From contig NZ_BCWP01000010.1 in NCBI RefSeq assembly GCF_001592265.1, forward strand, positions 1 to 64,000: a stretch of DNA of 64,000 nt. Reading direction: 5' to 3'. A model generated the notes under the pieces. The model saw nothing but the letters and a program-made list of their open reading frames with translations. It was not told the origin of the DNA and made no database searches. Positions 1 to 64,000 of the stretch are shown piece after piece. Made by a program: the position numbers and the translations under genes. Origin of the DNA: Curvibacter delicatus NBRC 14919. Lineage in GTDB: Bacteria > Pseudomonadota > Gammaproteobacteria > Burkholderiales > Burkholderiaceae_C. Every line of letters begins with the position of its first letter. The stretch's first letter is position 1.

Positions 1-250
1 TCAGCAAATCCTTAGCATTACCAGCGTCCAGGAGCTTGAACTGGCTCTCCGAGTTCATCTTCTCCGTGAACGGCCGAACGCCGGCAACGCTCTCCTCCTT
101 CAGCGTCCACAGTGCTCGTTCCAACGTGGTCTCGAACAGGCCGTATGCGACGACGAACGCACCGATCAGGCCAAGGTGCTGCGGCGAGAGGCCCAACGTC
201 TGAAGCCGGGTTTGGATGTCGAGCGATTTGGTCGGGTAGTCGTAGGGCAT
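1..250 (-). CDS. hypothetical protein, C-terminus beyond window
   Basis: A reading frame opens with ATG at 250 and stays open through base 1, giving the first 83 residues (MPYDYPTKSLDIQT...). It is predicted mostly helical, with a hydrophobic stretch followed by an acidic/aromatic helix (FETTLERALW). It begins 62 bp after the stop of the UvrD-like helicase and on the same strand, so it may be the third gene of that operon. I do not recognise the family. A HEPN-like or other helical effector is possible, but the residues that would decide this lie outside the window. Confidence 0.55.
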   Translation of the reverse strand, partial: MPYDYPTKSLDIQTRLQTLGLSPQHLGLIGAFVVAYGLFETTLERALWTLKEESVAGVRPFTEKMNSESQFKLLDAGNAKDLL

Positions 251-312
251 GGCAGCAGGTTGTATGGCTTGACTAGTACCCTCGTAGAGCTGTCTGACGG
301 GTCTTCACGCCT

Positions 313-1392
313 CTACGGAGTGGGCGGAGTCCAGTAGGGCAGTGTTGAGGCGCCTGGGTCGCTCAAGACGATTGCGACACTTTGCTCGGCGCGCGTGACA
401 GCGACATAGAAGCTGGATGCGGCGAGCGGCTCCATGTAGGCTCCACAACGAATGAAGTCGGAAATGTTCGAAGTGGGTGCGATCAGCACACGTTGAAACG
501 TCGCCCCCTTGGCTATCCTGAAATTCATAAAATCCAGCTGCAGGTCCTTCGCCGATGAGACTGAGTGACGCAGGCTCTGCGGCTTGAATGTGGCCATGTA
601 GGCGTCAACGTGCTCTGGGCGAAGAAGGAACACGCCATCATGCCCGGTGCTCGTCTCGTTCTTCGATGTCGTGCTGGGGAAGCCCCATGAAGTATCGAAA
701 ATCAGGTCCGAAAAGGCGGCTATCAGCGGATGGCACCGCCAGGTTACCGAACTTTCGTCGATGGTAACCAGGCCGCACTTCTCGCGGCTACGAAACCAGT
801 TGATGGCGTCGGCATAGGCGTACTGCTTGTTCTTCGTGCTCCTGGCGTTGGTGGCGAGCACAGATTGACGAATGTCTCCGACCATCCAGATGTCGATCTT
901 GGACGCCAAGAGCGCATCGACAATGTCCCAGTCGTAGGCGCTCAGGTCTTGCACCTCGTCAATCAAGATCTCGTCGTAGATCCCTTCGAGCCTGCGCATG
1001 AGAGCGCCGCGGCTGTCGCCGACCAACTCGAATGCCAGGCGTCCGAGCTCGGACCGATAGACGGCTCCTCCCTTGTCGAGGAAGCGAGCCTTACCTTTGG
1101 CCATCTGGTAAGGCCGGCCATCGAAGTTGAAGCCGAGCACGCGCTCGCCACAGAACTTGAACGGAAGAAAAGGCTTAGCAAAATGCCTCAGCAGGAAGGT
1201 GAACCAACCCAGTACCTCGACGTTCATATGGTCGCCCGCGTAGCGAGCGAGGCGCGCCTCTAGCTCCTGCTGATTCTTCTGGGTGTAAGTCAATACGACG
1301 ACGCGTCGATCCGTCGGCAGCGTCCAACAATGCTCGACGATGCTCTGAGTCTTGCGCGACCCGGCTACCGCCAGAGTGACACGCTTAGCCAT
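313..1392 (-). CDS. compact UvrD/Rep-type superfamily 1 helicase, GajB-like
   Basis: This 359-residue protein carries superfamily 1 helicase signatures in order: a Walker A-like segment at about 8-15 (AVAGSRKT), motif II DEVQD at 145-149, motif III GDIRQS at 172-177, a motif IV-like TWRCHP near 218, motif V IAKGATFQRV near 293-302, and motif VI YVAVTRA at 329-335. It is much shorter than UvrD/PcrA (about 700 residues). Its size class and its gene partner match the GajB helicase of Gabija antiphage systems. The start overlaps the end of the upstream OLD nuclease gene by 8 bp, so the two are probably translationally coupled. The glycine before the Walker A lysine is an arginine here, which is unusual for an ATPase. 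Helicase family is confident; the Gabija assignment is inference. Confidence 0.8.
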   Translation of the reverse strand: MAKRVTLAVAGSRKTQSIVEHCWTLPTDRRVVVLTYTQKNQQELEARLARYAGDHMNVEVLGWFTFLLRHFAKPFLPFKFCGERVLGFNFDGRPYQMAKGKARFLDKGGAVYRSELGRLAFELVGDSRGALMRRLEGIYDEILIDEVQDLSAYDWDIVDALLASKIDIWMVGDIRQSVLATNARSTKNKQYAYADAINWFRSREKCGLVTIDESSVTWRCHPLIAAFSDLIFDTSWGFPSTTSKNETSTGHDGVFLLRPEHVDAYMATFKPQSLRHSVSSAKDLQLDFMNFRIAKGATFQRVLIAPTSNISDFIRCGAYMEPLAASSFYVAVTRAEQSVAIVLSDPGASTLPYWTPPTP

Positions 1393-2986
1393 TGATGAAT
1401 TTGGCCGCCTGAAGCATGTATGCCGGCGGCGTCAGCGCATGTACCGACGTGGCTATGCGCAGCGCAGCCTCAGTTTTCTCGCGCGTCATCCAGGTCGAGA
1501 CATCCGCATTGGGGGTGATGCCAAGCATGGTGCGCAGACGGGCCTCACCGCAGTGGTGGATCAACTGAGGCTCCAACGTTTTTCCATGCAGCACGTCGCC
1601 GATGAAGACCTCGCGCTGCCCTGCGGCTAGCCATTGAGCGAGTGGCCTTCGCAGCTCGGCTGGTTCAACGCCGTCGTTGTCGCGCATGGCCGCCACACGC
1701 TTACCCAGCCTGTGACACAGCTCAAGCCCGCGAGCCAGCGACAGTCCGCGCATGCTCACGACATCGATGCCGCATTCGATCGGGCGTTTGCCGTACAGAT
1801 CCTTGAATACCCGCTCGAAGATGATCTCGTCGGAGGGGCCCTCTACCAGGACGATCTTGTCGGCTAGGACAAGGCGTAAGGTGTCGAAACCAGGCAGCTT
1901 TTTGAAGTACTCCACGGTCTCAGGACTCAGCTCGTTGAGCTTGACGGGTGCGGCGGGACCGAGGAACTGAAGCGCCTCCACGCCCAGCCGATTCAGGACG
2001 CTTGAGCTGTGCGTGGTGATGAAGAGCTGTTGATCGGCGCTGGCCAGCGCCGACATTCGGTGTAGCAGCGTCGCCAGACTCGTATGGCTCAGATGGTTTT
2101 CCGGCTCTTCGATAGTGACGTACTTGGATCGGCCAGCGTGACGGTTCATGGCCAGCGCAATCTTGATGGCTGATTGTTGCCCCTGGCCGGCCATGGTGAA
2201 TGGGACGCCAGCGACGTGCGGTGACACAGACTCCTCCCAGGATGTCCTGGCTGTCTGATCCATCGCAAGCGCTATGGGCTGCGCGTGAAGTGACGCGTGG
2301 ATCTGGCTAATGCGGTCATTGACCGCCTTGAAGGCGGAATCTGAAAGGGCCGCCTTTGCTTCGCGGTATTGAAGGGAAATGCTGGCGCGTTCGTGAGGCT
2401 CTAGCTGGCTTCCCAGGATCTGGCGCAGGTGGAAGTCGATCCCGCCGGAGCTTCGAACCGTTCGTGCATCGATCACCGCGGTGGTCAACGCCCGTGGCCG
2501 CATGTTCAGTTTCTGGTCAGCGAACGATGTCCACTCAACGCAGTAGTACTCGACGGGCAGAAGGTGTGTCGGCTTTGCCGCCCAGGCCTGTAGCTCTAAC
2601 AAGTAGTCTTTGTTGGGGACGCAACGAAGCCGGACGCCCGGGGTGGCCTCGGTGGGAACGCTGGAGTTGTGAGCACCGCATAGCTCCTGAAGGTCGGGCA
2701 CATCAGCCAGGAAGACTTCGATGTCTATCTCAGGCAGCCGCGGCAGCTTGCCTTTCGCCTTCTCAGCGATGAAGTCCGCAACTACACCGGTATTGAACCA
2801 GTGGGGGTTCAACTCTTCAGCGGCACTGCGGCCATTGATTCGGCCGGTTAGCGCCAGCACGATGGCTTCAATGAGGGTGGACTTACCAGATTCGTTGGCG
2901 CCGACGATGATGTTGAGCTTGGTGTTAGGAACGATGGTCAGATCCCGATGAATCCGATAACCCCGAACGCGAATCTTCTTGATCAC
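1385..2986 (-). CDS. OLD-family ATPase/TOPRIM nuclease, GajA-like
   Basis: This is a 533-residue overcoming-lysogeny-defect (OLD) endonuclease. The N-terminal ABC-type ATPase has Walker A GANESGKST at 29-37, a degenerate signature AGQGQQSA near 266-273, Walker B YVTIEEPE at 289-296 and an H-loop TTHSS at 324-328. The C-terminal TOPRIM domain starts near 373 with LVEGPSDE (metal-binding E382) and has the DxD motif at D436/D438. I chose the GTG at 2986 because it follows a strong ribosome binding site (GGGAGG) at good spacing and the protein then starts with the usual IKKIRVRGYR strand. OLD proteins paired with a UvrD-like helicase are class 2 OLD; the best known are Gabija systems, where the TOPRIM nuclease cuts phage DNA. 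A divergent gene lies upstream. Confidence 0.85.
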   Translation of the reverse strand: MIKKIRVRGYRIHRDLTIVPNTKLNIIVGANESGKSTLIEAIVLALTGRINGRSAAEELNPHWFNTGVVADFIAEKAKGKLPRLPEIDIEVFLADVPDLQELCGAHNSSVPTEATPGVRLRCVPNKDYLLELQAWAAKPTHLLPVEYYCVEWTSFADQKLNMRPRALTTAVIDARTVRSSGGIDFHLRQILGSQLEPHERASISLQYREAKAALSDSAFKAVNDRISQIHASLHAQPIALAMDQTARTSWEESVSPHVAGVPFTMAGQGQQSAIKIALAMNRHAGRSKYVTIEEPENHLSHTSLATLLHRMSALASADQQLFITTHSSSVLNRLGVEALQFLGPAAPVKLNELSPETVEYFKKLPGFDTLRLVLADKIVLVEGPSDEIIFERVFKDLYGKRPIECGIDVVSMRGLSLARGLELCHRLGKRVAAMRDNDGVEPAELRRPLAQWLAAGQREVFIGDVLHGKTLEPQLIHHCGEARLRTMLGITPNADVSTWMTREKTEAALRIATSVHALTPPAYMLQAAKFING

Positions 2987-3095
2987 ATTTCCTCCCTTGC
3001 ACTCAACGTGGTGCGTCGAGCAATTTTGCAGCATGCAGCTGTGGAATTACCGGCACCAGAGAGATACTGTTGGATTCCCCACTCGCCATCTCAGC

Positions 3096-3845
3096 ATGAC
3101 CCGGAAAGCCAAGAAACACTTCGAACGCCAATACCTCGACGCGGTCCGTGATCTGCTTGCAGACTTTCCGCTAGGCGACGTCCGCGAGTACGAACAACCG
3201 GATTTCCTGGTCAGAACCTCCGACCGCGTCATCGGGATCGAGATCACCGAACTGCACCGTGCCAATGACGGCCAGCCCGTTCCCATGCAAGGCCGGGAGG
3301 CCATTCGCGACCAGATCGTCCAGCGCGCGAAGGCGCTGTATGACGGCGAAAGCTTACCGCTCATCGACTGCTGCGTCCACCTGAAGGACCTTTCCTATCG
3401 CCGCACGGAAATCGATCCTCTGGCTGCCAAGATCGCCGCATTGGCCAAGCGGAACATCCCGCCCGAAGGCACGCTCGCCAAACGCGAGCAGTACGACTGG
3501 GTTAACCGCGAGTACTTCCCCGAGGAGGTCGACTATATCCGGGTGGCGCGCTTCGACGGCCTGACGGCGAGCTTCTTCGGCACCGCAGGCTCGACTTGGG
3601 CGGAGCCGCTAACGCCGGACACCGTGCGCGCGGTCATCGACACCAAGGACGGCAAGATCGACGAGTACCTACGTCAGTGCGACGAGGCTTGGCTGGTGAT
3701 CGTCACCGACAGCCGGACCATGTCGACCTGGTTCAACAGCTCGGACCAAGTCAAGGCTGCGACCTTCATGACACGCTTTGCCCGGGTCATAATCCTGCGT
3801 ACTTTCGGCAGGGAGCTCATCGAGCTGCCTACGGCACGCCCATAG
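3096..3845 (+). CDS. hypothetical protein, possible PD-(D/E)XK nuclease-like fold
   Basis: A 249-residue protein from ATG 3096; the frame is open further upstream, but that part would cover the divergent promoter region. Near residues 35-52 it has PDFLV followed by VIGIEIT, which resembles the PD...ExK core of restriction-type nucleases except that threonine replaces the usual lysine. A helix rich in R, Q and E follows. The gene is divergent from the OLD/UvrD pair with about 110 bp between them, and sits in the same accessory block next to a tRNA. The position suggests a defence or mobile-element role, but no function can be assigned. The nuclease resemblance rests on one motif. Confidence 0.6.
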   Translation: MTRKAKKHFERQYLDAVRDLLADFPLGDVREYEQPDFLVRTSDRVIGIEITELHRANDGQPVPMQGREAIRDQIVQRAKALYDGESLPLIDCCVHLKDLSYRRTEIDPLAAKIAALAKRNIPPEGTLAKREQYDWVNREYFPEEVDYIRVARFDGLTASFFGTAGSTWAEPLTPDTVRAVIDTKDGKIDEYLRQCDEAWLVIVTDSRTMSTWFNSSDQVKAATFMTRFARVIILRTFGRELIELPTARP

Positions 3846-4106
3846 CGCTGGTAGCTCGGCCCAGGTCTACTTCCGGCCAGGAATTAGAAGCACCATTCCG
3901 CCCGTACGGCTTGAACGACTGCTTTGCCCCTTGACAGCGGTCAGCGCAGTTGACGTGGCGACGATGAGCGTATGGCCGCTTCGCGCAACTAACCGCGCAC
4001 TCCGCTTCTTGCCACGGGAGACAGGAATCGCTGCATTCGAGACAGCCAGTTCAGGTGTTCAGTTGGCAGAACGTGACCATAATGGGCATCGACCCAATGG
4101 TCCTGA
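3846..4106. other. intergenic stretch without a recognisable gene
   Basis: About 260 bases between the nuclease-like gene and the repeats beside tRNA-fMet. Short open frames exist on both strands, but none has a credible start, ribosome binding site or protein signature. I looked for an integrase C-terminus reading away from the tRNA and did not find one. Confidence 0.5.
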
Positions 4107-4110
4107 AAAT

Positions 4111-4158
4111 TTTGGCCCAATTTCGATGGGCTAAAAGTGGGCCAAATTTGGGCCAAAA
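4111..4158. repeat. 11-bp phased direct repeats (TGGGCCAAA) with one inverted copy
   Basis: Three direct copies start at 4127 (TGGGCTAAA), 4138 (TGGGCCAAA) and 4149 (TGGGCCAAA), exactly 11 bp apart, so all lie on one face of the helix. A fourth copy in opposite orientation (TTTGGCCCA) lies at 4111-4119. The array abuts the terminator behind tRNA-fMet on the accessory side. Phased repeats like this are typical of integrase arm sites or excisionase sites at the end of an integrated element; replication iterons would be another reading. Confidence 0.55.
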
Positions 4159-4160
4159 AC

Positions 4161-4189
4161 AAAAACGCCCACCAGAGGTGGGCGTTTAC
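4161..4189 (-). terminator. rho-independent terminator of the rplQ/tRNA-fMet transcript
   Basis: On the minus strand a 9-bp stem (ACGCCCACC / GGTGGGCGT, loop of three) at about 4165-4185 is followed by a T-rich tract (TTTTGTTTTT). It lies about 30 bp beyond the tRNA 3' end and would close the whole ribosomal protein/tRNA transcription unit. The other strand also has a short T run after the stem, so weak bidirectional action is possible. Confidence 0.8.
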
Positions 4190-4213
4190 TGCAGCGGGAT
4201 ACCGCTAATTTGT

Positions 4214-4290
<77 letters not shown>

Positions 4291-4308
4291 GTAAAAAATT
4301 ATTATACC

Positions 4309-4707
4309 TTATTCTGCCTTGGCAGTCTCGGCAGATGCCTCAACTACTTCAGAACGCTCCACCAGTTCGACCAGCGCCATCGGTGCATTGTCGCCAACGC
4401 GGAAGCCCATTTTCAGAATACGGGTGTAACCGCCCGGACGAGCCTTGAAGCGCGGGCCCAGGACATCAAACAGCTTGGTGACGCTGTCGCGGTCACGCAG
4501 GCGGTCGAACGCGAGACGGCGATTGGCAAGCGTCGGCTCTTTGGCGAGCGTGATCATCGGCTCGACAACGCGGCGCAGTTCCTTAGCCTTCGGGACGGTG
4601 GTCTTGATGACTTCATGCTCGATGAGCGAATTCATCATGTTACGCAGCATCGCAAGACGGTGCGAGCTGGTTCGGTTGAGTTTACGGAGTCCGTGTCCGT
4701 GACGCAT
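4309..4707 (-). CDS. rplQ: 50S ribosomal protein L17
   Basis: A 132-residue protein with the L17 start ([17 protein letters not shown]) and the conserved helix with [17 protein letters not shown]17 lies near the polypeptide exit region of the large subunit. It is the last protein gene of the alpha operon, 82 bp downstream of rpoA, as in most proteobacteria. The C-terminus is a short, variable acidic/Ala tail. Confidence 0.98.
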
Positions 4708-4789
4708 GGTGCTTTCCTTTCTTTATAAAACAGGCAGCCGTATCAGGTACTGCCCGCAGCACTGAGCCGCTATTTCAGGCTCGTGAAAA

Positions 4790-5779
4790 TCAACGCTTTT
4801 CGAGCGCAGCCGGCGGCCAGCTCTCAAGCTTCATGCCGAGAGTCAGACCACGCGAAGCCAAGACTTCCTTGATTTCGTTGAGCGACTTGCGACCCAGATT
4901 CGGGGTCTTGAGCAACTCATTCTCGGTGCGCTGGATCAGGTCACCGATGTAGTAGATGTTCTCGGCCTTCAGGCAGTTGGCCGAACGGACCGTGAGTTCC
5001 AGCTCGTCCACAGGACGCAGCAGGATCGGATCGAACTGGGTGCCGCCCCGCGTTGCAGGTGCTTCGAAAGCGGCGAGTTCGCTGCCTTCAAGCTGGGCAA
5101 ACACGGCCAGCTGCTCGACCAGGATTTTAGCCGAAGCACGCACGGCATCTTCGGCCGTGATGGCGCCGTTGGTTTCGATTTCAACAACCAACTTGTCCAG
5201 ATCGGTACGCTGCTCAACGCGGGCGCTTTCAACCGTGTAGCTGACGCGCTTGACCGGAGAGAACGACGCGTCGAGGACGATACGGCCAATTGACTTGGTC
5301 GCCTCGTCGCCCAGACGACGCATCGTACCCGGCACATAACCGCGGCCTTTTTCGACCTTGATCTGCATGTCGAGCTTGCCACCCGCCGACAGCGTGGCGA
5401 TCACGTGGTCGGGGTTGATGATTTCGACATCATGCGGGGTCTGGATGTCGCCTGCCGTGACCAAGCCTTCGCCATCCTTGCGCAGGCTCAGTGTCACCTC
5501 ATCGCGGTTGTGCAGTTTGAACACAACACCTTTGAGGTTGAGGAGAATGTTGACCACGTCTTCTTGCACGCCGTCAATCGACGAGTACTCGTGCAAGACA
5601 CCTGCGATCGTCACTTCCGTTGCAGCATAACCCGGCATCGACGACAACAGGACACGGCGCAGCGCATTGCCCAGCGTATGGCCGTAGCCACGCTCAAACG
5701 GCTCAAGCACCACTTTGGCGCGGTTATGGCCGAGTTGTTCGACGTTGATTGCTTTGGGTTTAAGCAGACTGGTTTGCAT
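4790..5779 (-). CDS. rpoA: DNA-directed RNA polymerase subunit alpha
   Basis: A 329-residue alpha subunit, the same length as E. coli RpoA. The N-terminal dimerisation/assembly domain contains the [18 protein letters not shown] motif near 33-50. The C-terminal domain (from about 250) has the helix-hairpin-helix surface ([16 protein letters not shown] near 293-308) that contacts UP elements and activators such as FNR and OxyR. It lies between rpsD and rplQ in the standard alpha operon order. The 103-bp gap to rpsD includes a 16-bp perfect palindrome (AGCGCGGGCCCGCGCT) near 5847-5862 that may form an mRNA hairpin. Confidence 0.98.
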
Positions 5780-5882
5780 GCAGACTTCCTGTCAATACCC
5801 CCGGCTCGTTACACCGGTAAGGCTGGTGAAGCACCCGGCAGCGCGGGCCCGCGCTCCGGGAACGGATTCGAAATATGCCTGA

Positions 5883-6506
5883 TTAGCGAGAGTACAACTC
5901 GACGATCAGCGATTCGTTGATGTCAGAGCCAAATTCGTCGCGATCCGGCACTTTCTTGAAAGTACCTTCAGCCTTGTCGAGGTTCACCTCGACCCAGGCC
6001 GGCATACCCACTTGCTGGGCCAGCTGCAAAGCTTCTACCACACGGTTCTGCTTCTTGGACTTTTCGCGCACAGCCACCACATCACCAGCCTTCACCATGT
6101 AAGACGGGATATTGACAGCGTTGCCGTTCACCGTGATCGCCTTGTGCGACACCAATTGGCGTGCTTCGGCGCGGGTCGAACCAAAACCCATGCGGTAGAC
6201 CACATTGTCCAGACGGGACTCGAGCAGGAACAACAGGTTGGCGCCGGTGTTGCCTTTGCGGCTATCGGCTTGCTCGAAGTAGCGGCGGAACTGGCGCTCG
6301 AGCACGCCGTACATGCGCTTGACTTTCTGCTTTTCACGCAGTTGCAGACCGAAATCAGAAGTGCGGGCACCCGAGGTGCGGCCGTGCTGACCGGGTTTGG
6401 AATCGAATTTGGCCTTGTCGCCGATCGAGCGACGAGCGCTCTTGAGGAACAGGTCCGTGCCTTCGCGGCGGGAGAGTTTGGCCTTGGGGCCGAGGTAACG
6501 TGCCAC
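5883..6506 (-). CDS. rpsD: 30S ribosomal protein S4
   Basis: A 207-residue S4, a primary 16S rRNA binding protein. It opens with [16 protein letters not shown] and has the S4 RNA-binding domain ([20 protein letters not shown] at about 97-116). The N-terminus has no zinc-binding cysteines, so it is the Zn-independent form. It lies between rpsK and rpoA. In E. coli S4 represses the alpha operon through an mRNA pseudoknot; no such structure is obvious here. The 109-bp gap after rpsK contains two short GC-rich hairpins (around 6530-6570). Confidence 0.98.
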
Positions 6507-6615
6507 TTGAACTTCCTTTTATGTCATCTACCGCAGTTGCCTGCGGGAGCCGCCAGCGACAGGCCGGCGGCGGTGGGCTTGGTTGAAAAACTTCTGTGAA
6601 CCGAGCGTGTGGCGC

Positions 6616-7020
6616 TCAGATACGACGACGCTTCTGCGGACGGCAGCCATTATGCGGCACCGGCGTCACATCAGAGATCATGTTGATACGGATGCCCAGG
6701 GCAGCCAGTGCACGCACCGACGACTCGCGACCAGGACCGGGGCCCTTGATTTCGACGTCGAGGTTCTTGATGCCTTGCTCCAGAGCAGCACGACCGGCCA
6801 CTTCCGACGCCACCTGGGCAGCAAACGGCGTGGACTTACGCGAACCCTTGAAGCCTTGGCCACCGGAAGAAGCCCAGGACAGGGCATTGCCCTGACGATC
6901 AGTGATTGTGATGATCGTGTTGTTGAAAGAGGCGTGAACGTGCGCGATACCATCGGCAACGTTCTTGCGAACCTTCTTGCGCACACGCTGCGCGGCATTA
7001 TTGGCGGGTGATTTGGCCAT
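6616..7020 (-). CDS. rpsK: 30S ribosomal protein S11
   Basis: A 134-residue S11 with the [19 protein letters not shown] core and the C-terminal [13 protein letters not shown] that is nearly invariant across bacteria. It sits on the small-subunit platform and contacts the Shine-Dalgarno duplex. It starts 20 bp after rpsM and is part of the alpha operon. Confidence 0.98.
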
Positions 7021-7040
7021 AGTGATCTTTCAATGCCTGT

Positions 7041-7406
7041 TTATTTCTTCAACGACTGGGCTGCCTTGCGCGGGCCCTTGCGGGTGCGAGCATTGGTACG
7101 CGTACGCTGGCCGCGCATGGGCAGGCCACGACGATGACGGAAGCCGCGATAGCAGCCGATGTCCATCAAACGCTTGATGTTCATCGTCGTCTCACGACGC
7201 AGGTCACCCTCGATCGTGAGCGCAGCGATCTGGTCACGGATTTTTTCCAGGTCACCGTCGGTCAGATCCTTGACCTTCTTGGAATATGCAATGCCACAGG
7301 CTTCGCAGATTTTGCGAGCGCTCGTGCGACCGATGCCGTAAATGGCGGTCAAGCCAATTTCAGCATGCTTATGCGGCGGAATGTTGATGCCAGCGATACG
7401 TGCCAT
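7041..7406 (-). CDS. rpsM: 30S ribosomal protein S13
   Basis: A 121-residue S13 from the head of the small subunit, with [13 protein letters not shown] at the start, a helix-hairpin-helix region ([17 protein letters not shown]), and the C-terminal basic [18 protein letters not shown] that contacts P-site tRNA. It follows rpmJ with a 24-bp gap. Confidence 0.98.
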
Positions 7407-7430
7407 TTTCGTCCTCTATAACTCTTGCAA

Positions 7431-7544
7431 TCAGCCTTGGCGCTGCTTGTGACGGGGATCCGTGCAGATCACGCGTACAACGCCCTTGCGGCGGATGATT
7501 TTGCAGTTGCGGCAAATTTTTTTGACCGAAGCCGAAACTCTCAT
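7431..7544 (-). CDS. rpmJ: 50S ribosomal protein L36
   Basis: A 37-residue protein read directly from the sequence ([20 protein letters not shown]...). It has the C-x2-C-x12-C-x4-H zinc ribbon of the zinc-binding L36 form (C11, C14, C27, H32). It sits between infA and rpsM, as in the canonical spc-alpha junction. Confidence 0.96.
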
Positions 7545-7600
7545 TTCACTCTCCTAAAACTTTAAGCCTTGTTCCGAAGCCTTTCCGGAACCCACGCCAT

Positions 7601-7819
7601 TTATTTGGCCCTGAATACGATTCTCGCTCGCGTCAAGTCGTACGGTGTCAACTCAACTGTCACCTTGTCACCGGGCAGAATCCGGATGTAATGCATGCGC
7701 ATTTTCCCAGAGATATGCCCCAGAACTACGTGGCCATTTTCCAGCTTCACGCGAAATGTCGCGTTAGGCAGGTTTTCCACGACCTCACCCTGCATTTGAA
7801 TAACGTCGTCTTTCGACAT
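7601..7819 (-). CDS. infA: translation initiation factor IF-1
   Basis: A 72-residue OB-fold protein from ATG 7819 ([19 protein letters not shown]...) with the [19 protein letters not shown] segment of IF-1. A TTG nine bases upstream is in frame, but the ATG gives the family length. It starts only 5 bp after the secY stop. IF-1 blocks the A site during initiation; its location between secY and rpmJ is common in beta-proteobacteria. Confidence 0.97.
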
Positions 7820-7824
7820 GCCGC

Positions 7825-9144
7825 TCAACCGCCCAGTGAAGTCTTGAAATTAGCCTTTTTCAGCAGCGATTCATATTGCTGCGACATCAGGTAGTTCTGC
7901 ACCTGAGCCATGAAATCCATAGTCACCACCACAATGATCAAAAGCGAGGTGCCACCAAAATAGAACGGCACGTTGTACTTCAGAACCAGAAACTCAGGCA
8001 GCAAGCAGACGAACGTGATGTACACCGCACCTGCCAGCGTCAATCTCAGCAAAATCTTGTCAATGTAGCGAGCCGTCTGATCGCCAGGACGAATCCCGGG
8101 AATGAAGGCGCCGCTCTTTTTCAGGTTATCTGCCGTTTCACGGCTGTTGAACACCAAGGCCGTATAGAAGAAGCAGAAAAACACGATGGCCGAGGCATAC
8201 AACATCACGTAGATCGGCTGACCCGGTGTCAGGCTTCCGGCAATGTCCTTGAGCCACGTCATGGACTCACCGCTGCTGAACCAGCTCACCACCGTGGCAG
8301 GCAGCAGGATGATCGACGATGCAAAGATCGGCGGAATCACGCCGGCCATGTTCAGCTTCAAGGGCAGATGGGAAGACTGGCCTCCATAAACCTTGTTGCC
8401 GACCTGGCGACGCGCATAGTTCACCAGAATCTTCCGCTGACCGCGTTCGACAAACACGACGAAGTAAGTCACCAGAACCACCAGCGCCACGATGAACAAG
8501 GCCACCAGGATGTTCATGGCACCTGTACGGACCAGCTCCAGCAGGCCACCGATGGCGCCCGGCAAGCCAGCAGCAATACCACCAAAAATCAGGATGGAAA
8601 TGCCGTTGCCCAAGCCACGCTCAGTGATCTGCTCACCCAACCACATCAGGAACATCGTGCCAGCCGTCAGCGTGCACACCGCAGTGACACGGAAACCGAA
8701 GCCAGGCGAGATGACCAGACCAGCCGAACTTTCCAGCGCCATGGCGATGCCCAGCGACTGGAAAATAGCCAGGCCCAGCGTGCCATAACGGGTGTACTGC
8801 GTGATCTTGCGACGACCAGCTTCACCTTCTTTTTTCAACTGCTCGAAAGCAGGCAGCACATAGGTCAGCAGCTGCATGATGATCGATGCCGAAATGTACG
8901 GCATGATCCCCAGCGCAAACACCGTGAAACGGGACAGTGCACCACCCGAGAACATGTTGAAAAGGCTCAGGATACCGCCTTGCTGCCCATTGAACAGTTG
9001 CTGCAGCTGGTCCGGATTGATGCCCGGAACAGGGATGTGCGCACCGACACGGTACACCACCAGCGCGAGCAGCAAAAAGACCAGCCGGCGACGCAGGTCG
9101 CCGAACTTGCCGGTTTTTGCAATCTGAGCCGCGTTAGTTGCCAC
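7825..9144 (-). CDS. secY: preprotein translocase subunit SecY
   Basis: A 439-residue inner-membrane channel with ten predicted transmembrane helices. It has the N-terminal [14 protein letters not shown], the plug region ([21 protein letters not shown] at about 62-82) and the cytoplasmic loop VERGQRKI. It forms the SecYEG protein-conducting pore for secretion and membrane insertion. It follows rplO with a 24-bp gap, as in the spc operon, and ends 5 bp before infA. Confidence 0.98.
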
Positions 9145-9168
9145 GTGGTTCTACCCTCAAATGCCAGC

Positions 9169-9600
9169 TCAGGCGACGCTGCCGCCGGCAGCTTCGATCG
9201 CAGCCTTGGCGCCAGCCGTGGCACCGATGCCGCTCAGCTTGACAGCCTTCTTGATTTCGCCGGACTTGATGACCTTGACGACTTTGGCCAGCTCACCGAT
9301 CAGGCCAGCTTGCTTGAGCGTCAGAACATCGACGCTGTCAGCGCCCAGCTGGTCCAGCGCGGTCAGCGTGACTTCGGCATTGAACTTCAGCAGATGCGAT
9401 TTGAAACCGCGCTTGGGCAGACGGCGATGCATGGGCATCTGACCACCTTCGAAGCCCACCTTGTGGTAGCCGCCCGAACGGGATTTCTGACCTTTGTGGC
9501 CACGACCAGCGGTCTTACCCAGGCCCGAACCAATGCCACGGCCAACGCGACGCTTGGCGTGTTTTGCACCGTCCGCGGGCTTGATGCTATTGAGTTCCAT
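9169..9600 (-). CDS. rplO: 50S ribosomal protein L15
   Basis: A 143-residue L15 with [22 protein letters not shown], the Gly-rich [13 protein letters not shown] region and the C-terminal KAAIEAAGG helix. Two ATG codons are adjacent at 9603 and 9600. I prefer 9600 because the ribosome binding site (GAGG) is then six bases upstream and the protein aligns with the E. coli N-terminus. It lies between rpmD and secY. Confidence 0.97.
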
Positions 9601-9610
9601 CATCTGCCTC

Positions 9611-9793
9611 TCAGAGAACCTTGACCAGATAGCTGATCTTGTTGATCATGCCGCGCACTGCCGGGGTGTCCTGCAGTTCGCTCGTGCTTCCCAGCTTGCG
9701 CAGACCGAGGCCACGAACCGTGGCGCGGTGCGATTCCTTGCAACCGATGGGGCTGCGAACCAGCTGGATCTTGACTGTTTGTTGCGTTGTCAT
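9611..9793 (-). CDS. rpmD: 50S ribosomal protein L30
   Basis: A 60-residue L30 with [24 protein letters not shown], matching the ferredoxin-like fold of the family. It is separated by 15 bp from rpsE and by about 10 bp from rplO. Confidence 0.97.
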
Positions 9794-9808
9794 TTTTGAA
9801 GTCTCCGA

Positions 9809-10336
9809 TTAAGCGAAGATCTCTTCAACGGACTTGCCACGCTTGGCAGCCACTTCCGAGGGAGTGGTGCTGTTCTTCAGCGCATCGAGCGTGGCACGAA
9901 CCATGTTGTAGGGGTTGCTTGAACCATGGCTCTTGGCCACGATGTCGGTGATGCCCATGACTTCAAAGACGGCGCGCATCGGGCCGCCAGCGATGATGCC
10001 GGTACCCTTGGGGGCCGGCGCCATCATCACGGAAGCGGCACCATGGCGACCCACCACCTGGTGGTGGAGCGAACCATTCTTGAGCGACACCTTGGTCATG
10101 TTGCGACGGGCTTCTTCCATCGCCTTCTGCACGGCTGCCGGCACTTCCTTGGACTTGCCCTTGCCCATGCCGACGCGGCCGTCGCCATCACCCACCACGG
10201 TCAGTGCGGCGAAACCCAGAATACGACCACCCTTGACCACCTTGGTCACGCGGTTGACCGCAATCATCTTCTCGCGCAGGCCGTCCTCAGGACCCTCGGC
10301 CCCTTTACCTTGCATTTTTGCTTGAACTTTAGCCAT
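9809..10336 (-). CDS. rpsE: 30S ribosomal protein S5
   Basis: A 175-residue S5 with the double-stranded RNA-binding N-domain ([19 protein letters not shown]) and the [19 protein letters not shown]-terminal region. S5 contributes to decoding fidelity and mRNA unwinding at the entry site. It lies between rplR and rpmD. Confidence 0.98.
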
Positions 10337-10353
10337 CTTAAATTCCGATCTGC

Positions 10354-10719
10354 TTAGAACTGCAAGCCAGCTTCACGTGCCGCATCGGCCAGCGCCTTGA
10401 CGCGGCCGTGGTACGCAAAACCTGCACGATCAAATGCCACCTTCTCGACACCAGCGGCCTTCGCCTTCTCGGCGATACGCTTGCCGATGAGTTGGGCCGC
10501 GGCGGCATTGCCACCCTTGCCCGAACCACCCAACGACTTGCGCACATCGGCTTCGGCGGTCGAGGCACTGGCAAGCACCTTGGCACCGTCGCCGGAAATC
10601 ACGCTGGCGTAAATATGCAAATTGGTACGGGTCACGCTCAGACGGGCAACACCTTGTTGGGCGATGCGGATACGGGTCTGACGTGCCCGGCGAAGACGCT
10701 GCTCTTTCTTGGTCAACAT
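10354..10719 (-). CDS. rplR: 50S ribosomal protein L18
   Basis: A 121-residue 5S rRNA-binding protein with [16 protein letters not shown], the [16 protein letters not shown] core and [26 protein letters not shown] at the end. It starts 11 bp after rplF. Confidence 0.97.
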
Positions 10720-10730
10720 GCTGCAGCTCC

Positions 10731-11264
10731 TTATTTCTTCTTGGTCTCTTTGATCGTGACCTTTTCATCCGAATAACGGATGCCCTTGCCCTTGTAGGGC
10801 TCGGGAGGACGGATCGCACGAATTTCGGCAGCCACCTGGCCCACGCGCTGGCGGTCTGCACCCTTGATCACGATTTCCGTGGGGGCAGGCGTCGCCACCG
10901 TGATGCCGGCAGGCATGTCCACATTCACAGGATGGGAGTAACCCACAGCCAGGTTCAGCTTGGCGCCTTGGGCCTGGGCCTTGTAACCCACACCGATCAA
11001 GGTCAGTTTCTTCTCGAAACCCTTGCTGACACCCACCACCATGTTGTTCACCAGCTGACGCATGGTGCCGCTCATGGCATTGGCTTCACGGGACTCATTG
11101 GCGGGAACAAAGCTCAGCTTGCCGCCTTCGTTATTCACATTCACCAAGGCAGACTGGGCCAGCGACAGAGCGCCACCGGCACCCTTGACGCTGATCTGGT
11201 CAGCCTTGATGGACACATCCACCCCAGCGGGGATGGCAACAGGCATTTTTCCTACACGTGACAT
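10731..11264 (-). CDS. rplF: 50S ribosomal protein L6
   Basis: A 177-residue L6 made of the two duplicated L6 domains. It starts [15 protein letters not shown] and ends with the signature [14 protein letters not shown] (about 155-168) that contacts 23S rRNA near the sarcin-ricin loop. It lies between rpsH and rplR. Confidence 0.98.
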
Positions 11265-11287
11265 TTCAGTTTCTCCTCAATGCCGCG

Positions 11288-11683
11288 TTAAGCCACGTAG
11301 CAAAGCACTTCGCCACCGACACCGGTAGCGCGCGCCTTGCGGTCGGTCATGACACCCTTGGGGGTCGTCACAATGGCCACACCCATGCCGTTTTGGACCT
11401 GGGGAATGGCATCGCGGCCTTTGTACACGCGCAGACCAGGGCGGCTGACGCGCTCAATGCGCTCGATCACCGGACGGCCGGCATAGTACTTCAGGGCAAT
11501 TTCAAGTTCAGACTTGCCAGCTTCGGTTTTCACCTGGAAGCCGTCGATATAGCCTTCATCCTTCAACACCTGCGCAATGGCAATCTTCACTTTGGAAGAC
11601 GGCACAGACACGGTGGTTTTGGCCACCATCTGCGCATTGCGAATGCGTGTCAACAGGTCGGCGATGGGATCACTCATGCTCAT
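11288..11683 (-). CDS. rpsH: 30S ribosomal protein S8
   Basis: A 131-residue S8 with [16 protein letters not shown] and a C-terminal [13 protein letters not shown]-type region (here [13 protein letters not shown]). The ATG at 11683 is favoured over the in-frame ATG two codons later because AGGAG lies nine bases upstream of it. In E. coli S8 represses the spc operon by binding rplE mRNA. Confidence 0.97.
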
Positions 11684-11702
11684 GTTTAATCTCTCCTACC
11701 GC

Positions 11703-12008
11703 TTACCAGCTGGCCTTGGTGACACCGGGGATGTCGCCGGCGAAAGCCATTTCACGAATCTTGGCGCGACCCAGGCCGAACTGGCGGAAGGTACCGCGCG
11801 GACGACCCGTGATGGCGCAACGGTTGCGTTGACGCGTCGGATTGGCGTTACGCGGGAGCTTCTGCAGGCCCAGACGGGCAGCCGCACGCTCTTCGTCGCT
11901 ACGCTTGGCGTCGTTTGCGATAGCCTTCAGTTCCGCGTGTTTTTTCGCGTACTTGGCGACCAGTTTGTCTCGCTTGAGCTCGCGCTCGATCAAAGCTACT
12001 TTAGCCAC
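11703..12008 (-). CDS. rpsN: 30S ribosomal protein S14
   Basis: A 101-residue S14 of the long, zinc-free type, with no CxxC pairs. It starts [20 protein letters not shown] and carries the family [19 protein letters not shown] segment near 64-82. It lies between rplE and rpsH. Confidence 0.98.
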
Positions 12009-12016
12009 GGGTCACC

Positions 12017-12556
12017 TCAGTTCTTGAACGGGAAACGGAAACCAGCGAGCAGCGCCTTGCACTCTTCGTCGGTCTGGGCCGTTGTGGTGATGCTGATATT
12101 GAGACCGCGCAAGGCATCCACCTTGTCGTACTCGATCTCAGGGAAAATGATCTGCTCTTTGACGCCGATGTTGTAGTTGCCGCGGCCATCAAAGGCACGA
12201 CCGGAGATACCACGGAAGTCACGAACACGCGGCAGAGCCACGGTCACGAAACGATCCAGGAACTCGAACATCTGGACGCCACGCAGGGTCACCATGCAGC
12301 CAATAGCCTGGCCTTCACGGATCTTGAAACCGGCGATAGCCTTCTTGGCCTTGGTCACCACCGGCTTCTGGCCGGCGATCTTGGTCAGGTCGCCAACGGC
12401 GTTTTCCATGACCTTCTTGTCGGCGACAGCTTCACTCACACCCATGTTCAGGGTGATCTTGGTGATACGCGGCACCTGCATGGGCGACTTGTAGCCGAAC
12501 TTGGCGGTCAACTCAGGGACCACCTTCTCACGATAGTGTTGTTGCAGACGTGCCAT
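12017..12556 (-). CDS. rplE: 50S ribosomal protein L5
   Basis: A 179-residue 5S rRNA-binding L5 with [17 protein letters not shown], a central [17 protein letters not shown] and the [18 protein letters not shown] loop. It contacts P-site tRNA in the central protuberance. It starts 2 bp after rplX. Confidence 0.98.
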
Positions 12557-12558
12557 GC

Positions 12559-12879
12559 TTATGCCACCTTGATTTCTTCGCCGCTGGACTTGTAAACGCG
12601 CACGCGCTTACCATCCGCCAGCAACTTGATACCCACGCGGTCAGCCTTGCCGGAAGCCGCATTGAAAATGGCCACGTTGGACTGGTGGATCGGCATAGCC
12701 TTCTCCACGATGCCGCCGGTCGTGCCCTTCATCGGATTGGGCTTGGTGTGCTTCTTCACCAAGTTGACACCCTCGATCACCAGATGGGAATCATCCTTGC
12801 GCAGAGCAACCTTGCCGCGCTTACCCTTGTCGCGCCCGGTGAGCACGATGACGTCGTCGCCTTTGCGAATCTTGTTCAT
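12559..12879 (-). CDS. rplX: 50S ribosomal protein L24
   Basis: A 106-residue L24 with the KOW motif ([19 protein letters not shown] at 6-24) and the [21 protein letters not shown] region. It is an assembly-initiating 23S rRNA-binding protein. It lies 9 bp downstream of rplN. Confidence 0.97.
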
Positions 12880-12888
12880 GGCGGGTCC

Positions 12889-13257
12889 TTAGAGAACTTC
12901 AGGAGCCAGGGACACGATCTTCATGAACTTCTCGGTACGCAGCTCGCGCGTGACCGGTCCAAAGATACGGGTGCCGATCGGCTCCAGTTTGGCATTAAGC
13001 AACACAGCAGCATTGCCATCGAATTTAACCAGCGAGCCATCGCCACGGCGGATGCCCTTGGCCGTACGAACCACCACAGCGCTGTAGACCTCGCCCTTTT
13101 TGACGCGGCCGCGCGGAGCAGCTTCCTTGATGCTCACCTTGATGACGTCACCCACACTGGCGTAGCGACGCTTGGAACCGCCGAGCACCTTGATGCACAA
13201 AACGGACTTCGCGCCGGTGTTGTCGGCGACTTCTAACCGAGATTCTGTCTGGATCAT
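12889..13257 (-). CDS. rplN: 50S ribosomal protein L14
   Basis: A 122-residue L14 from ATG 13257 ([19 protein letters not shown]...). The open frame runs 29 codons further upstream, but that part is the mRNA leader and is unlike L14. It binds 23S rRNA near bridge B8. It is the first gene of this ribosomal block. The neighbour upstream is glpD rather than rpsQ, so the spc genes are detached from the S10 operon and depend on the promoter at 13398-13426. Confidence 0.98.
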
Positions 13258-13397
13258 TTCAATATTCCCAACTTGCACCAGGCGGCTTCCGCACAGCGGC
13301 AACACCCGGTCAGTCTTGGGCCCGTCGTCCTCGGCATGAACCACTCACACCGTCTCCGCTGGGCAGAAACTCCGCGTCTTTTAACGCGAAGTCTGCA

Positions 13398-13426
13398 ATT
13401 ATGCCAAATTAATTCTTGACCGTCAA
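13398..13426 (-). promoter_or_regulatory. sigma-70 promoter of the spc-alpha ribosomal block
   Basis: On the minus strand TTGACG (13426-13421), a 17-bp spacer and CATAAT (13403-13398) form a near-consensus promoter. Transcription would start near 13391, giving a leader of about 134 nt before rplN. The leader opens with a short hairpin (CGCGT...ACGCG near 13372-13388). The -35 box overlaps the glpD stop codon. Confidence 0.8.
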
Positions 13427-15024
13427 GCGTCGTGCGCCAGAGCCGGAAGATACTGCTCAGCCAATGCCTCAAAGGCAGCCATCTGCGGGTCAACATCGGT
13501 CTCAGAAAGGAGTATCTGGGCCACTCGGGGCGCAAGACGGCGGGACAGGACTGCGTCCAGAAACAACAACCGGGACCGCCGCGCCAGCACATCTTCAACC
13601 GTGCGCGCGTATTCGTAGCGGGCAGCGAAGCGCACCATCGCCTCCGTCAGACCGCCACCCAACTCGTCGGCCGCACCCGGCAGGAACGCCAGCAAGGCCC
13701 GCTCAGTGCCGTACAAATGAGACCCCGGCGGCGCGCTGACGGCCAACGAGACACCGTCCGGAGGTGCCCCGACAAGTTTCAAGTTAGCAGTTACTTTCGC
13801 ACGAGGACCATCCAAGATCCCATTCCGGAAGCAATGATCGAGGACATCCTCCGCCATGGCCCGGTAAGTCGTCCATTTTCCCCCCGTCACCGTGACCAAC
13901 CCACTGCGGCTAACCAACACCGTGTGCTCACGGCTTAATGCCTTGGTACTCCCCCCCTCCTCGTCAGGCGGCTTGACCAAGGGGCGCAGGCCGACCCAGA
14001 CGCTGCGCACATCAGCACGTGTGGGCGCCTTGGCCAGGTAGCGACCGGCCTCCGTGAGGATGAAGTCAATCTCTTCACGAAACGGAGCCGGCTCACGCGC
14101 CAGATCGTTTCGCGGTGTATCCGTTGTCCCTAGAATGGTTTTGCCCAGCCAAGGTACCGCGAACAGCACCCGCCCATCGGCTGTTTTGGGGACAAGCAGG
14201 GCATGGTCGGTCGGCAGGTACTCGCGATCTACCACCAAATGCACACCTTGGCTCGGCGCAACCATCGGCTTGACCGGCCGGCTCAGTGCGTCGCCATCCT
14301 TTTGCCGGAATTCATCGACCCAGACACCTGCCGCATTGACCACGCAGCGCGCCTGGATCCGGTAGGCACGTCCAGTCTCGCGGTCCTCGCACATCAAGCC
14401 GGCAACCCTGCCCTGATCGTGAACCAGGTCCGTGGCTGCACAGTAATTGAGGAGCAACGCACCACGGGCCGCCGCCGTGCGACCAATCGCCAAGGCCAGC
14501 CGCGCATCGTCGAACTGGCCATCCCAGTATTTGACACCCCCTTTCAGGCCTGGCGCCTGTGCAGTAGGCAGGCACGCCAGCACCTGCCCGCGGCTCAGGA
14601 ACTCGGTGGCCCCCAGACCTGCCTTGCCGGCCAGTGCGTCATAGGCCTTCAGGCCGATGCCATAGAAGGGCGCTTCCCACCAATGGTAGGAAGGCATCAC
14701 GAAAGGCAGTGGCTGCGCAAGATGCGGCGCATTGTGCAGCAGGGTGGCACGTTCATGCAGCGCTTCCCGCACCAACGCGATATTGCCCTGCGCCAGATAG
14801 CGGACACCACCATGCACCAGCTTGGTAGACCGCGATGAAGTGCCCTTGGCAAAATCATGTGACTCGACCAGCACGACGGAGAGCCCGCGCGCAACCGCAT
14901 CCAGCGCGACACCGAGGCCGGTTGCGCCGCCACCAATGATGGCCACATCCCACACACGCGGCTCTGCCAAGCGCTGCACGAGCTGCGAACGCAAGCTGGG
15001 TTGTGGAAATTGAGGTTCACTCAT
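13423..15024 (-). CDS. glpD: aerobic glycerol-3-phosphate dehydrogenase
   Basis: A 533-residue membrane-associated flavoenzyme that oxidises glycerol-3-phosphate to dihydroxyacetone phosphate and passes electrons to quinone. The FAD-binding GGGATG motif lies at 31-36, followed by the family stretch KGTSSRSTKLVHGGVRYL near 65-82; TVTGGKWTTYRAMAEDV marks the later FAD-binding region. I chose ATG 15024 because it gives the usual short N-terminus; an upstream extension to 15102 is less likely. It is the last gene of the minus-strand glp operon, 138 bp after glpV. The gap holds a GC-rich hairpin (CGACGC/GCGTCG, 15123-15148) that could lower its expression relative to the transporter. Confidence 0.95.
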   Translation of the reverse strand: MSEPQFPQPSLRSQLVQRLAEPRVWDVAIIGGGATGLGVALDAVARGLSVVLVESHDFAKGTSSRSTKLVHGGVRYLAQGNIALVREALHERATLLHNAPHLAQPLPFVMPSYHWWEAPFYGIGLKAYDALAGKAGLGATEFLSRGQVLACLPTAQAPGLKGGVKYWDGQFDDARLALAIGRTAAARGALLLNYCAATDLVHDQGRVAGLMCEDRETGRAYRIQARCVVNAAGVWVDEFRQKDGDALSRPVKPMVAPSQGVHLVVDREYLPTDHALLVPKTADGRVLFAVPWLGKTILGTTDTPRNDLAREPAPFREEIDFILTEAGRYLAKAPTRADVRSVWVGLRPLVKPPDEEGGSTKALSREHTVLVSRSGLVTVTGGKWTTYRAMAEDVLDHCFRNGILDGPRAKVTANLKLVGAPPDGVSLAVSAPPGSHLYGTERALLAFLPGAADELGGGLTEAMVRFAARYEYARTVEDVLARRSRLLFLDAVLSRRLAPRVAQILLSETDVDPQMAAFEALAEQYLPALAHDA

Positions 15025-15162
15025 GACTTTTGTGCTCTGTGGCAGCCGCACAGGCGGAGCCACCCTTTCATCGAGAGCTGCATAGGGGAGTACGCCAAAC
15101 AACCATTGATTCCACCACGGGCCGACGCCGCCACGCGCGGGCGCGTCGACCCGATCGGCCGG

Positions 15163-16893
<1,731 letters not shown>

Positions 16894-16980
16894 GATGTCT
16901 GTCTCCTCATAGTCGCTCCCCCTGGGATTCAAGAGATCGTCCGGCTCAGGGGAAGGAGAGAGCCTGACGAAGGGAAAGGA

Positions 16981-17289
16981 TCAGCCCTTGCGCATCACCA
17001 GCAGCAAGAGCGCCATGGAAAACACGAAACTGAACCAGACGGAAGGTTCCGAGGACATCCCCAGCCATTGCGCCAAGGCGCCGCTGGCCCCCACGAAAAT
17101 CAGATTCACGTACGCCGCCAGCAGCAGCCCGATGAACAGGCGATCACCACGTGTGGTCTCCAGCGGCAGCCACCCGCGGCGACGCGCGGTTGGCGACTTG
17201 ATCTCCCACACCGTCATGCCCAACAGCAGCAGGACGATGCACACAAAGAAAACCACCACGGGCGTGGTCCAGGCCATCCAGTCAAACAT
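16981..17289 (-). CDS. glpU: small inner-membrane component of glycerol ABC transporter (DUF2160-type)
   Basis: A 102-residue membrane protein with three predicted transmembrane helices (about 8-28, 50-72, 82-99) and a basic cytoplasmic loop KSPTARRRG. Its size and position between the permease glpQ and the binding-protein gene glpV match GlpU of the glycerol importer. Its role in transport is not established. It starts with MFDWMAWTTPVVVFF. Confidence 0.85.
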   Translation of the reverse strand: MFDWMAWTTPVVVFFVCIVLLLLGMTVWEIKSPTARRRGWLPLETTRGDRLFIGLLLAAYVNLIFVGASGALAQWLGMSSEPSVWFSFVFSMALLLLVMRKG

Positions 17290-17390
17290 GGCGCCCCCCT
17301 GTAGCGCCTGCGGCGCTTCTCCCCCTGAGGGGAACGCACCCTGTGGCCCGGCAAAGCCGGTTCCACGGGCGCCCTGGGTTTTGCGTCCTG
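17290..17390. repeat. GC-rich intergenic hairpin element between glpQ and glpU
   Basis: The gap between two operon genes contains a palindromic CCCCCTGAGGGG run and a long imperfect hairpin at about 17339-17369: CCCTGTGG on one arm and CCACGGG on the other, enclosing CCGGC-AAA-GCCGG. It resembles a dispersed intergenic repeat I know from Comamonadaceae genomes, but only this copy lies in the window. As RNA it could act as a processing or stability element that separates permease from binding-protein expression. Confidence 0.6.
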
Positions 17391-17434
17391 GATCGTCGCT
17401 GCGATATGGGATTCATGTCTTGTTCCTCTTCTGC

Positions 17435-18247
17435 TCAGACCCGGCCCATGGCGAAGCCCTTGGCGATGTAGTGCCGCACGAACCAGATCACGATGGCGCC
17501 CGGCACGATGGTCAGCACGCCGGCGGCCGCCAGCGTGGCCCAGTCCATGCCCGCCGCAGACACCGTGCGCGTCATCGTCGCCACGATGGGTTTGGCATTG
17601 ACGCTGGTCAGCGTACGCGCCAGCAGCAACTCCACCCAGCTGAACATGAAGCAGAAAAACGCGGCGACACCCACACCTGCCTTGATGAGAGGCAGGAAAA
17701 TGGTCAGGAAAAAGCGCGGGAAGCTGTAGCCGTCGATGTAGGCGGTCTCGTCGATCTCGCGTGGGATGCCGCTCATGAAGCCCTCCAGAATCCAGACCGC
17801 CAGGGGCACGTTGAACAGCAGGTGCGCCAGCGCCACCGCGATATGCGTATCCATGAGGCCCACCGTCGTATAGAGCTGGAAGAACGGCAGCAGGAAAACG
17901 GCCGGCGGCGTCATGCGGTTGGTCAGCAGCCAGAAGAACACATGCTTGTCGCCCAGGAACTGGTAGCGCGAGAAGGCGTAGGCCGCGGGCAGCGCCACGG
18001 TCACGGAGATCACGGTGTTGATGGCGACATAGATCAGGCTGTTGATGTAGCCCGAATACCAGGAAGGATCGGTGAAGATAGTCGCGTAGTTCGCCAGGGT
18101 GAAATGCTGCGGAAAGAACGAGAAGCTCGACAGGATATCCTCGTTCGTCTTGAAGCTCATGTTGACCATCCAGTAGATGGGCAATATGGCGAACACCAGA
18201 TAGGCGATCAGGAAAAGCGTGCGTTTCTGGAAGCGTTTTTCATTCAT
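17435..18247 (-). CDS. glpQ: glycerol ABC transporter permease
   Basis: A 270-residue MalG-type inner-membrane permease with six predicted helices. It has the cytoplasmic EAA loop (GIPREIDETAYIDGYSFPRFFLTIFLPL) that docks on the ATPases. ATG 18247 lies inside the end of glpP (8-bp overlap), which supports translational coupling. It pairs with GlpP to form the transmembrane channel of the glycerol importer. The end carries the short KGFAMGRV tail. Confidence 0.92.
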   Translation of the reverse strand: MNEKRFQKRTLFLIAYLVFAILPIYWMVNMSFKTNEDILSSFSFFPQHFTLANYATIFTDPSWYSGYINSLIYVAINTVISVTVALPAAYAFSRYQFLGDKHVFFWLLTNRMTPPAVFLLPFFQLYTTVGLMDTHIAVALAHLLFNVPLAVWILEGFMSGIPREIDETAYIDGYSFPRFFLTIFLPLIKAGVGVAAFFCFMFSWVELLLARTLTSVNAKPIVATMTRTVSAAGMDWATLAAAGVLTIVPGAIVIWFVRHYIAKGFAMGRV

Positions 18248-19136
18248 GGCCGGCTCCCTGCTTGTCCGCCGTGCCCACACGCTGCATCCAGTTGTAGAGG
18301 ATGAAGCACAGCAACAGGATGATGAGGAAATAGATCAGGGAAAACGCCGCTGCCGGGCCCAGATCGAACTGGCCGACCGCCTTCTGTGTCAGGTATTGCG
18401 ACAGGAAAGTGGTCGCATTGCCCGGCCCGCCGCCCGTGAGCACGAACGGCTCGGTGTAGATCATGAAACTGTCCATGAAGCGCAGCAGCACGGCGATCAT
18501 GAGCACGCCGCGCATCTTGGGCAGCTGGATATAACGGAACACGGCGAACTTGCTGGCCCCGTCGATGCGGGCTGCCTGGTAATAGGCGTCAGGAATCGAA
18601 CGCAAGCCGGCAAAACACAGCAAGGCGACCAGCGGCGTCCAGTGCCACACATCCATCACCAGCACCGTGATCCACGCATGGGAGGAATTGCCGGTGTAGC
18701 TGTAGTCGAGCCCGATGTAGTCCAGCGCCGCCCCCAGCAGCCCTATATCGGCCCTGGCATAGATCTGCCAGATGGTGCCGACGACGTTCCAGGGGATCAG
18801 CAGCGACAGGGCCATCATCACCAGCACGGCCGATGATTTCCAGCCTTGTGCCGGCATGGCCAGCGCCAGCAGGATGCCCAGCGGCAGCTCGACCGCCAGC
18901 ACTGCCAGCGAAAACCCCAGCTGGCGCAGCAAGGCCTCATGCAACTCCGGATCACGCATCACGGCGGCAAACCACTCGGTCCCCACAAAGACGCGACGCT
19001 CGGGCGAGATGATGTCCTGCACCGAGTAGTTCACCACCGTCATGAGCGGCAGGATCGCCGAAAACGCCACGCACAGGATCACCGGAAGAATCAGGAACCA
19101 GGCCTTCTGGTTCACGGGTTTGTTCGCAGCGCTCAT
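18240..19136 (-). CDS. glpP: glycerol ABC transporter permease
   Basis: A 298-residue MalF-type permease with six predicted helices and an EAA-like loop (SIPDAYYQAARIDGASKFAVFRYIQLP). It overlaps glpT by 4 bp at its start (ATGA) and glpQ at its end. It forms the membrane channel with GlpQ. A periplasmic loop between helices 1 and 2 is somewhat expanded. Confidence 0.92.
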   Translation of the reverse strand: MSAANKPVNQKAWFLILPVILCVAFSAILPLMTVVNYSVQDIISPERRVFVGTEWFAAVMRDPELHEALLRQLGFSLAVLAVELPLGILLALAMPAQGWKSSAVLVMMALSLLIPWNVVGTIWQIYARADIGLLGAALDYIGLDYSYTGNSSHAWITVLVMDVWHWTPLVALLCFAGLRSIPDAYYQAARIDGASKFAVFRYIQLPKMRGVLMIAVLLRFMDSFMIYTEPFVLTGGGPGNATTFLSQYLTQKAVGQFDLGPAAAFSLIYFLIILLLCFILYNWMQRVGTADKQGAGHE

Positions 19137-20209
19137 GACACCAGTTCCTCATTCACATAAAAGCAGGTGTGCCCCCCCACCAGCTGCAGCCAGACCGTGT
19201 CACCCGGCACAAGCGCCGGCGACTCGACACTCAGTCTGGCCTTGACCCGCTCGCCCAGGACCTCCGCCGTCAGCATCAGATGGGTACCCACGTCCTGCAC
19301 CTGTTGCACACGGGCGGGCACCGCTCCGGCCGCATCGGGCGCCACAACCGCCACGTATTCGGGGCGAATGCCCAGCTTGACCGGCCCGACCGGCAACGCC
19401 GCCCGGTGCGGCAGCGGCAGCGTCCGGCCCGCCAGAAGCAGGCTTGTGTCGCGCACTTCGGCCGACAGGAAATTCATGCCCGGCGAGCCGATGAAATGAC
19501 CGACAAAGGTGTGCTGGGGTCGCTCGAACAGCGCATCCGCCGGCCCCACCTGGACCGCCTTGCCGCGTGTCATCACCACCACCTGGTCGGCAAAGGTCAA
19601 GGCCTCGACCTGGTCATGGGTCACATAGATCAGCGTCAGCTTGAGTTCGTGGTGAATCTGCTTGAGCTTGCGGCGGAGTTGCCACTTGAGGTGCGGGTCG
19701 ATCACCGTCAGCGGCTCGTCGAACAAAACCGCCGAAACATCGGAACGCACCAGGCCGCGCCCGAGCGAGATCTTCTGTTTGGCATCAGCGGCAAGTCCGG
19801 CGGCGCGCCGGTTGAGCTGGCCGCTCAGGTCGAGCATCTCGGCGATCTCGCCAACGCGTTGGCGGATCTGCGCGTCCGGCACATGGCGGTTGCGCAGCGG
19901 AAAGGCCAGGTTCTCGGCCACGGTCATCGTGTCGTAGATGACCGGGAACTGGAATACCTGCGCAATGTTGCGCTCCTGCGGGCTGAGGCGGGTGACATCG
20001 CGCCCGTCGAACAGGACCTTGCCGTGGGAAGGCAGCAGCAGCCCGGACATGATGTTGAGCATGGTGGTCTTGCCGCAGCCGGAAGGGCCGAGCAAGGCGT
20101 AGGCCCCGCCATCCTCAAACGTCATCTTCAGCGGCAGCAGGGCATAGTCGCCGTCCTCTCGAGGGTTCGGCCGGTAAGCATGCGCCAAATCGAGTTCTAT
20201 GCGCGCCAT
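19133..20209 (-). CDS. glpT: glycerol ABC transporter ATPase with degenerate signature motif
   Basis: A 358-residue MalK-type ATPase. Walker A GPSGCGKT is at 41-48, the Q-loop at QVFQ, Walker B VLFDEP near 161-166 and a normal H-loop THDQ (H198). The ABC signature LSGGQ is replaced by LAADA at 139-143, so this subunit should not complete the ATP site formed on its partner. The C-terminal TOBE-like regulatory domain starts near 240. It lies between glpS and glpP. The symbol follows the R. leguminosarum glpSTPQUV naming and is not the antiporter GlpT. Confidence 0.92.
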   Translation of the reverse strand: MARIELDLAHAYRPNPREDGDYALLPLKMTFEDGGAYALLGPSGCGKTTMLNIMSGLLLPSHGKVLFDGRDVTRLSPQERNIAQVFQFPVIYDTMTVAENLAFPLRNRHVPDAQIRQRVGEIAEMLDLSGQLNRRAAGLAADAKQKISLGRGLVRSDVSAVLFDEPLTVIDPHLKWQLRRKLKQIHHELKLTLIYVTHDQVEALTFADQVVVMTRGKAVQVGPADALFERPQHTFVGHFIGSPGMNFLSAEVRDTSLLLAGRTLPLPHRAALPVGPVKLGIRPEYVAVVAPDAAGAVPARVQQVQDVGTHLMLTAEVLGERVKARLSVESPALVPGDTVWLQLVGGHTCFYVNEELVS

Positions 20210-20210
20210 G

Positions 20211-21287
20211 TCACTGCTCCCGGTCTCGTTGCGGCGCGATGCTCAGATCGCCGGCGGCATCGAAGAGATAGGCTTGCGCGGGGCTGAACCACACCGTCAG
20301 CGCAGCCCCCAGCTCGAAATAGTGCACCCCCGTGAGCTGCATCACCAGCTCTCCGGCAGCGGTTCCCACGTGCACGAAGGTGTCCGATCCCGAGATCTCG
20401 GCCAGTTCGACGCGACCGGACAAGGCCACATCGTGCGCGCGCGGCACGACACGCAAGGCACTGGCCCGCAGCCCCACCGTGACGGCGCCGCCCGGCAGCG
20501 CGCCGGACGGCGCCAACGGCAAGACCGGGCCGCCGCGCAGGCGCAGGCCGTCGGCCGCGACCTCCGCCGCCATCAGGTTCATCGGTGGATCACTGAAGGC
20601 GCGCGCCACCCGCAGCGAGCGGGGCCGATGGAAGACGTCGACCGTGGGACCGTACTGGAGCAGTTCACCCTGGTCCAGCACCGCCGTGTAGCCGCCCAGC
20701 AGCAGCGCTTCCGCCGGTTCCGTCGTCGCGTACACCACCGTCGATCCTTCGGTGGCAAAGAGTTGGGTCAGCTCTTCGCGCAGTTCTTCGCGCAACTTGT
20801 AGTCCAGGTTGACCAGGGGCTCGTCCAGCAGCATCAAGGGCGCCTGCTTGGCCAGCGCGCGGGCCAGGGCAACACGCTGCTGCTGGCCACCGGACAGTTC
20901 GGCCGGCAACCGGTCCAGGAAAGGTTCGATATGCAGCTTCGCAGCCAGCTCACGCACCCGGGCATCCACATCGATCTGCCGGCGCAACCGCATGGGGGAG
21001 GCGATGTTGCGCGCCACCGTCATGGACGGGTAGTTGATGAATTGCTGGTACACCATGGACACGTCCCGGTGGCGCACCGGCACGCCGGTCACGTCCCGGC
21101 CGTCCACCAGCACGCGGCCGGCCGTGGGGGCATCCAGCCCGGCCATGAGCCGCATCAGGCTGGTTTTGCCGGCCTGTGTCGCCCCCAGGAGAACCGTCAC
21201 GGCACCGCTGCGCAAGTCCAGGCTCATGGGATGCAGCCAGGTCTCGGCGCCCACTTTCTTACCGATGCCATCCAATACCAGCTGCAT
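20211..21287 (-). CDS. glpS: glycerol ABC transporter ATPase lacking the H-loop histidine
   Basis: A 358-residue MalK-type ATPase from ATG 21287. Walker A is GATQAGKT (35-42), the signature LSGGQ is intact (131-135) and Walker B LLDEP is intact (153-157). The H-loop histidine is replaced by threonine (T189 in YATTEPAEA, where relatives have VTHDQ). It is the first gene of the minus-strand glp operon and lies 192 bp from the divergent glpR. GlpT and GlpS probably form an asymmetric heterodimer with one complete and one degenerate ATP site. Confidence 0.9.
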   Translation of the reverse strand: MQLVLDGIGKKVGAETWLHPMSLDLRSGAVTVLLGATQAGKTSLMRLMAGLDAPTAGRVLVDGRDVTGVPVRHRDVSMVYQQFINYPSMTVARNIASPMRLRRQIDVDARVRELAAKLHIEPFLDRLPAELSGGQQQRVALARALAKQAPLMLLDEPLVNLDYKLREELREELTQLFATEGSTVVYATTEPAEALLLGGYTAVLDQGELLQYGPTVDVFHRPRSLRVARAFSDPPMNLMAAEVAADGLRLRGGPVLPLAPSGALPGGAVTVGLRASALRVVPRAHDVALSGRVELAEISGSDTFVHVGTAAGELVMQLTGVHYFELGAALTVWFSPAQAYLFDAAGDLSIAPQRDREQ

Positions 21288-21354
21288 CGAGCCACCTTTC
21301 CAAGAATTCGGCCAGCACCCCACCGAACGCATATGCGAATTCGGAAGGCCGGTC

Positions 21355-21447
21355 TTTATGTTCGTAATTTTTCGATTGTGATTCTTTTTCTTTCGTTTTA
21401 GCTACTGGTATTCCCTTAAATTCGTTCTTTTTGATTCGGTTTATAGT
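21355..21447. promoter_or_regulatory. divergent glp promoter region with TTCG repeats
   Basis: This AT-rich stretch between glpS and glpR contains five TTCG elements at 21361, 21371, 21392, 21421 and 21435. The first three are spaced by 10 and 21 bp, in helical phase. DeoR-family regulators such as GlpR recognise TTCG-containing half-sites, so these are candidate GlpR operators that would repress both directions. A possible -10 for glpR (TATAGT) lies at 21442-21447; no strong -35 is visible. Confidence 0.5.
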
Positions 21448-21479
21448 CATCCGCTGATGAATTACCCCCGGCACGCATC

Positions 21480-22247
21480 GTGAATTTCAATCCCCGGCAA
21501 CTCAAACTGATCGACGTCGTGCGCGCGCGGGGCTCGGCCACGGTGGAACAACTGGCGGAGGAACTCGCCGTCACCCTGCAAACGGTGCGACGCGACATCC
21601 AGCGACTGGCGGAGACGGGGACCTTGACGCGTTTTCACGGCGGCGTGCGGGTGCCCAGTTCGACAACCGAAAACATTGCCCACCAGCAGCGCCAGCGGCT
21701 CAATTCACAAGGCAAGGCACGCATTGCACGCGCCATCGCGCAGCAGGTACCCAACGACTGCTCCCTGATCCTGAACATCGGCACCACGACCGAGGCGATC
21801 GCGGCCGCGCTGCTGCATCACTCGGGTTTGCGCGTGATCACCAACAATCTCAACGTCGCCACGATCCTGTGCAGCAACCCGAGTTTTGAAATCATCGTGG
21901 CCGGCGGCGTCGTGCGGCCGCGTGACCGCGGCATCGTGGGCGAGGCCGCGGTCGACTTCATCCGCCAGTTCAAGGTCGACATCGCACTGATCGGGATCTC
22001 GGGCATCGAGTCGGACGGTTCGCTGCGCGACTATGACTACCGCGAAGTCAAGGTCGCCCAGACGATCATCGAACACGCGCGCGAAGTCTGGCTGGCGGCG
22101 GACGCGAGCAAGTTCAACCGGCCCGCCATGGTGGAAGTCGCCACCCTGTCACAGATCGACCGCCTGTTCACGGATGCCGAGCCGCCCGCGCCATTCCACG
22201 CCCTGCTCGACGACGCCGGCGTGCGTCTGGACGTGTGCCTCGAATGA
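21480..22247 (+). CDS. glpR: DeoR-family glycerol-3-phosphate regulon repressor
   Basis: A 255-residue regulator starting at GTG 21480; no in-frame ATG fits. The N-terminal DeoR helix-turn-helix spans about 5-58 ([23 protein letters not shown], then the wing with LTRFHGGV). The C-terminal sugar-phosphate sensor domain has [13 protein letters not shown] near 98-110 and the [10 protein letters not shown] motif near 140. GlpR normally represses glp genes until glycerol-3-phosphate binds. It sits between the divergent transporter operon and glpK, which it probably precedes in one transcript (22 bp gap). Confidence 0.93.
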
Positions 22248-22269
22248 CCTACCACTGCCGAATCACCCC

Positions 22270-23763
22270 ATGACTTATCTGCTGGCCCTCGACCAGGGCA
22301 CCTCCAGCTCACGCAGCATCATCTTTGACGAGCAAGGCCGGATCGTCGCGCTGGCCCAGCAGGAACTGCCCCAGATCTACCCCCAGCCCGGCTGGGTGGA
22401 ACACGATCCGCAGCAGATCTGGCAGACCCAGCTGGCCACAGCCCGTGAGGTGCTGCGCAAGGCCGGCATCGGCGCCGCGGCCATCCATGCGATCGGCATC
22501 ACCAACCAGCGCGAGACCACGGTGGTCTGGAACCGCACAACCGGCCAGCCTATCCACCACGCCATCGTCTGGCAGGACCGCCGCGCCGAGCCGGCCTGCG
22601 CGCAATTGCGGGAGCAAGGCCACGCCCCGCTGATTCACGAACGCACGGGCTTGCTGGTCGACGCCTACTTCTCCGGCATGAAGCTGCAATGGATCCTGAA
22701 CAACGTGCCGGGCGCACGGCAGCAGGCACAGGCAGGCGAGTTGGCCTTCGGCACCGTCGACAGCTGGCTGATGTGGCAGCTGACCGGTGGCGCCGTGCAC
22801 GCCACCGACGTCAGCAACGCTTCGCGCACGATGCTGTTCAACGTGCACCGCAACCAGTGGGACGCCGAACTGCTCGCCATGCTCGACATCCCGCCGCAGC
22901 TCATGCCCGAAGTCCGCCCCTCCAGCGCTGACTATGGCGCGGTCAAAGCCGAACTGCTCGGCCATGCGATCCGCATTGGCGGCGTGGCGGGCGACCAGCA
23001 GAGCGCGTTGTTCGGACAGGCCTGCTTCCGGGAGGGAATGGCCAAGAACACCTATGGCACCGGCTGCTTCATGCTCATGCACACCGGGCACAGATTCCAG
23101 GCCTCACGCAACGGCCTGCTGACCACCAGCGCGGCCCAGCCCACCCAGCAACCGGAATTCGCCATCGAAGGCAGCGTGTTCGTCGGCGGTGCCGTGGTCC
23201 AGTGGCTGCGCGATGGCTTGAACGCCATCCGGGCCAGTGGAGAGGTGCAGACGTTGGCGCAAAGCGTTCCCGATGCCGGGGGCGTGATCATGGTGCCGGC
23301 CTTCACCGGTCTGGGCGCACCATACTGGCAAGCCGATGCGCGGGGCATCATCACCGGCCTCACACGAGGCACCACCATGGCGCACATCGCACGGGCGGCG
23401 CTGGAGAGCATCGCCTTCCAGAGCACCGCCCTCCTGGAGGCCATGAGCCGCGATGCCGTGGCGGCAGGCGGCAGCCCGGTGAGCGAGCTGCGCGTGGACG
23501 GCGGCGCATGTGCCAATGACCTGCTGATGCAGATCCAGGCCGACCTGCTCGGCATTCCCGTGGTGCGGCCGGACGTCATCGAAACCACTGCGCTGGGCGC
23601 CGCCTACCTGGCGGGGCTGAGCACCGGCTTGTACGCCGGCACCGACGAGCTGAGTCGCCTGTGGCGTGCCGAGCGCACCTTCTTGCCGACGCTGGGACGC
23701 GACCAGGCCCATGAACGCATGGCCCAGTGGGAACGCGCTGTGCGCCAGACCACCACGCACTGA
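22270..23763 (+). CDS. glpK: glycerol kinase
   Basis: A 497-residue FGGY-family kinase that phosphorylates glycerol to glycerol-3-phosphate using ATP. It has the phosphate-binding [16 protein letters not shown] near the start, the substrate-binding NQRETTVVW near 80, and the [11 protein letters not shown] and [15 protein letters not shown]-site motifs. ATG 22270 gives the family length; a longer open frame upstream only overlaps glpR. It completes the pathway with the importer (GlpSTPQUV) and GlpD. Confidence 0.97.
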
Positions 23764-23934
23764 ACGTCCGCTGGCCAGTTCGCGACGAAACCAGCTGCTG
23801 GCACCCTGTAGGCGGCAACGCCGGCCGTGGCCCATGGGCCAGGCCCCGGTCCGGGGTCGGTCCTCTGAGCGGCGACAATCACAACCCTGTTCAGGTGACA
23901 CCGTTCGTGACCTGCGAATTGAAGGAACAAGAAG

Positions 23935-24759
23935 ATGAGCGATCCAACCCTGCGCATTGCATTCATTGGCGGCGGCAACATGGCCAGCGCCATCATCGGC
24001 GGCCTGATCCAGCGCGGCCTGCCTGCCAGCCAGATCGAAGTGGTTGAACCTTTCCCCGAGGCACAGCAAGCCCTGCAGACCAAGTTCGGCATCACGGCCC
24101 ATGCGCAGGCGGGCGAATTCCTGCGCGGCGTGGGCATGGTGGTGTGGGCGGTCAAACCCCAGACCTTCAAGGAAGCCGCGGCGCCGGTGCAGGCGCACAC
24201 GCAGTCTGCCCTGCACCTGAGTGTGGCGGCCGGCATCCCGAGCGCCAGCATCGCGCGCTGGCTCGGCACCGACCGCGTGGTGCGCAGCATGCCCAACACG
24301 CCGGCCCTCATTGGCCAGGGCATCACCGGCCTGTTCCCCCGCCCCGGCGTGACACCGCAAGACCGACACCGCATCGAGGAGGTGGTTGCCACCACCGGCG
24401 AATTCGTCTGGCTTGAGCGTGAAGAGCAGATCGACACCGTCACCGCCCTCTCCGGCTCGGGTCCGGCCTATGTGTTCTATTTCCTGGAAGCCATGACCGA
24501 TGCCGGCGCCAGCATGGGACTGACGCGCGAACAGGCCTACAAGCTGGCAGTGCAAACCTTCCGCGGCGCCAGCGCCCTGGCGCATGCGTCCAGCGAGCCG
24601 CCGGACATTCTGCGCCAGCGCGTCACCTCCAAAGGCGGTACCACCCATGCGGCCATCAGCAGCCTGGAAGCACACCAGGTCAAACCGCTGTTCGTGCAAG
24701 CCCTGCAGGCCGCCCAGCAGCGCGCCCGGGAACTTGGCGAAGAATTCGGTCGGGATTGA
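23935..24759 (+). CDS. proC: pyrroline-5-carboxylate reductase
   Basis: A 274-residue enzyme that makes L-proline from 1-pyrroline-5-carboxylate using NAD(P)H. The Rossmann motif FIGGGNMASAIIGGL lies at 10-24, VRSMPNTPALIGQG at about 117-130, and the C-terminal signature SGSGPAYVFYFLEAMTDA at about 174-191. It starts 171 bp after glpK, behind a weakly visible GGA ribosome binding site. Confidence 0.97.
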   Translation: MSDPTLRIAFIGGGNMASAIIGGLIQRGLPASQIEVVEPFPEAQQALQTKFGITAHAQAGEFLRGVGMVVWAVKPQTFKEAAAPVQAHTQSALHLSVAAGIPSASIARWLGTDRVVRSMPNTPALIGQGITGLFPRPGVTPQDRHRIEEVVATTGEFVWLEREEQIDTVTALSGSGPAYVFYFLEAMTDAGASMGLTREQAYKLAVQTFRGASALAHASSEPPDILRQRVTSKGGTTHAAISSLEAHQVKPLFVQALQAAQQRARELGEEFGRD

Positions 24760-24852
24760 AAAACAGGCGCCGGATAGCGTTAAAGTGCAGTTTGCGCACG
24801 GCCTTGGGCTGATACCGCGCATTCCAAACATAACGACGATAGGATTTGCCCC

Positions 24853-25071
24853 ATGAACAAACTGCTTTCCACCCTGATCAGTGCGGCCGTGCTGGCCCTG
24901 CCGCTTGCGGTTTCCACACAGGCATCCGCCCAGGCGCAACCGGCTACGCCGGCACAGCCTGCCGTGCAACCCGCGGCCCAGCCGCAGCCGGCTGAAGCCC
25001 AGCCCAAAGCCAAGGCCAGCAAGAAAAAGGCCAAAGCCAAGAAGTCCAAGAAAGCGAAGAAGCAGAAATAA
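24853..25071 (+). CDS. small exported Ala/Pro/Gln- and Lys-rich protein
   Basis: A 72-residue protein with a good signal peptide (MNKLLSTLISAAVLALPLAVSTQASA). It is followed by a low-complexity Q/P/A segment with repeated QPA units and a strongly basic tail of alternating K, A and S. The mature product would be about 46 residues and disordered. ATG follows a TAGGAT ribosome binding site, and a terminator lies shortly downstream. I do not recognise a family; binding to nucleic acid or to acidic surface polymers is only a guess from charge. Confidence 0.7.
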   Translation: MNKLLSTLISAAVLALPLAVSTQASAQAQPATPAQPAVQPAAQPQPAEAQPKAKASKKKAKAKKSKKAKKQK

Positions 25072-25116
25072 TGGCCGCAGCGTCTGCGCTCTCGTAACGC
25101 AGCACCGCTTCCCATC

Positions 25117-25142
25117 AAGCCGCCCCACGGGGCGGCTTTTTC
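25117..25142. terminator. bidirectional rho-independent terminator
   Basis: A 9-bp GC stem (AAGCCGCCC / GGGCGGCTT) with a 4-base loop is followed by TTTTTC on the plus strand. It lies between the small Lys-rich gene and the convergent ubiA and directly abuts the ubiA stop codon, so it can serve both genes. Confidence 0.85.
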
Positions 25143-26013
25143 ATGTCAGCGAATAACCGGCCACGATGCCGGCAAAGACCGTGAAGCCCAGCCAGTGGTT
25201 GATGCGGAAGGCCTTGAAGCAGCCCTCGCGTGTGCGGCCACGGATCAGCGTGTAGTGCCAAGCCACCTGAACCAGCGCCACGCCAAGTGCTATATAAAAG
25301 ATAGCGCCTCGCGCATGATTGACGAGGGCCACAACCCAAATCAACAGGTAAACCAGGTAGCTGGCCGTCACCACCGCCACATCGAAGCGTCCGAGCGTGA
25401 TGGCCGACGTCTTCATGCCGATGCGCAGATCGTCGTCGCGGTCCACCATGGCGTATTCGGTGTCGTAGGCCAGCACCCAGAACAGATTGCCCAGCAGCAG
25501 CACCCAGGCCAGCACCGGCACCTGGCCTTGCACGGCAGCGAAGGCCATCGGGATACCGAAGCTGAAGGCCACACCCAGCACCGCCTGCGGCATGGCAAAA
25601 AAGCGCTTGGCATACGGGTAGACCATGGCCACCGCCAGCGCGGCAAACGACCACAGCACCGCCACCGGGTTGGTGGTCAGCACCAACCCGAAAGCCAGCA
25701 GCGCCAGCACCACGCCCAGCCACAGCGCCTCACGCACCGAGACCTTGCCGGCGGTCACCGGCCGCTGGGCGGTACGCTTGACGTGGCGATCGAAGTCGCG
25801 GTCCGCCACATCATTGAGGCAGCAACCGGCGCTGCGCATCAGGATGGTGCCCAGCACGAACACGGCCAGCAGGTGCCACCCCGGGAAGCCATCGGCCGCC
25901 ACCCAGAGCGCACTCAAGGATGGCCAGAGCAGCAGCAACCAGCCCGCCGGGCGGTCCCAGCGGATCAGGTCAAGGTAAAGGGTCAGGCGCGGGGATGCAG
26001 CAAAGATCGGCAT
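25141..26013 (-). CDS. ubiA: 4-hydroxybenzoate polyprenyltransferase
   Basis: A 290-residue inner-membrane prenyltransferase of ubiquinone synthesis with about eight predicted helices. Both Mg-diphosphate-binding aspartate motifs are present: NDVADRDFD near 67-75 and [16 protein letters not shown] near 183-198. I prefer ATG 26013 ([10 protein letters not shown]); the frame continues upstream to 26070 but the added residues look unrelated. It reads toward proC and lies about 120 bp downstream of dps. Confidence 0.93.
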
Positions 26014-26067
26014 ATCAGGAACTGGAAGGGTGAGAAACCGTAGCGAGCGGCCCGAGGTTGCGCCGAG

Positions 26068-26098
26068 CATCGCAGCCGTACTGCGGGTACGGCAAGAC
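26068..26098. repeat. intergenic palindrome between dps and ubiA
   Basis: GCCGTA (26075-26080) and TACGGC (26088-26093) form a hairpin with a 7-base loop inside a GC-rich 120-bp gap. It has no T tract, so it is not a standard terminator. It may be a processing site or a copy of a dispersed palindromic repeat; only one copy is in the window. Confidence 0.4.
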
Positions 26099-26133
26099 GC
26101 GCAGGCGCAAGATCGGGTCGCGCAGTAGGTTGA

Positions 26134-26637
26134 TCAGTCTTCCAGAAGGGAACGCAGCATCCAGGCGGTCTGCTCATGCACCGTGAGGCGCTGGGTCAGC
26201 AGGTCGGCGGTTGGTTCGTCACCGGCCTTGTCGGCCAGCGGAAACAGGCTGCGCGCGGTACGCGCCACGGCCTCGTGGCCCTGCACCAAGATACGCACCA
26301 TCTCCAAGGCCTTGGGCGGCGTTGCCGGCGCATCGGGCACCGAAGCCAGCTTGCCGAACTGGGCGTAGGAACCCGGCGCCGCATGACCCAGCGAACGGAT
26401 GCGCTCGGCGATCGGGTCCACCGCATTCCACAGTTCGGTGTACTGCGTCATGAACATGGTGTGCAGGGTGTTGAACATCGGCCCCGTCACGTTCCAGTGG
26501 AAGTTGTGCGTGGTCAGGTAGAGGGTGTAGGTATCGGCCAGCAGATGGCTCAGGCCTTTGGCAATGGCGGCACGGTCCTTGTCGCTGATGCCGATGTTGA
26601 TGGCGGGCGCCGATGATTTGGCGGAATTCTTGGCCAT
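26134..26637 (-). CDS. dps: Dps-family DNA-binding ferritin-like protein
   Basis: A 167-residue four-helix protein that stores iron and shields DNA under starvation or peroxide stress. The ferroxidase-site region is visible: [10 protein letters not shown] (about 44-53), then DPIAERI near 77-83. ATG 26637 follows a GGAG ribosome binding site; the frame upstream is spurious. It lies 36 bp after oxyR on the same strand, so peroxide control by OxyR fits. Confidence 0.93.
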
Positions 26638-26673
26638 GGTCACTCCTTCGAAAAATTCAGAAAACGGCACAGG

Positions 26674-27633
26674 CTACGAGAGCCGCTTGACCCCCGGCAG
26701 CTCGCAGGCATAGACGGCGTTGCGCAAGGCGGCAATGGCTTCATAGCGCGTGAAACTGCGCCGCCACACCAGCACCACGCGGCGCGTGGGCGGCTCACCG
26801 CTGAACGGCAGGTACTTGATGAAACTCAGTTCCTGGCCCGCGCTCTTGGACTTGGCCTTGGGCAGCAGATCGGCCTTCGGGATGCTCAGGCGCGGCACCA
26901 GCGTCACGCCCATGCCGGCGGCCACCATGTGCTTGATGGTCTCCAGCGAAGAGCCCTCGAAACTCTTGCGGATGCCTTCCGCATTGCTGGAAAAGCGCGC
27001 GAACTCCGGACACACCTCCAGCACATGGTCGCGGAAACAGTGGCCGGTGCCCAGCAGCAGCATGGTCTCGGTCTTGAGCTCTTCGCTGCTGACGCTGTCG
27101 CGCTGCGCCAGCGCATGGCTGGTCGGCACGGCCGCGTAAAACGGTTCGTCGTACAGCGGCGCCACCGCCAGCCCGGTGTCTGGAAAAGGCTCGGCCAGGA
27201 TGGCGCAATCGATCTCGCCGGTGCGCAGCATCTCCAGCAGCTTGACGGTGAAGTTCTCCTGCAGCATCAGCGGCATCTGCGGCGTGTGCGTGATCATCTG
27301 GCGCACCAGATCAGGCAGCAGGTAGGGGCCGATGGTGTAGATCACCCCCAGGCGCAGCGGGCCGGACAGCGGGTCCTTGCCGCGCTTGGCGATTTCCTTG
27401 ATGCTGGCCGCCTGCTCCAGCACCGCCTGGGCCTGGCGCACGATTTCCTCGCCCAGCGGAGTGACCGTCACCTCGTTGGCGCTACGCTCGAACAGCTTGA
27501 CGTCGAGCTCTTCCTCGATTTTCTTCACAGCCACCGACAGCGTCGGCTGCGACACGAAACAGGCCTCGGCCGCCTTGCCGAAATGCTTCTCGCGCGCGAC
27601 GGCAACGATGTATTTGAGTTCGGTCAGTGTCAT
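26674..27633 (-). CDS. oxyR: hydrogen peroxide-responsive LysR regulator OxyR
   Basis: A 319-residue LysR-type regulator with the N-terminal winged helix-turn-helix (about 1-60, FGKAAEACFVSQPTLSVAVKKIE). The two redox cysteines are at C199 and C208 (GHCFRDHVLEVC), the same numbering as E. coli OxyR, so the disulfide peroxide sensor is conserved. It precedes dps. In many beta-proteobacteria oxyR neighbours recG; here recG lies about 10 kb away with a catabolic block between. Confidence 0.96.
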   Translation of the reverse strand: MTLTELKYIVAVAREKHFGKAAEACFVSQPTLSVAVKKIEEELDVKLFERSANEVTVTPLGEEIVRQAQAVLEQAASIKEIAKRGKDPLSGPLRLGVIYTIGPYLLPDLVRQMITHTPQMPLMLQENFTVKLLEMLRTGEIDCAILAEPFPDTGLAVAPLYDEPFYAAVPTSHALAQRDSVSSEELKTETMLLLGTGHCFRDHVLEVCPEFARFSSNAEGIRKSFEGSSLETIKHMVAAGMGVTLVPRLSIPKADLLPKAKSKSAGQELSFIKYLPFSGEPPTRRVVLVWRRSFTRYEAIAALRNAVYACELPGVKRLS

Positions 27634-27663
27634 GGCGTGATTGTGACATTCAACCCGGCAGAC

Positions 27664-28266
27664 TCAGGGCAGCGACACCCGCAACTGCAGCAGGCGCCGG
27701 CCCTCGCCCGCACTCTCGCTGCCGTAAGTTCCCCGGGGCTGGCTGCTGCCGGTGGTGGCAATCGTGACCCACTGCCCCAATGGTGCTCCCACCGTGGTGA
27801 CCAGCTGGCTGCGCGCCTGGCTCGGCAATTCGGCGCCCGGACGCGGCTCCATGCTGGCCGACTGCATTTCGACCTCGACCGTCACCGGCTGCCTGCCGCC
27901 CGACCAGCGCGGCTTGACCGCCAGACTCTGGCCGGCATCCATCCAGACCAGCGCCTGCGACACGGAACCGCCGCGGCTGCTGGCATCCGCCCCAGTGACC
28001 GACAGGGTTGAGGTTGTGGAAGACACCGACTGCACCCACTGCAGCGGGATCGTCTGCCCCAGGCTGAACGAGGCCTTGCTGCCATTGCGCACCAGCATCT
28101 GCTGCGGCGTCAGCAACGGCGTCTGCGGCCGGGTACCGATGGTGTAGCCCCCCGTACTGCCTTCTTCGATCTGCCGCAACTCCACATTCAGATCGCGCGC
28201 CGGCAACTGCGCCAGAGCGGGCTGGGCAACAAATAGCACCAAAGCAGCAAGGGCGTAGGGTTTCAT
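27664..28266 (-). CDS. exported protein of unknown function
   Basis: A 199 to 200-residue protein with a signal peptide (MKPYALAALVLFVAQPALA) and no cysteine or further membrane segment. The mature part is rich in Ser, Thr, Val and Gln and looks mostly beta-stranded (for example QALVWMDAGQSLAVKPRW). ATG 28266 was chosen because it begins the signal peptide. It is divergent from an Old Yellow Enzyme gene with a 19-bp palindrome between them, and lies 30 bp upstream of oxyR on the same strand. I do not recognise the family. Confidence 0.75.
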   Translation of the reverse strand: MKPYALAALVLFVAQPALAQLPARDLNVELRQIEEGSTGGYTIGTRPQTPLLTPQQMLVRNGSKASFSLGQTIPLQWVQSVSSTTSTLSVTGADASSRGGSVSQALVWMDAGQSLAVKPRWSGGRQPVTVEVEMQSASMEPRPGAELPSQARSQLVTTVGAPLGQWVTIATTGSSQPRGTYGSESAGEGRRLLQLRVSLP

Positions 28267-28311
28267 AGCGAAGTTGATTGTTCCATGGGTCAAGCCATTG
28301 TGCCAAATCAC

Positions 28312-28330
28312 TGTCACGTGCAGCGTGACA
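28312..28330. promoter_or_regulatory. TGTCACG-N5-CGTGACA palindrome between divergent genes
   Basis: A perfect 7-bp inverted repeat with a 5-bp spacer sits in the 102-bp gap between the exported protein and the Old Yellow Enzyme gene. Outer ATTGTG (about 28297) and CACAAT (28329-28334) bases extend the symmetry. It looks like a repressor operator serving one or both genes; no regulator gene is adjacent. Confidence 0.55.
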
Positions 28331-28368
28331 CAATTTCACACACCCCCTTCATGCCGTGAGGATTTTCC

Positions 28369-29490
28369 GTGAGTCTGCTGTTCTCCCCCTACACCCTGCC
28401 CTCGCCGCGCGGCGGGCTGCCGCTTGCCAACCGCATCGTCATCGCCCCCATGTGCCAGTACTCTGCCGTCAACGGCGAAGCCGGTGACTGGCACCTGGCG
28501 CACTGGACCAGCCTGCTCAACAGCGGCGCCGGGCTGCTGACGCTGGAAGCCACGGCGGTCACACCCGAGGGCCGCATCACCCCCGACTGTCTGGGCCTGT
28601 GGGACGAACGCACCGAACACACCTTGGGCAACACGCTGCAGCGCGCCCGCCAGCTGGCGCCGCCCATGCCGGTGTGCATCCAGCTGTCGCATGCCGGGCG
28701 CAAGGCCTCCAGCGCAGCGCCCTGGCAAGGCGGGCAGCTGTTGACGCCCGCACAGGGCGGCTGGCAACCCGTCGGCCCTTCGGCCCTGCCGCAACTGCCC
28801 GCCGAGGCGCCGCCCACGGCGCTGACGCAGACCGAGATGGCGGAGATCCGCGACGCCTTTGTCGCCGCCGCCCAGCGCGCGCAACGCATCGGCATCGACG
28901 CCATCGAGCTGCATGCGGCGCACGGTTACCTGCTGCACCAGTTCCTCTCGCCGCTCGCCAACCAGCGCGATGACGCCTACGGCGGCAGCCTGGCCAATCG
29001 CATGCGCTTCCCACTCGAAGTGTTTGCCGCTGTTCGCCAGGTGTTCGACGGCCCGGTCGGGGTGCGCCTCTCGGCCATCGACTGGGTGGAGGGTGGGCTG
29101 GACGTGGCGCAGACGGCAGAGTTCTCGCGCCAGCTCAAAGCCCTGGGCTGCGACTTCATCCACGTCTCCACTGCCGGCGTGTCACCGCTGCAGAAGATCA
29201 CCCTGGGCCCGGGTTACCAGGTGCCGTTTGCGCGCGAAATCCGCCAGGCCTGCGGCCTGCCCACCACGGCCGTCGGCCTGATCACGCAGGCGAATCAGGC
29301 GGAAGACATTCTGCAAGCCGGTGATGCCGACCTGATCGCCATCGCCCGCGTCCTGCTCTACAAGCCACGCTGGCCCTGGGAAGCGGCCGCCGAACTGGGC
29401 GGCCAGGTGCAGGCCAGCGCCCAATATTGGCGCTGCCTGCCGCGCGAGGCGCAGAGCATTTTCGGCAACGTGAAAATCGGTCAGCGCTAA
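28369..29490 (+). CDS. NADH:flavin oxidoreductase, Old Yellow Enzyme (YqjM/XenA type)
   Basis: A 373-residue FMN-dependent ene-reductase with a TIM-barrel fold. It starts at GTG 28369, preceded by GTGAGGA. Motifs of the thermophilic-like/YqjM class are visible: APMCQYSA with C29 and Y31, the substrate-binding HAAHGYLLHQF near 184-194, and the FMN-phosphate region near the C-terminus (DLIAIARVLLYKP). It probably reduces activated C=C bonds of enones or nitro compounds. The physiological substrate cannot be read from the sequence. Confidence 0.92.
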   Translation: MSLLFSPYTLPSPRGGLPLANRIVIAPMCQYSAVNGEAGDWHLAHWTSLLNSGAGLLTLEATAVTPEGRITPDCLGLWDERTEHTLGNTLQRARQLAPPMPVCIQLSHAGRKASSAAPWQGGQLLTPAQGGWQPVGPSALPQLPAEAPPTALTQTEMAEIRDAFVAAAQRAQRIGIDAIELHAAHGYLLHQFLSPLANQRDDAYGGSLANRMRFPLEVFAAVRQVFDGPVGVRLSAIDWVEGGLDVAQTAEFSRQLKALGCDFIHVSTAGVSPLQKITLGPGYQVPFAREIRQACGLPTTAVGLITQANQAEDILQAGDADLIAIARVLLYKPRWPWEAAAELGGQVQASAQYWRCLPREAQSIFGNVKIGQR

Positions 29491-29515
29491 ACCAGCCCGA
29501 GCACCGCGCTGCTGC

Positions 29516-30487
29516 CTACTCCGGCAGCAGGCCGATTTCCTTGGCCACCTCGTTCCAGCGCTCGTGCTCCCGACTCAGGAAAGCGCCGAGCTGATCGGGC
29601 GAACCCATGGGCTCTGCGATCGGGCCGATCGTCAACATGCGCTGTGCCGTATCGGCATCCGCCAACAAGGTGTTGATCTCCTTGTTCAGGCGCGCCACCA
29701 CAGCGGCCGGCGTGCCGGCAGGCGCCATCACGGCGAACCAGCCGATCATTTCGAAGTTGGGCAGCATCTCGGCCAGGGCCGGCACCGATTCCCAACCGGC
29801 CACCCGCTTGGCCGCGGTGACGGCCAGAATACGCAGGCGCCCCTGGCGCACCAGCTGAGCCGTGGACGCCAGATCGGCCACCACCGCATTGGCATGGCCG
29901 CCAATGACGTCCTGCACGGAAACGCCCACCGAGGCATAAGACACCAGATTGGCGTCCATCTTGGTGCGGGCGTTGATCAGGCGCGCGATGATGCCGCCAA
30001 AAGTGCGCGGACCTTCGTTGGCCAATGACAGCTTGCCCGGCGCCGCCTTGGAACGCGCCACCAGATCCTGCATCGAGCTGATGGGCGACTCGGCCCTGAC
30101 CAGCACGGCGAAGGGGCTCTTGGCCACGAACGCCACCGGCACGAAATCCTTTTGCGGGTCGTAGGGCAAGGTCTTGAACAAGTGCTTGTTCGTGACCAGC
30201 GCGGCCGTGGTGGCGAAATAGAAGGTGTTGCCGTCGGCCGGCGCACGGGCGGCGGCCTGGGCGCCGATCACGTTCTGGCCCCCCGGTTTGTTCTCGATCA
30301 CGATCGACTGCCCCAGGGTCTTGCCAATGCGGTCGCCCAACAGGCGGGCCACGTTGTCCGGGCCGGAGCCCGGCGGCTGCGACAGGATCATCTTGACCGG
30401 CTTGTCGGGCCAGGCCCCGCCCTGAGCCCAGGCGGAATGGACCGTCGCCGCCAGCAGTGTCGCCTGTACAAAGTTTCTGCGTTGCAT
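29516..30487 (-). CDS. Bug/TctC-family periplasmic substrate-binding protein
   Basis: A 323-residue exported binding protein starting at ATG 30487 behind GAGGAGAC. It has a signal peptide ending near AWAQ. Family features include WPDKPVKMI, the VIENKPGGQNVIG loop and the DPQKDFVPVAF segment. It is the last gene of the catabolic operon, 41 bp after the monooxygenase, so it likely binds the aromatic acid that the operon degrades. No TctA/TctB membrane genes are nearby. Confidence 0.92.
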   Translation of the reverse strand: MQRRNFVQATLLAATVHSAWAQGGAWPDKPVKMILSQPPGSGPDNVARLLGDRIGKTLGQSIVIENKPGGQNVIGAQAAARAPADGNTFYFATTAALVTNKHLFKTLPYDPQKDFVPVAFVAKSPFAVLVRAESPISSMQDLVARSKAAPGKLSLANEGPRTFGGIIARLINARTKMDANLVSYASVGVSVQDVIGGHANAVVADLASTAQLVRQGRLRILAVTAAKRVAGWESVPALAEMLPNFEMIGWFAVMAPAGTPAAVVARLNKEINTLLADADTAQRMLTIGPIAEPMGSPDQLGAFLSREHERWNEVAKEIGLLPE

Positions 30488-30528
30488 GTTTGTCTCCTCG
30501 TTGATGTTCTGCTTGAAATACCGGGTCG

Positions 30529-32073
30529 TCAGTGCAGCCTCAACGCTGTCAGCTGCTGGGTCAATACCTGTTCGGAAGCTGCGACGCCGTAGACGTAGTG
30601 GTCCGGTCGCACGATCGCGGCCAGCACGCCGTAACGCTCGAACCAACGTGCCAACACGCCTTCGACCTCGCTCAACTCCGGCGTGCCGAGCTTGGCGACC
30701 GTGAGGTTCGGCAGCGCACTGAGGCGGGCCGCTTGAACTGCGTCAATGCCGGCGTTCGCCGCCAGGATCAAGCGCCAGCCCGAGCCGAGCACATCGTCCA
30801 TGCGTTTCTTCTCGCCGCCGACCATCAGCCAGGGCTGGGGGAAGATGGTGCCGCGCGCGGGGTGCGCAGACTGCGCCAGCAGGCCGTTTTGCAGCGCGGG
30901 CTGCACGTCCTGGCGCGGTGTGGGTTTGACCACGCCGCCGCAGTCCTGCAGCAGTTGCGCGTCGCGGGCCCGGGCACGCACCGGGTCGCGCTCGCAGATG
31001 ATCCGGCCGATGCCCTTGATGCGCGTCGTCAGTTCGGTCACGTGGCCCTTGCGCTCGGTGCCATAGGTGTCGAGCAATGCATCGCCAGCCTCGCCACGCA
31101 ACACCGCGCCTAGCTTCCAGCACAGGTTGGCCACATCGCGCACGCCCTGGCACATGCCCTGCCCCAAGAAGGGCGGCTGCTGGTGCGCCGCGTCACCGGC
31201 CACGAAGACGCGGCCGCGGCGCCATTCGCCAGCCACCAGCGCATGAAAGCGGTAGCTGGCCTGGCGCCAGAGCGTGGCATCCTGCGGCGTGAGCCAGGGC
31301 GCCAGCAGCTTCCAGGTGCCTTCGGGCGTGGCCACCTCTTTCGGGTCCTCGCCGGGGTTAATAGAAATTTCCCAGCGACGATGGTTGCCCGGGCAGATCA
31401 GGTAGGTGCAGGGACGTTCGGGATTGCAGTACTGCACGCTGGTAGTGGGCAGCTTGGCCAGGCCCTGCTCGTTGACCAGCACGTCGACCACCAGCCAGGG
31501 CTCGTCGAAACCGAGGTCTTCCAGCGCCATGCCGACCTGGCCACGCACTGTGCTGGAGGCGCCATCGCAGGCGATCAGGTAGCGCGCCTGCACGGTGGAA
31601 GACGTGCCGTCGTCGCCGGAGAGCGCCAGCGTTACCAGCGTTTTGTCCTGCGTGACCTGCGTGAGCGTCTGGCCCAATGCCACGGTGACCGCGGGAAAGG
31701 ACTGGGCATGCTCGCGCAGGATGCGCTCGGCCGGCGGCTGGGTGAACACGATGGACGGCGTATGGCCCAGCGGGAACGGCGGCTCGACCGTCGACATGCG
31801 TTTGATGATCTGGCCATCGACGCCGTAGTACACTGAATCGGTGAAGGGCTCGGTATAGGGCTTGATCAATTTGGCCACGCCCATCTGCTGGAACAGCCGG
31901 ATGATCTCGTGATCCAGCGCGATCGCGCGCGGTTTGTCGTACACGTCGCGCAGCTTGTCGCACACGAAGGTGCGGATGCCCTGCGCGCCCAGCAGGCCGG
32001 CGGCCACCGCGCCCGAGGGGCCGAAGCCGACGATGGCGACATCAAAAGGTGTCTGCTTGCTCTCTGCCGTCAT
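30529..32073 (-). CDS. FAD-dependent aromatic monooxygenase, MhpA-like
   Basis: A 514-residue class A flavoprotein hydroxylase. The FAD-binding VGFGPSGAVAAGLLG lies near 15-29, the ACDGASS motif near 167-173, and the GRVFVAGDAAHQQPP motif near 290-304. Its closest named relative by pattern is 3-(3-hydroxyphenyl)propionate hydroxylase. It likely adds an ortho hydroxyl to a phenolic acid to make the catechol cleaved by the downstream-encoded dioxygenase step. ATG 32073 lies 2 bp after the preceding stop. Confidence 0.88.
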   Translation of the reverse strand: MTAESKQTPFDVAIVGFGPSGAVAAGLLGAQGIRTFVCDKLRDVYDKPRAIALDHEIIRLFQQMGVAKLIKPYTEPFTDSVYYGVDGQIIKRMSTVEPPFPLGHTPSIVFTQPPAERILREHAQSFPAVTVALGQTLTQVTQDKTLVTLALSGDDGTSSTVQARYLIACDGASSTVRGQVGMALEDLGFDEPWLVVDVLVNEQGLAKLPTTSVQYCNPERPCTYLICPGNHRRWEISINPGEDPKEVATPEGTWKLLAPWLTPQDATLWRQASYRFHALVAGEWRRGRVFVAGDAAHQQPPFLGQGMCQGVRDVANLCWKLGAVLRGEAGDALLDTYGTERKGHVTELTTRIKGIGRIICERDPVRARARDAQLLQDCGGVVKPTPRQDVQPALQNGLLAQSAHPARGTIFPQPWLMVGGEKKRMDDVLGSGWRLILAANAGIDAVQAARLSALPNLTVAKLGTPELSEVEGVLARWFERYGVLAAIVRPDHYVYGVAASEQVLTQQLTALRLH

Positions 32074-32075
32074 GC

Positions 32076-32939
32076 TCAGGCCACCTCGTCTTCGATGGTG
32101 TTGCGCAGCACGCCGATCTTCTCGATCTCGATCTCGACCACGTCGCCATGCTTCATCCATACCGGCGGGGTGCGCGCCTGGCCCACACCGGCCGGCGTGC
32201 CCATGATGATGAGGTCACCCGGCTCCAGTGTCATGCACTCGCTCAGCAACTGGATCGTTTCGGCCACACCCCAGATCATGTCGCGCGTGTTGGCGTCCTG
32301 CATGACCTGGCCGTTCAGGCGCGCCTGGATGCGCAGCTCGGTGGCGCCCGGCGGCAATTCATCAGCGGTCACCAGCACCGGACCGAAGGGACCGGTGCGG
32401 TCGAAGTTCTTGCCGATGGTCCACTGCGGCGTCTTCTTCTGGTAGTCGCGCACCGAGATGTCATTGAAGCAGGAATAGCCGAACACGGCGTCGAGCGCGT
32501 TGTCCAGCGTGGCGTGCTTGACGGTCTTGCCGATCACCACCGCCAGCTCAGCTTCGTAATCCAGTCGCTCCGACACCTTGGGTCGCAGGGCCTTGGCGCC
32601 AGCCGCCAGCAAGGACGAGGCCGAGCGCAGAAAAAACCATGGGTAGACCGGCTTCTCGCGCCCGCCCTCCTTGGCATGGTCGTAATAGTTCAGGCCCAGG
32701 CAGACGATCTTGCCGGGCTCGGGCAGCACGGGCGCCAGCTGCACGCCGGCCAGGGGAACGCGCGGCGCATTCGAAGCCATGGCAGCCCTGGCGGCAGCGG
32801 CCAGGTCCTGGCCCGCACGCAGGGCAGTGCGCAAGTCGGCGCTGATCTGCGGCTGCGCCTGGTTCAGATCGATGACCTGGTTGTCGACAACCAGGCCCAG
32901 TCGATGTTGACCGCCCTGGATGAAGGTGATGAAACGCAT
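32076..32939 (-). CDS. fumarylacetoacetate hydrolase-family protein
   Basis: A 287-residue FAH-fold enzyme. The N-terminal part is short; the catalytic core has KIVCLGLNYYDHAKE near 76-90, the metal-binding DYEAELAVVIG near 128-138 and DLIIMGTPAGVG near 241-252. In ring-cleavage pathways such enzymes hydrolyse the dienoic or keto product of extradiol cleavage. It follows the VOC dioxygenase by 20 bp in the catabolic operon. Confidence 0.9.
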   Translation of the reverse strand: MRFITFIQGGQHRLGLVVDNQVIDLNQAQPQISADLRTALRAGQDLAAAARAAMASNAPRVPLAGVQLAPVLPEPGKIVCLGLNYYDHAKEGGREKPVYPWFFLRSASSLLAAGAKALRPKVSERLDYEAELAVVIGKTVKHATLDNALDAVFGYSCFNDISVRDYQKKTPQWTIGKNFDRTGPFGPVLVTADELPPGATELRIQARLNGQVMQDANTRDMIWGVAETIQLLSECMTLEPGDLIIMGTPAGVGQARTPPVWMKHGDVVEIEIEKIGVLRNTIEDEVA

Positions 32940-32959
32940 GAGAACTCCTTGGTACGGTT

Positions 32960-33862
32960 TCAGGAAACGAAAACGATGGCCCGCTGCGCCTGTTTCAGGC
33001 GCGCGCTGGGTGGCTGGGAAATACCCCATTGGTCGACCCGGCCCGGCGGCCAGGTCCAGTCGGACGGCTGGCCGGCCTGGTAGCTGTCGTCGACCTGCTC
33101 GACCTCGGCGGTGTATTCGATGACGACGTCGAAGGGACCGACGAAATAATTGAAGGCGTTGTCGCCCGGGCCGTGGCGGCCGGGCCCCCACTCGATGCCG
33201 AACCCGGCGTCCCGCATGCGCCCGCCGCCACGCATGACCGACTCCAGGTCGGGCATGAGAAAGGCAATGTGATTGAGCGCGTCGTTGTCGGTATCGCCCA
33301 GCGCGATGCTGTGGTGATCGCTGTTGCAGCGCATGAAGGCCATGATGCGGGTCCGGTCCGAGAGCGAAAAATCGAACACCTGCTCCATGAAGCGCCGGGT
33401 GGCTTCCACGTCGTGGCTGTTGAGCACGGCATGGGCCAGCCGCACGGGTCGGTCTTTTTCTTCATGCGCATCGGCATGCAACACGTCGCCGTGCACCAGA
33501 CGGAAGATGCGGCCGTCGGCATCGGCCACCGTGACGGCCGTGCCGCCCCCCGGCTCACCCAGCGGACCGGCCGGCTGCAGCACCCGCCCGCCGGCCGCCA
33601 CCGCAGCCTGTGCGACCTCCTGTAGTGCAGCAGCGCTGCGCGCACGCAGCGTCACGTTGCGGATGCGCGCCGGCCCGGGCGCCTCGTGCAAGGCCAGCAC
33701 ATGGTGGTCGGCGCCGGTGGCGCGCAGGTAGATCGCCTTGTCCGTGCGCGCGGCCACGTCGAGGTGCCAGGTCTGGGTATAGAACTGCTCGGCCAGCGCC
33801 AAGTCGGGTACGGTCAATGCCACGCTGCGCAGGGCGCTCACGCGGGACGAAGCATGCGTCAT
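32960..33862 (-). CDS. two-domain VOC extradiol ring-cleavage dioxygenase
   Basis: A 300-residue type I extradiol dioxygenase with two vicinal-oxygen-chelate domains. The Fe(II) ligands are visible in the second domain: H144 (LAHAVLN), H198 (LNHIAF) and E249 (VVIEY). Their spacing is close to that of BphC and catechol 2,3-dioxygenase. It likely opens a catecholic ring next to the hydroxyls. The start overlaps the preceding amidohydrolase stop by 4 bp. Confidence 0.88.
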   Translation of the reverse strand: MTHASSRVSALRSVALTVPDLALAEQFYTQTWHLDVAARTDKAIYLRATGADHHVLALHEAPGPARIRNVTLRARSAAALQEVAQAAVAAGGRVLQPAGPLGEPGGGTAVTVADADGRIFRLVHGDVLHADAHEEKDRPVRLAHAVLNSHDVEATRRFMEQVFDFSLSDRTRIMAFMRCNSDHHSIALGDTDNDALNHIAFLMPDLESVMRGGGRMRDAGFGIEWGPGRHGPGDNAFNYFVGPFDVVIEYTAEVEQVDDSYQAGQPSDWTWPPGRVDQWGISQPPSARLKQAQRAIVFVS

Positions 33863-34902
33863 GGGGTGTTCTCCGGAATTGAAACGCCGAGACCCAGAAA
33901 GCGCCGGGCATTGGCTTGCAGCAACTGCTCAGCCACGTTGCCATCGAAGCCGGCCTGCTCGATACGCGCCACCGGCTGGGGCTCGTGGAAATTGAAGGGG
34001 TAGTCGGTACCCAGCATCAGTTGCGAAGCGCCGAAGGTCCGCACCAGATGCTGCAAGGTCGGCGCGTCGAACACCAGCGTGTCATAGAACAGCTCGCGCG
34101 CCTGCTCTGTAGGCGAACGGTTCACGCTGTCACGCAGCGCCGGAAACACCGACATCGCCTGCTCCAGCCGCGGCAGCAGCATGGCCAGCGTGCCGCCGCC
34201 GTGGCTGAACGCCAGGCGCAGCTTCGGCCGCCGCGTCATGAGGTTGCCGGTCAGCACCGAAGCGGCGGCCAGCCCGACATCGGTGGGATAGGCCAGCACC
34301 TGCTGCAGCGGCGGCGGACCGACCAGCCGGTTCATACCGGTCGGGCGCAAGGCGTGGACAAACACTGCCATGTCGAGCGCCTCGCAGGCCTCGAAGAAGG
34401 GATCGAGCCGCGGGTCACCCACCACGATGCCGTTGATATTGCTGCCAATCTCCACACCGGAAAAACCGAGAGAATCCTTGAGGTAGTGCAGCTCGCGGAT
34501 CGCCAGCGCCATGTCCTGCAGCGGCACGGCGCCCAAGCCGACCAGTTGCCCGCCGGACTCTGCCACCATACCGGCGATCTGCTCATTCAGGAAGCGCACC
34601 AGTTGCGCGCCGGTGGCCGGCGCCAGCCAGTAGGACAGCAGCTCCGGCATCGGCGACACCGCCTGCAACACCAGCCCCATGGCCTCGAAGTCGGCCAGGC
34701 GGCGCGATGTCGTCCAGCATTTGTCGGACACCGTGCGGTAGTTCTTGCCGTCGATCATCACGTGGCGATGGCAGGCGTCGGCCGGTGCCATGGCCGGCCA
34801 GCCGGCCGGGGTTACCCCGCCCAGGTACGTTGGAAACTCGCCCGGGATGACGTGCGCATGCACATCCACGCCGCAGCGGCAGCTCATCTTCGCCCCGTTC
34901 AT
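33859..34902 (-). CDS. amidohydrolase-family protein, ACMS decarboxylase-like
   Basis: A 347-residue TIM-barrel metalloenzyme of the amidohydrolase_2 group. It has the metal-binding VDVHAH motif (H15, H17), FVHALRP mid-protein, AFSHGGG and the GTDYPF motif with the catalytic aspartate near the C-terminus. Relatives decarboxylate aminocarboxymuconate semialdehyde or hydroxylated benzoates. In this operon it could decarboxylate a ring acid or a ring-cleavage product. ATG 34902 starts 4 bp after the GlcG-like gene. Confidence 0.87.
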   Translation of the reverse strand: MNGAKMSCRCGVDVHAHVIPGEFPTYLGGVTPAGWPAMAPADACHRHVMIDGKNYRTVSDKCWTTSRRLADFEAMGLVLQAVSPMPELLSYWLAPATGAQLVRFLNEQIAGMVAESGGQLVGLGAVPLQDMALAIRELHYLKDSLGFSGVEIGSNINGIVVGDPRLDPFFEACEALDMAVFVHALRPTGMNRLVGPPPLQQVLAYPTDVGLAAASVLTGNLMTRRPKLRLAFSHGGGTLAMLLPRLEQAMSVFPALRDSVNRSPTEQARELFYDTLVFDAPTLQHLVRTFGASQLMLGTDYPFNFHEPQPVARIEQAGFDGNVAEQLLQANARRFLGLGVSIPENTP

Positions 34903-34906
34903 GCGT

Positions 34907-35332
34907 TCAACCTGCGTGCAAGCCGGCGGCTTCGATACCGGCGATGCAGATGGCCTCGTCCTCATCGCCGGTGCCGCCACTGGCCCCGACCGCACCCAGT
35001 ACCGAACCACTGGCGTCCTGGATCAGCACCGCACCGGTCTGCGGCAGCAGCTTGCCCTGTGCCGTCGCCGCCAGCGACACCAGGAAATTGGGGTTGTCCT
35101 TGGCACGTTGACCCAGCACCCGGCTGGACACGCCCATGCCGACCGCCCCCCAAGCCTTGGCCTGGGCAATTTCGAAACGGAACATGCTGGCGCCGTCTTC
35201 GCGTGCAAAGGCCTTCAGATGGCCGGCCTCGTCGAGCACGGCGATGCCCATCGGCTTGTAACGTTCCTGCCTAGCGCGCGCCAAGGCAGCGGCAATGATC
35301 TGGTTGGCCTGCGCCAGCGTGAGTTCTTGCAC
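34907..35332 (-). CDS. GlcG/HbpS-family heme-binding-like protein
   Basis: A 141-residue single-domain protein starting at GTG 35332 behind AGGAGAC. It has the family pattern of LTLAQANQIIAAALARA at the start, VLDEAGHLKAFAREDGA, and the Gly-rich GAVGASGGTGDEDEAIC near the end. Members occur in many catabolic clusters (glcG, pduO-like, HbpS), but their role there is unclear. It is the first gene of the six-gene catabolic operon and faces the LysR regulator. Confidence 0.88.
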   Translation of the reverse strand: MQELTLAQANQIIAAALARARQERYKPMGIAVLDEAGHLKAFAREDGASMFRFEIAQAKAWGAVGMGVSSRVLGQRAKDNPNFLVSLAATAQGKLLPQTGAVLIQDASGSVLGAVGASGGTGDEDEAICIAGIEAAGLHAG

Positions 35333-35356
35333 GGATCCTGTCTCCTGTTATTTGAA

Positions 35357-35374
35357 ATTTGATCTGCGTCAAAT
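35357..35374. promoter_or_regulatory. LysR-type operator ATTTGA-N6-TCAAAT
   Basis: A perfect 6-bp inverted repeat with a 6-bp spacer, containing the T-N11-A pattern of LysR regulators, lies in the 116-bp gap between the catabolic operon and its divergent LysR gene. A second ATTTGA half-site at 35350 lies 7 bp further. This is the likely binding site of the LysR protein at 35449. Confidence 0.65.
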
Positions 35375-35448
35375 GCAAAGTGGAGCGAAGTCTAGGCAGA
35401 GTCACACCATTGATCTAGCCGATTTTCTGGATAGATAGAATCCATCGC

Positions 35449-36357
35449 ATGGATATTCGATCGGTCGATCTCAACCTGCTGGTGGTGTTTGATGCCATGA
35501 TTGAGCACCGCAGCGTGACCCGCGCCGGCGAAGCCCTCAACCTGAGTCAGCCGGCGATGAGTGCGGCCGTGGCCCGGCTGCGGACCCTGTTCGACGACCC
35601 GCTGTTCGTGCGTACCGGCGCCGAGATGCGGCCGACGCCGCGCGCCACGGAACTGGGCGCACCGATCCGCCAGGTCGTGCGCACCATCAAGGCGGAAATT
35701 CTTCAGCGCTCGGTCTTCGACCCCGCCGTCAGCCAGCGCACGTTCACGCTGGTGACGCCCGACATCGCCGAAGTCAATTTCCTGCCGCGCATCCTGGCCT
35801 GCCTAGCCCGCCAGGCCCCCAACACCAACCTGCGGACCCTGGCCATGCCGCGTCATGCGGCCGCGGAAAGCCTGGAGTCAGGCGCCGCCGAACTGGCACT
35901 GGGCTACTTCCCGGACCTGCAGAAGGCCGGCTTCTTCCAGCAGCGGCTGATCAGGAACTCGCATGTCTGCCTGGTGCGCAAGGACCATCCGACGATCAAG
36001 TCGAAAATGACCTTGTCGCAATTCCTGGCAGCATCGCATGCCGTGGTCAAGCCGGATGGGCGTGAACACGTATTCGAGCAGTTCCTGCAGAAAAAGGGCA
36101 TCCAGCGGCGCGTGCTGGTCGAGCTCTCGCACTTCATGAGCCTGCTGCCGATCGTGGAAAGTTCAGATGTGGTGGCCACCGTGCCGAAAGACTTAGCTGA
36201 TTTCTGCGTCCAGCATGGCCAGGTGCGTTATGTGGAGACGCCGATGAAATCGCCCGTGATCGACGTGCATCTGTTCTGGCATCGCCGCTTCCAGAAAGAC
36301 CCCGCACACGCCTGGTTGCGCAGCGCAATCCACCAGTTGTTTCGCGAGCGGAGTTGA
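35449..36357 (+). CDS. LysR-family transcriptional regulator (NodD/LinR-like)
   Basis: A 302-residue regulator with the winged helix-turn-helix at about 6-65 (VTRAGEALNLSQPAMSAAVARLRTLFDDPLFVRTG) and a LysR substrate-binding domain. The MDIRSVDLNLLVVFDAMIEH start is typical of the NodD/NahR/LinR branch, whose members sense aromatic compounds. It is divergent from the catabolic operon and probably activates it when the aromatic substrate or an intermediate is present. Confidence 0.92.
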   Translation: MDIRSVDLNLLVVFDAMIEHRSVTRAGEALNLSQPAMSAAVARLRTLFDDPLFVRTGAEMRPTPRATELGAPIRQVVRTIKAEILQRSVFDPAVSQRTFTLVTPDIAEVNFLPRILACLARQAPNTNLRTLAMPRHAAAESLESGAAELALGYFPDLQKAGFFQQRLIRNSHVCLVRKDHPTIKSKMTLSQFLAASHAVVKPDGREHVFEQFLQKKGIQRRVLVELSHFMSLLPIVESSDVVATVPKDLADFCVQHGQVRYVETPMKSPVIDVHLFWHRRFQKDPAHAWLRSAIHQLFRERS

Positions 36358-36391
36358 GCTGGCCGGCGGGCTCTCACCGGGCCAGGCGGGT

Positions 36392-37798
36392 TTATTCCTT
36401 GAACAGCACCGCTGGCAGGTCGAGCGCCTGAACCTGCAGCGCGGCTTTCTCGGCATCGGCCTTGGCGGTAAAGGGCCCCACCCGCACGCGAATCAGGCGG
36501 CCGGCCTGGGTCTCGTAGGGCGCGGTACTGGTCTCCAGACCCGCGGCCTCGATCCGCAAGCGCACGTTCTGCGCATTGCCCTCTTGCGCGAAGGCGCCCG
36601 CCTGCACGTACCAGGACTTTTTCGTCTTGCTGGCTTTGGTGCTGGCCTTCGGCTTGTCGGCACTGGCCGGGGCGGCGCTGTCTGCGCCGGCCTTCGGTGC
36701 TGGTGCAGCAGCATCTGTCTTGGGGGCATCGGCTTTAGCTGCCTTGGCTGGCGCCGCTTTCGGCGCCACCGGTTTGTCCGGGCTGGCGGCGGCAACCTGC
36801 ACCGCCTTCGCAGCGGCCGGGCGCACCGGCTCAGAGGCACGGGCCGCTTTGGCAGTCGCTGCCGGACTCGCTTCAGTCTTCTGCGCCACCTTGACCTCCG
36901 GCGTGCGCGCGCCCTTGGTATCCGTCTTGTCGGCGGCTTTCTCGGCCGTTTTCGCTGCAGTTTGTTCGTCACTCGGCACAGCGGCCTTTTCCGCCATGCG
37001 GGCCAGGTAATGTTCGATCTGGGTGTCCGAGGTCAGGCCGGCCACCTCCGCCGGCACAGCGGCTGCGGGCGCTTCGGGTTTGGGTGGCTCCGCCTTGGGG
37101 GCTTCCGCCGTCACCACTGGCGGCACCGGCGCTGACGCCGGCTCCGACGGGGCCACGCTGGTCGGTGCCAGCATCGGTTGGGTACCGGCTGCCATCTCAG
37201 GCATGACGGGTGTCGACGGTTTGGCCGGACCGCCTTGCGCAAACTGCATGAAATCCTGCGCCGGGTTGAACAGCAACACCACCGCGCCGGCCAGCAGCGC
37301 CATCAGCGCCACATTGGCAACGGCCAGCCCCAGCAGACGTTTGTTGCTGCTGGCCTGCGCGGCCAGCACCTCGCAGGCATCCTTTACCTCCTGCGTGGCG
37401 CGCAGGGCGGCAGAAATCTTCTCATTGCAGAAGTTGTAATACCAGGCGTTGGCGTACAGCCCCGGCACCACAAAGGCCGCCGTCAGGAACGCCAGGAACA
37501 GCAGCAGCCCGGTGGTGTCGGAATAACTGAACAGCAGCTTGCCGACGCCGAACACCAGCAGCGCCATGCCCAGCACCGCGGCCAGGTAGGCCAGCGCCTG
37601 GCCCCACATCTTGCGGTAGGCCAGCCAGTTGAGCGTGTTCCAGTAGGCCGGCCAGTGCCAGCTAGCACCGGTCTTGCCGGCAGCGTCGAAACGGGTGAAT
37701 TGGCGCAGGTAGTAGTCCTGGCCGCGCGGACCGATGGCAGCGCGATAGAGCTCGGCGGTGTCGCCGGCGGCGAGCGGGTTCGCGGGTTCGGTGGCCAT
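36392..37798 (-). CDS. DUF2628 membrane protein with C-terminal SPOR domain
   Basis: A 468-residue protein. The N-terminal part (about 1-130) resembles DUF2628, with two hydrophobic helices (about 67-90 and 97-118) and a third at about 155-178. A long low-complexity Ala/Lys/Pro linker (about 190-385) follows. The last 75 residues are a SPOR domain (SWYVQAGAFAQEGNAQNVRL onward) that binds denuded septal peptidoglycan. It may act in cell division or envelope maintenance. No operon partner is close. Confidence 0.85.
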   Translation of the reverse strand: MATEPANPLAAGDTAELYRAAIGPRGQDYYLRQFTRFDAAGKTGASWHWPAYWNTLNWLAYRKMWGQALAYLAAVLGMALLVFGVGKLLFSYSDTTGLLLFLAFLTAAFVVPGLYANAWYYNFCNEKISAALRATQEVKDACEVLAAQASSNKRLLGLAVANVALMALLAGAVVLLFNPAQDFMQFAQGGPAKPSTPVMPEMAAGTQPMLAPTSVAPSEPASAPVPPVVTAEAPKAEPPKPEAPAAAVPAEVAGLTSDTQIEHYLARMAEKAAVPSDEQTAAKTAEKAADKTDTKGARTPEVKVAQKTEASPAATAKAARASEPVRPAAAKAVQVAAASPDKPVAPKAAPAKAAKADAPKTDAAAPAPKAGADSAAPASADKPKASTKASKTKKSWYVQAGAFAQEGNAQNVRLRIEAAGLETSTAPYETQAGRLIRVRVGPFTAKADAEKAALQVQALDLPAVLFKE

Positions 37799-37941
37799 CG
37801 TTGCTTGAAAAAGGTAGTGCGCGGCAGGTAGATCTGCCCGGAGTGGAATGGGGCGAGTCTAAATCACATTGGCCGAAATCCCATGCCCCGTGTGGATCGG
37901 ATGCTACAAATTTGCGACTGACCCCCGGCTCTGAAACAGCC

Positions 37942-40071
37942 TCAGGCCTTGAGGTAATCGGTCTTGCCGCCCAGCCAGCGCGCCACGTGCTTGGCCGCCA
38001 GCTCCGGGTAGCGGTCCAGCATCAGCGGCGCCGCCTCACGCGCCCAGGCCAGCAGGTGGGTGTCGGTGGCCAGGTCGGCAAAACGCAGCAGCGCCGCACC
38101 GGACTGGCGTGCGCCAAGGAACTCGCCCGGGCCGCGGATATCGAGGTCGCGCCGCGCGATCTCGAAGCCGTCGCTGGTCTCGGCCATGGCCTTCAGGCGC
38201 GCACGCGCCGTCTCGCCCAGGCGTGGCGCGTCGCCGGTGGAATACAGCAGCACGCAGGCCGAAGCGGCCGCACCACGACCAACGCGGCCGCGCAGCTGGT
38301 GCAGCTGGCTCAGGCCGAAACGCTCGGCATGCTCGATCACCATCAGCGAGGCATTCGGCACGTCGACACCGACCTCGATCACCGTGGTACTGACCAGCAC
38401 CCCCATCTGGCCGCTGGTGAACAGCGCCATCACCGCCTTCTTTTCGGCCGTCGGCATGCGCGAGTGCAGCAGGCCCACCATGACACCCGGCAAGGCCTCG
38501 CTCAGTTCCGAGTGCGTGGCCGTGGCATTGGTCAGGTCAAGCGCCTCGCTCTCCTCGATCAACGGGCAAACCCAGTAGACCTGCCTGCCAGCCGCCAACT
38601 GGCCGCGGATGCGCTCGATCACCTCGTCGCGCCGCTGCTCGGACACCACCTTGGTCACGATCGGGCTGCGCCCGGGCGGCAGTTCGTCGATGGTGGAGAC
38701 ATCGAGGTCGGCGTAATAACTCATGGCCAGCGTGCGCGGGATCGGCGTGGCCGTCATCATCAGCAGATGCGGCTCCACCTCATCGCCGTTGGTCTTGCTG
38801 CGCAAGGCCAGGCGCTGGGCAACGCCGAAACGGTGCTGCTCGTCGATGATGGCCAGCGCCAGGTTCCTGAACTGCACCTGCTCCTGGATCACGGCGTGCG
38901 TACCCACCACCAGGCCGGCTTCGCCGCGCTCGATCAGGCCCAGCATCTCGGCCCGTTCCTTTTTCTTCTGGCTGCCGGTGAGCCAGGCCACACGCACGCC
39001 CAGCGGCTCCAGCCAGCCCACCAGCTTGCGGAAATGCTGGTCGGCCAGGATCTCGGTCGGTGCCATCAGCGCGCACTGCCAGCCGGCGTCGATGCACAGC
39101 GTCGCGGCCAGCGCCGCCACCACCGTCTTGCCGGAACCGACATCGCCTTGCAACAGGCGATGCATGGGCACGGCATCGGCCAGGTCGTGCGCAATCTCCT
39201 CACCCACGCGGCGCTGCGCTGCCGTGAGCTGGAACGGCAAGCTGGCCAGCAGCCGTTCGTGCAGCGAGCCGGCGCCGTCAGCCCGCAGCACCGGCGCGCG
39301 CAGGTGGGCGCGCTCGCGGCGCGACTGCAGTTGCGACAGCTGCTGTGCCAGCAACTCCTCCGCCTTGAGCCGCTGCCAGGCCGGGTGGCTGTGGTCTTCC
39401 AGCTGTGCCAGCGACACATCGGGCGTCGGGTGGTGCAAAAACGATAGCGCCTGGCGCAGATTCCACAAGGGTTTCAGGCCAATTTGGCTTGAAATATCGG
39501 CAGGCAGCGTGTCCACCAGGTCGGCCCGCGCCAAGCCACCCAGCACCGCCTTGCGCAGGTAGGGCTGCGGCAGCCCGGCCACTGTCGGGTAGACCGGCGT
39601 CAGCGCGGTGGGCAACTCGCCGCCGGCTGCCCGGGTGTGCGGGTGCATCATGGTCCAGCCCATGAAACCACCACGGATCTCGCCGCGGGCGCGGATGCGC
39701 GCGCCTACTGCCAGCGCCTTCTGTTGCGAAGGGTAGAAATTGAAAAAGCGCAGCACACAGGTGTCGCTGCCATCGTCCACCGTCACCAGCAACTGACGGC
39801 GCGGGCGGAAGGTCACCTCGCTGGCCGTCACCGTGGCCTCGATCTGCACCGTGCCGCCCTCACGCGCATCGACCAACCGCGTGATGCGCGTCTCGTCCTC
39901 GTAGCGCAGCGGCAGGTGCAAGGCCAGGTCGATGTCGCGCTTGAGGCCAAGTTTCTCCAGCGCCTTCTGGGCCGGGCTTTTGTCTACGCGCTTGGCCTCG
40001 CCCGCCACGGCGTCCTTGGCCGCAGCTTTGGCGGCTTTTTTTCGGGCGGGAGCGGGCGGCGGCACGGTCAT
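37942..40071 (-). CDS. recG: ATP-dependent DNA helicase RecG
   Basis: A 709-residue superfamily 2 helicase that remodels stalled forks and branched DNA. The N-terminal wedge/OB domain spans about 60-200. Walker A GDVGSGKT lies near 308-315, the DEQH box near 417-420 and TATPIPRT near 441-448; the C-terminal part has the QLRGRVGRG motif. It is divergent from queA. The N-terminal 35 residues are Lys/Ala-rich and variable. Confidence 0.97.
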
Positions 40072-40126
40072 GGGACAATTCTGCCTTGTCTTTTACTTGG
40101 CACGGGTTCGTCCAACCCTCAAGCAC

Positions 40127-41179
40127 ATGCACCATGCTTCCCCTGACGCCACGCGCGTCTTCACCCTCAGCGATTTCGATTTCGAACTCCCCCCCGAACT
40201 GATCGCCCAGCACCCGGCTGCTGAGCGCAGCGCCTCGCGCCTGCTGGACGGCCGCAGCGCACAGCCGGTGGACCGCATCTTCCGCGAGTTGCCCGGGCTG
40301 CTGCAACCGGGCGACCTGCTGGTCTTCAACGACACCCAAGTCGTCAAGGCTCGCCTGTTTGGAGAGAAACCGACCGGTGGCAAGCTGGAGCTGCTGATCG
40401 AGCGCGTGTTGCCGGGCTTTGAGGTAGTGGCGCACATGAAGGTGAGCAAGAAGCCACCGGTGGGCATGGTGCTGCAGATGGTGGGCGGCTACACGGCCAC
40501 GCTGCTGGGTCGCTGGCCGGATGAAGATGGGCAGCTGTTCCGCCTGCAGTTCAGCGACGAACCGCACGCGTTGATGGAGCAGCACGGTCATGTACCGCTG
40601 CCACCGTACATTGAGCACAGCGACAGTGCCGAGGACGTGGCGCGTTACCAGACCGTGTTCGCCGCCAAACCCGGCGCCGCCGCCGCACCCACCGCCGCCC
40701 TGCATTTCGACGAAGGTCTGCTGGCTGCGCTGGAAGCCCGTGGCATCCGCCGCGCCAACGTCACCCTGCACGTGGGCGCCGGCACCTTCTCGCCCGTGAA
40801 AACCGAAAACCTGGCCGAGCACCGCATGCACCGCGAGTGGTATGAGGTGCCCGCCGCCACGCAGCAGGCCATCGCAGAAACGAAAGCCCGCGGCGGCCGC
40901 ATCGTGGCCGTGGGCACCACCACCATCCGCACGCTCGAATCCTGGGCCAAGACCGGCCAGGCCAGCGGCGACACCGAAATCTTCATCACCCCGGGTTTCC
41001 AGTTCCAGGTGGCCGACCTGCTGGTCACCAACTTTCATCTGCCGAAGTCCACTCTCATGATGCTGGTGAGTGCCTTTGCAGGCTACAAGCACGTCATGGG
41101 GCTGTACCGGCATGCGATCGAACACAGCTATCGCTTCTTCAGTTATGGGGATGCGATGCTGTTGCAACGCTCGCCATAA
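40127..41179 (+). CDS. queA: S-adenosylmethionine:tRNA ribosyltransferase-isomerase
   Basis: A 350-residue enzyme that transfers and isomerises the ribose of SAM onto preQ1-tRNA to make epoxyqueuosine. It has [24 protein letters not shown] near the start, [26 protein letters not shown] (about 220-245) and GKEP-like terminal regions. ATG 40127 is the family start; the frame upstream overlaps recG. tgt, the preceding step in queuosine synthesis, lies 3.2 kb downstream. Confidence 0.96.
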
Positions 41180-41272
41180 ACCCGCTCCAGAATTCGTCGT
41201 TGTCGTCTTGATTCAGCGGGGTCTGACAGAATGCCCCCTACAACAACATCAACGCACATTCCGGAGACAAAA

Positions 41273-42259
41273 ATGACCTTGCAACCTGCCCGCCGACATA
41301 GCCTTTCACTGGCCCTGCTCACGCTGGCCTTGCCGCTCACGGCCCTGGCCCAGGACGGCAATTGGCCGACCAAACCCATCAAGTTCATCGTGCCTTATCT
41401 GGCCGGTGGCACCACCGACCTGGTGGCAAGAACGACCGGCGAGTTCGTGGGCAGGAAGTTGAAGCAGCCCGTGGTAATCGAGAACCGCCCGGGCGCGGGG
41501 GGCAACATCGGCATGGATGCTGTGGCCAAGGCCGCGCCGGACGGCTACACCATCGGCTTTGGCGCCATCTCGACCAATGCGCTCAATCCGCACATCTACA
41601 AGCAGATGGCCTTTGATCCGCGCAAGGACTTCACCGCTGTGAGCATGCTCGGCTACTCAACCATCGTGTTGACGGTCGCACCTCAGAAAGTGCCTAGCCA
41701 GAACGTGCAGGAGTTCATCGCCTACGCCAAAGCGCATCCGGGTCTGACCTATGGCACAGCAGGCGCGGGCACCTCGATGCATCTGGCAGGCGCGATGTTT
41801 GGTCAGATGACGGGAACCGAGCTGACGCATGTGCCCTATAAGGGCAGTGGCCCCGGCATCAATGACATGCTGGGCGGCCACTTGACGGTGATGTTCGACA
41901 ACCTGCCGGCCAGCCTGCCGCATATCCAGACCGGCAAACTGCGCGCCTTGGCGGTGGCGGGCAAGGCGCGCTCGCCCGCCCTGCCCGATGTGCCGACGCT
42001 GGCCGAGGCCGGCCTCAAGGGTTACGGTATCGACCCCTGGTTCGGCGTGTTCGCCCCCGCGAGCATGGACGCGAAGGTCACGCAGCGCCTGTCTCAGGCC
42101 TTTAACGAAGCGCTGCAAGACCCAGAGGTGAAGGCCAAACTCATCAAGAGCGGCTTCACCCCCGAAGGCTCCACGCCCGACATGCTGGCCCGGCTGGCGG
42201 CCAGCGAGTACGAGCGGCTGGGCAAGGTGGCCAAGGCCGCCGCCATGTCGGCGGACTGA
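41273..42259 (+). CDS. Bug/TctC-family periplasmic substrate-binding protein
   Basis: A 328-residue exported binding protein with a signal peptide (through LTALAQ). It has NWPTKPIKFIVPYLAGGTTD, VIENRPGAGGNIGMDAVAK and the FDPRKDFTAV segment of the family. It starts at ATG 41273, preceded by CCGGAGAC. It stands alone between queA and fghA, so its ligand (usually a carboxylate) is unknown. Confidence 0.92.
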   Translation: MTLQPARRHSLSLALLTLALPLTALAQDGNWPTKPIKFIVPYLAGGTTDLVARTTGEFVGRKLKQPVVIENRPGAGGNIGMDAVAKAAPDGYTIGFGAISTNALNPHIYKQMAFDPRKDFTAVSMLGYSTIVLTVAPQKVPSQNVQEFIAYAKAHPGLTYGTAGAGTSMHLAGAMFGQMTGTELTHVPYKGSGPGINDMLGGHLTVMFDNLPASLPHIQTGKLRALAVAGKARSPALPDVPTLAEAGLKGYGIDPWFGVFAPASMDAKVTQRLSQAFNEALQDPEVKAKLIKSGFTPEGSTPDMLARLAASEYERLGKVAKAAAMSAD

Positions 42260-42286
42260 CGCAACAGGCGCACGAGGCTGGGCGCT

Positions 42287-45549
<3,263 letters not shown>

Positions 45550-45850
45550 GCGCCGCGTGGCGCGGCAGGCTTCGTACACCGCCCCCTCTGCTGCGTGATG
45601 CCAAGAACTGGCAGGGATCTTGCTGCACGCCATATCCCTGATGACCGCGTTTGAAACATCATGGGCATCCGCAGCTGGATGTGATCGATCTGCGTGCCCA
45701 CGATTCGATCATGGGTATTGGCCCCTAAGCCAACACGGTGTCGCCGACAAAAGACAGCGGGCTTTACCTGACTTGTCGCAATCCTGAATTCACGACAGAC
45801 TGGGTTATGCACGTTAGAACCTAAGGTGTCACGTCAAACCGGATGACCGC
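45550..45850. other. intergenic region upstream of the GGDEF/EAL gene
   Basis: About 300 bases with no credible gene. The part near 45740-45840 is less GC-rich and probably holds the promoter of the signalling gene, but I see no near-consensus -35/-10 pair or strong palindrome. Confidence 0.4.
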
Positions 45851-48800
45851 ATGAAGACCTCTCCCAATCACCGCCGGAACGGGGACATCCACATGAGCAC
45901 AGCAGGCACCAGCTTGGGCTGGTCTTTGCTCGTGTCGCTTCTCATGCTGACCATCACCTTCTGGTATTGGCATGATGCGAAGAACGAAACCAGCGCAAAA
46001 CGCCAGCACAGCTTTGAACTGGAAGTCGAGCGGATCAACCGCGGCATCAAGGACAGACTGGCCAACTATGAACTGGTGCTGCGCGGCATCAAAGGCTACT
46101 TCGCCGGCTCGGCGCAGATCGACCGGCACGAGTTCTTTACCTATGCCCAAGCCTTGCAGCTGTCCGTTTCAGAGCCGGGACTCCAGGGTGTCGCTCTCGT
46201 CTTGCATGTGCCCGGGACGCAGAAGGAACGGCACATCGCCAACACGCGCGCACGCGGCTTCCCCGAATATCGCCTGCGACCTGATGGCGAACGCGACGTC
46301 TACGCCCCGATTGCCCTGATTGAACCGCTGTCGAACGACAACCGCAATGTCGTGGGCTTTGATATCTTGACGATTCCGCAGGCGCAGGAGGCGCTGCACA
46401 CATCGCGGGACAGCGGCAAGGTGGTGCTGTCGCGCAAGCTCCAGCTCAGGCAGGATGTCGGCAAACCGGACGCGCCGGCAGCCGTCGTGATGTATTTGCC
46501 CATCTATGCCAATGGCGCACGGCTCGACACGCCGGAGGACCGCCGCAAAGCCCTGCTGGCCTGGGTCGATGCCCCCTTCCGGATTCCCGACCTGATCGCC
46601 GGGCTCAACATTGAGCTGGGAACCGATATCGGCCTGAGCATCTTCGAGAGTGCGGCAGGTACTCCCGAGACGCTCCTCTTTCGCAGCGGTCAGCAGGACG
46701 GCGGCGAGGCCAGCACCCAGCTCAGAAGCCGAAACGCCCTGGATGTGGGCGGCCACCGCTGGCAGATCGAGGTGGCCACCTTGCCCGGGTTCGAGCGGCG
46801 GTTCGACAACGTCGCGCACACACAAGTGGCTTTGGTGGGCGTGCTCTTGAGCCTGCTGTTTGGCTGGGTCACCTGGATGCTGACGACCGGCAAGGCCCGT
46901 GCCATTGCGCTAGCACGCGAGAAAACCTGGGAGCTGCGCGGCATCCGCGATGATCTGGAAAGCACGCTGAACGCCATTCCCGACCTGCTGGTGGAACTGG
47001 GACGGGATGGGCGCATTCACCACTACCGGTCTTCACGCGCCGACCTTCTGTCTGCACGCCCAACATCGTTTCTCGGGCGCAAGCTGTCCGACATGTTGCC
47101 GGCCGAGGCCGCAACCATCTGGATGGAGGCGGTGCAGGAAGCGGGGGCGCAGGGCTTCTCGATCGGAAAGCAGTACCTGGCGCCGCACCCCGATGGCGAC
47201 AAATGGTTTGAGCTTTCCATCGCCCGAAAAGACAGCCGGCCGGCCGATGGCGAACGCTTCATCGCCATCGCACGCGACATCACCGAACGCAAGCATGCAG
47301 AAATCGATCTGAAGGCACGGGACGAGACACTGCGACTGCTCGAGGCCTGCCTGTCGCGCCTCAATGACGTCGTGATCGTCACCGAAGCCGAGCCGACCCG
47401 TGAACCCGGCCCCCGTATCGTCTATGTGAACGATGCCTTCACACGCCGGACCGGCTACAGCCGGGAAGAGGCGATCGGCCGCAGCCCCCGCTTCCTGCAA
47501 GGCCCGAACACGGCGCGCGACGCCTGCGAGCGAATCGGTGCAGCCCTGAAAAACTGGCAGCCCGTTCGGGAAGAGCTGGTCAACTACACCAAGTCGGGCG
47601 AGGAATACTGGCTCGAGATCGACATCGTTCCCGTTGCAAACGATAACGGCTGGTACACCCATTGGGTGGCGGTGGAACGCGACATCACCGAGCGCAAACA
47701 GCATGAGGAGCACACCTACCGGCTGGCCTATCTGGACGCGCTGACCGGCCTGCCGAACCGGCTCATGCTGCATGACCGCATGAAACAGGCGCTGGCGTCC
47801 GCCCAGCGCACCGGCAAAAAGGGCGCCTTGCTGTTTGTCGACCTGGACAATTTCAAGCAGATCAACGATGCACGGGGCCATGCCGTCGGCGACCAGCTCC
47901 TGATCCGGATCGCCTCACACCTGAACGAGATCATGCGCACCGACGACACCATCGCCCGGCTGGGCGGCGACGAGTTTGTGATGCTGGTCAATGACCTCGG
48001 ACCGGACGAGGAAACCAGTTCCCTGGCCGTCATGTCGATTGCCAGAAAGGTGCATGCGGCACTGGAAGCCCCTCACGATATCGACGGCAGGCGTTATGCC
48101 TGCACCGGCAGCATCGGCATCACGATCTTCCCCAAGAGCAATGAAGGCATCGATGACCTTCTGCGCGAAGCCGATACCGCCATGTACCGCGCCAAGGCCG
48201 CCGGGCGCAACCGGATCTCATTTTTCCAGGCCACGATGCAAGGCGAGGTCGAGGCACGGCTGGCGATGGAGCAGGACCTCAAGCAGGCACTTGCCGCCGG
48301 ACAGATGGAACTGCACGTCCAGTCGCAGTTCGACAACAACTTCACCGAGATCGGCGGCGAACTTCTCTTGCGCTGGAACCATCCCAGCCTCGGCAGCATT
48401 TCACCGTTCGAATTCATTGCCATTGCCGAGGAGTCCGGCCTCATCATTCCCCTGGGTGACTGGGTCGTCCGGCAGGCCTGCCACATGCTGGTCCACATGG
48501 ACACCACCGGGCGCAAGGGCACGCTGTCCGTCAACGTCAGCCCACGCCAGTTCCATCAGGAGGACTTCGTCAACCGCGTGCGCGCCATCCTGCACGAGAC
48601 CGGCGCCCCGGTTGATCGGCTGGTGTTCGAAGTCACGGAAGGGCTGTTCATCCAGAACTGGGAGGAGACCAAACGACGCATGATCGAGCTGGTCGACATG
48701 GGCATCCGTTTTTCCATCGACGATTTCGGCACCGGTTATTCCAGCCTGGCCTACCTGAAGAAACTGCCGCTGTACGAGCTGAAAATCGACAAGAGCTTTG

Positions 48801-49000
48801 TGCAGGATACGCCCGACGACCCGAGTGACACCGCCATCGTGAAGTCGATTCTGTCGATGGCCAGACACCTGAACCTGCGGGTGGTTGCCGAAGGCGTCGA
48901 GACCCGAGCACAAGCCGACTTTCTGATCGCCAACCGGTGCGATTGCCTGCAGGGTTACCTGCTGCAGCGGCCCAAGCCGATGGCGGACTGGATGGCCTAG
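45851..49000 (+). CDS. membrane CHASE-PAS-PAS-GGDEF-EAL cyclic-di-GMP protein
   Basis: A 1049-residue protein (or 1035 if ATG 45893 is used). Order: a transmembrane helix (about 22-40), a periplasmic CHASE-type sensor (about 80-300), a second helix (about 322-345), two PAS domains with PAC ends (both ending DITERK, near 480 and 615), a GGDEF domain and an EAL domain. GGDEF at 705-709 is intact, with the RxxD inhibitory site at R696-D699, so diguanylate cyclase activity is likely. The EAL signature reads ELL (E837), while DDFGTGYSS (from 957) and AEGVET are intact, so phosphodiesterase activity is possible but not certain. The second PAS has PRFLQG without the LOV cysteine, so it should not form a flavin-cysteinyl photoadduct. 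Confidence 0.93.
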   Translation: MKTSPNHRRNGDIHMSTAGTSLGWSLLVSLLMLTITFWYWHDAKNETSAKRQHSFELEVERINRGIKDRLANYELVLRGIKGYFAGSAQIDRHEFFTYAQALQLSVSEPGLQGVALVLHVPGTQKERHIANTRARGFPEYRLRPDGERDVYAPIALIEPLSNDNRNVVGFDILTIPQAQEALHTSRDSGKVVLSRKLQLRQDVGKPDAPAAVVMYLPIYANGARLDTPEDRRKALLAWVDAPFRIPDLIAGLNIELGTDIGLSIFESAAGTPETLLFRSGQQDGGEASTQLRSRNALDVGGHRWQIEVATLPGFERRFDNVAHTQVALVGVLLSLLFGWVTWMLTTGKARAIALAREKTWELRGIRDDLESTLNAIPDLLVELGRDGRIHHYRSSRADLLSARPTSFLGRKLSDMLPAEAATIWMEAVQEAGAQGFSIGKQYLAPHPDGDKWFELSIARKDSRPADGERFIAIARDITERKHAEIDLKARDETLRLLEACLSRLNDVVIVTEAEPTREPGPRIVYVNDAFTRRTGYSREEAIGRSPRFLQGPNTARDACERIGAALKNWQPVREELVNYTKSGEEYWLEIDIVPVANDNGWYTHWVAVERDITERKQHEEHTYRLAYLDALTGLPNRLMLHDRMKQALASAQRTGKKGALLFVDLDNFKQINDARGHAVGDQLLIRIASHLNEIMRTDDTIARLGGDEFVMLVNDLGPDEETSSLAVMSIARKVHAALEAPHDIDGRRYACTGSIGITIFPKSNEGIDDLLREADTAMYRAKAAGRNRISFFQATMQGEVEARLAMEQDLKQALAAGQMELHVQSQFDNNFTEIGGELLLRWNHPSLGSISPFEFIAIAEESGLIIPLGDWVVRQACHMLVHMDTTGRKGTLSVNVSPRQFHQEDFVNRVRAILHETGAPVDRLVFEVTEGLFIQNWEETKRRMIELVDMGIRFSIDDFGTGYSSLAYLKKLPLYELKIDKSFVQDTPDDPSDTAIVKSILSMARHLNLRVVAEGVETRAQADFLIANRCDCLQGYLLQRPKPMADWMA

Positions 49001-49055
49001 CCGTCAGCCCGGCACCGCAACCGGCCCGCCTTGCGGCAGGCCGTTCACACCGCTC

Positions 49056-50918
49056 TTACTGCAGCTGCGCGCGCAGGTACCAGGCGAACACGGCCAGCAG
49101 CAGCACCGCCAGGATGGCGCCGTACCAGCCCCAGGGCGCTTTCTTCTCGGCGTAGGGGTCGGTCAGCGCACGTTCGGCGTTGGGCGGCAGCTGTGCCACT
49201 TGCGTCAGCGAGGTACCGAAAGGAATGTTGATGCGCGCGCGCGCATTGATGGCCCAGCCGTTGGCGTCCAGAATGGGCCCCAAGTTGCGGCTGCGCAGCT
49301 TGAACCAGGCCAGCAGCACCGCCGGGCCGGACACGATCAGCAACAGCCCGGCCAGCGCGAACGGAAGCTGCCACCACTTGAGGGCAAACAACCCGGCCAG
49401 CACCGAGGCCAGCGCCGTGCCCAACGCGCCCACCGCCAGCCCGATGGCGGCAAAGATGCCGGCGAACTTGCCAACGTCGAAGGGCGGCGGTGCCGCGGCC
49501 GGCGTGGCACCGGCTACCGCCTTCTTGCCGCCATCGACCACGGCCGCTGTCATCTTGTCTTCAGACGCACGCGCCTTGTTGGCCGCCATCTTCTGCAGTT
49601 GCTCGGCCACGAAACGCGCCAGCCGCTTGTAAGGCGCCCAGAACGCCTGACGCAGGCTGATCGGGTGATCGACGATCTTGCTGATGGTGGCGTCCCAGTC
49701 GCGGCCCTGGCGGTCGTAGAACACGCCGTTGCGCCCCGCCATCAGCTGGTCCGAGTCGCCGGCGGTGAAGGCCGCCGCAATGCTCAGCTTCTCGCCGCCG
49801 CGCACGCAGTCCACATAAACCAGGCAGATGCGCGACAGCGTGGCCAGCGCCGCATGACGGCCGGCATCGTTGACGGCCACGCACAGCTCGGCGGAACGGC
49901 CGTCCAGGTACAGCGTGCCGACCTGGAAGGTGGCCTTGCCCTGCCGCGTATAGAAGTCGCGGAAGGCGACGAAATTGTTGGCCAGCGGCATCAGGTCGCG
50001 CACGTAGTGGGCCAGCTTTTCCAGCTGGCGCACGCCGTCACCCTCGGCTGCCGGGTCGGGCCTGGCGGTCAGCCAAGTTGCATAGGGCGCCAGCTTGTCC
50101 TTCAGGGCCAGCCAATCGGCTTCGCTCAACGTGTCGCGCTGGCCCAGCAAGGGCGTCACCGCTGCATCGCGCAAGGTGTTGATGCGTTCGGCCCAGGCCG
50201 GGTTCAGGCCGCTGGTGAGTGAGAGTTGCGCGCCGGCTTCCACCCGTGCCAGCGGCAGGGCGGCAATGTCCTGGGCATCGGCGGTGAGCGTGCTGCTGCC
50301 CAAAGACACCAGGGCTTCATCCGCAGCATTGAGCGCCGCACCGGCGCGTGTGTCGAACGCCGCCAGCCGGCAACGCACAAACCAGTCTTCCACTTTCTCG
50401 GTCACCGCCAGCAGCGCCGCATGCGCGGCCTCGGTGGCGTCGCCCAGCGGGCGGGCCTGCGCACCGGCGGCCTCCCAGGCCTGGGTTGCGCGTTCGGCAT
50501 AACGTGCCTGCGCGGCACGTGCGGCCTCCACCGTCACCAGCCCGTGGTTGCCGCCGATGTCGGCCAACAGCTCGCGCGCTGCCTGCGCAATCGCCAGCCC
50601 TTCGGCGTCATCGTCACGAATCGCTTCCAGCGGCACGCCGGGCAGTTGCTGCGCCAGCACCTCCACATTCTTCAGGCGCTCCCCGGCCCACTGCACGGCG
50701 GCGAGCAGTTCCGGCGCGCGGATCTGGCCGTCACCATCGCTGTCCACCAGCGCCAGCGTGCGGGCATCGAACTCGATGCCCTTGACCGGGCATGACAGCG
50801 CCACCCAGAGCTTCTGGTCGAGCTGGTCAATGGCAAGGAGTTCTTCAGCGGTATCGAGCCGCACCTGGTCGAAACCGCCGGCACGGAAGAAACGCCAGTG
50901 TTGGGGGGCTGTGCTCAT
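49056..50918 (-). CDS. membrane protein of unknown function with an EF-hand
   Basis: A 620-residue protein. Near the N-terminus a canonical calcium-binding EF-hand loop (DSDGDGQIRAPE, 59-70) is visible. A long helical, Ala-rich soluble part follows (about 80-460). A Pro/Ala linker leads to three C-terminal transmembrane helices (about 487-515, 522-545 and 598-617). There is no signal peptide, so the soluble part is probably cytoplasmic. I do not recognise a named family. It is separated from the flavin reductase gene by about 110 bp. Confidence 0.8.
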   Translation of the reverse strand: MSTAPQHWRFFRAGGFDQVRLDTAEELLAIDQLDQKLWVALSCPVKGIEFDARTLALVDSDGDGQIRAPELLAAVQWAGERLKNVEVLAQQLPGVPLEAIRDDDAEGLAIAQAARELLADIGGNHGLVTVEAARAAQARYAERATQAWEAAGAQARPLGDATEAAHAALLAVTEKVEDWFVRCRLAAFDTRAGAALNAADEALVSLGSSTLTADAQDIAALPLARVEAGAQLSLTSGLNPAWAERINTLRDAAVTPLLGQRDTLSEADWLALKDKLAPYATWLTARPDPAAEGDGVRQLEKLAHYVRDLMPLANNFVAFRDFYTRQGKATFQVGTLYLDGRSAELCVAVNDAGRHAALATLSRICLVYVDCVRGGEKLSIAAAFTAGDSDQLMAGRNGVFYDRQGRDWDATISKIVDHPISLRQAFWAPYKRLARFVAEQLQKMAANKARASEDKMTAAVVDGGKKAVAGATPAAAPPPFDVGKFAGIFAAIGLAVGALGTALASVLAGLFALKWWQLPFALAGLLLIVSGPAVLLAWFKLRSRNLGPILDANGWAINARARINIPFGTSLTQVAQLPPNAERALTDPYAEKKAPWGWYGAILAVLLLAVFAWYLRAQLQ

Positions 50919-51027
50919 GGTGAGATGGCTCCTGGTTGTTTTGATTCAGATTCATCTTACCGCCGGCCCCGGCCTTTGCCAGCCGCGTTACGACCGGTCA
51001 CCGGTGCGCCGACCACCGTCTGAGGAG

Positions 51028-51570
51028 TTACACGCCCGCCGGCAGCTTGGCGCGCATCGCCTGGCGGCGGTCCAGCTTGCGGCCGTCGGCAATGAAGGTG
51101 CCATCGCCCACGGCGTGCAGCATGCGCCGCTCCTTGCGCGCAGCGTCCACCCAGGCGGCCACGCCTTGCAAAATGACGATGCTGTGCTTCTTGTTGTAGT
51201 CGATCACCCGGCACTCGATGTTGGCCAGGCACTCCTTGATCAGCGGCGCCTTGACCTGGCTGGCCGGCAGCGGCGTGAGCTTGAACTTGGCGAACTTGTC
51301 GGTGTCGGTGCCCGAACAGGTGCCCACGCCCACCACCTTGTCCAGCAGGTCCACCGTGGGGATGGCAATCACACACTCCTTGGTCTTGCGCATGGCAGCA
51401 AAGGAATGGTTCCACGGCCCGGTGGTGATGGCAAACACCGGCGTGAAGTCCACCACCATGGTCCAGGAGATCGTCATGATGTTGCTCTGCAGGCCGTCAT
51501 GCGTGGTGACGAGCACCACCGGGCCGGGCTCCAGCAAGGTGAAGGCTTTGTTAAGAGGGAGTTTTTTCAT
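51028..51570 (-). CDS. flavin reductase-like (FMN-binding split-barrel) protein
   Basis: A 180-residue protein of the flavin reductase/DIM6 group. It has PVVLVTTHDGLQSNIMTISW near 17-36, typical of FMN-binding split barrels, and KTKECVIAIPTVDLLDKV mid-protein. It may bind FMN and reduce flavin with NAD(P)H. ATG 51570 is chosen; an in-frame ATG five codons upstream is also possible. It stands alone next to the Mrr-like gene. Confidence 0.85.
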   Translation of the reverse strand: MKKLPLNKAFTLLEPGPVVLVTTHDGLQSNIMTISWTMVVDFTPVFAITTGPWNHSFAAMRKTKECVIAIPTVDLLDKVVGVGTCSGTDTDKFAKFKLTPLPASQVKAPLIKECLANIECRVIDYNKKHSIVILQGVAAWVDAARKERRMLHAVGDGTFIADGRKLDRRQAMRAKLPAGV

Positions 51571-51705
51571 GGGTGCCCCCGTCATCGATGTGACCAAATT
51601 TGCACTTGCCAGGTTGCCTGTCTGCGCTTTAGTGTCAAGCCATTCCTCTAACAGTAGGATGCGAGACCTGCTTCCATTGCGGCCTGATCCCATACTAGGG
51701 CAGCC

Positions 51706-52617
51706 TCAGCTGTCTTCAAAGTAATCGCTATCTACGCGTTTCACAACGTATGTTGCAGAAGGCGTCACACCAACATCAAAATCGATCATTAAGTTGGCAA
51801 GCCGGCCACCATCAATCAAGACCACCTTGGTGTCAATCCTCGATGCGTAATCAACAGCGTCAGCCGTATACGTTGAGGTTGTAATAAACACACCTTTTCT
51901 CGCACGCTGACCTTGAAGTGCACCAACAAATTTTTGTATTTCAGGCCTACCGACTGAGCCCTGCCAGCGCTTGGCTTGAAGATAGATAGTGTCGAGGCCC
52001 AGGCGGTCTTCTTTGATGATTCCATCTATTCCACCATCACCACTTTGACCGATTCGCTCACCAGCATCACGTCGAGACCCGCCGTATCCCATTTTTACAA
52101 GAAGCTCGACAACGAGTTGCTCAAAAAACGCTGGAGAGCACGCAAGAATTCTGGCCAATAACTCTTGCGCCAACTGCTCTCTTAAGCCTTGATATGCCAC
52201 CTCGATTGACTCTTCAGGCGTCGTATCGCCCGGCACTGAAGTAGCCGAATCGTCTCGACCGACTCCAGAACGCGACAACTCCCGAAATTCAATGAACTCA
52301 GGGAACTGTTCAAGATACTTTCCGTCGATCCTCTCCGGATTAGTCTTTAGGACACTGATTCCACGCTCGGTTATCTTAAAAACACCTCGCTTGGGTGCCT
52401 CAATCAAAGCCGCTTTCTTAAGGTACGTTCTTGCCCAACCAATTCGATTTCGAAACACACGCTGTTGTCCACTTGGAAGTAACTCGGCCAACTCCGTAGG
52501 CGAAAGCTGGAAGCGGGCGGCGAGATCTTCCTCTAACTGTCCCAAGGTATGTTCTTTTCCATCCGTCAGCGCTTTCAGAAAAGGAAGCATGCATGTCTGG
52601 TAGTCAGGAATGGCCAT
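51706..52617 (-). CDS. mrr: Mrr-type restriction endonuclease
   Basis: A 303-residue protein from ATG 52617, behind TTTGGAGAA. The N-terminal winged-helix Mrr_N domain (about 1-90, with RNRIGWARTYLKKAALIE) binds DNA. The C-terminal PD-(D/E)XK nuclease domain has FEQLVVELLVKMGYGG, SGDGGIDGII with the catalytic aspartate, and the QAK triad end in YLQAKRW. Mrr enzymes cut methylated foreign DNA. The gene is clearly less GC-rich than its neighbours and has no partner methylase, which suggests horizontal acquisition as a stand-alone defence gene. Confidence 0.93.
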   Translation of the reverse strand: MAIPDYQTCMLPFLKALTDGKEHTLGQLEEDLAARFQLSPTELAELLPSGQQRVFRNRIGWARTYLKKAALIEAPKRGVFKITERGISVLKTNPERIDGKYLEQFPEFIEFRELSRSGVGRDDSATSVPGDTTPEESIEVAYQGLREQLAQELLARILACSPAFFEQLVVELLVKMGYGGSRRDAGERIGQSGDGGIDGIIKEDRLGLDTIYLQAKRWQGSVGRPEIQKFVGALQGQRARKGVFITTSTYTADAVDYASRIDTKVVLIDGGRLANLMIDFDVGVTPSATYVVKRVDSDYFEDS

Positions 52618-52652
52618 GCGTTTCTCCAAATAGTCTTAGTAGGAATTGTCGG

Positions 52653-54599
52653 CTACCTGTTGAAAGACAACTGAACCACCTGATTCTGCAACCTCTCCAA
52701 CTGCATTTCATCCGCTGTGATCGCTTCACCCACATTCAACCCCACCACATTAAATATCCCCCGTCGAAACGGCTTGGCCATCGCCGTCGGCTTGCCGCCT
52801 ACCAGCTCGATGCGGCTGAAGTAGGAGCCCCACAGGTTGGTCAGCGCCATAGGCACCACCGGCACGGGTTGCTGCTCCAGGATCTTCATGATGCCGCCCT
52901 TGAACTCTTGCAACGTGCCGTCTTGGGTGATACCGCCTTCGGGGAAGATGCCAAGCAGGTCGCCCTCTTTCAGCACCTTGACGGCAGCGGCAAAGGCCGC
53001 CTCGTAGGCGGCCGGGTCTTCGGCGCGCGGGGCGATGGGGATGGCCTTGGCCAGTTTGAACAGCCAGCCCAGCACCGGTACCTTGAAGATGCGGTGGTCC
53101 ATGAGAAAGCGGATGGGGCGCGGGCTGGCAGCCTGCAGCAGCACGGCGTCGACAAAACTCACGTGGTTGCAGGCCAGGATGGCCGGGCCTTCTGAAGGAA
53201 TGTGCTCGTCACCCCGCACCTTGAAGCGGTAGACGAAGTGGCTCAGCACCCAGGCCACGAAGCGCAGCAGGTACTCCGGCACCAGCAGGAAGATGTAGAG
53301 CGCCACCACCGCGTTCGCCAGGCCCCCCAGGAAAAAGATCTGTGGAATGGTGACGTCCATGGCCAAGAGCGCGCCCGCGATGAGCGAGCTGGCGATCATG
53401 AACAGCGCGTTGAGGATGTTGTTGGCGGCAATGATGCGCGCGCGGTGCGTGGCCGGGCTGCGCAGCTGGATCAGCGCGTACATGGGCACGCTGTAGAGGC
53501 CGGCAAACAGGCTGAGCAGCAGCAGATCGGCCATGACGCGCCAGTGCGCCGGCTGGGCCAGGAAGGCGGCCAGGCCCATCACCTCGCTTGCGGGCAGGCC
53601 ACGGGAAGCAAAGTAGAGGTCGACGGCGAACACCGTCATGCCGATGGCGCCCAGCGGCACCAGGCCAATTTCCACATGGCGGCGACTGAGCAGCTCGCAC
53701 ATGAGCGAGCCGATGCCGATGCCGATGGAGAACACCACCAGCAGGGCCGAGGCCACGTGCGCGTCGCCGTGTAGCACCTCCTTGGCGAAGCTGGGGAACT
53801 GGCTCAGGAAGACGGCGCCAAAGAACCACATCCAGCTGATGCCCAAGAGCGAGCGGAACACCACGATGTTGCCGTGGGCCAGCTTGAGATTGCGCCAGGT
53901 TTCGCTGAAGGGGTTCCAGTTGATTTTCAAACCCGGGTCGGTGGCCGGCACGAACGGAATGCGCGCGGCCACCACACGCCCGAGCACCGCCAGAACGACG
54001 CAGGCCAGCGCCACGTTCTGGTGGCCCACTTCCGGCATGGCGACGATGAGGCCACCCACCACGTTGCCGAGCAGGATGGCGACGAAGGTACCCATCTCCA
54101 CCATGCCGTTACCCCCCGTCAACTCGCGTTCGTGCAGCACCTGCGGCAGGTAGGCGAACTTCACCGGGCCGAACAGCGTGGAGTGCAGGCCCATCATGAA
54201 GGTGCACAGCAGCAGCGCCGGCACGTTGGCCATGATGAAGCCCCAAGCTGCCACGAGCATGATGGCGATCTCCATGTTCTTGACGAAACGGATCATGGCC
54301 GTCTTCTCGAACTTGTCGGTCAGCTGACCACTGGTGGCGGAAAACAGCACGAAGGGCAGGATGAACAGTGCGCCAATCACCAGCCCGGCCATGGCGGGCG
54401 GCAGCCAGCCGATGCTGAGCTGGTAGGTCACCATGACGGTGAAAGCGAACTTGAACAGGTTGTCGTTGGCGGCGCCGCAGAACTGCGTCCAGAAAAACGG
54501 CGCGAAACGGCGCTGGCGCAGCAGGGCAAACTGGTTGGGGTGGGCGTCAGAGGCCGCGGCAGGGTGCTCGGGCGGCCAGGTGTCGTCAAAGTCGCGCAA
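52653..54599 (-). CDS. MFS transporter fused to 1-acylglycerol-3-phosphate acyltransferase
   Basis: A 648-residue two-domain protein. The first 420 residues are an MFS transporter with about twelve helices, resembling the lysophospholipid flippase LplT. The C-terminal part (about 440-630) is a PlsC-type acyltransferase with NHVSFVD (catalytic HX4D) and FPEGGIT. It probably flips and re-acylates lysophospholipids. It lacks the acyl-ACP synthetase domain found in LplT-Aas fusions. The start is TTG 54599, supported by a strong GAGGAGGAG site; no suitable ATG exists. Confidence 0.9.
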   Translation of the reverse strand: MRDFDDTWPPEHPAAASDAHPNQFALLRQRRFAPFFWTQFCGAANDNLFKFAFTVMVTYQLSIGWLPPAMAGLVIGALFILPFVLFSATSGQLTDKFEKTAMIRFVKNMEIAIMLVAAWGFIMANVPALLLCTFMMGLHSTLFGPVKFAYLPQVLHERELTGGNGMVEMGTFVAILLGNVVGGLIVAMPEVGHQNVALACVVLAVLGRVVAARIPFVPATDPGLKINWNPFSETWRNLKLAHGNIVVFRSLLGISWMWFFGAVFLSQFPSFAKEVLHGDAHVASALLVVFSIGIGIGSLMCELLSRRHVEIGLVPLGAIGMTVFAVDLYFASRGLPASEVMGLAAFLAQPAHWRVMADLLLLSLFAGLYSVPMYALIQLRSPATHRARIIAANNILNALFMIASSLIAGALLAMDVTIPQIFFLGGLANAVVALYIFLLVPEYLLRFVAWVLSHFVYRFKVRGDEHIPSEGPAILACNHVSFVDAVLLQAASPRPIRFLMDHRIFKVPVLGWLFKLAKAIPIAPRAEDPAAYEAAFAAAVKVLKEGDLLGIFPEGGITQDGTLQEFKGGIMKILEQQPVPVVPMALTNLWGSYFSRIELVGGKPTAMAKPFRRGIFNVVGLNVGEAITADEMQLERLQNQVVQLSFNR

Positions 54600-54780
54600 G
54601 GCGTACTCCTCCTCTGTTGTTCTTGGTTCAGGCTGCTTGCGATTCTGCCCGAGGCCCTACAGGGCTTTGATGACAGATCGCACCGACCAGAAACTTGCAG
54701 AAAAGGAGCGCGAGGGCTATACCTTGCTGCTGGCCATGCGCAGTTGGGAGTTCGAAGCCTTTGCCGCCTTGCGACGCTGA
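54600..54780. other. intergenic region with a possible 36-residue ORF
   Basis: Between the MFS-acyltransferase and the SQR-like gene an open frame starts with ATG at 54670 (plus strand, MTDRTDQKLAEKEREGYTLL...) and ends at 54780. Composition is protein-like and amphipathic, but the ribosome binding site is weak and the frame is open upstream without a start. It could be a small protein or chance. Confidence 0.3.
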
Positions 54781-54793
54781 GACCCGCCATGAC

Positions 54794-54835
54794 TTGATTT
54801 ATATCAATCCGAACGTACCCCCGGGGGCATATAAA
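54794..54835 (+). promoter_or_regulatory. class II FNR/Anr-dependent promoter
   Basis: A perfect FNR box TTGAT-N4-ATCAA lies at 54794-54807 and a -10 element TATAAA at 54830-54835. A start near 54842 places the box centre at -41.5, the exact position for class II FNR activation. A 10-bp palindrome CCCCCGGGGG (54818-54827) sits between them and may bind another regulator. It drives the SQR-like gene 54908, whose ATG lies about 65 bp downstream. Confidence 0.75.
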
Positions 54836-54907
54836 CCAGCCTGAAGTCCTACAAGGTGAACGACCCGATGCAGGTTGTTCGTCATACACATTACAGGAGA
54901 CAACTTC

Positions 54908-56182
54908 ATGGCCCACATCGTGATTCTTGGTGCAGGCCTCGGCGGTATGCCGATGGCTTATGAAATGCGCGAACAAGCGCGCGCCGGTGACAAGGTCACC
55001 GTCATTTCCAACAACCCGAAATTCCATTTCGTGCCGTCCAACCCCTGGGTGGCGGTGAACTGGCGCACGCGCGACGACATCGAGCTGGACATCGCGCCCG
55101 CGCTGGCGAAAAAGAAGATCGACTTCATCGGTGTCGGCGCGAAGCGCGTGCACCCGGAGAAGAACCAGATCGAACTCGAGGACGGCCGCAGCATCGACTA
55201 CGACTTCCTCATCATCGCCACCGGGCCGAAGCTGGCTTTCGACGAGGTGGAAGGCCTGGGGCCCAAAGGCCACACGCAGTCGATCTGCCATGTGGAGCAT
55301 GCGGTGGAGGCGGAGCAGCGCTGGCAGGAGTTCGTCAAGGACCCTGGCCCGGTGGTGGTGGGGGCGGTGCAAGGCGCCTCCTGCTACGGCCCGGCCTACG
55401 AGTTCGCCATGATCATGGACACCGACCTGCGCCGCCGCAAGATCCGCGACCGGGTGCCGATGACCTTCGTCACCGCCGAGCCCTATGTGGGCCACCTCGG
55501 TCTGGGTGGCGTGGGCGACTCCAAGGGGCTGCTGGAATCGGTCATGCGCGAGCGCCACATCAAGTGGATCTGCAACGCCAAGACCACCAAGGTGGAAGCC
55601 GGCAAGATGTACGTGACCGAGCACAACGAGGACGGCACACCGAAGAAGGAGCACGTGCTGGACTTCAAATACTCGATGATGCTGCCGGCCTTCAAGGGCA
55701 TTGATGCGGTGTTCGGCATCGAGGGCCTGACCAACCCGCGCGGTTTCATCCTGATCGACCCGCACCAGCGCAACCCGAAGTACCCCAACATCTATTCGGT
55801 CGGCGTGAGCGTGGCGATTCCGCCGGTGGAAGTGACCCCGGTGCCCACCGGCGCACCGAAGACCGGCTACATGATCGAGTCCATGGTCACGGCCACAGCG
55901 CACAACATCCGCGAGGTGCTCGACAACAAGGCGCCCACGCACAAGGCCACCTGGAACGCGCTGTGCCTGGCCGACTTCGGCGACACCGGCGCCTGCTTTG
56001 TGGCGCTGCCGCAGATTCCGCCGCGCAACGTGAACTGGTTCTCGCAAGGCAAGTGGGTGCACCTGGCCAAGATCGCCTTCGAGAAGTACTTCATCCGCAA
56101 GATGAAGAGCGGTACCTCCGAACCGTTGTTCGAGAAGCTGGTGATGAACGCCCTGGGCATCATGAAGCTCAAGGACAAATAA
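54908..56182 (+). CDS. FAD-dependent sulfide:quinone oxidoreductase-like protein
   Basis: A 424-residue flavoprotein from ATG 54908, behind ACAGGAGAC. The FAD-binding VILGAGLGGMPMAYEM lies at 4-19. It has a cysteine in the GASCYGPAYEF motif (about 153-163) and another in GDTGACFVALPQ (about 362-373), both in the pattern of sulfide:quinone oxidoreductases; a third typical cysteine may be that in WICNAK. A basic amphipathic C-terminus (FEKYFIRKMKSG) suits monotopic membrane binding. The FNR promoter suggests use under low oxygen. Flavocytochrome c-type activity is an alternative. Confidence 0.87.
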   Translation: MAHIVILGAGLGGMPMAYEMREQARAGDKVTVISNNPKFHFVPSNPWVAVNWRTRDDIELDIAPALAKKKIDFIGVGAKRVHPEKNQIELEDGRSIDYDFLIIATGPKLAFDEVEGLGPKGHTQSICHVEHAVEAEQRWQEFVKDPGPVVVGAVQGASCYGPAYEFAMIMDTDLRRRKIRDRVPMTFVTAEPYVGHLGLGGVGDSKGLLESVMRERHIKWICNAKTTKVEAGKMYVTEHNEDGTPKKEHVLDFKYSMMLPAFKGIDAVFGIEGLTNPRGFILIDPHQRNPKYPNIYSVGVSVAIPPVEVTPVPTGAPKTGYMIESMVTATAHNIREVLDNKAPTHKATWNALCLADFGDTGACFVALPQIPPRNVNWFSQGKWVHLAKIAFEKYFIRKMKSGTSEPLFEKLVMNALGIMKLKDK

Positions 56183-56201
56183 GCGCTTGAGCGCGCGGCC
56201 C

Positions 56202-56612
56202 ATGGCCACTGAATACATCTTCTTCGACGCCGACCTGTGCGAGCGTTTCGTGCAGGCGGTTGCGGCCCGTGCGCTGAGCAGCCAGGTACGGGAAGATGCG
56301 ATGGAGGGTTTCGTGGTCCAGCTTGGCGACGAAGCGACCGATGCCGTGCTGGAGGCGCTGGAAGCCGACTACGAAGCGCTGATGCACGAGCAGATGCTGC
56401 GCGCCGAAACACGGCCGGACTGGGTAAGCCACCAGGTGGCCGGGGTGCGCTTCACGCGTGCCGATGGCAGCAGCGCGGTAGTACGGCTACCGGCTGCGGT
56501 GGCCCGCCCGCTGCTGGAGCGCTTCACGGCCGAAGAGGCGCACGACCTGGTGAGCGCCATTGCCCACAGCCTGGAGAATCCGGTCGACGGGCCGCTGTGC
56601 CACAAGGGTTGA
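56202..56612 (+). CDS. hypothetical protein downstream of SQR-like gene
   Basis: A 136-residue acidic, mainly helical protein from ATG 56202, 19 bp after the SQR-like gene and probably in the same transcript. It has MATEYIFFDADLCERFVQAV at the start and a central EGFVVQLGDEATDAVLEALE. No transmembrane segment, signal peptide or known motif is visible. The context suggests an accessory role to the flavoprotein. Confidence 0.7.
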   Translation: MATEYIFFDADLCERFVQAVAARALSSQVREDAMEGFVVQLGDEATDAVLEALEADYEALMHEQMLRAETRPDWVSHQVAGVRFTRADGSSAVVRLPAAVARPLLERFTAEEAHDLVSAIAHSLENPVDGPLCHKG

Positions 56613-56619
56613 ATGCGGC

Positions 56620-57885
56620 TTACGCCGTGAAAACCGTCAGCACGCCGGTGTAGCCGTACAGGTGGTGGCGCGCGATTTCGCCGGCCGCGAAGAAACCCAC
56701 CAGCGGCACATCACCCAAAGCGCGACGCACGATCTGCAGTTCAGCACTCGGGCCACCGAAGTGCGGACCGCCACGACCGGAGCAACTCACATACACCGCG
56801 CCGGCAATGCGCCGTGCCGGATGCGGTGCGGCTTCCGCCTCGGATGCGCCCAGGGCGTGCGCGGTGCCGACCGTCATTTCCTCCGGCTCCAGCTCTTCGC
56901 GGATTTCGGCGCAGATGCGCGTGAGGTCGGCGCGTGCCGCCTGCACATTGCGTTGGCAGAACGCCAGCTCCATGCCGGGCTCAGCCAGGTCGGCCAGTGC
57001 CACGCCCTGGCGTGAGGGGTCGAGGCCGATGATGTGGCGCACCAGCACGTCGCTGCCGAAGTTGCCGGTGCGGCTGACGGCGTGGCCGTCTTGCGGCGCA
57101 TCGGCCGGCCGCATGAGACCGGCCAGCGTGGCGCGCACGGCGTCCAGCGCCTGCTGTGGCCGGTCCAGCGACACGTTGAGGTCGCGCAGCAACACCTCCA
57201 GCGCCGGCTCGCCGTCGAGCTTGAAGACCACGTTGCGCTCGGCCTCGGTCACCACATGGCTCTTGGCCACCGGCAGGCAGCCCTGCGTGACGCGCGACAC
57301 CAGCCGCACGCCCTCACCAAAGGCCACGCCGCTCAAGCCGCCATGGAAGACGCCGGTGGCCCGGCCCTGGCCGCGGATGAAACCGTCACCACCGAGGGCG
57401 AACTGCACGCTCTCGCTGCGGCTGGCCGCGAGACCACCAAACAGGTAACCCGAGTCGGTGCGCTCAGCCATCTCATTGATCAGTTCGGCCAGGTCGGGCG
57501 TTTCGCCGTCGGCATGCACCAGCGCCGTGTGCGCCTCAAAGCCCAGCCCCAGCGGCGCCACGCCGGAGAACACGCGGTACTGGTCGGTCGGCAGTTCGCA
57601 CAGCATGACGGCCAACGCCGGCTCGTCGAAGTACTCCACGTTGTTGGCGGCAATGCCCACGCCCACCGTGCCGGCCCAGTCGGTGACTTCGGGCAGTTCG
57701 GCGCTCAGGTGCGCCAGGATGGCCTCGGCTTCTGCGGCGTAGTGGTCGGTGATGTAGAGCAGCGCCAGCGTCGGGTTGTGCGCGTAGTCGGGCAAGGCCA
57801 TCTGCGCGCGCAGCTGTGCCAGCACCAAGCCGGCGGCCATCGTCCACTGTGGGTGGGTGGCGTGTGCGTGGGGGAATAGCTTCAC
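56620..57885 (-). CDS. FIST-domain sensor protein
   Basis: A 421-residue protein with FIST N-terminal and C-terminal domains, starting at GTG 57885 behind GGAG at good spacing; the much longer open frame upstream runs through phaM and is not coding. It has the alternating beta/Gly-rich pattern (YLFGGLAASRSESVQFALG, VYVSCSGRGGPHFG). FIST domains are thought to sense small ligands in signalling proteins; here the domain stands alone without a kinase or MCP output. It lies convergent with the 136-residue gene. Confidence 0.87.
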   Translation of the reverse strand: MKLFPHAHATHPQWTMAAGLVLAQLRAQMALPDYAHNPTLALLYITDHYAAEAEAILAHLSAELPEVTDWAGTVGVGIAANNVEYFDEPALAVMLCELPTDQYRVFSGVAPLGLGFEAHTALVHADGETPDLAELINEMAERTDSGYLFGGLAASRSESVQFALGGDGFIRGQGRATGVFHGGLSGVAFGEGVRLVSRVTQGCLPVAKSHVVTEAERNVVFKLDGEPALEVLLRDLNVSLDRPQQALDAVRATLAGLMRPADAPQDGHAVSRTGNFGSDVLVRHIIGLDPSRQGVALADLAEPGMELAFCQRNVQAARADLTRICAEIREELEPEEMTVGTAHALGASEAEAAPHPARRIAGAVYVSCSGRGGPHFGGPSAELQIVRRALGDVPLVGFFAAGEIARHHLYGYTGVLTVFTA

Positions 57886-57908
57886 GAAATCACTCCGGCA
57901 GGCACGGG

Positions 57909-58532
57909 TCAACGACGGCGCGGCGCACTTTTTGCCGCACTTTTCTTGGCGACTTTTGTGGCTCCAGCCCCTGTCTTGCCTGCGCCAGCCGTTTCTTTTT
58001 TGATAGCAGTCTGCGGCGCCGACGGCAGCTTGCTGGCGGCCTCTTTCATGGCGTGGCTGGCGATCTGCTGGAACTGCTGGGTGAGCGCGCCCCAGAACCG
58101 CATCGGGTCCGGCGTTGGTGCGGCAGTGGTCTTTGCACTGCTCCCTTTCGCGCCGGCCGCTGCGCGCGGCTTGCGGGGCGCGGCGGTTTTGACGGGGGTG
58201 GCAGGAGTAGGGGCTTGTGGTGCGGCCGCAGCGGGTTTGAAGGCCTGGGCCAGGTCGGGTGGGTTGAAGTTCATGCCCTTGAGCGTGGCCAGCGTCATCT
58301 TCTGCACCTCCAGCGCCTGGATGGTGGCCCGCAGGGCGGTGGCGTTCTGGTCGAGCCAGAACTGCACCGCCTTGAGCTCCTCGATGCGCTTGTCCAGCAC
58401 CTTCGGGTCCAGCGTGGGCGCCACCCAGCTGTTCATGGCCGGCAAGGACGCCGCAGCCCCTTTGCCCAGGCTTTGCAGAAACTCGAAGCCCGGCACGAAT
58501 TTGCCGAAACCGGTGGGGTCTGTTGTGCTCAT
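57909..58532 (-). CDS. phaM: PhaM-like polyhydroxyalkanoate granule-associated protein
   Basis: A 207-residue protein. The N-terminal part (about 1-95) has FVPGFEFLQSLGKGAAASLPAMNSWVAPTLD and a coiled-coil helix with EELKAVQFWLDQNATALRATIQALEVQKMTLATL. The C-terminal half is Ala/Pro/Lys-rich and ends in PAKKA-like basic repeats (KKSAAKSAPRRR). This matches PhaM of Ralstonia, which activates PHB synthase and anchors granules to DNA. No phaC is in the window. Confidence 0.82.
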   Translation of the reverse strand: MSTTDPTGFGKFVPGFEFLQSLGKGAAASLPAMNSWVAPTLDPKVLDKRIEELKAVQFWLDQNATALRATIQALEVQKMTLATLKGMNFNPPDLAQAFKPAAAAPQAPTPATPVKTAAPRKPRAAAGAKGSSAKTTAAPTPDPMRFWGALTQQFQQIASHAMKEAASKLPSAPQTAIKKETAGAGKTGAGATKVAKKSAAKSAPRRR

Positions 58533-58628
58533 GGCCGCTCCAGCAAGTTGTCGTCAGTGATGGACAACAGCTTACCCCATCACCGCGCGGTGTGCACTGA
58601 GCACACAGGCCGCGCGGCCTGCGTGCGC

Positions 58629-59609
58629 TCAGTCGAGACGGCCGATGCGCTGCACCAGCGCCGCCATGCTGCGCGCGTCGGCCTGCACGAAGCGCTCGAA
58701 CTCGGGCGCATCCTGGTACTGGAAAGACGTCCCGGCAGCGGCCAGCGCCTGCTTGGCGCGCGCGTCTTCGGACGCGGCCTTGGCCGCTTGGCGCAGCTTG
58801 GCCACCACGGCTTCCGGCGTGCCTGCGGGCACGAACAGGCCGGCCCACTGCGAGTAGCTGATCGGCACACCCAGCTCCTTGAAGCTGGGCACCTCCGGCA
58901 GCGCGGCCAAGCGGCCTTCGCCCCAGTGCGCCAGCACACGCAGCTTGCCGGCACGCACGTGCTGCATCACGCTCGACGGGCCGGTGGCCAAGGCATCGAC
59001 CTGGCCACCCAGCAGGGCCAGCACGGCAGGACCGGCGCCGGTGTAGGGCACGTGCAGCATGAAGCTGTTGGTGGCCACCTTGAGCTGCTCCATCGGCACG
59101 TGCATGGTGCCGTAGTTGCCGGAGGAGCCGAAGGTGATGGCGCCGGGCCTGGCCTTCACCGCCGCCATGAAGTCCTTGTAGGTCTTCCACGGGCTGTCGG
59201 CGCGCACCACCAGCGCGGTCGGGTCGGCGGTAAAACGCGCCACCGGCTTGAGCTGCTCCAGCGTGAACATGGGCGCACGCTTGAGCACCTTGTCGGCCTC
59301 CGGCAGCACCACGATGGACGACAGCGCCATCAACAGGCTGTAGCCGTCCGGCCGCGCCTTGGCCACCTGCGCCATGCCGATGCCGCCGCCGGCACCACCC
59401 TTGTTCTCCACGATCATGAATTGCTTAAGCGCGCGGCCCATGGCTTCGGCCACCGGACGGCCCACGGTGTCGGCCACGCCGCCGGGCGGGAACGGCACCA
59501 GCATGCTGACGGGCTTGTTCGGATAGTCTTCCTGCGCCAGTGCGGGCAGGCCCAGCAGGCCGGCCAGGCCGGCCCCGGCGAATTGCAGCAGTTCGCGGCG
59601 TTGTGTCAT
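58629..59609 (-). CDS. Bug/TctC-family periplasmic substrate-binding protein
   Basis: A 326-residue exported binding protein with a Tat/Sec-like signal (MTQRRELLQFAGAGLAGLLG...LPALAQ). Family features are YPNKPVSMLVPFPPGG and FMIVENKGGAGGGIGMAQVAK. It lies 48 bp downstream of the FAH-family gene, so the two probably form one GntR-controlled unit. Its ligand is likely a carboxylate that the FAH protein helps degrade. Confidence 0.92.
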   Translation of the reverse strand: MTQRRELLQFAGAGLAGLLGLPALAQEDYPNKPVSMLVPFPPGGVADTVGRPVAEAMGRALKQFMIVENKGGAGGGIGMAQVAKARPDGYSLLMALSSIVVLPEADKVLKRAPMFTLEQLKPVARFTADPTALVVRADSPWKTYKDFMAAVKARPGAITFGSSGNYGTMHVPMEQLKVATNSFMLHVPYTGAGPAVLALLGGQVDALATGPSSVMQHVRAGKLRVLAHWGEGRLAALPEVPSFKELGVPISYSQWAGLFVPAGTPEAVVAKLRQAAKAASEDARAKQALAAAGTSFQYQDAPEFERFVQADARSMAALVQRIGRLD

Positions 59610-59657
59610 GGTTGTCTCCTCGGGTTGTTGTTCAGGGGCACCGGTCGCGCGCCGGCG

Positions 59658-60539
59658 TCAGATCTCTTCCACCGGGTTGTTGAGTTCACCCAGGCCGGAG
59701 ATGGCCACGCGCACCACGTCGCCCTGGCGCAGGAACTTCGGCGGATTGAAGCCGACGCCCACGCCCACCGAGGTGCCGGTGGCGATGATGTCACCCGGCA
59801 GCAGCGTCATGGCGGCGGACATGGTTTCGATCAGGGTCGGCACGTCGAAGATCAGCTGCGAGATGTGCGCGTTCTGGCGCTGCTCGCCGTTGACCCAGGT
59901 CTGCATGCGCATGTCGGTCGGTGCTTCGTCACGGCTGGTCATCCAGGGGCCGAGCGGGCAGAAGCCGTCGAGCGACTTGCCGAGGAACCACTGCGCGTGG
60001 TTCTTCTGCAGGTCGCGGGCAGTCACGTCGTTCAGGGCCACAAAACCCCAGACGTGCTGCATGGCGTCGGCCTTGCTGACGTTGCGGCAGGTGCTGCCAA
60101 TGACAACACCGATCTCGCCTTCGTAGTCCACCGACTGGGTGTGCTTGGGGTTGAAGCGGATTGCATCGGTCGGGCCGCTCAGGGTGGTGGTGGCCTTGGT
60201 GAAGATCTGCGGGAACTGCGGGATGGCCGAGGCTGCACCGCTGGTGGCGTTGAAGCCGCTCTTGTCGAACTCGACCGCATGCTCGTGGTAGTTCTTGCCG
60301 ACAGCAAACGGGTTGCGCAGGAAGGCGGAGAGCGGGGCCAGGAACTTGACCTGTGCCATCGGCACACACTCGGTCACGGCGGCCTGCAACTGGGCGGCGC
60401 TCACGCCCTGCTCGATGACGGCCAGCACCGGGTTGGGGTGGCTGGCCAAGGCGCCGCCGACCAGGGCCACTTCCTGCTTGGCTTCATCCACCAGGGCCAG
60501 GTGGACCTGACCGGCTTTTTCCACACGTGCGATCTTCAT
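59658..60539 (-). CDS. fumarylacetoacetate hydrolase-family protein
   Basis: A 293-residue FAH-fold enzyme from ATG 60539. It has FAVGKNYHEHAVEFD near 77-91, the metal-binding DYEGEIGVVIG near 140-150 and DIIATGTSVGVGVG near 251-264. Possible activities are hydrolysis of a beta-diketo acid or a hydratase/isomerase step. It is divergent from a GntR regulator with phased TTGGT repeats between, and is followed by a Bug binding protein. The homologous gene in the catabolic operon at 32 kb is a separate paralogue. Confidence 0.9.
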   Translation of the reverse strand: MKIARVEKAGQVHLALVDEAKQEVALVGGALASHPNPVLAVIEQGVSAAQLQAAVTECVPMAQVKFLAPLSAFLRNPFAVGKNYHEHAVEFDKSGFNATSGAASAIPQFPQIFTKATTTLSGPTDAIRFNPKHTQSVDYEGEIGVVIGSTCRNVSKADAMQHVWGFVALNDVTARDLQKNHAQWFLGKSLDGFCPLGPWMTSRDEAPTDMRMQTWVNGEQRQNAHISQLIFDVPTLIETMSAAMTLLPGDIIATGTSVGVGVGFNPPKFLRQGDVVRVAISGLGELNNPVEEI

Positions 60540-60571
60540 GCGAACTCCTGCAAAGTAAATGCAAACCCAAA

Positions 60572-60674
60572 TTGGTTGCAATTGGTTTATCTTGGTCAAA
60601 ATTATAGACCGGGCATTTTGCCTCTGTCACGGTGGAAAACACGTAGGCCTTCGAATTAATTGGTTTGATTTGGT
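60572..60674. promoter_or_regulatory. phased TTGGT direct repeats, candidate GntR operators
   Basis: TTGGT occurs at 60572, 60582 and 60592, exactly 10 bp apart, and again at 60660 and 60670, also 10 bp apart. The first group lies just downstream of the FAH-gene promoter start and the second is near the GntR gene start. They are probably bound by the divergent GntR regulator and would allow repression of both genes. Confidence 0.6.
60601..60630 (-). promoter_or_regulatory. sigma-70 promoter of FAH/Bug operon
   Basis: On the minus strand GTGACA (60630-60625), an 18-bp spacer and a perfect TATAAT (60606-60601) form a good promoter. The start would be near 60594, inside the TTGGT repeat cluster, consistent with repression by steric block. 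Confidence 0.7.
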
Positions 60675-60719
60675 CTGGCAATTTGCTACCATCACGCATC
60701 TCCCACTGCCCACCTCGCC

Positions 60720-61388
60720 ATGGACTCGACCGCCCTGTTACGGGAAACGATTGTTGAAAACCTGAAGACCGGCACCTGGCGTGCCGGCCATCGCATCCCG
60801 ACCGAGCGCGCGCTGTGCGAGCAGTTCGGCATGGGACGTTCGGCGGTGCGCCGCGTGCTGGCGCAGCTCAAGGACGCGGGCCTGATTTCACAGACCGTGG
60901 GCAGCGGCACCTATGTGACCGAACAGGCCCCAGGGCTGCTGCCCGCGCTGGGCAACACGCCGCTGGCCAGCACCAGCCCGGCTGAGCTGATGGAAGCGCG
61001 CATGGCGCTGGAGCCGGCCATCGTGGAGATGGTGGTGCGCAATGCCACCTCCGCCGATTTCGCCCGCATGGACCAGTGCTGCGAACAGGCCGAACGGGCC
61101 AGCTCGCTCGACGAGTTCGAGCACTGGGACGGGCTGCTGCACGAGGTAATTGCCGAAGCCGCGCACAACAGCTTCATCAGCAATGTGTTCCGCTTGATGA
61201 ACCAGGCACGCGCGCAGGGCGAGTGGGGCATGCTCAAGCGCAAGAGCGTCACGCCCGAACGGCGTGCCGCCTACCAGCAGGAGCACCGCGCGCTGGTGGC
61301 CGCACTGCGCGAACGCGACCTGGGCACGGCGCTGGCGCACACGCGTGAGCACCTGTTGCACGTGCGGCGCAACCTGCTGGGCCTGTAA
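60720..61388 (+). CDS. GntR-family (FadR subfamily) transcriptional regulator
   Basis: A 222-residue regulator with an N-terminal winged helix-turn-helix (about 3-68; GHRIPTERALCEQFGMGRSAVRRVLAQLKDAGL) and an all-helical FCD effector domain (about 85-215) with the metal-binding pattern of FadR relatives (H residues in HEVIAEAAHN and REHLLHV). It is divergent from the FAH/Bug unit. It likely releases DNA when a carboxylate ligand binds. Confidence 0.92.
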   Translation: MDSTALLRETIVENLKTGTWRAGHRIPTERALCEQFGMGRSAVRRVLAQLKDAGLISQTVGSGTYVTEQAPGLLPALGNTPLASTSPAELMEARMALEPAIVEMVVRNATSADFARMDQCCEQAERASSLDEFEHWDGLLHEVIAEAAHNSFISNVFRLMNQARAQGEWGMLKRKSVTPERRAAYQQEHRALVAALRERDLGTALAHTREHLLHVRRNLLGL

Positions 61389-61469
61389 GGGGTCAGGCCA
61401 GACGGGCCAGAGCGGGTGCGCGCCGGTCCGCCCTGCGCGGCACGGGGCAGCGCAGGGCGGATTCCACGG

Positions 61470-63698
61470 TCAGAACTTCGCGCTCAGACCAACATACAGC
61501 GAGCGCGCCGGCCCCGGAACGGGCGTTCCCCAGACGGCACCGCCCTGCCCCACATAGGCCCCACCCAGTGGCGGCGCATAAGCCCGGTTCAGCACGTTAT
61601 CGATACCCAGATCCAGACGAGCCGACTTCCACTCGTAGCTGCTGCGCAGGTTCAGCAAGCCGTAGCCGCCGGTCTGCATCTCGTTGCGTACCTGCGAGAC
61701 GTCCTTCTTGTCCGCCACCAGCTGGATCTCGGCCGTATTGGTCCAAGCACCGAAACGCTGCTCGAGGGCCAGCTTGGCGTTGAGCGGCATCTGGTTGTAC
61801 AGGTTGTCGTCGGTATCGGTATTCTTGCCCCGCAGGTAGCTCAACAGCCCCTTGGCCATGAAACTGCCCCAGGCCCCGCCGGCAACCAGCTGGGTGTGCC
61901 CCGAGATGTCCACCCCGTAGATGCGCGCGCGCTGGTTGGCGAAACTGAGGTTGACGAAACCGTCGGTGCGCGTGGGACAGCTCTTGCCAACGACTGCACA
62001 TGACACTGCATCGATGTAGTCCTGCACGTAGGTCAGGTAGGGCGTGACCTGGAAGGCCCAGTTGCGGCGATCGGCATCGTGCCAGTCGGCCGTCACGCTC
62101 AATGTGTTGGCCACCTCGGATTTGAGATTCAGGTTTCCGACATAGCCGTTGGCGTCGCCAGCCCAGTTGATCATGTTCATGGCCATGCTGTTGTTGGTCG
62201 ACCAGGTGTAACGCTCGTAGAGGTTGGGGGAGCGCGTCTTGCGGGCCAGACCGGCGCTGAAGCTGCGCTCGTCATCCGGGCTGTACCGCACCAGTGCTGC
62301 GGCATCAAGGTTCTGGTCGGTGCGACGCCGGTCGCTCGCATTGAAGGCCCCGGGCACGGTGGCCGGATTGGTGGGGTCGCCATAACCCATCATGCCGCCG
62401 GCGTTGTTGTAGCCCTGCACCGTCCCGGTGTCCATGGTCACTGTTCCGCTGCGCAGCCCCAGTTGCGACTGCCATTTCGGACTCCAGCGCGCTTCCCATT
62501 CGGCAAACACTTCCAGCCGGTCGCGCTGGCCGCCGTTGATGTTCCAGAATTTATTCGGCCCCATCATGCCGGCGGTTGTGGTGATCGGATCCCACCAGTC
62601 ATCGAGACGATAGCGCTGGTATTCGACACCCGCCCTGACCGTGTCCCGCGGCGAGAGGAGGATATCCGCCTTGACCAGGGCGCCGGTGTTCCAGCCTTCG
62701 GTGTCCATGGGCATGCCGAGCGACGTGGCCGATGACAGTTTGTTGTCCAGGAAGTTCATCTTGTGGCGCGTGTGCTCGTTGTAGACGCGCGTCTCCAGCG
62801 AGCCCCATTCGTACTGCCCCTTGTAGCGCAGGTTGACCTGCTCGCTCTTGTTGCCGGTCATGTCCATGCGCTGATTCGGGAAACCCTGGTAGGGGATGTT
62901 CTGCAGACCCAGCTTCAGCTCCAGCAGGTGGTTCTCCTGGCGCATGGCCAGGCCCAGCGACTGGTTCTGTGCGCTGTACTGCGATGCTCCCACCTCGCGG
63001 GCGGCCGGCACCTTGACCCGGGTGGTGGGTGTGCCGGTCTTGAAGTCTGCCGCGGTCTCGTAGTTGTCGGACTCGGCAGTGGACCCGCTGTACGACAGGC
63101 TGAAGCGTTCATTGGCTGCGGTCATCGACACATTGGCCCCTCGGCCGTTGCCGTTGCTGCGATAGAACGCACCGGTCGTGCCTTTGAGCAGCAGGCCTTC
63201 ACCGGCGCGGGCGAACACCGGCGCCGCAGCGTTGGCGACGACGGTGCCGCCCAGGCTGTCGCCGCCTGCGCTGACCGGTGCCACACCTGTGTAGACCTGG
63301 ATGCTGTCGACGGCCGTCGGATCGATGTACGACAGCGGTGGATTCATGTGGTTGGCACAGGCCGAGATCAGATCCATGCCATCGACCTTGATGCGCAAGC
63401 GGTCGTCCGCCAGGCCGTGGATGGACGGCAGGCTGGAGACACCTCCGGCGCCATACAGGCTCAAGCCCGGTACGCCATAAAGCAGTTGAGCCGTGTCGCT
63501 GGTGGCCGCCTGCCGCGGCACGATGGCTGCGGCGTCCAGCGCGATGGGGCCGGACTGTTCGGGCCTGGTCGCCTTGACCGTCACGTCAGGCAATGTGGCT
63601 GGAGCGTCCTCGGCAGCCAGTACGCTGCCGCTCAGCACGGCCAGGGACGGCAGGGCCAGAAGCATGGCCCGATGAAAAGTTCGTCGTTGGAAATTCAT
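61470..63698 (-). CDS. TonB-dependent copper receptor, OprC/NosA type
   Basis: A 742-residue outer-membrane receptor from ATG 63698 with a signal peptide (cut after SGSVLAAE). A plug domain spans about 45-165 and a beta barrel ends with terminal Phe (SLYVGLSAKF). The copper-binding pair of OprC is present: CxxxM at C114-M118 (CANHM) and HxM at H312-M314 (HKM). Met-rich loops (MAMNM, GGMMG, AGMMG) support copper. In OprC these ligands bind Cu(I/II) for import. A short coupled gene lies upstream. The exact substrate is inferred. Confidence 0.88.
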   Translation of the reverse strand: MNFQRRTFHRAMLLALPSLAVLSGSVLAAEDAPATLPDVTVKATRPEQSGPIALDAAAIVPRQAATSDTAQLLYGVPGLSLYGAGGVSSLPSIHGLADDRLRIKVDGMDLISACANHMNPPLSYIDPTAVDSIQVYTGVAPVSAGGDSLGGTVVANAAAPVFARAGEGLLLKGTTGAFYRSNGNGRGANVSMTAANERFSLSYSGSTAESDNYETAADFKTGTPTTRVKVPAAREVGASQYSAQNQSLGLAMRQENHLLELKLGLQNIPYQGFPNQRMDMTGNKSEQVNLRYKGQYEWGSLETRVYNEHTRHKMNFLDNKLSSATSLGMPMDTEGWNTGALVKADILLSPRDTVRAGVEYQRYRLDDWWDPITTTAGMMGPNKFWNINGGQRDRLEVFAEWEARWSPKWQSQLGLRSGTVTMDTGTVQGYNNAGGMMGYGDPTNPATVPGAFNASDRRRTDQNLDAAALVRYSPDDERSFSAGLARKTRSPNLYERYTWSTNNSMAMNMINWAGDANGYVGNLNLKSEVANTLSVTADWHDADRRNWAFQVTPYLTYVQDYIDAVSCAVVGKSCPTRTDGFVNLSFANQRARIYGVDISGHTQLVAGGAWGSFMAKGLLSYLRGKNTDTDDNLYNQMPLNAKLALEQRFGAWTNTAEIQLVADKKDVSQVRNEMQTGGYGLLNLRSSYEWKSARLDLGIDNVLNRAYAPPLGGAYVGQGGAVWGTPVPGPARSLYVGLSAKF

Positions 63699-63796
63699 GA
63701 TCAAAACCTTGGTCAGCGGCAGACCGGTGCACACCTGTGCAGGGAACGGCCGCCATTGAAGAAATCGCATGCCCACCGCAGCGGGCACAGGGTTGT

Positions 63797-63815
63797 GCGC
63801 GTCTTGTGTACGCGC
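63797..63815 (-). other. hairpin upstream of the copper receptor
   Basis: A 6-bp stem (GCGCGT / ACGCGC) with a 7-base loop lies in the 127-bp gap between the small membrane protein and the TonB receptor. It has no T tract and may be a processing site or minor attenuator. Confidence 0.3.
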
Positions 63816-63825
63816 CCTGCAGTGC

Positions 63826-63972
63826 TCAGCGCGTGCCTGTCAGCGGAATCAGGCGGAGATGGCTGCCGCCGGCAGAGAGGTCCGCATGGCTTCGGCTCAC
63901 CAGCGTGGCAACGGCCCAGGCCAGGGATAACGCGGCCAGATGCAGCACGACAAAAACGGCCAACCGGCGCAT
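63826..63972 (-). CDS. 48-residue membrane-anchored protein near copper receptor
   Basis: A short frame, MRRLAVFVVLHLAALSLAWA..., ending in ...LIPLTGTR. It has one N-terminal hydrophobic helix and could be a signal-anchored periplasmic peptide. Its ATG shares one base with the stop of the gene entering from the window edge (TGATG), which suggests translational coupling. It precedes the TonB receptor on the same strand. No family recognised. Confidence 0.45.
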   Translation of the reverse strand: MRRLAVFVVLHLAALSLAWAVATLVSRSHADLSAGGSHLRLIPLTGTR

Positions 63973-64000
63973 CAGCCTGGTGGTGTGATGCGCTGGCCTC
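63972..64000 (-). CDS. C-terminal end of a gene beyond the window
   Basis: Minus-strand codons from 64000 to the TGA at 63974-63972 encode ...GQRITPPG. Only about nine residues are visible, so the gene cannot be named. The TGATG overlap with the next ATG and the copper receptor context suggest one operon. Confidence 0.3.

Follow-up and report, generated by a model that had tools for sequence, protein, structure and literature searches.

A probable compact Gabija phage-defence system on foreign DNA at a tRNA-Met gene of Curvibacter delicatus

Introduction

At the start of contig NZ_BCWP01000010.1 of Curvibacter delicatus NBRC 14919, a gene for an OLD-family nuclease overlaps a gene for a small UvrD-like helicase. 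Do these two genes form a Gabija system, and if so, what does a GajB of only 359 residues retain? We analyzed positions 1 to 64,000 of the contig (64,000 nucleotides, hereafter the window) and consider it very probable that the pair is a compact Gabija antiphage system carried by foreign DNA that integrated at a tRNA-Met gene, the protective function being predicted by analogy with characterized members.

The gene pair and its assignment

Both genes lie on the minus strand and have intact reading frames. gajA (1385 to 2986) encodes a 533-residue OLD-family ABC ATPase/TOPRIM nuclease; its GTG start is preceded on the coding strand by GGGAGGAAAT, and a ribosome-binding site, GGGAGG, can be read from the sequence just upstream (2987 to 3000, minus strand). 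Translation from an alternative ATG at 3034 would lengthen GajA by 16 residues, but it is at the GTG that relatives and models start. gajB (313 to 1392) begins with ATG and encodes a 359-residue SF1A helicase-like ATPase with the P-loop GSRKT and, as judged below, without a 2B subdomain. The gajB start and the gajA stop overlap by 8 bp (1385 to 1392, minus strand; ATGGCTAA), through which translation of the two genes is likely coupled. Re-reading the sequence bore out the coordinates, the overlap and the helicase length given in the initial annotation, and the GajA residues that it quoted are present (Walker A G29-ANESGKS-T37, TOPRIM E382 and D436-N-D438).

The pair had been interpreted as a Gabija-type combination of an OLD nuclease and a UvrD-like partner, and the PADLOC search that had been suggested as a check supports this interpretation, as the best matches of both proteins are Gabija models. 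GajA best matches the GajA model PDLC00098 (E = 1.1e-196, residues 1-531, 534-position model) and GajB the GajB model PDLC00140 (E = 2.4e-137, residues 1-355, 365-position model), followed by PDLC00102 (GajA, 532) and PDLC00148 (GajB, 369); non-defence OLD ATPases were not the sole matches. Pfam assigns AAA_15 and OLD-like_TOPRIM to GajA and UvrD-helicase to GajB, and in the NCBIfam search of both proteins no model scored above its cut-off. Because the matches to curated profiles are full length with E<1e-130, and because the pair is intact in dozens of other genomes, the match to GajA-GajB is not due to chance.

The further proposal of a small-helicase subtype holds with respect to size, GajB having 359 residues compared with 494 in Bacillus cereus GajB (BcGajB), but the subtype is already represented in PADLOC. 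With GajB models of 365 and 369 residues and GajA models of 532 and 534, this size was already known, and the small-helicase type, having its own models in the 2023 library, is not new. The other PADLOC models among the matches listed are mostly longer for GajA (536-709 positions) and span 458-625 positions for GajB. All 44 GajB and 38 GajA sequences that we scanned match the same PADLOC models as the window pair. As a member of Gabija the window pair is ordinary; the conserved loss of 2B and an arginine in the P-loop are the only points that may surprise a specialist.

Distribution of related loci

Relatives come from a scan of species genomes, run with an alignment of three GajB sequences and yielding 42 loci, and from a scan of viral contigs, which yielded two. 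Co-occurrence is strict: whenever a related locus includes upstream DNA, gajA immediately precedes the small gajB in the same orientation, mostly with an overlap of 8 bp. A chance pairing of an OLD nuclease and a helicase was considered and is ruled out by this conserved gene order. Some copies, those of Cupriavidus plasmids (L012/L013) among them, are frame-broken. The hosts belong to the Betaproteobacteria, Gammaproteobacteria, Rhizobiales, Actinomycetota and Nitrospirota and are intermixed in the tree; this scatter across phyla, together with the presence of the pair on plasmids, suggests horizontal spread. Within the window's own family, 10 of 300 genomes match and a single other relative is close (G105, 68% identity), so the pair is sporadic there.

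Noviherbaspirillum denitrificans carries two copies with identical GajB (L027, L028), one of them on a 4.8-kb contig, suggesting recent duplication or mobility of the pair in this species. Two IMG/VR viral contigs (L065, L066) also carry the pair, with GajB 38-40% and 64% identical; the Gabija pair may therefore travel on phage-like elements as well.

Small pairs are likewise found on plasmids. The window GajB matches 1,768 plasmid records at E<1e-5. A search with a Bradyrhizobium GajB matched 1,744 records, of which 1,660 were covered over at least 80%; the matches to this query are mostly from Klebsiella and Escherichia, and 1,122 are predicted to be conjugative. In the three plasmids that we looked at (L101-L103, about 3450-6023), all of IncF type, a 520/521-residue AAA ATPase (OLD) gene overlaps that of a 340-residue helicase without 2B, adjoining vapBC and ccdAB. 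Two of these three pairs were run against PADLOC, and the small GajA and GajB models were their best matches.

Genomic setting

The initial annotation placed the pair in accessory DNA, and rightly so: most same-genus genomes lack everything left of about 4213, their match starting only at the tRNA-Met gene (4214-4290, called by ARAGORN). The 3' part of this gene (4213 to 4258, minus strand) forms an attL-like island boundary. Parts of the tRNA-Met 3' end, TTGGTTGCGCGAGGAG and CTTTGGGTTATGAG, are repeated on contig G000:C13 at about 28927-28956 (L098 13927-13956); this copy lacks 16 bp inside and makes an attL/attR-like pair with the window. The attR-like repeat adjoins a gene for a 1381-residue protein (L098 9284-13429, minus strand) that weakly matches an integrase (phrog_216, E = 1.2e-4); next come two ORFs of unknown family. 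Just past the repeat sits an M20 peptidase gene that in a same-genus genome follows the tRNA. A repeated tRNA 3' end with a host M20 peptidase gene beyond the repeat is the pattern typical of an element that integrated at a tRNA. C13 and the window contig are not joinable, and the stretch from the C13 start to the repeat also holds metabolic genes. The window itself starts at the contig end, and the downstream side of the pair is truncated.

Two ORFs flank the pair. The one downstream of gajB (1-250, minus strand), which starts MPYDYPTKSLDIQ, is cut by the contig end; its relatives, 68-71% identical over most of the sequence, are on plasmids of Polaromonas, Shewanella and Pseudomonas, and no Gabija pair lies beside them in the two plasmid regions checked. 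On the other side, a divergent 249-residue ORF (3096-3845, plus strand) contains a stretch, PDFLV...GIEITE, that recalls PD-(D/E)XK nucleases and has only a weak match to a phage family (phrog_35865, E = 3e-7), with no match in plasmids or in 150 genomes of the family. Both were considered as a third gene of the system and rejected; having no counterpart in related GajAB loci, they are island cargo.

Among the immediate and near neighbors of the relatives are type I and III restriction-modification systems, Shedu, Drt4, Drt6 and a Pycsar-type TIR effector, as well as resolvases, integrases and transposases, although the surveyed set was partly size-chosen and lacked a matched control, so that the survey is supportive only.

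Such a setting could also be read to mean that the Gabija-like pair mainly serves the mobile element, in conflict with other plasmids or islands or in DNA-end processing, with phage protection secondary or absent. The location of the pair on mobile DNA would fit, as would the roughly 1,700 plasmid records that bear similar small helicases, many of them (1,122) predicted conjugative, and the ccdAB and vapBC maintenance modules that adjoin the plasmid cases looked at. We nevertheless consider this role improbable, as other defence systems adjoin the relatives, and plasmids and islands often carry defence genes in any case. Moreover, known Gabija pairs confer protection from phage (PMC10781630, PMC12407980).

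The GajA nuclease

As expected of an antiphage Gabija nuclease, GajA has a two-metal TOPRIM site, formed by E382, D386, D436, D438, T470, E472 and K504. All of these residues are invariant in 44 of 44 GajA sequences except K504, which is present in 43, and the Walker A motif (G29-T37) is conserved among the same 44. These residues match the metal-A, metal-B and lysine positions of class 2 OLD nucleases, which in the enzyme of Burkholderia pseudomallei (Bp OLD) are E400, E404, D455, D457, T506, E508 and K562 (PMC6755086); the one departure is D386, an Asp for Glu.

The length of GajA, about that of class 1 enzymes, raises the alternative that it is a stand-alone class 1 OLD nuclease beside an unrelated UvrD-type repair helicase. 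Two further observations point the same way: the profile score is slightly higher for the class 1 OLD of Thermus (65.7 bits) than for BcGajA (57 bits), and D386 is an aspartate at the metal-B position, where class 2 OLD has glutamate and Thermus OLD carries D381 (PMC7049728). However, T470 and K504 align with T506 and K562 of Bp OLD and are class 2-like, Thermus OLD having serine and arginine there (PMC6755086, PMC7049728). The strict pairing and the overlap conserved across phyla likewise speak against a stand-alone enzyme, and we regard this alternative as highly unlikely.

The GajA model (pLDDT 80.6) aligns over 1-533 both with Thermus OLD (Z 19.9, 439 residues aligned, rmsd 10.6) and with BcGajA (Z 18.2, 457 aligned, rmsd 6.8), and among the solved chains listed only class 1 OLD and GajA cover the whole of it. 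In class 2 OLD the C-terminal helical domain exceeds that of class 1 by about 50 residues. GajA ends only 95 residues after D438, which by the profile alignment leaves it about 49 residues shorter there than BcGajA, so that a helical domain of the class 2 kind would be present in reduced form at most; K504, however, sits in a predicted C-terminal helix of the model, like K562 of class 2.

A GajB without the 2B subdomain

The AlphaFold model of GajB (pLDDT 92.2) contains two RecA cores. The best solved-structure match of GajB profile A3 is BcGajB (8sm3_B, E = 1.3e-16), in a collinear alignment of GajB residues 3-233 with residues 11-239 of the chain, which correspond to 1A, 1B and the start of 2A when the subdomain borders are taken from PMC10681800. 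In BcGajB the 2B (Cacc) subdomain occupies residues 314-416, 103 residues in all (PMC10681800); in the model of the window GajB, a strand at 272-275 leads through a 12-residue loop directly to the motif V strand at 288-290. Sequence and model together indicate that GajB keeps 1A, 1B and 2A, with the approximately 103-residue 2B replaced by a loop of about 12 residues. The four-subdomain build of BcGajB, with 2B present, is thus absent from window GajB, which the 365- and 369-residue PADLOC models match end to end. In the Bacillus complex, it is 1B that bears the contacts of GajB with GajA (PMC10781630); because 1B is aligned and a 12-residue loop stands at the 2B site, the GajA-contacting subdomain appears to be kept while 2B is absent.

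Foldseek placed a chain of the Gabija AB complex first for the GajB model (8tk1_F, E = 3.6e-14). In VIA-align, UvrD, PcrA and Rep reached higher Z scores (25-26) than GajB (19.7), which is expected from the shared core, and with profile A5, from which the distant plasmid rows were left out, Rep (E = 5.7e-14) and UvrD scored slightly above GajB (1.6e-12). These two rankings, like the missing 2B, weigh against the Gabija reading. A literature search found no description of a GajB lacking 2B, an absence that is not proof.

The SF1A motifs I-VI are conserved (K14-T15, D145-E-V-Q-D149, GDxRQ, R219, KG295-296 and YVAVTRA), and K14, T15, D145, E146, Q148, D149, Q176, K295 and R334 are invariant in the 44 GajB sequences. 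The P-loop, AVAG[SG]RKTQ, departs from the canonical GSGKT: Arg13 (window about 1354-1356) replaces a Walker A glycine, and does so in 43 of 44 close GajB proteins across phyla. The peptide patterns used in the search for relatives lay outside the P-loop and so did not select for Arg13. In more distant small GajBs (from Xanthomonas, Bradyrhizobium, a Listeria-associated locus and E. coli plasmids) the motif reads GSGKT or GSGKS, and on the tree the Arg/Gly label requires two to three changes, compared with 7.6 in shuffles.

Arginine in place of the P-loop glycine before Lys14, together with the missing 2B and a location at a contig edge within an island, might be taken to mark a decayed and inactive locus. 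We give this very little credence: conserved Arg13 itself argues against decay, and its combination with invariant motif residues, R334 and Q176 among them, implies that this form of GajB is maintained by selection. A pseudogene is likewise rejected, given the intact frames and the conserved GajB motif residues.

Proposed mechanism and significance

By analogy with characterized Gabija systems (PMC10781630, PMC10822852, PMC12407980), we infer that the two proteins form a complex that cleaves DNA and protects against phage in response to a trigger. GajA would dimerize or oligomerize via its ABC ATPase part and cut or degrade DNA with its two-metal TOPRIM site, in which K504 would be the catalytic lysine. 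GajB would be a minimal SF1A motor that keeps the GajA-contacting 1B and has lost a regulatory 2B, most likely serving the GajA-GajB complex as an ATPase subunit that responds to DNA or nucleotide, and not working on its own as a processive helicase. With 2B missing, a free helicase becomes less likely and a regulatory ATPase more likely, which fits the absence of helicase activity and unwinding in Bacillus GajB (PMC10681800). When triggered, the complex would attack invading phage or plasmid DNA; for the Gabija of Pseudomonas aeruginosa PA14, DNA ends unprotected by RecBCD have been proposed as the trigger.

Beyond this locus, we tentatively suggest, while thinking it rather doubtful, that there is a broad, naturally 2B-less Gabija branch in which GajB is a non-helicase, minimal regulated ATPase, and that the P-loop arginine (GxRKT) alters nucleotide handling in one large clade. 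If GajB is indeed such a non-helicase ATPase, both the 2B subdomain and unwinding would be dispensable for Gabija defence. The widespread pairs with 2B-less GajB amount to a natural deletion experiment on whether GajB unwinds DNA, and the small pairs on common plasmids of E. coli and Klebsiella are a Gabija variant easily tested in laboratory strains.

Comparison with known systems

The Gabija of Bacillus cereus VD045 (GajA 578 residues, GajB 494; PDB 8SM3, 8JQB, 8IUD) has the same combination of an OLD nuclease and an SF1A helicase-like partner, and shares with the window pair the ABC and TOPRIM catalytic residues and the 1A-1B-2A cores of GajB. It differs in that window GajB appears to lack the 2B (Cacc) subdomain and has the P-loop GSRKT, and in that window GajA is about 45 residues shorter, mostly past the DxD motif. 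The class 2 OLD systems of Burkholderia pseudomallei and Xanthomonas campestris (PMC6755086) have the same tandem UvrD-like helicase, two-metal TOPRIM site and catalytic lysine, but the C-terminal region of window GajA is shorter and D386 is an aspartate, not a glutamate. In P. aeruginosa PA14, a gajA-gajB operon is likewise found on a genomic island, defence requires both genes, and the GajB motif II is DESQ (PMC12407980). The IncF-type plasmid pairs of E. coli and Klebsiella have the same build and match the same two PADLOC model pairs, whereas their GajB has a canonical P-loop, GSGKT, and is only about 30% identical. From the small-helicase models of PADLOC (PDLC00098/PDLC00102 and PDLC00140/PDLC00148), which have the same lengths and match both proteins over their full length, nothing essential differs, and the window pair is one more member of this type.
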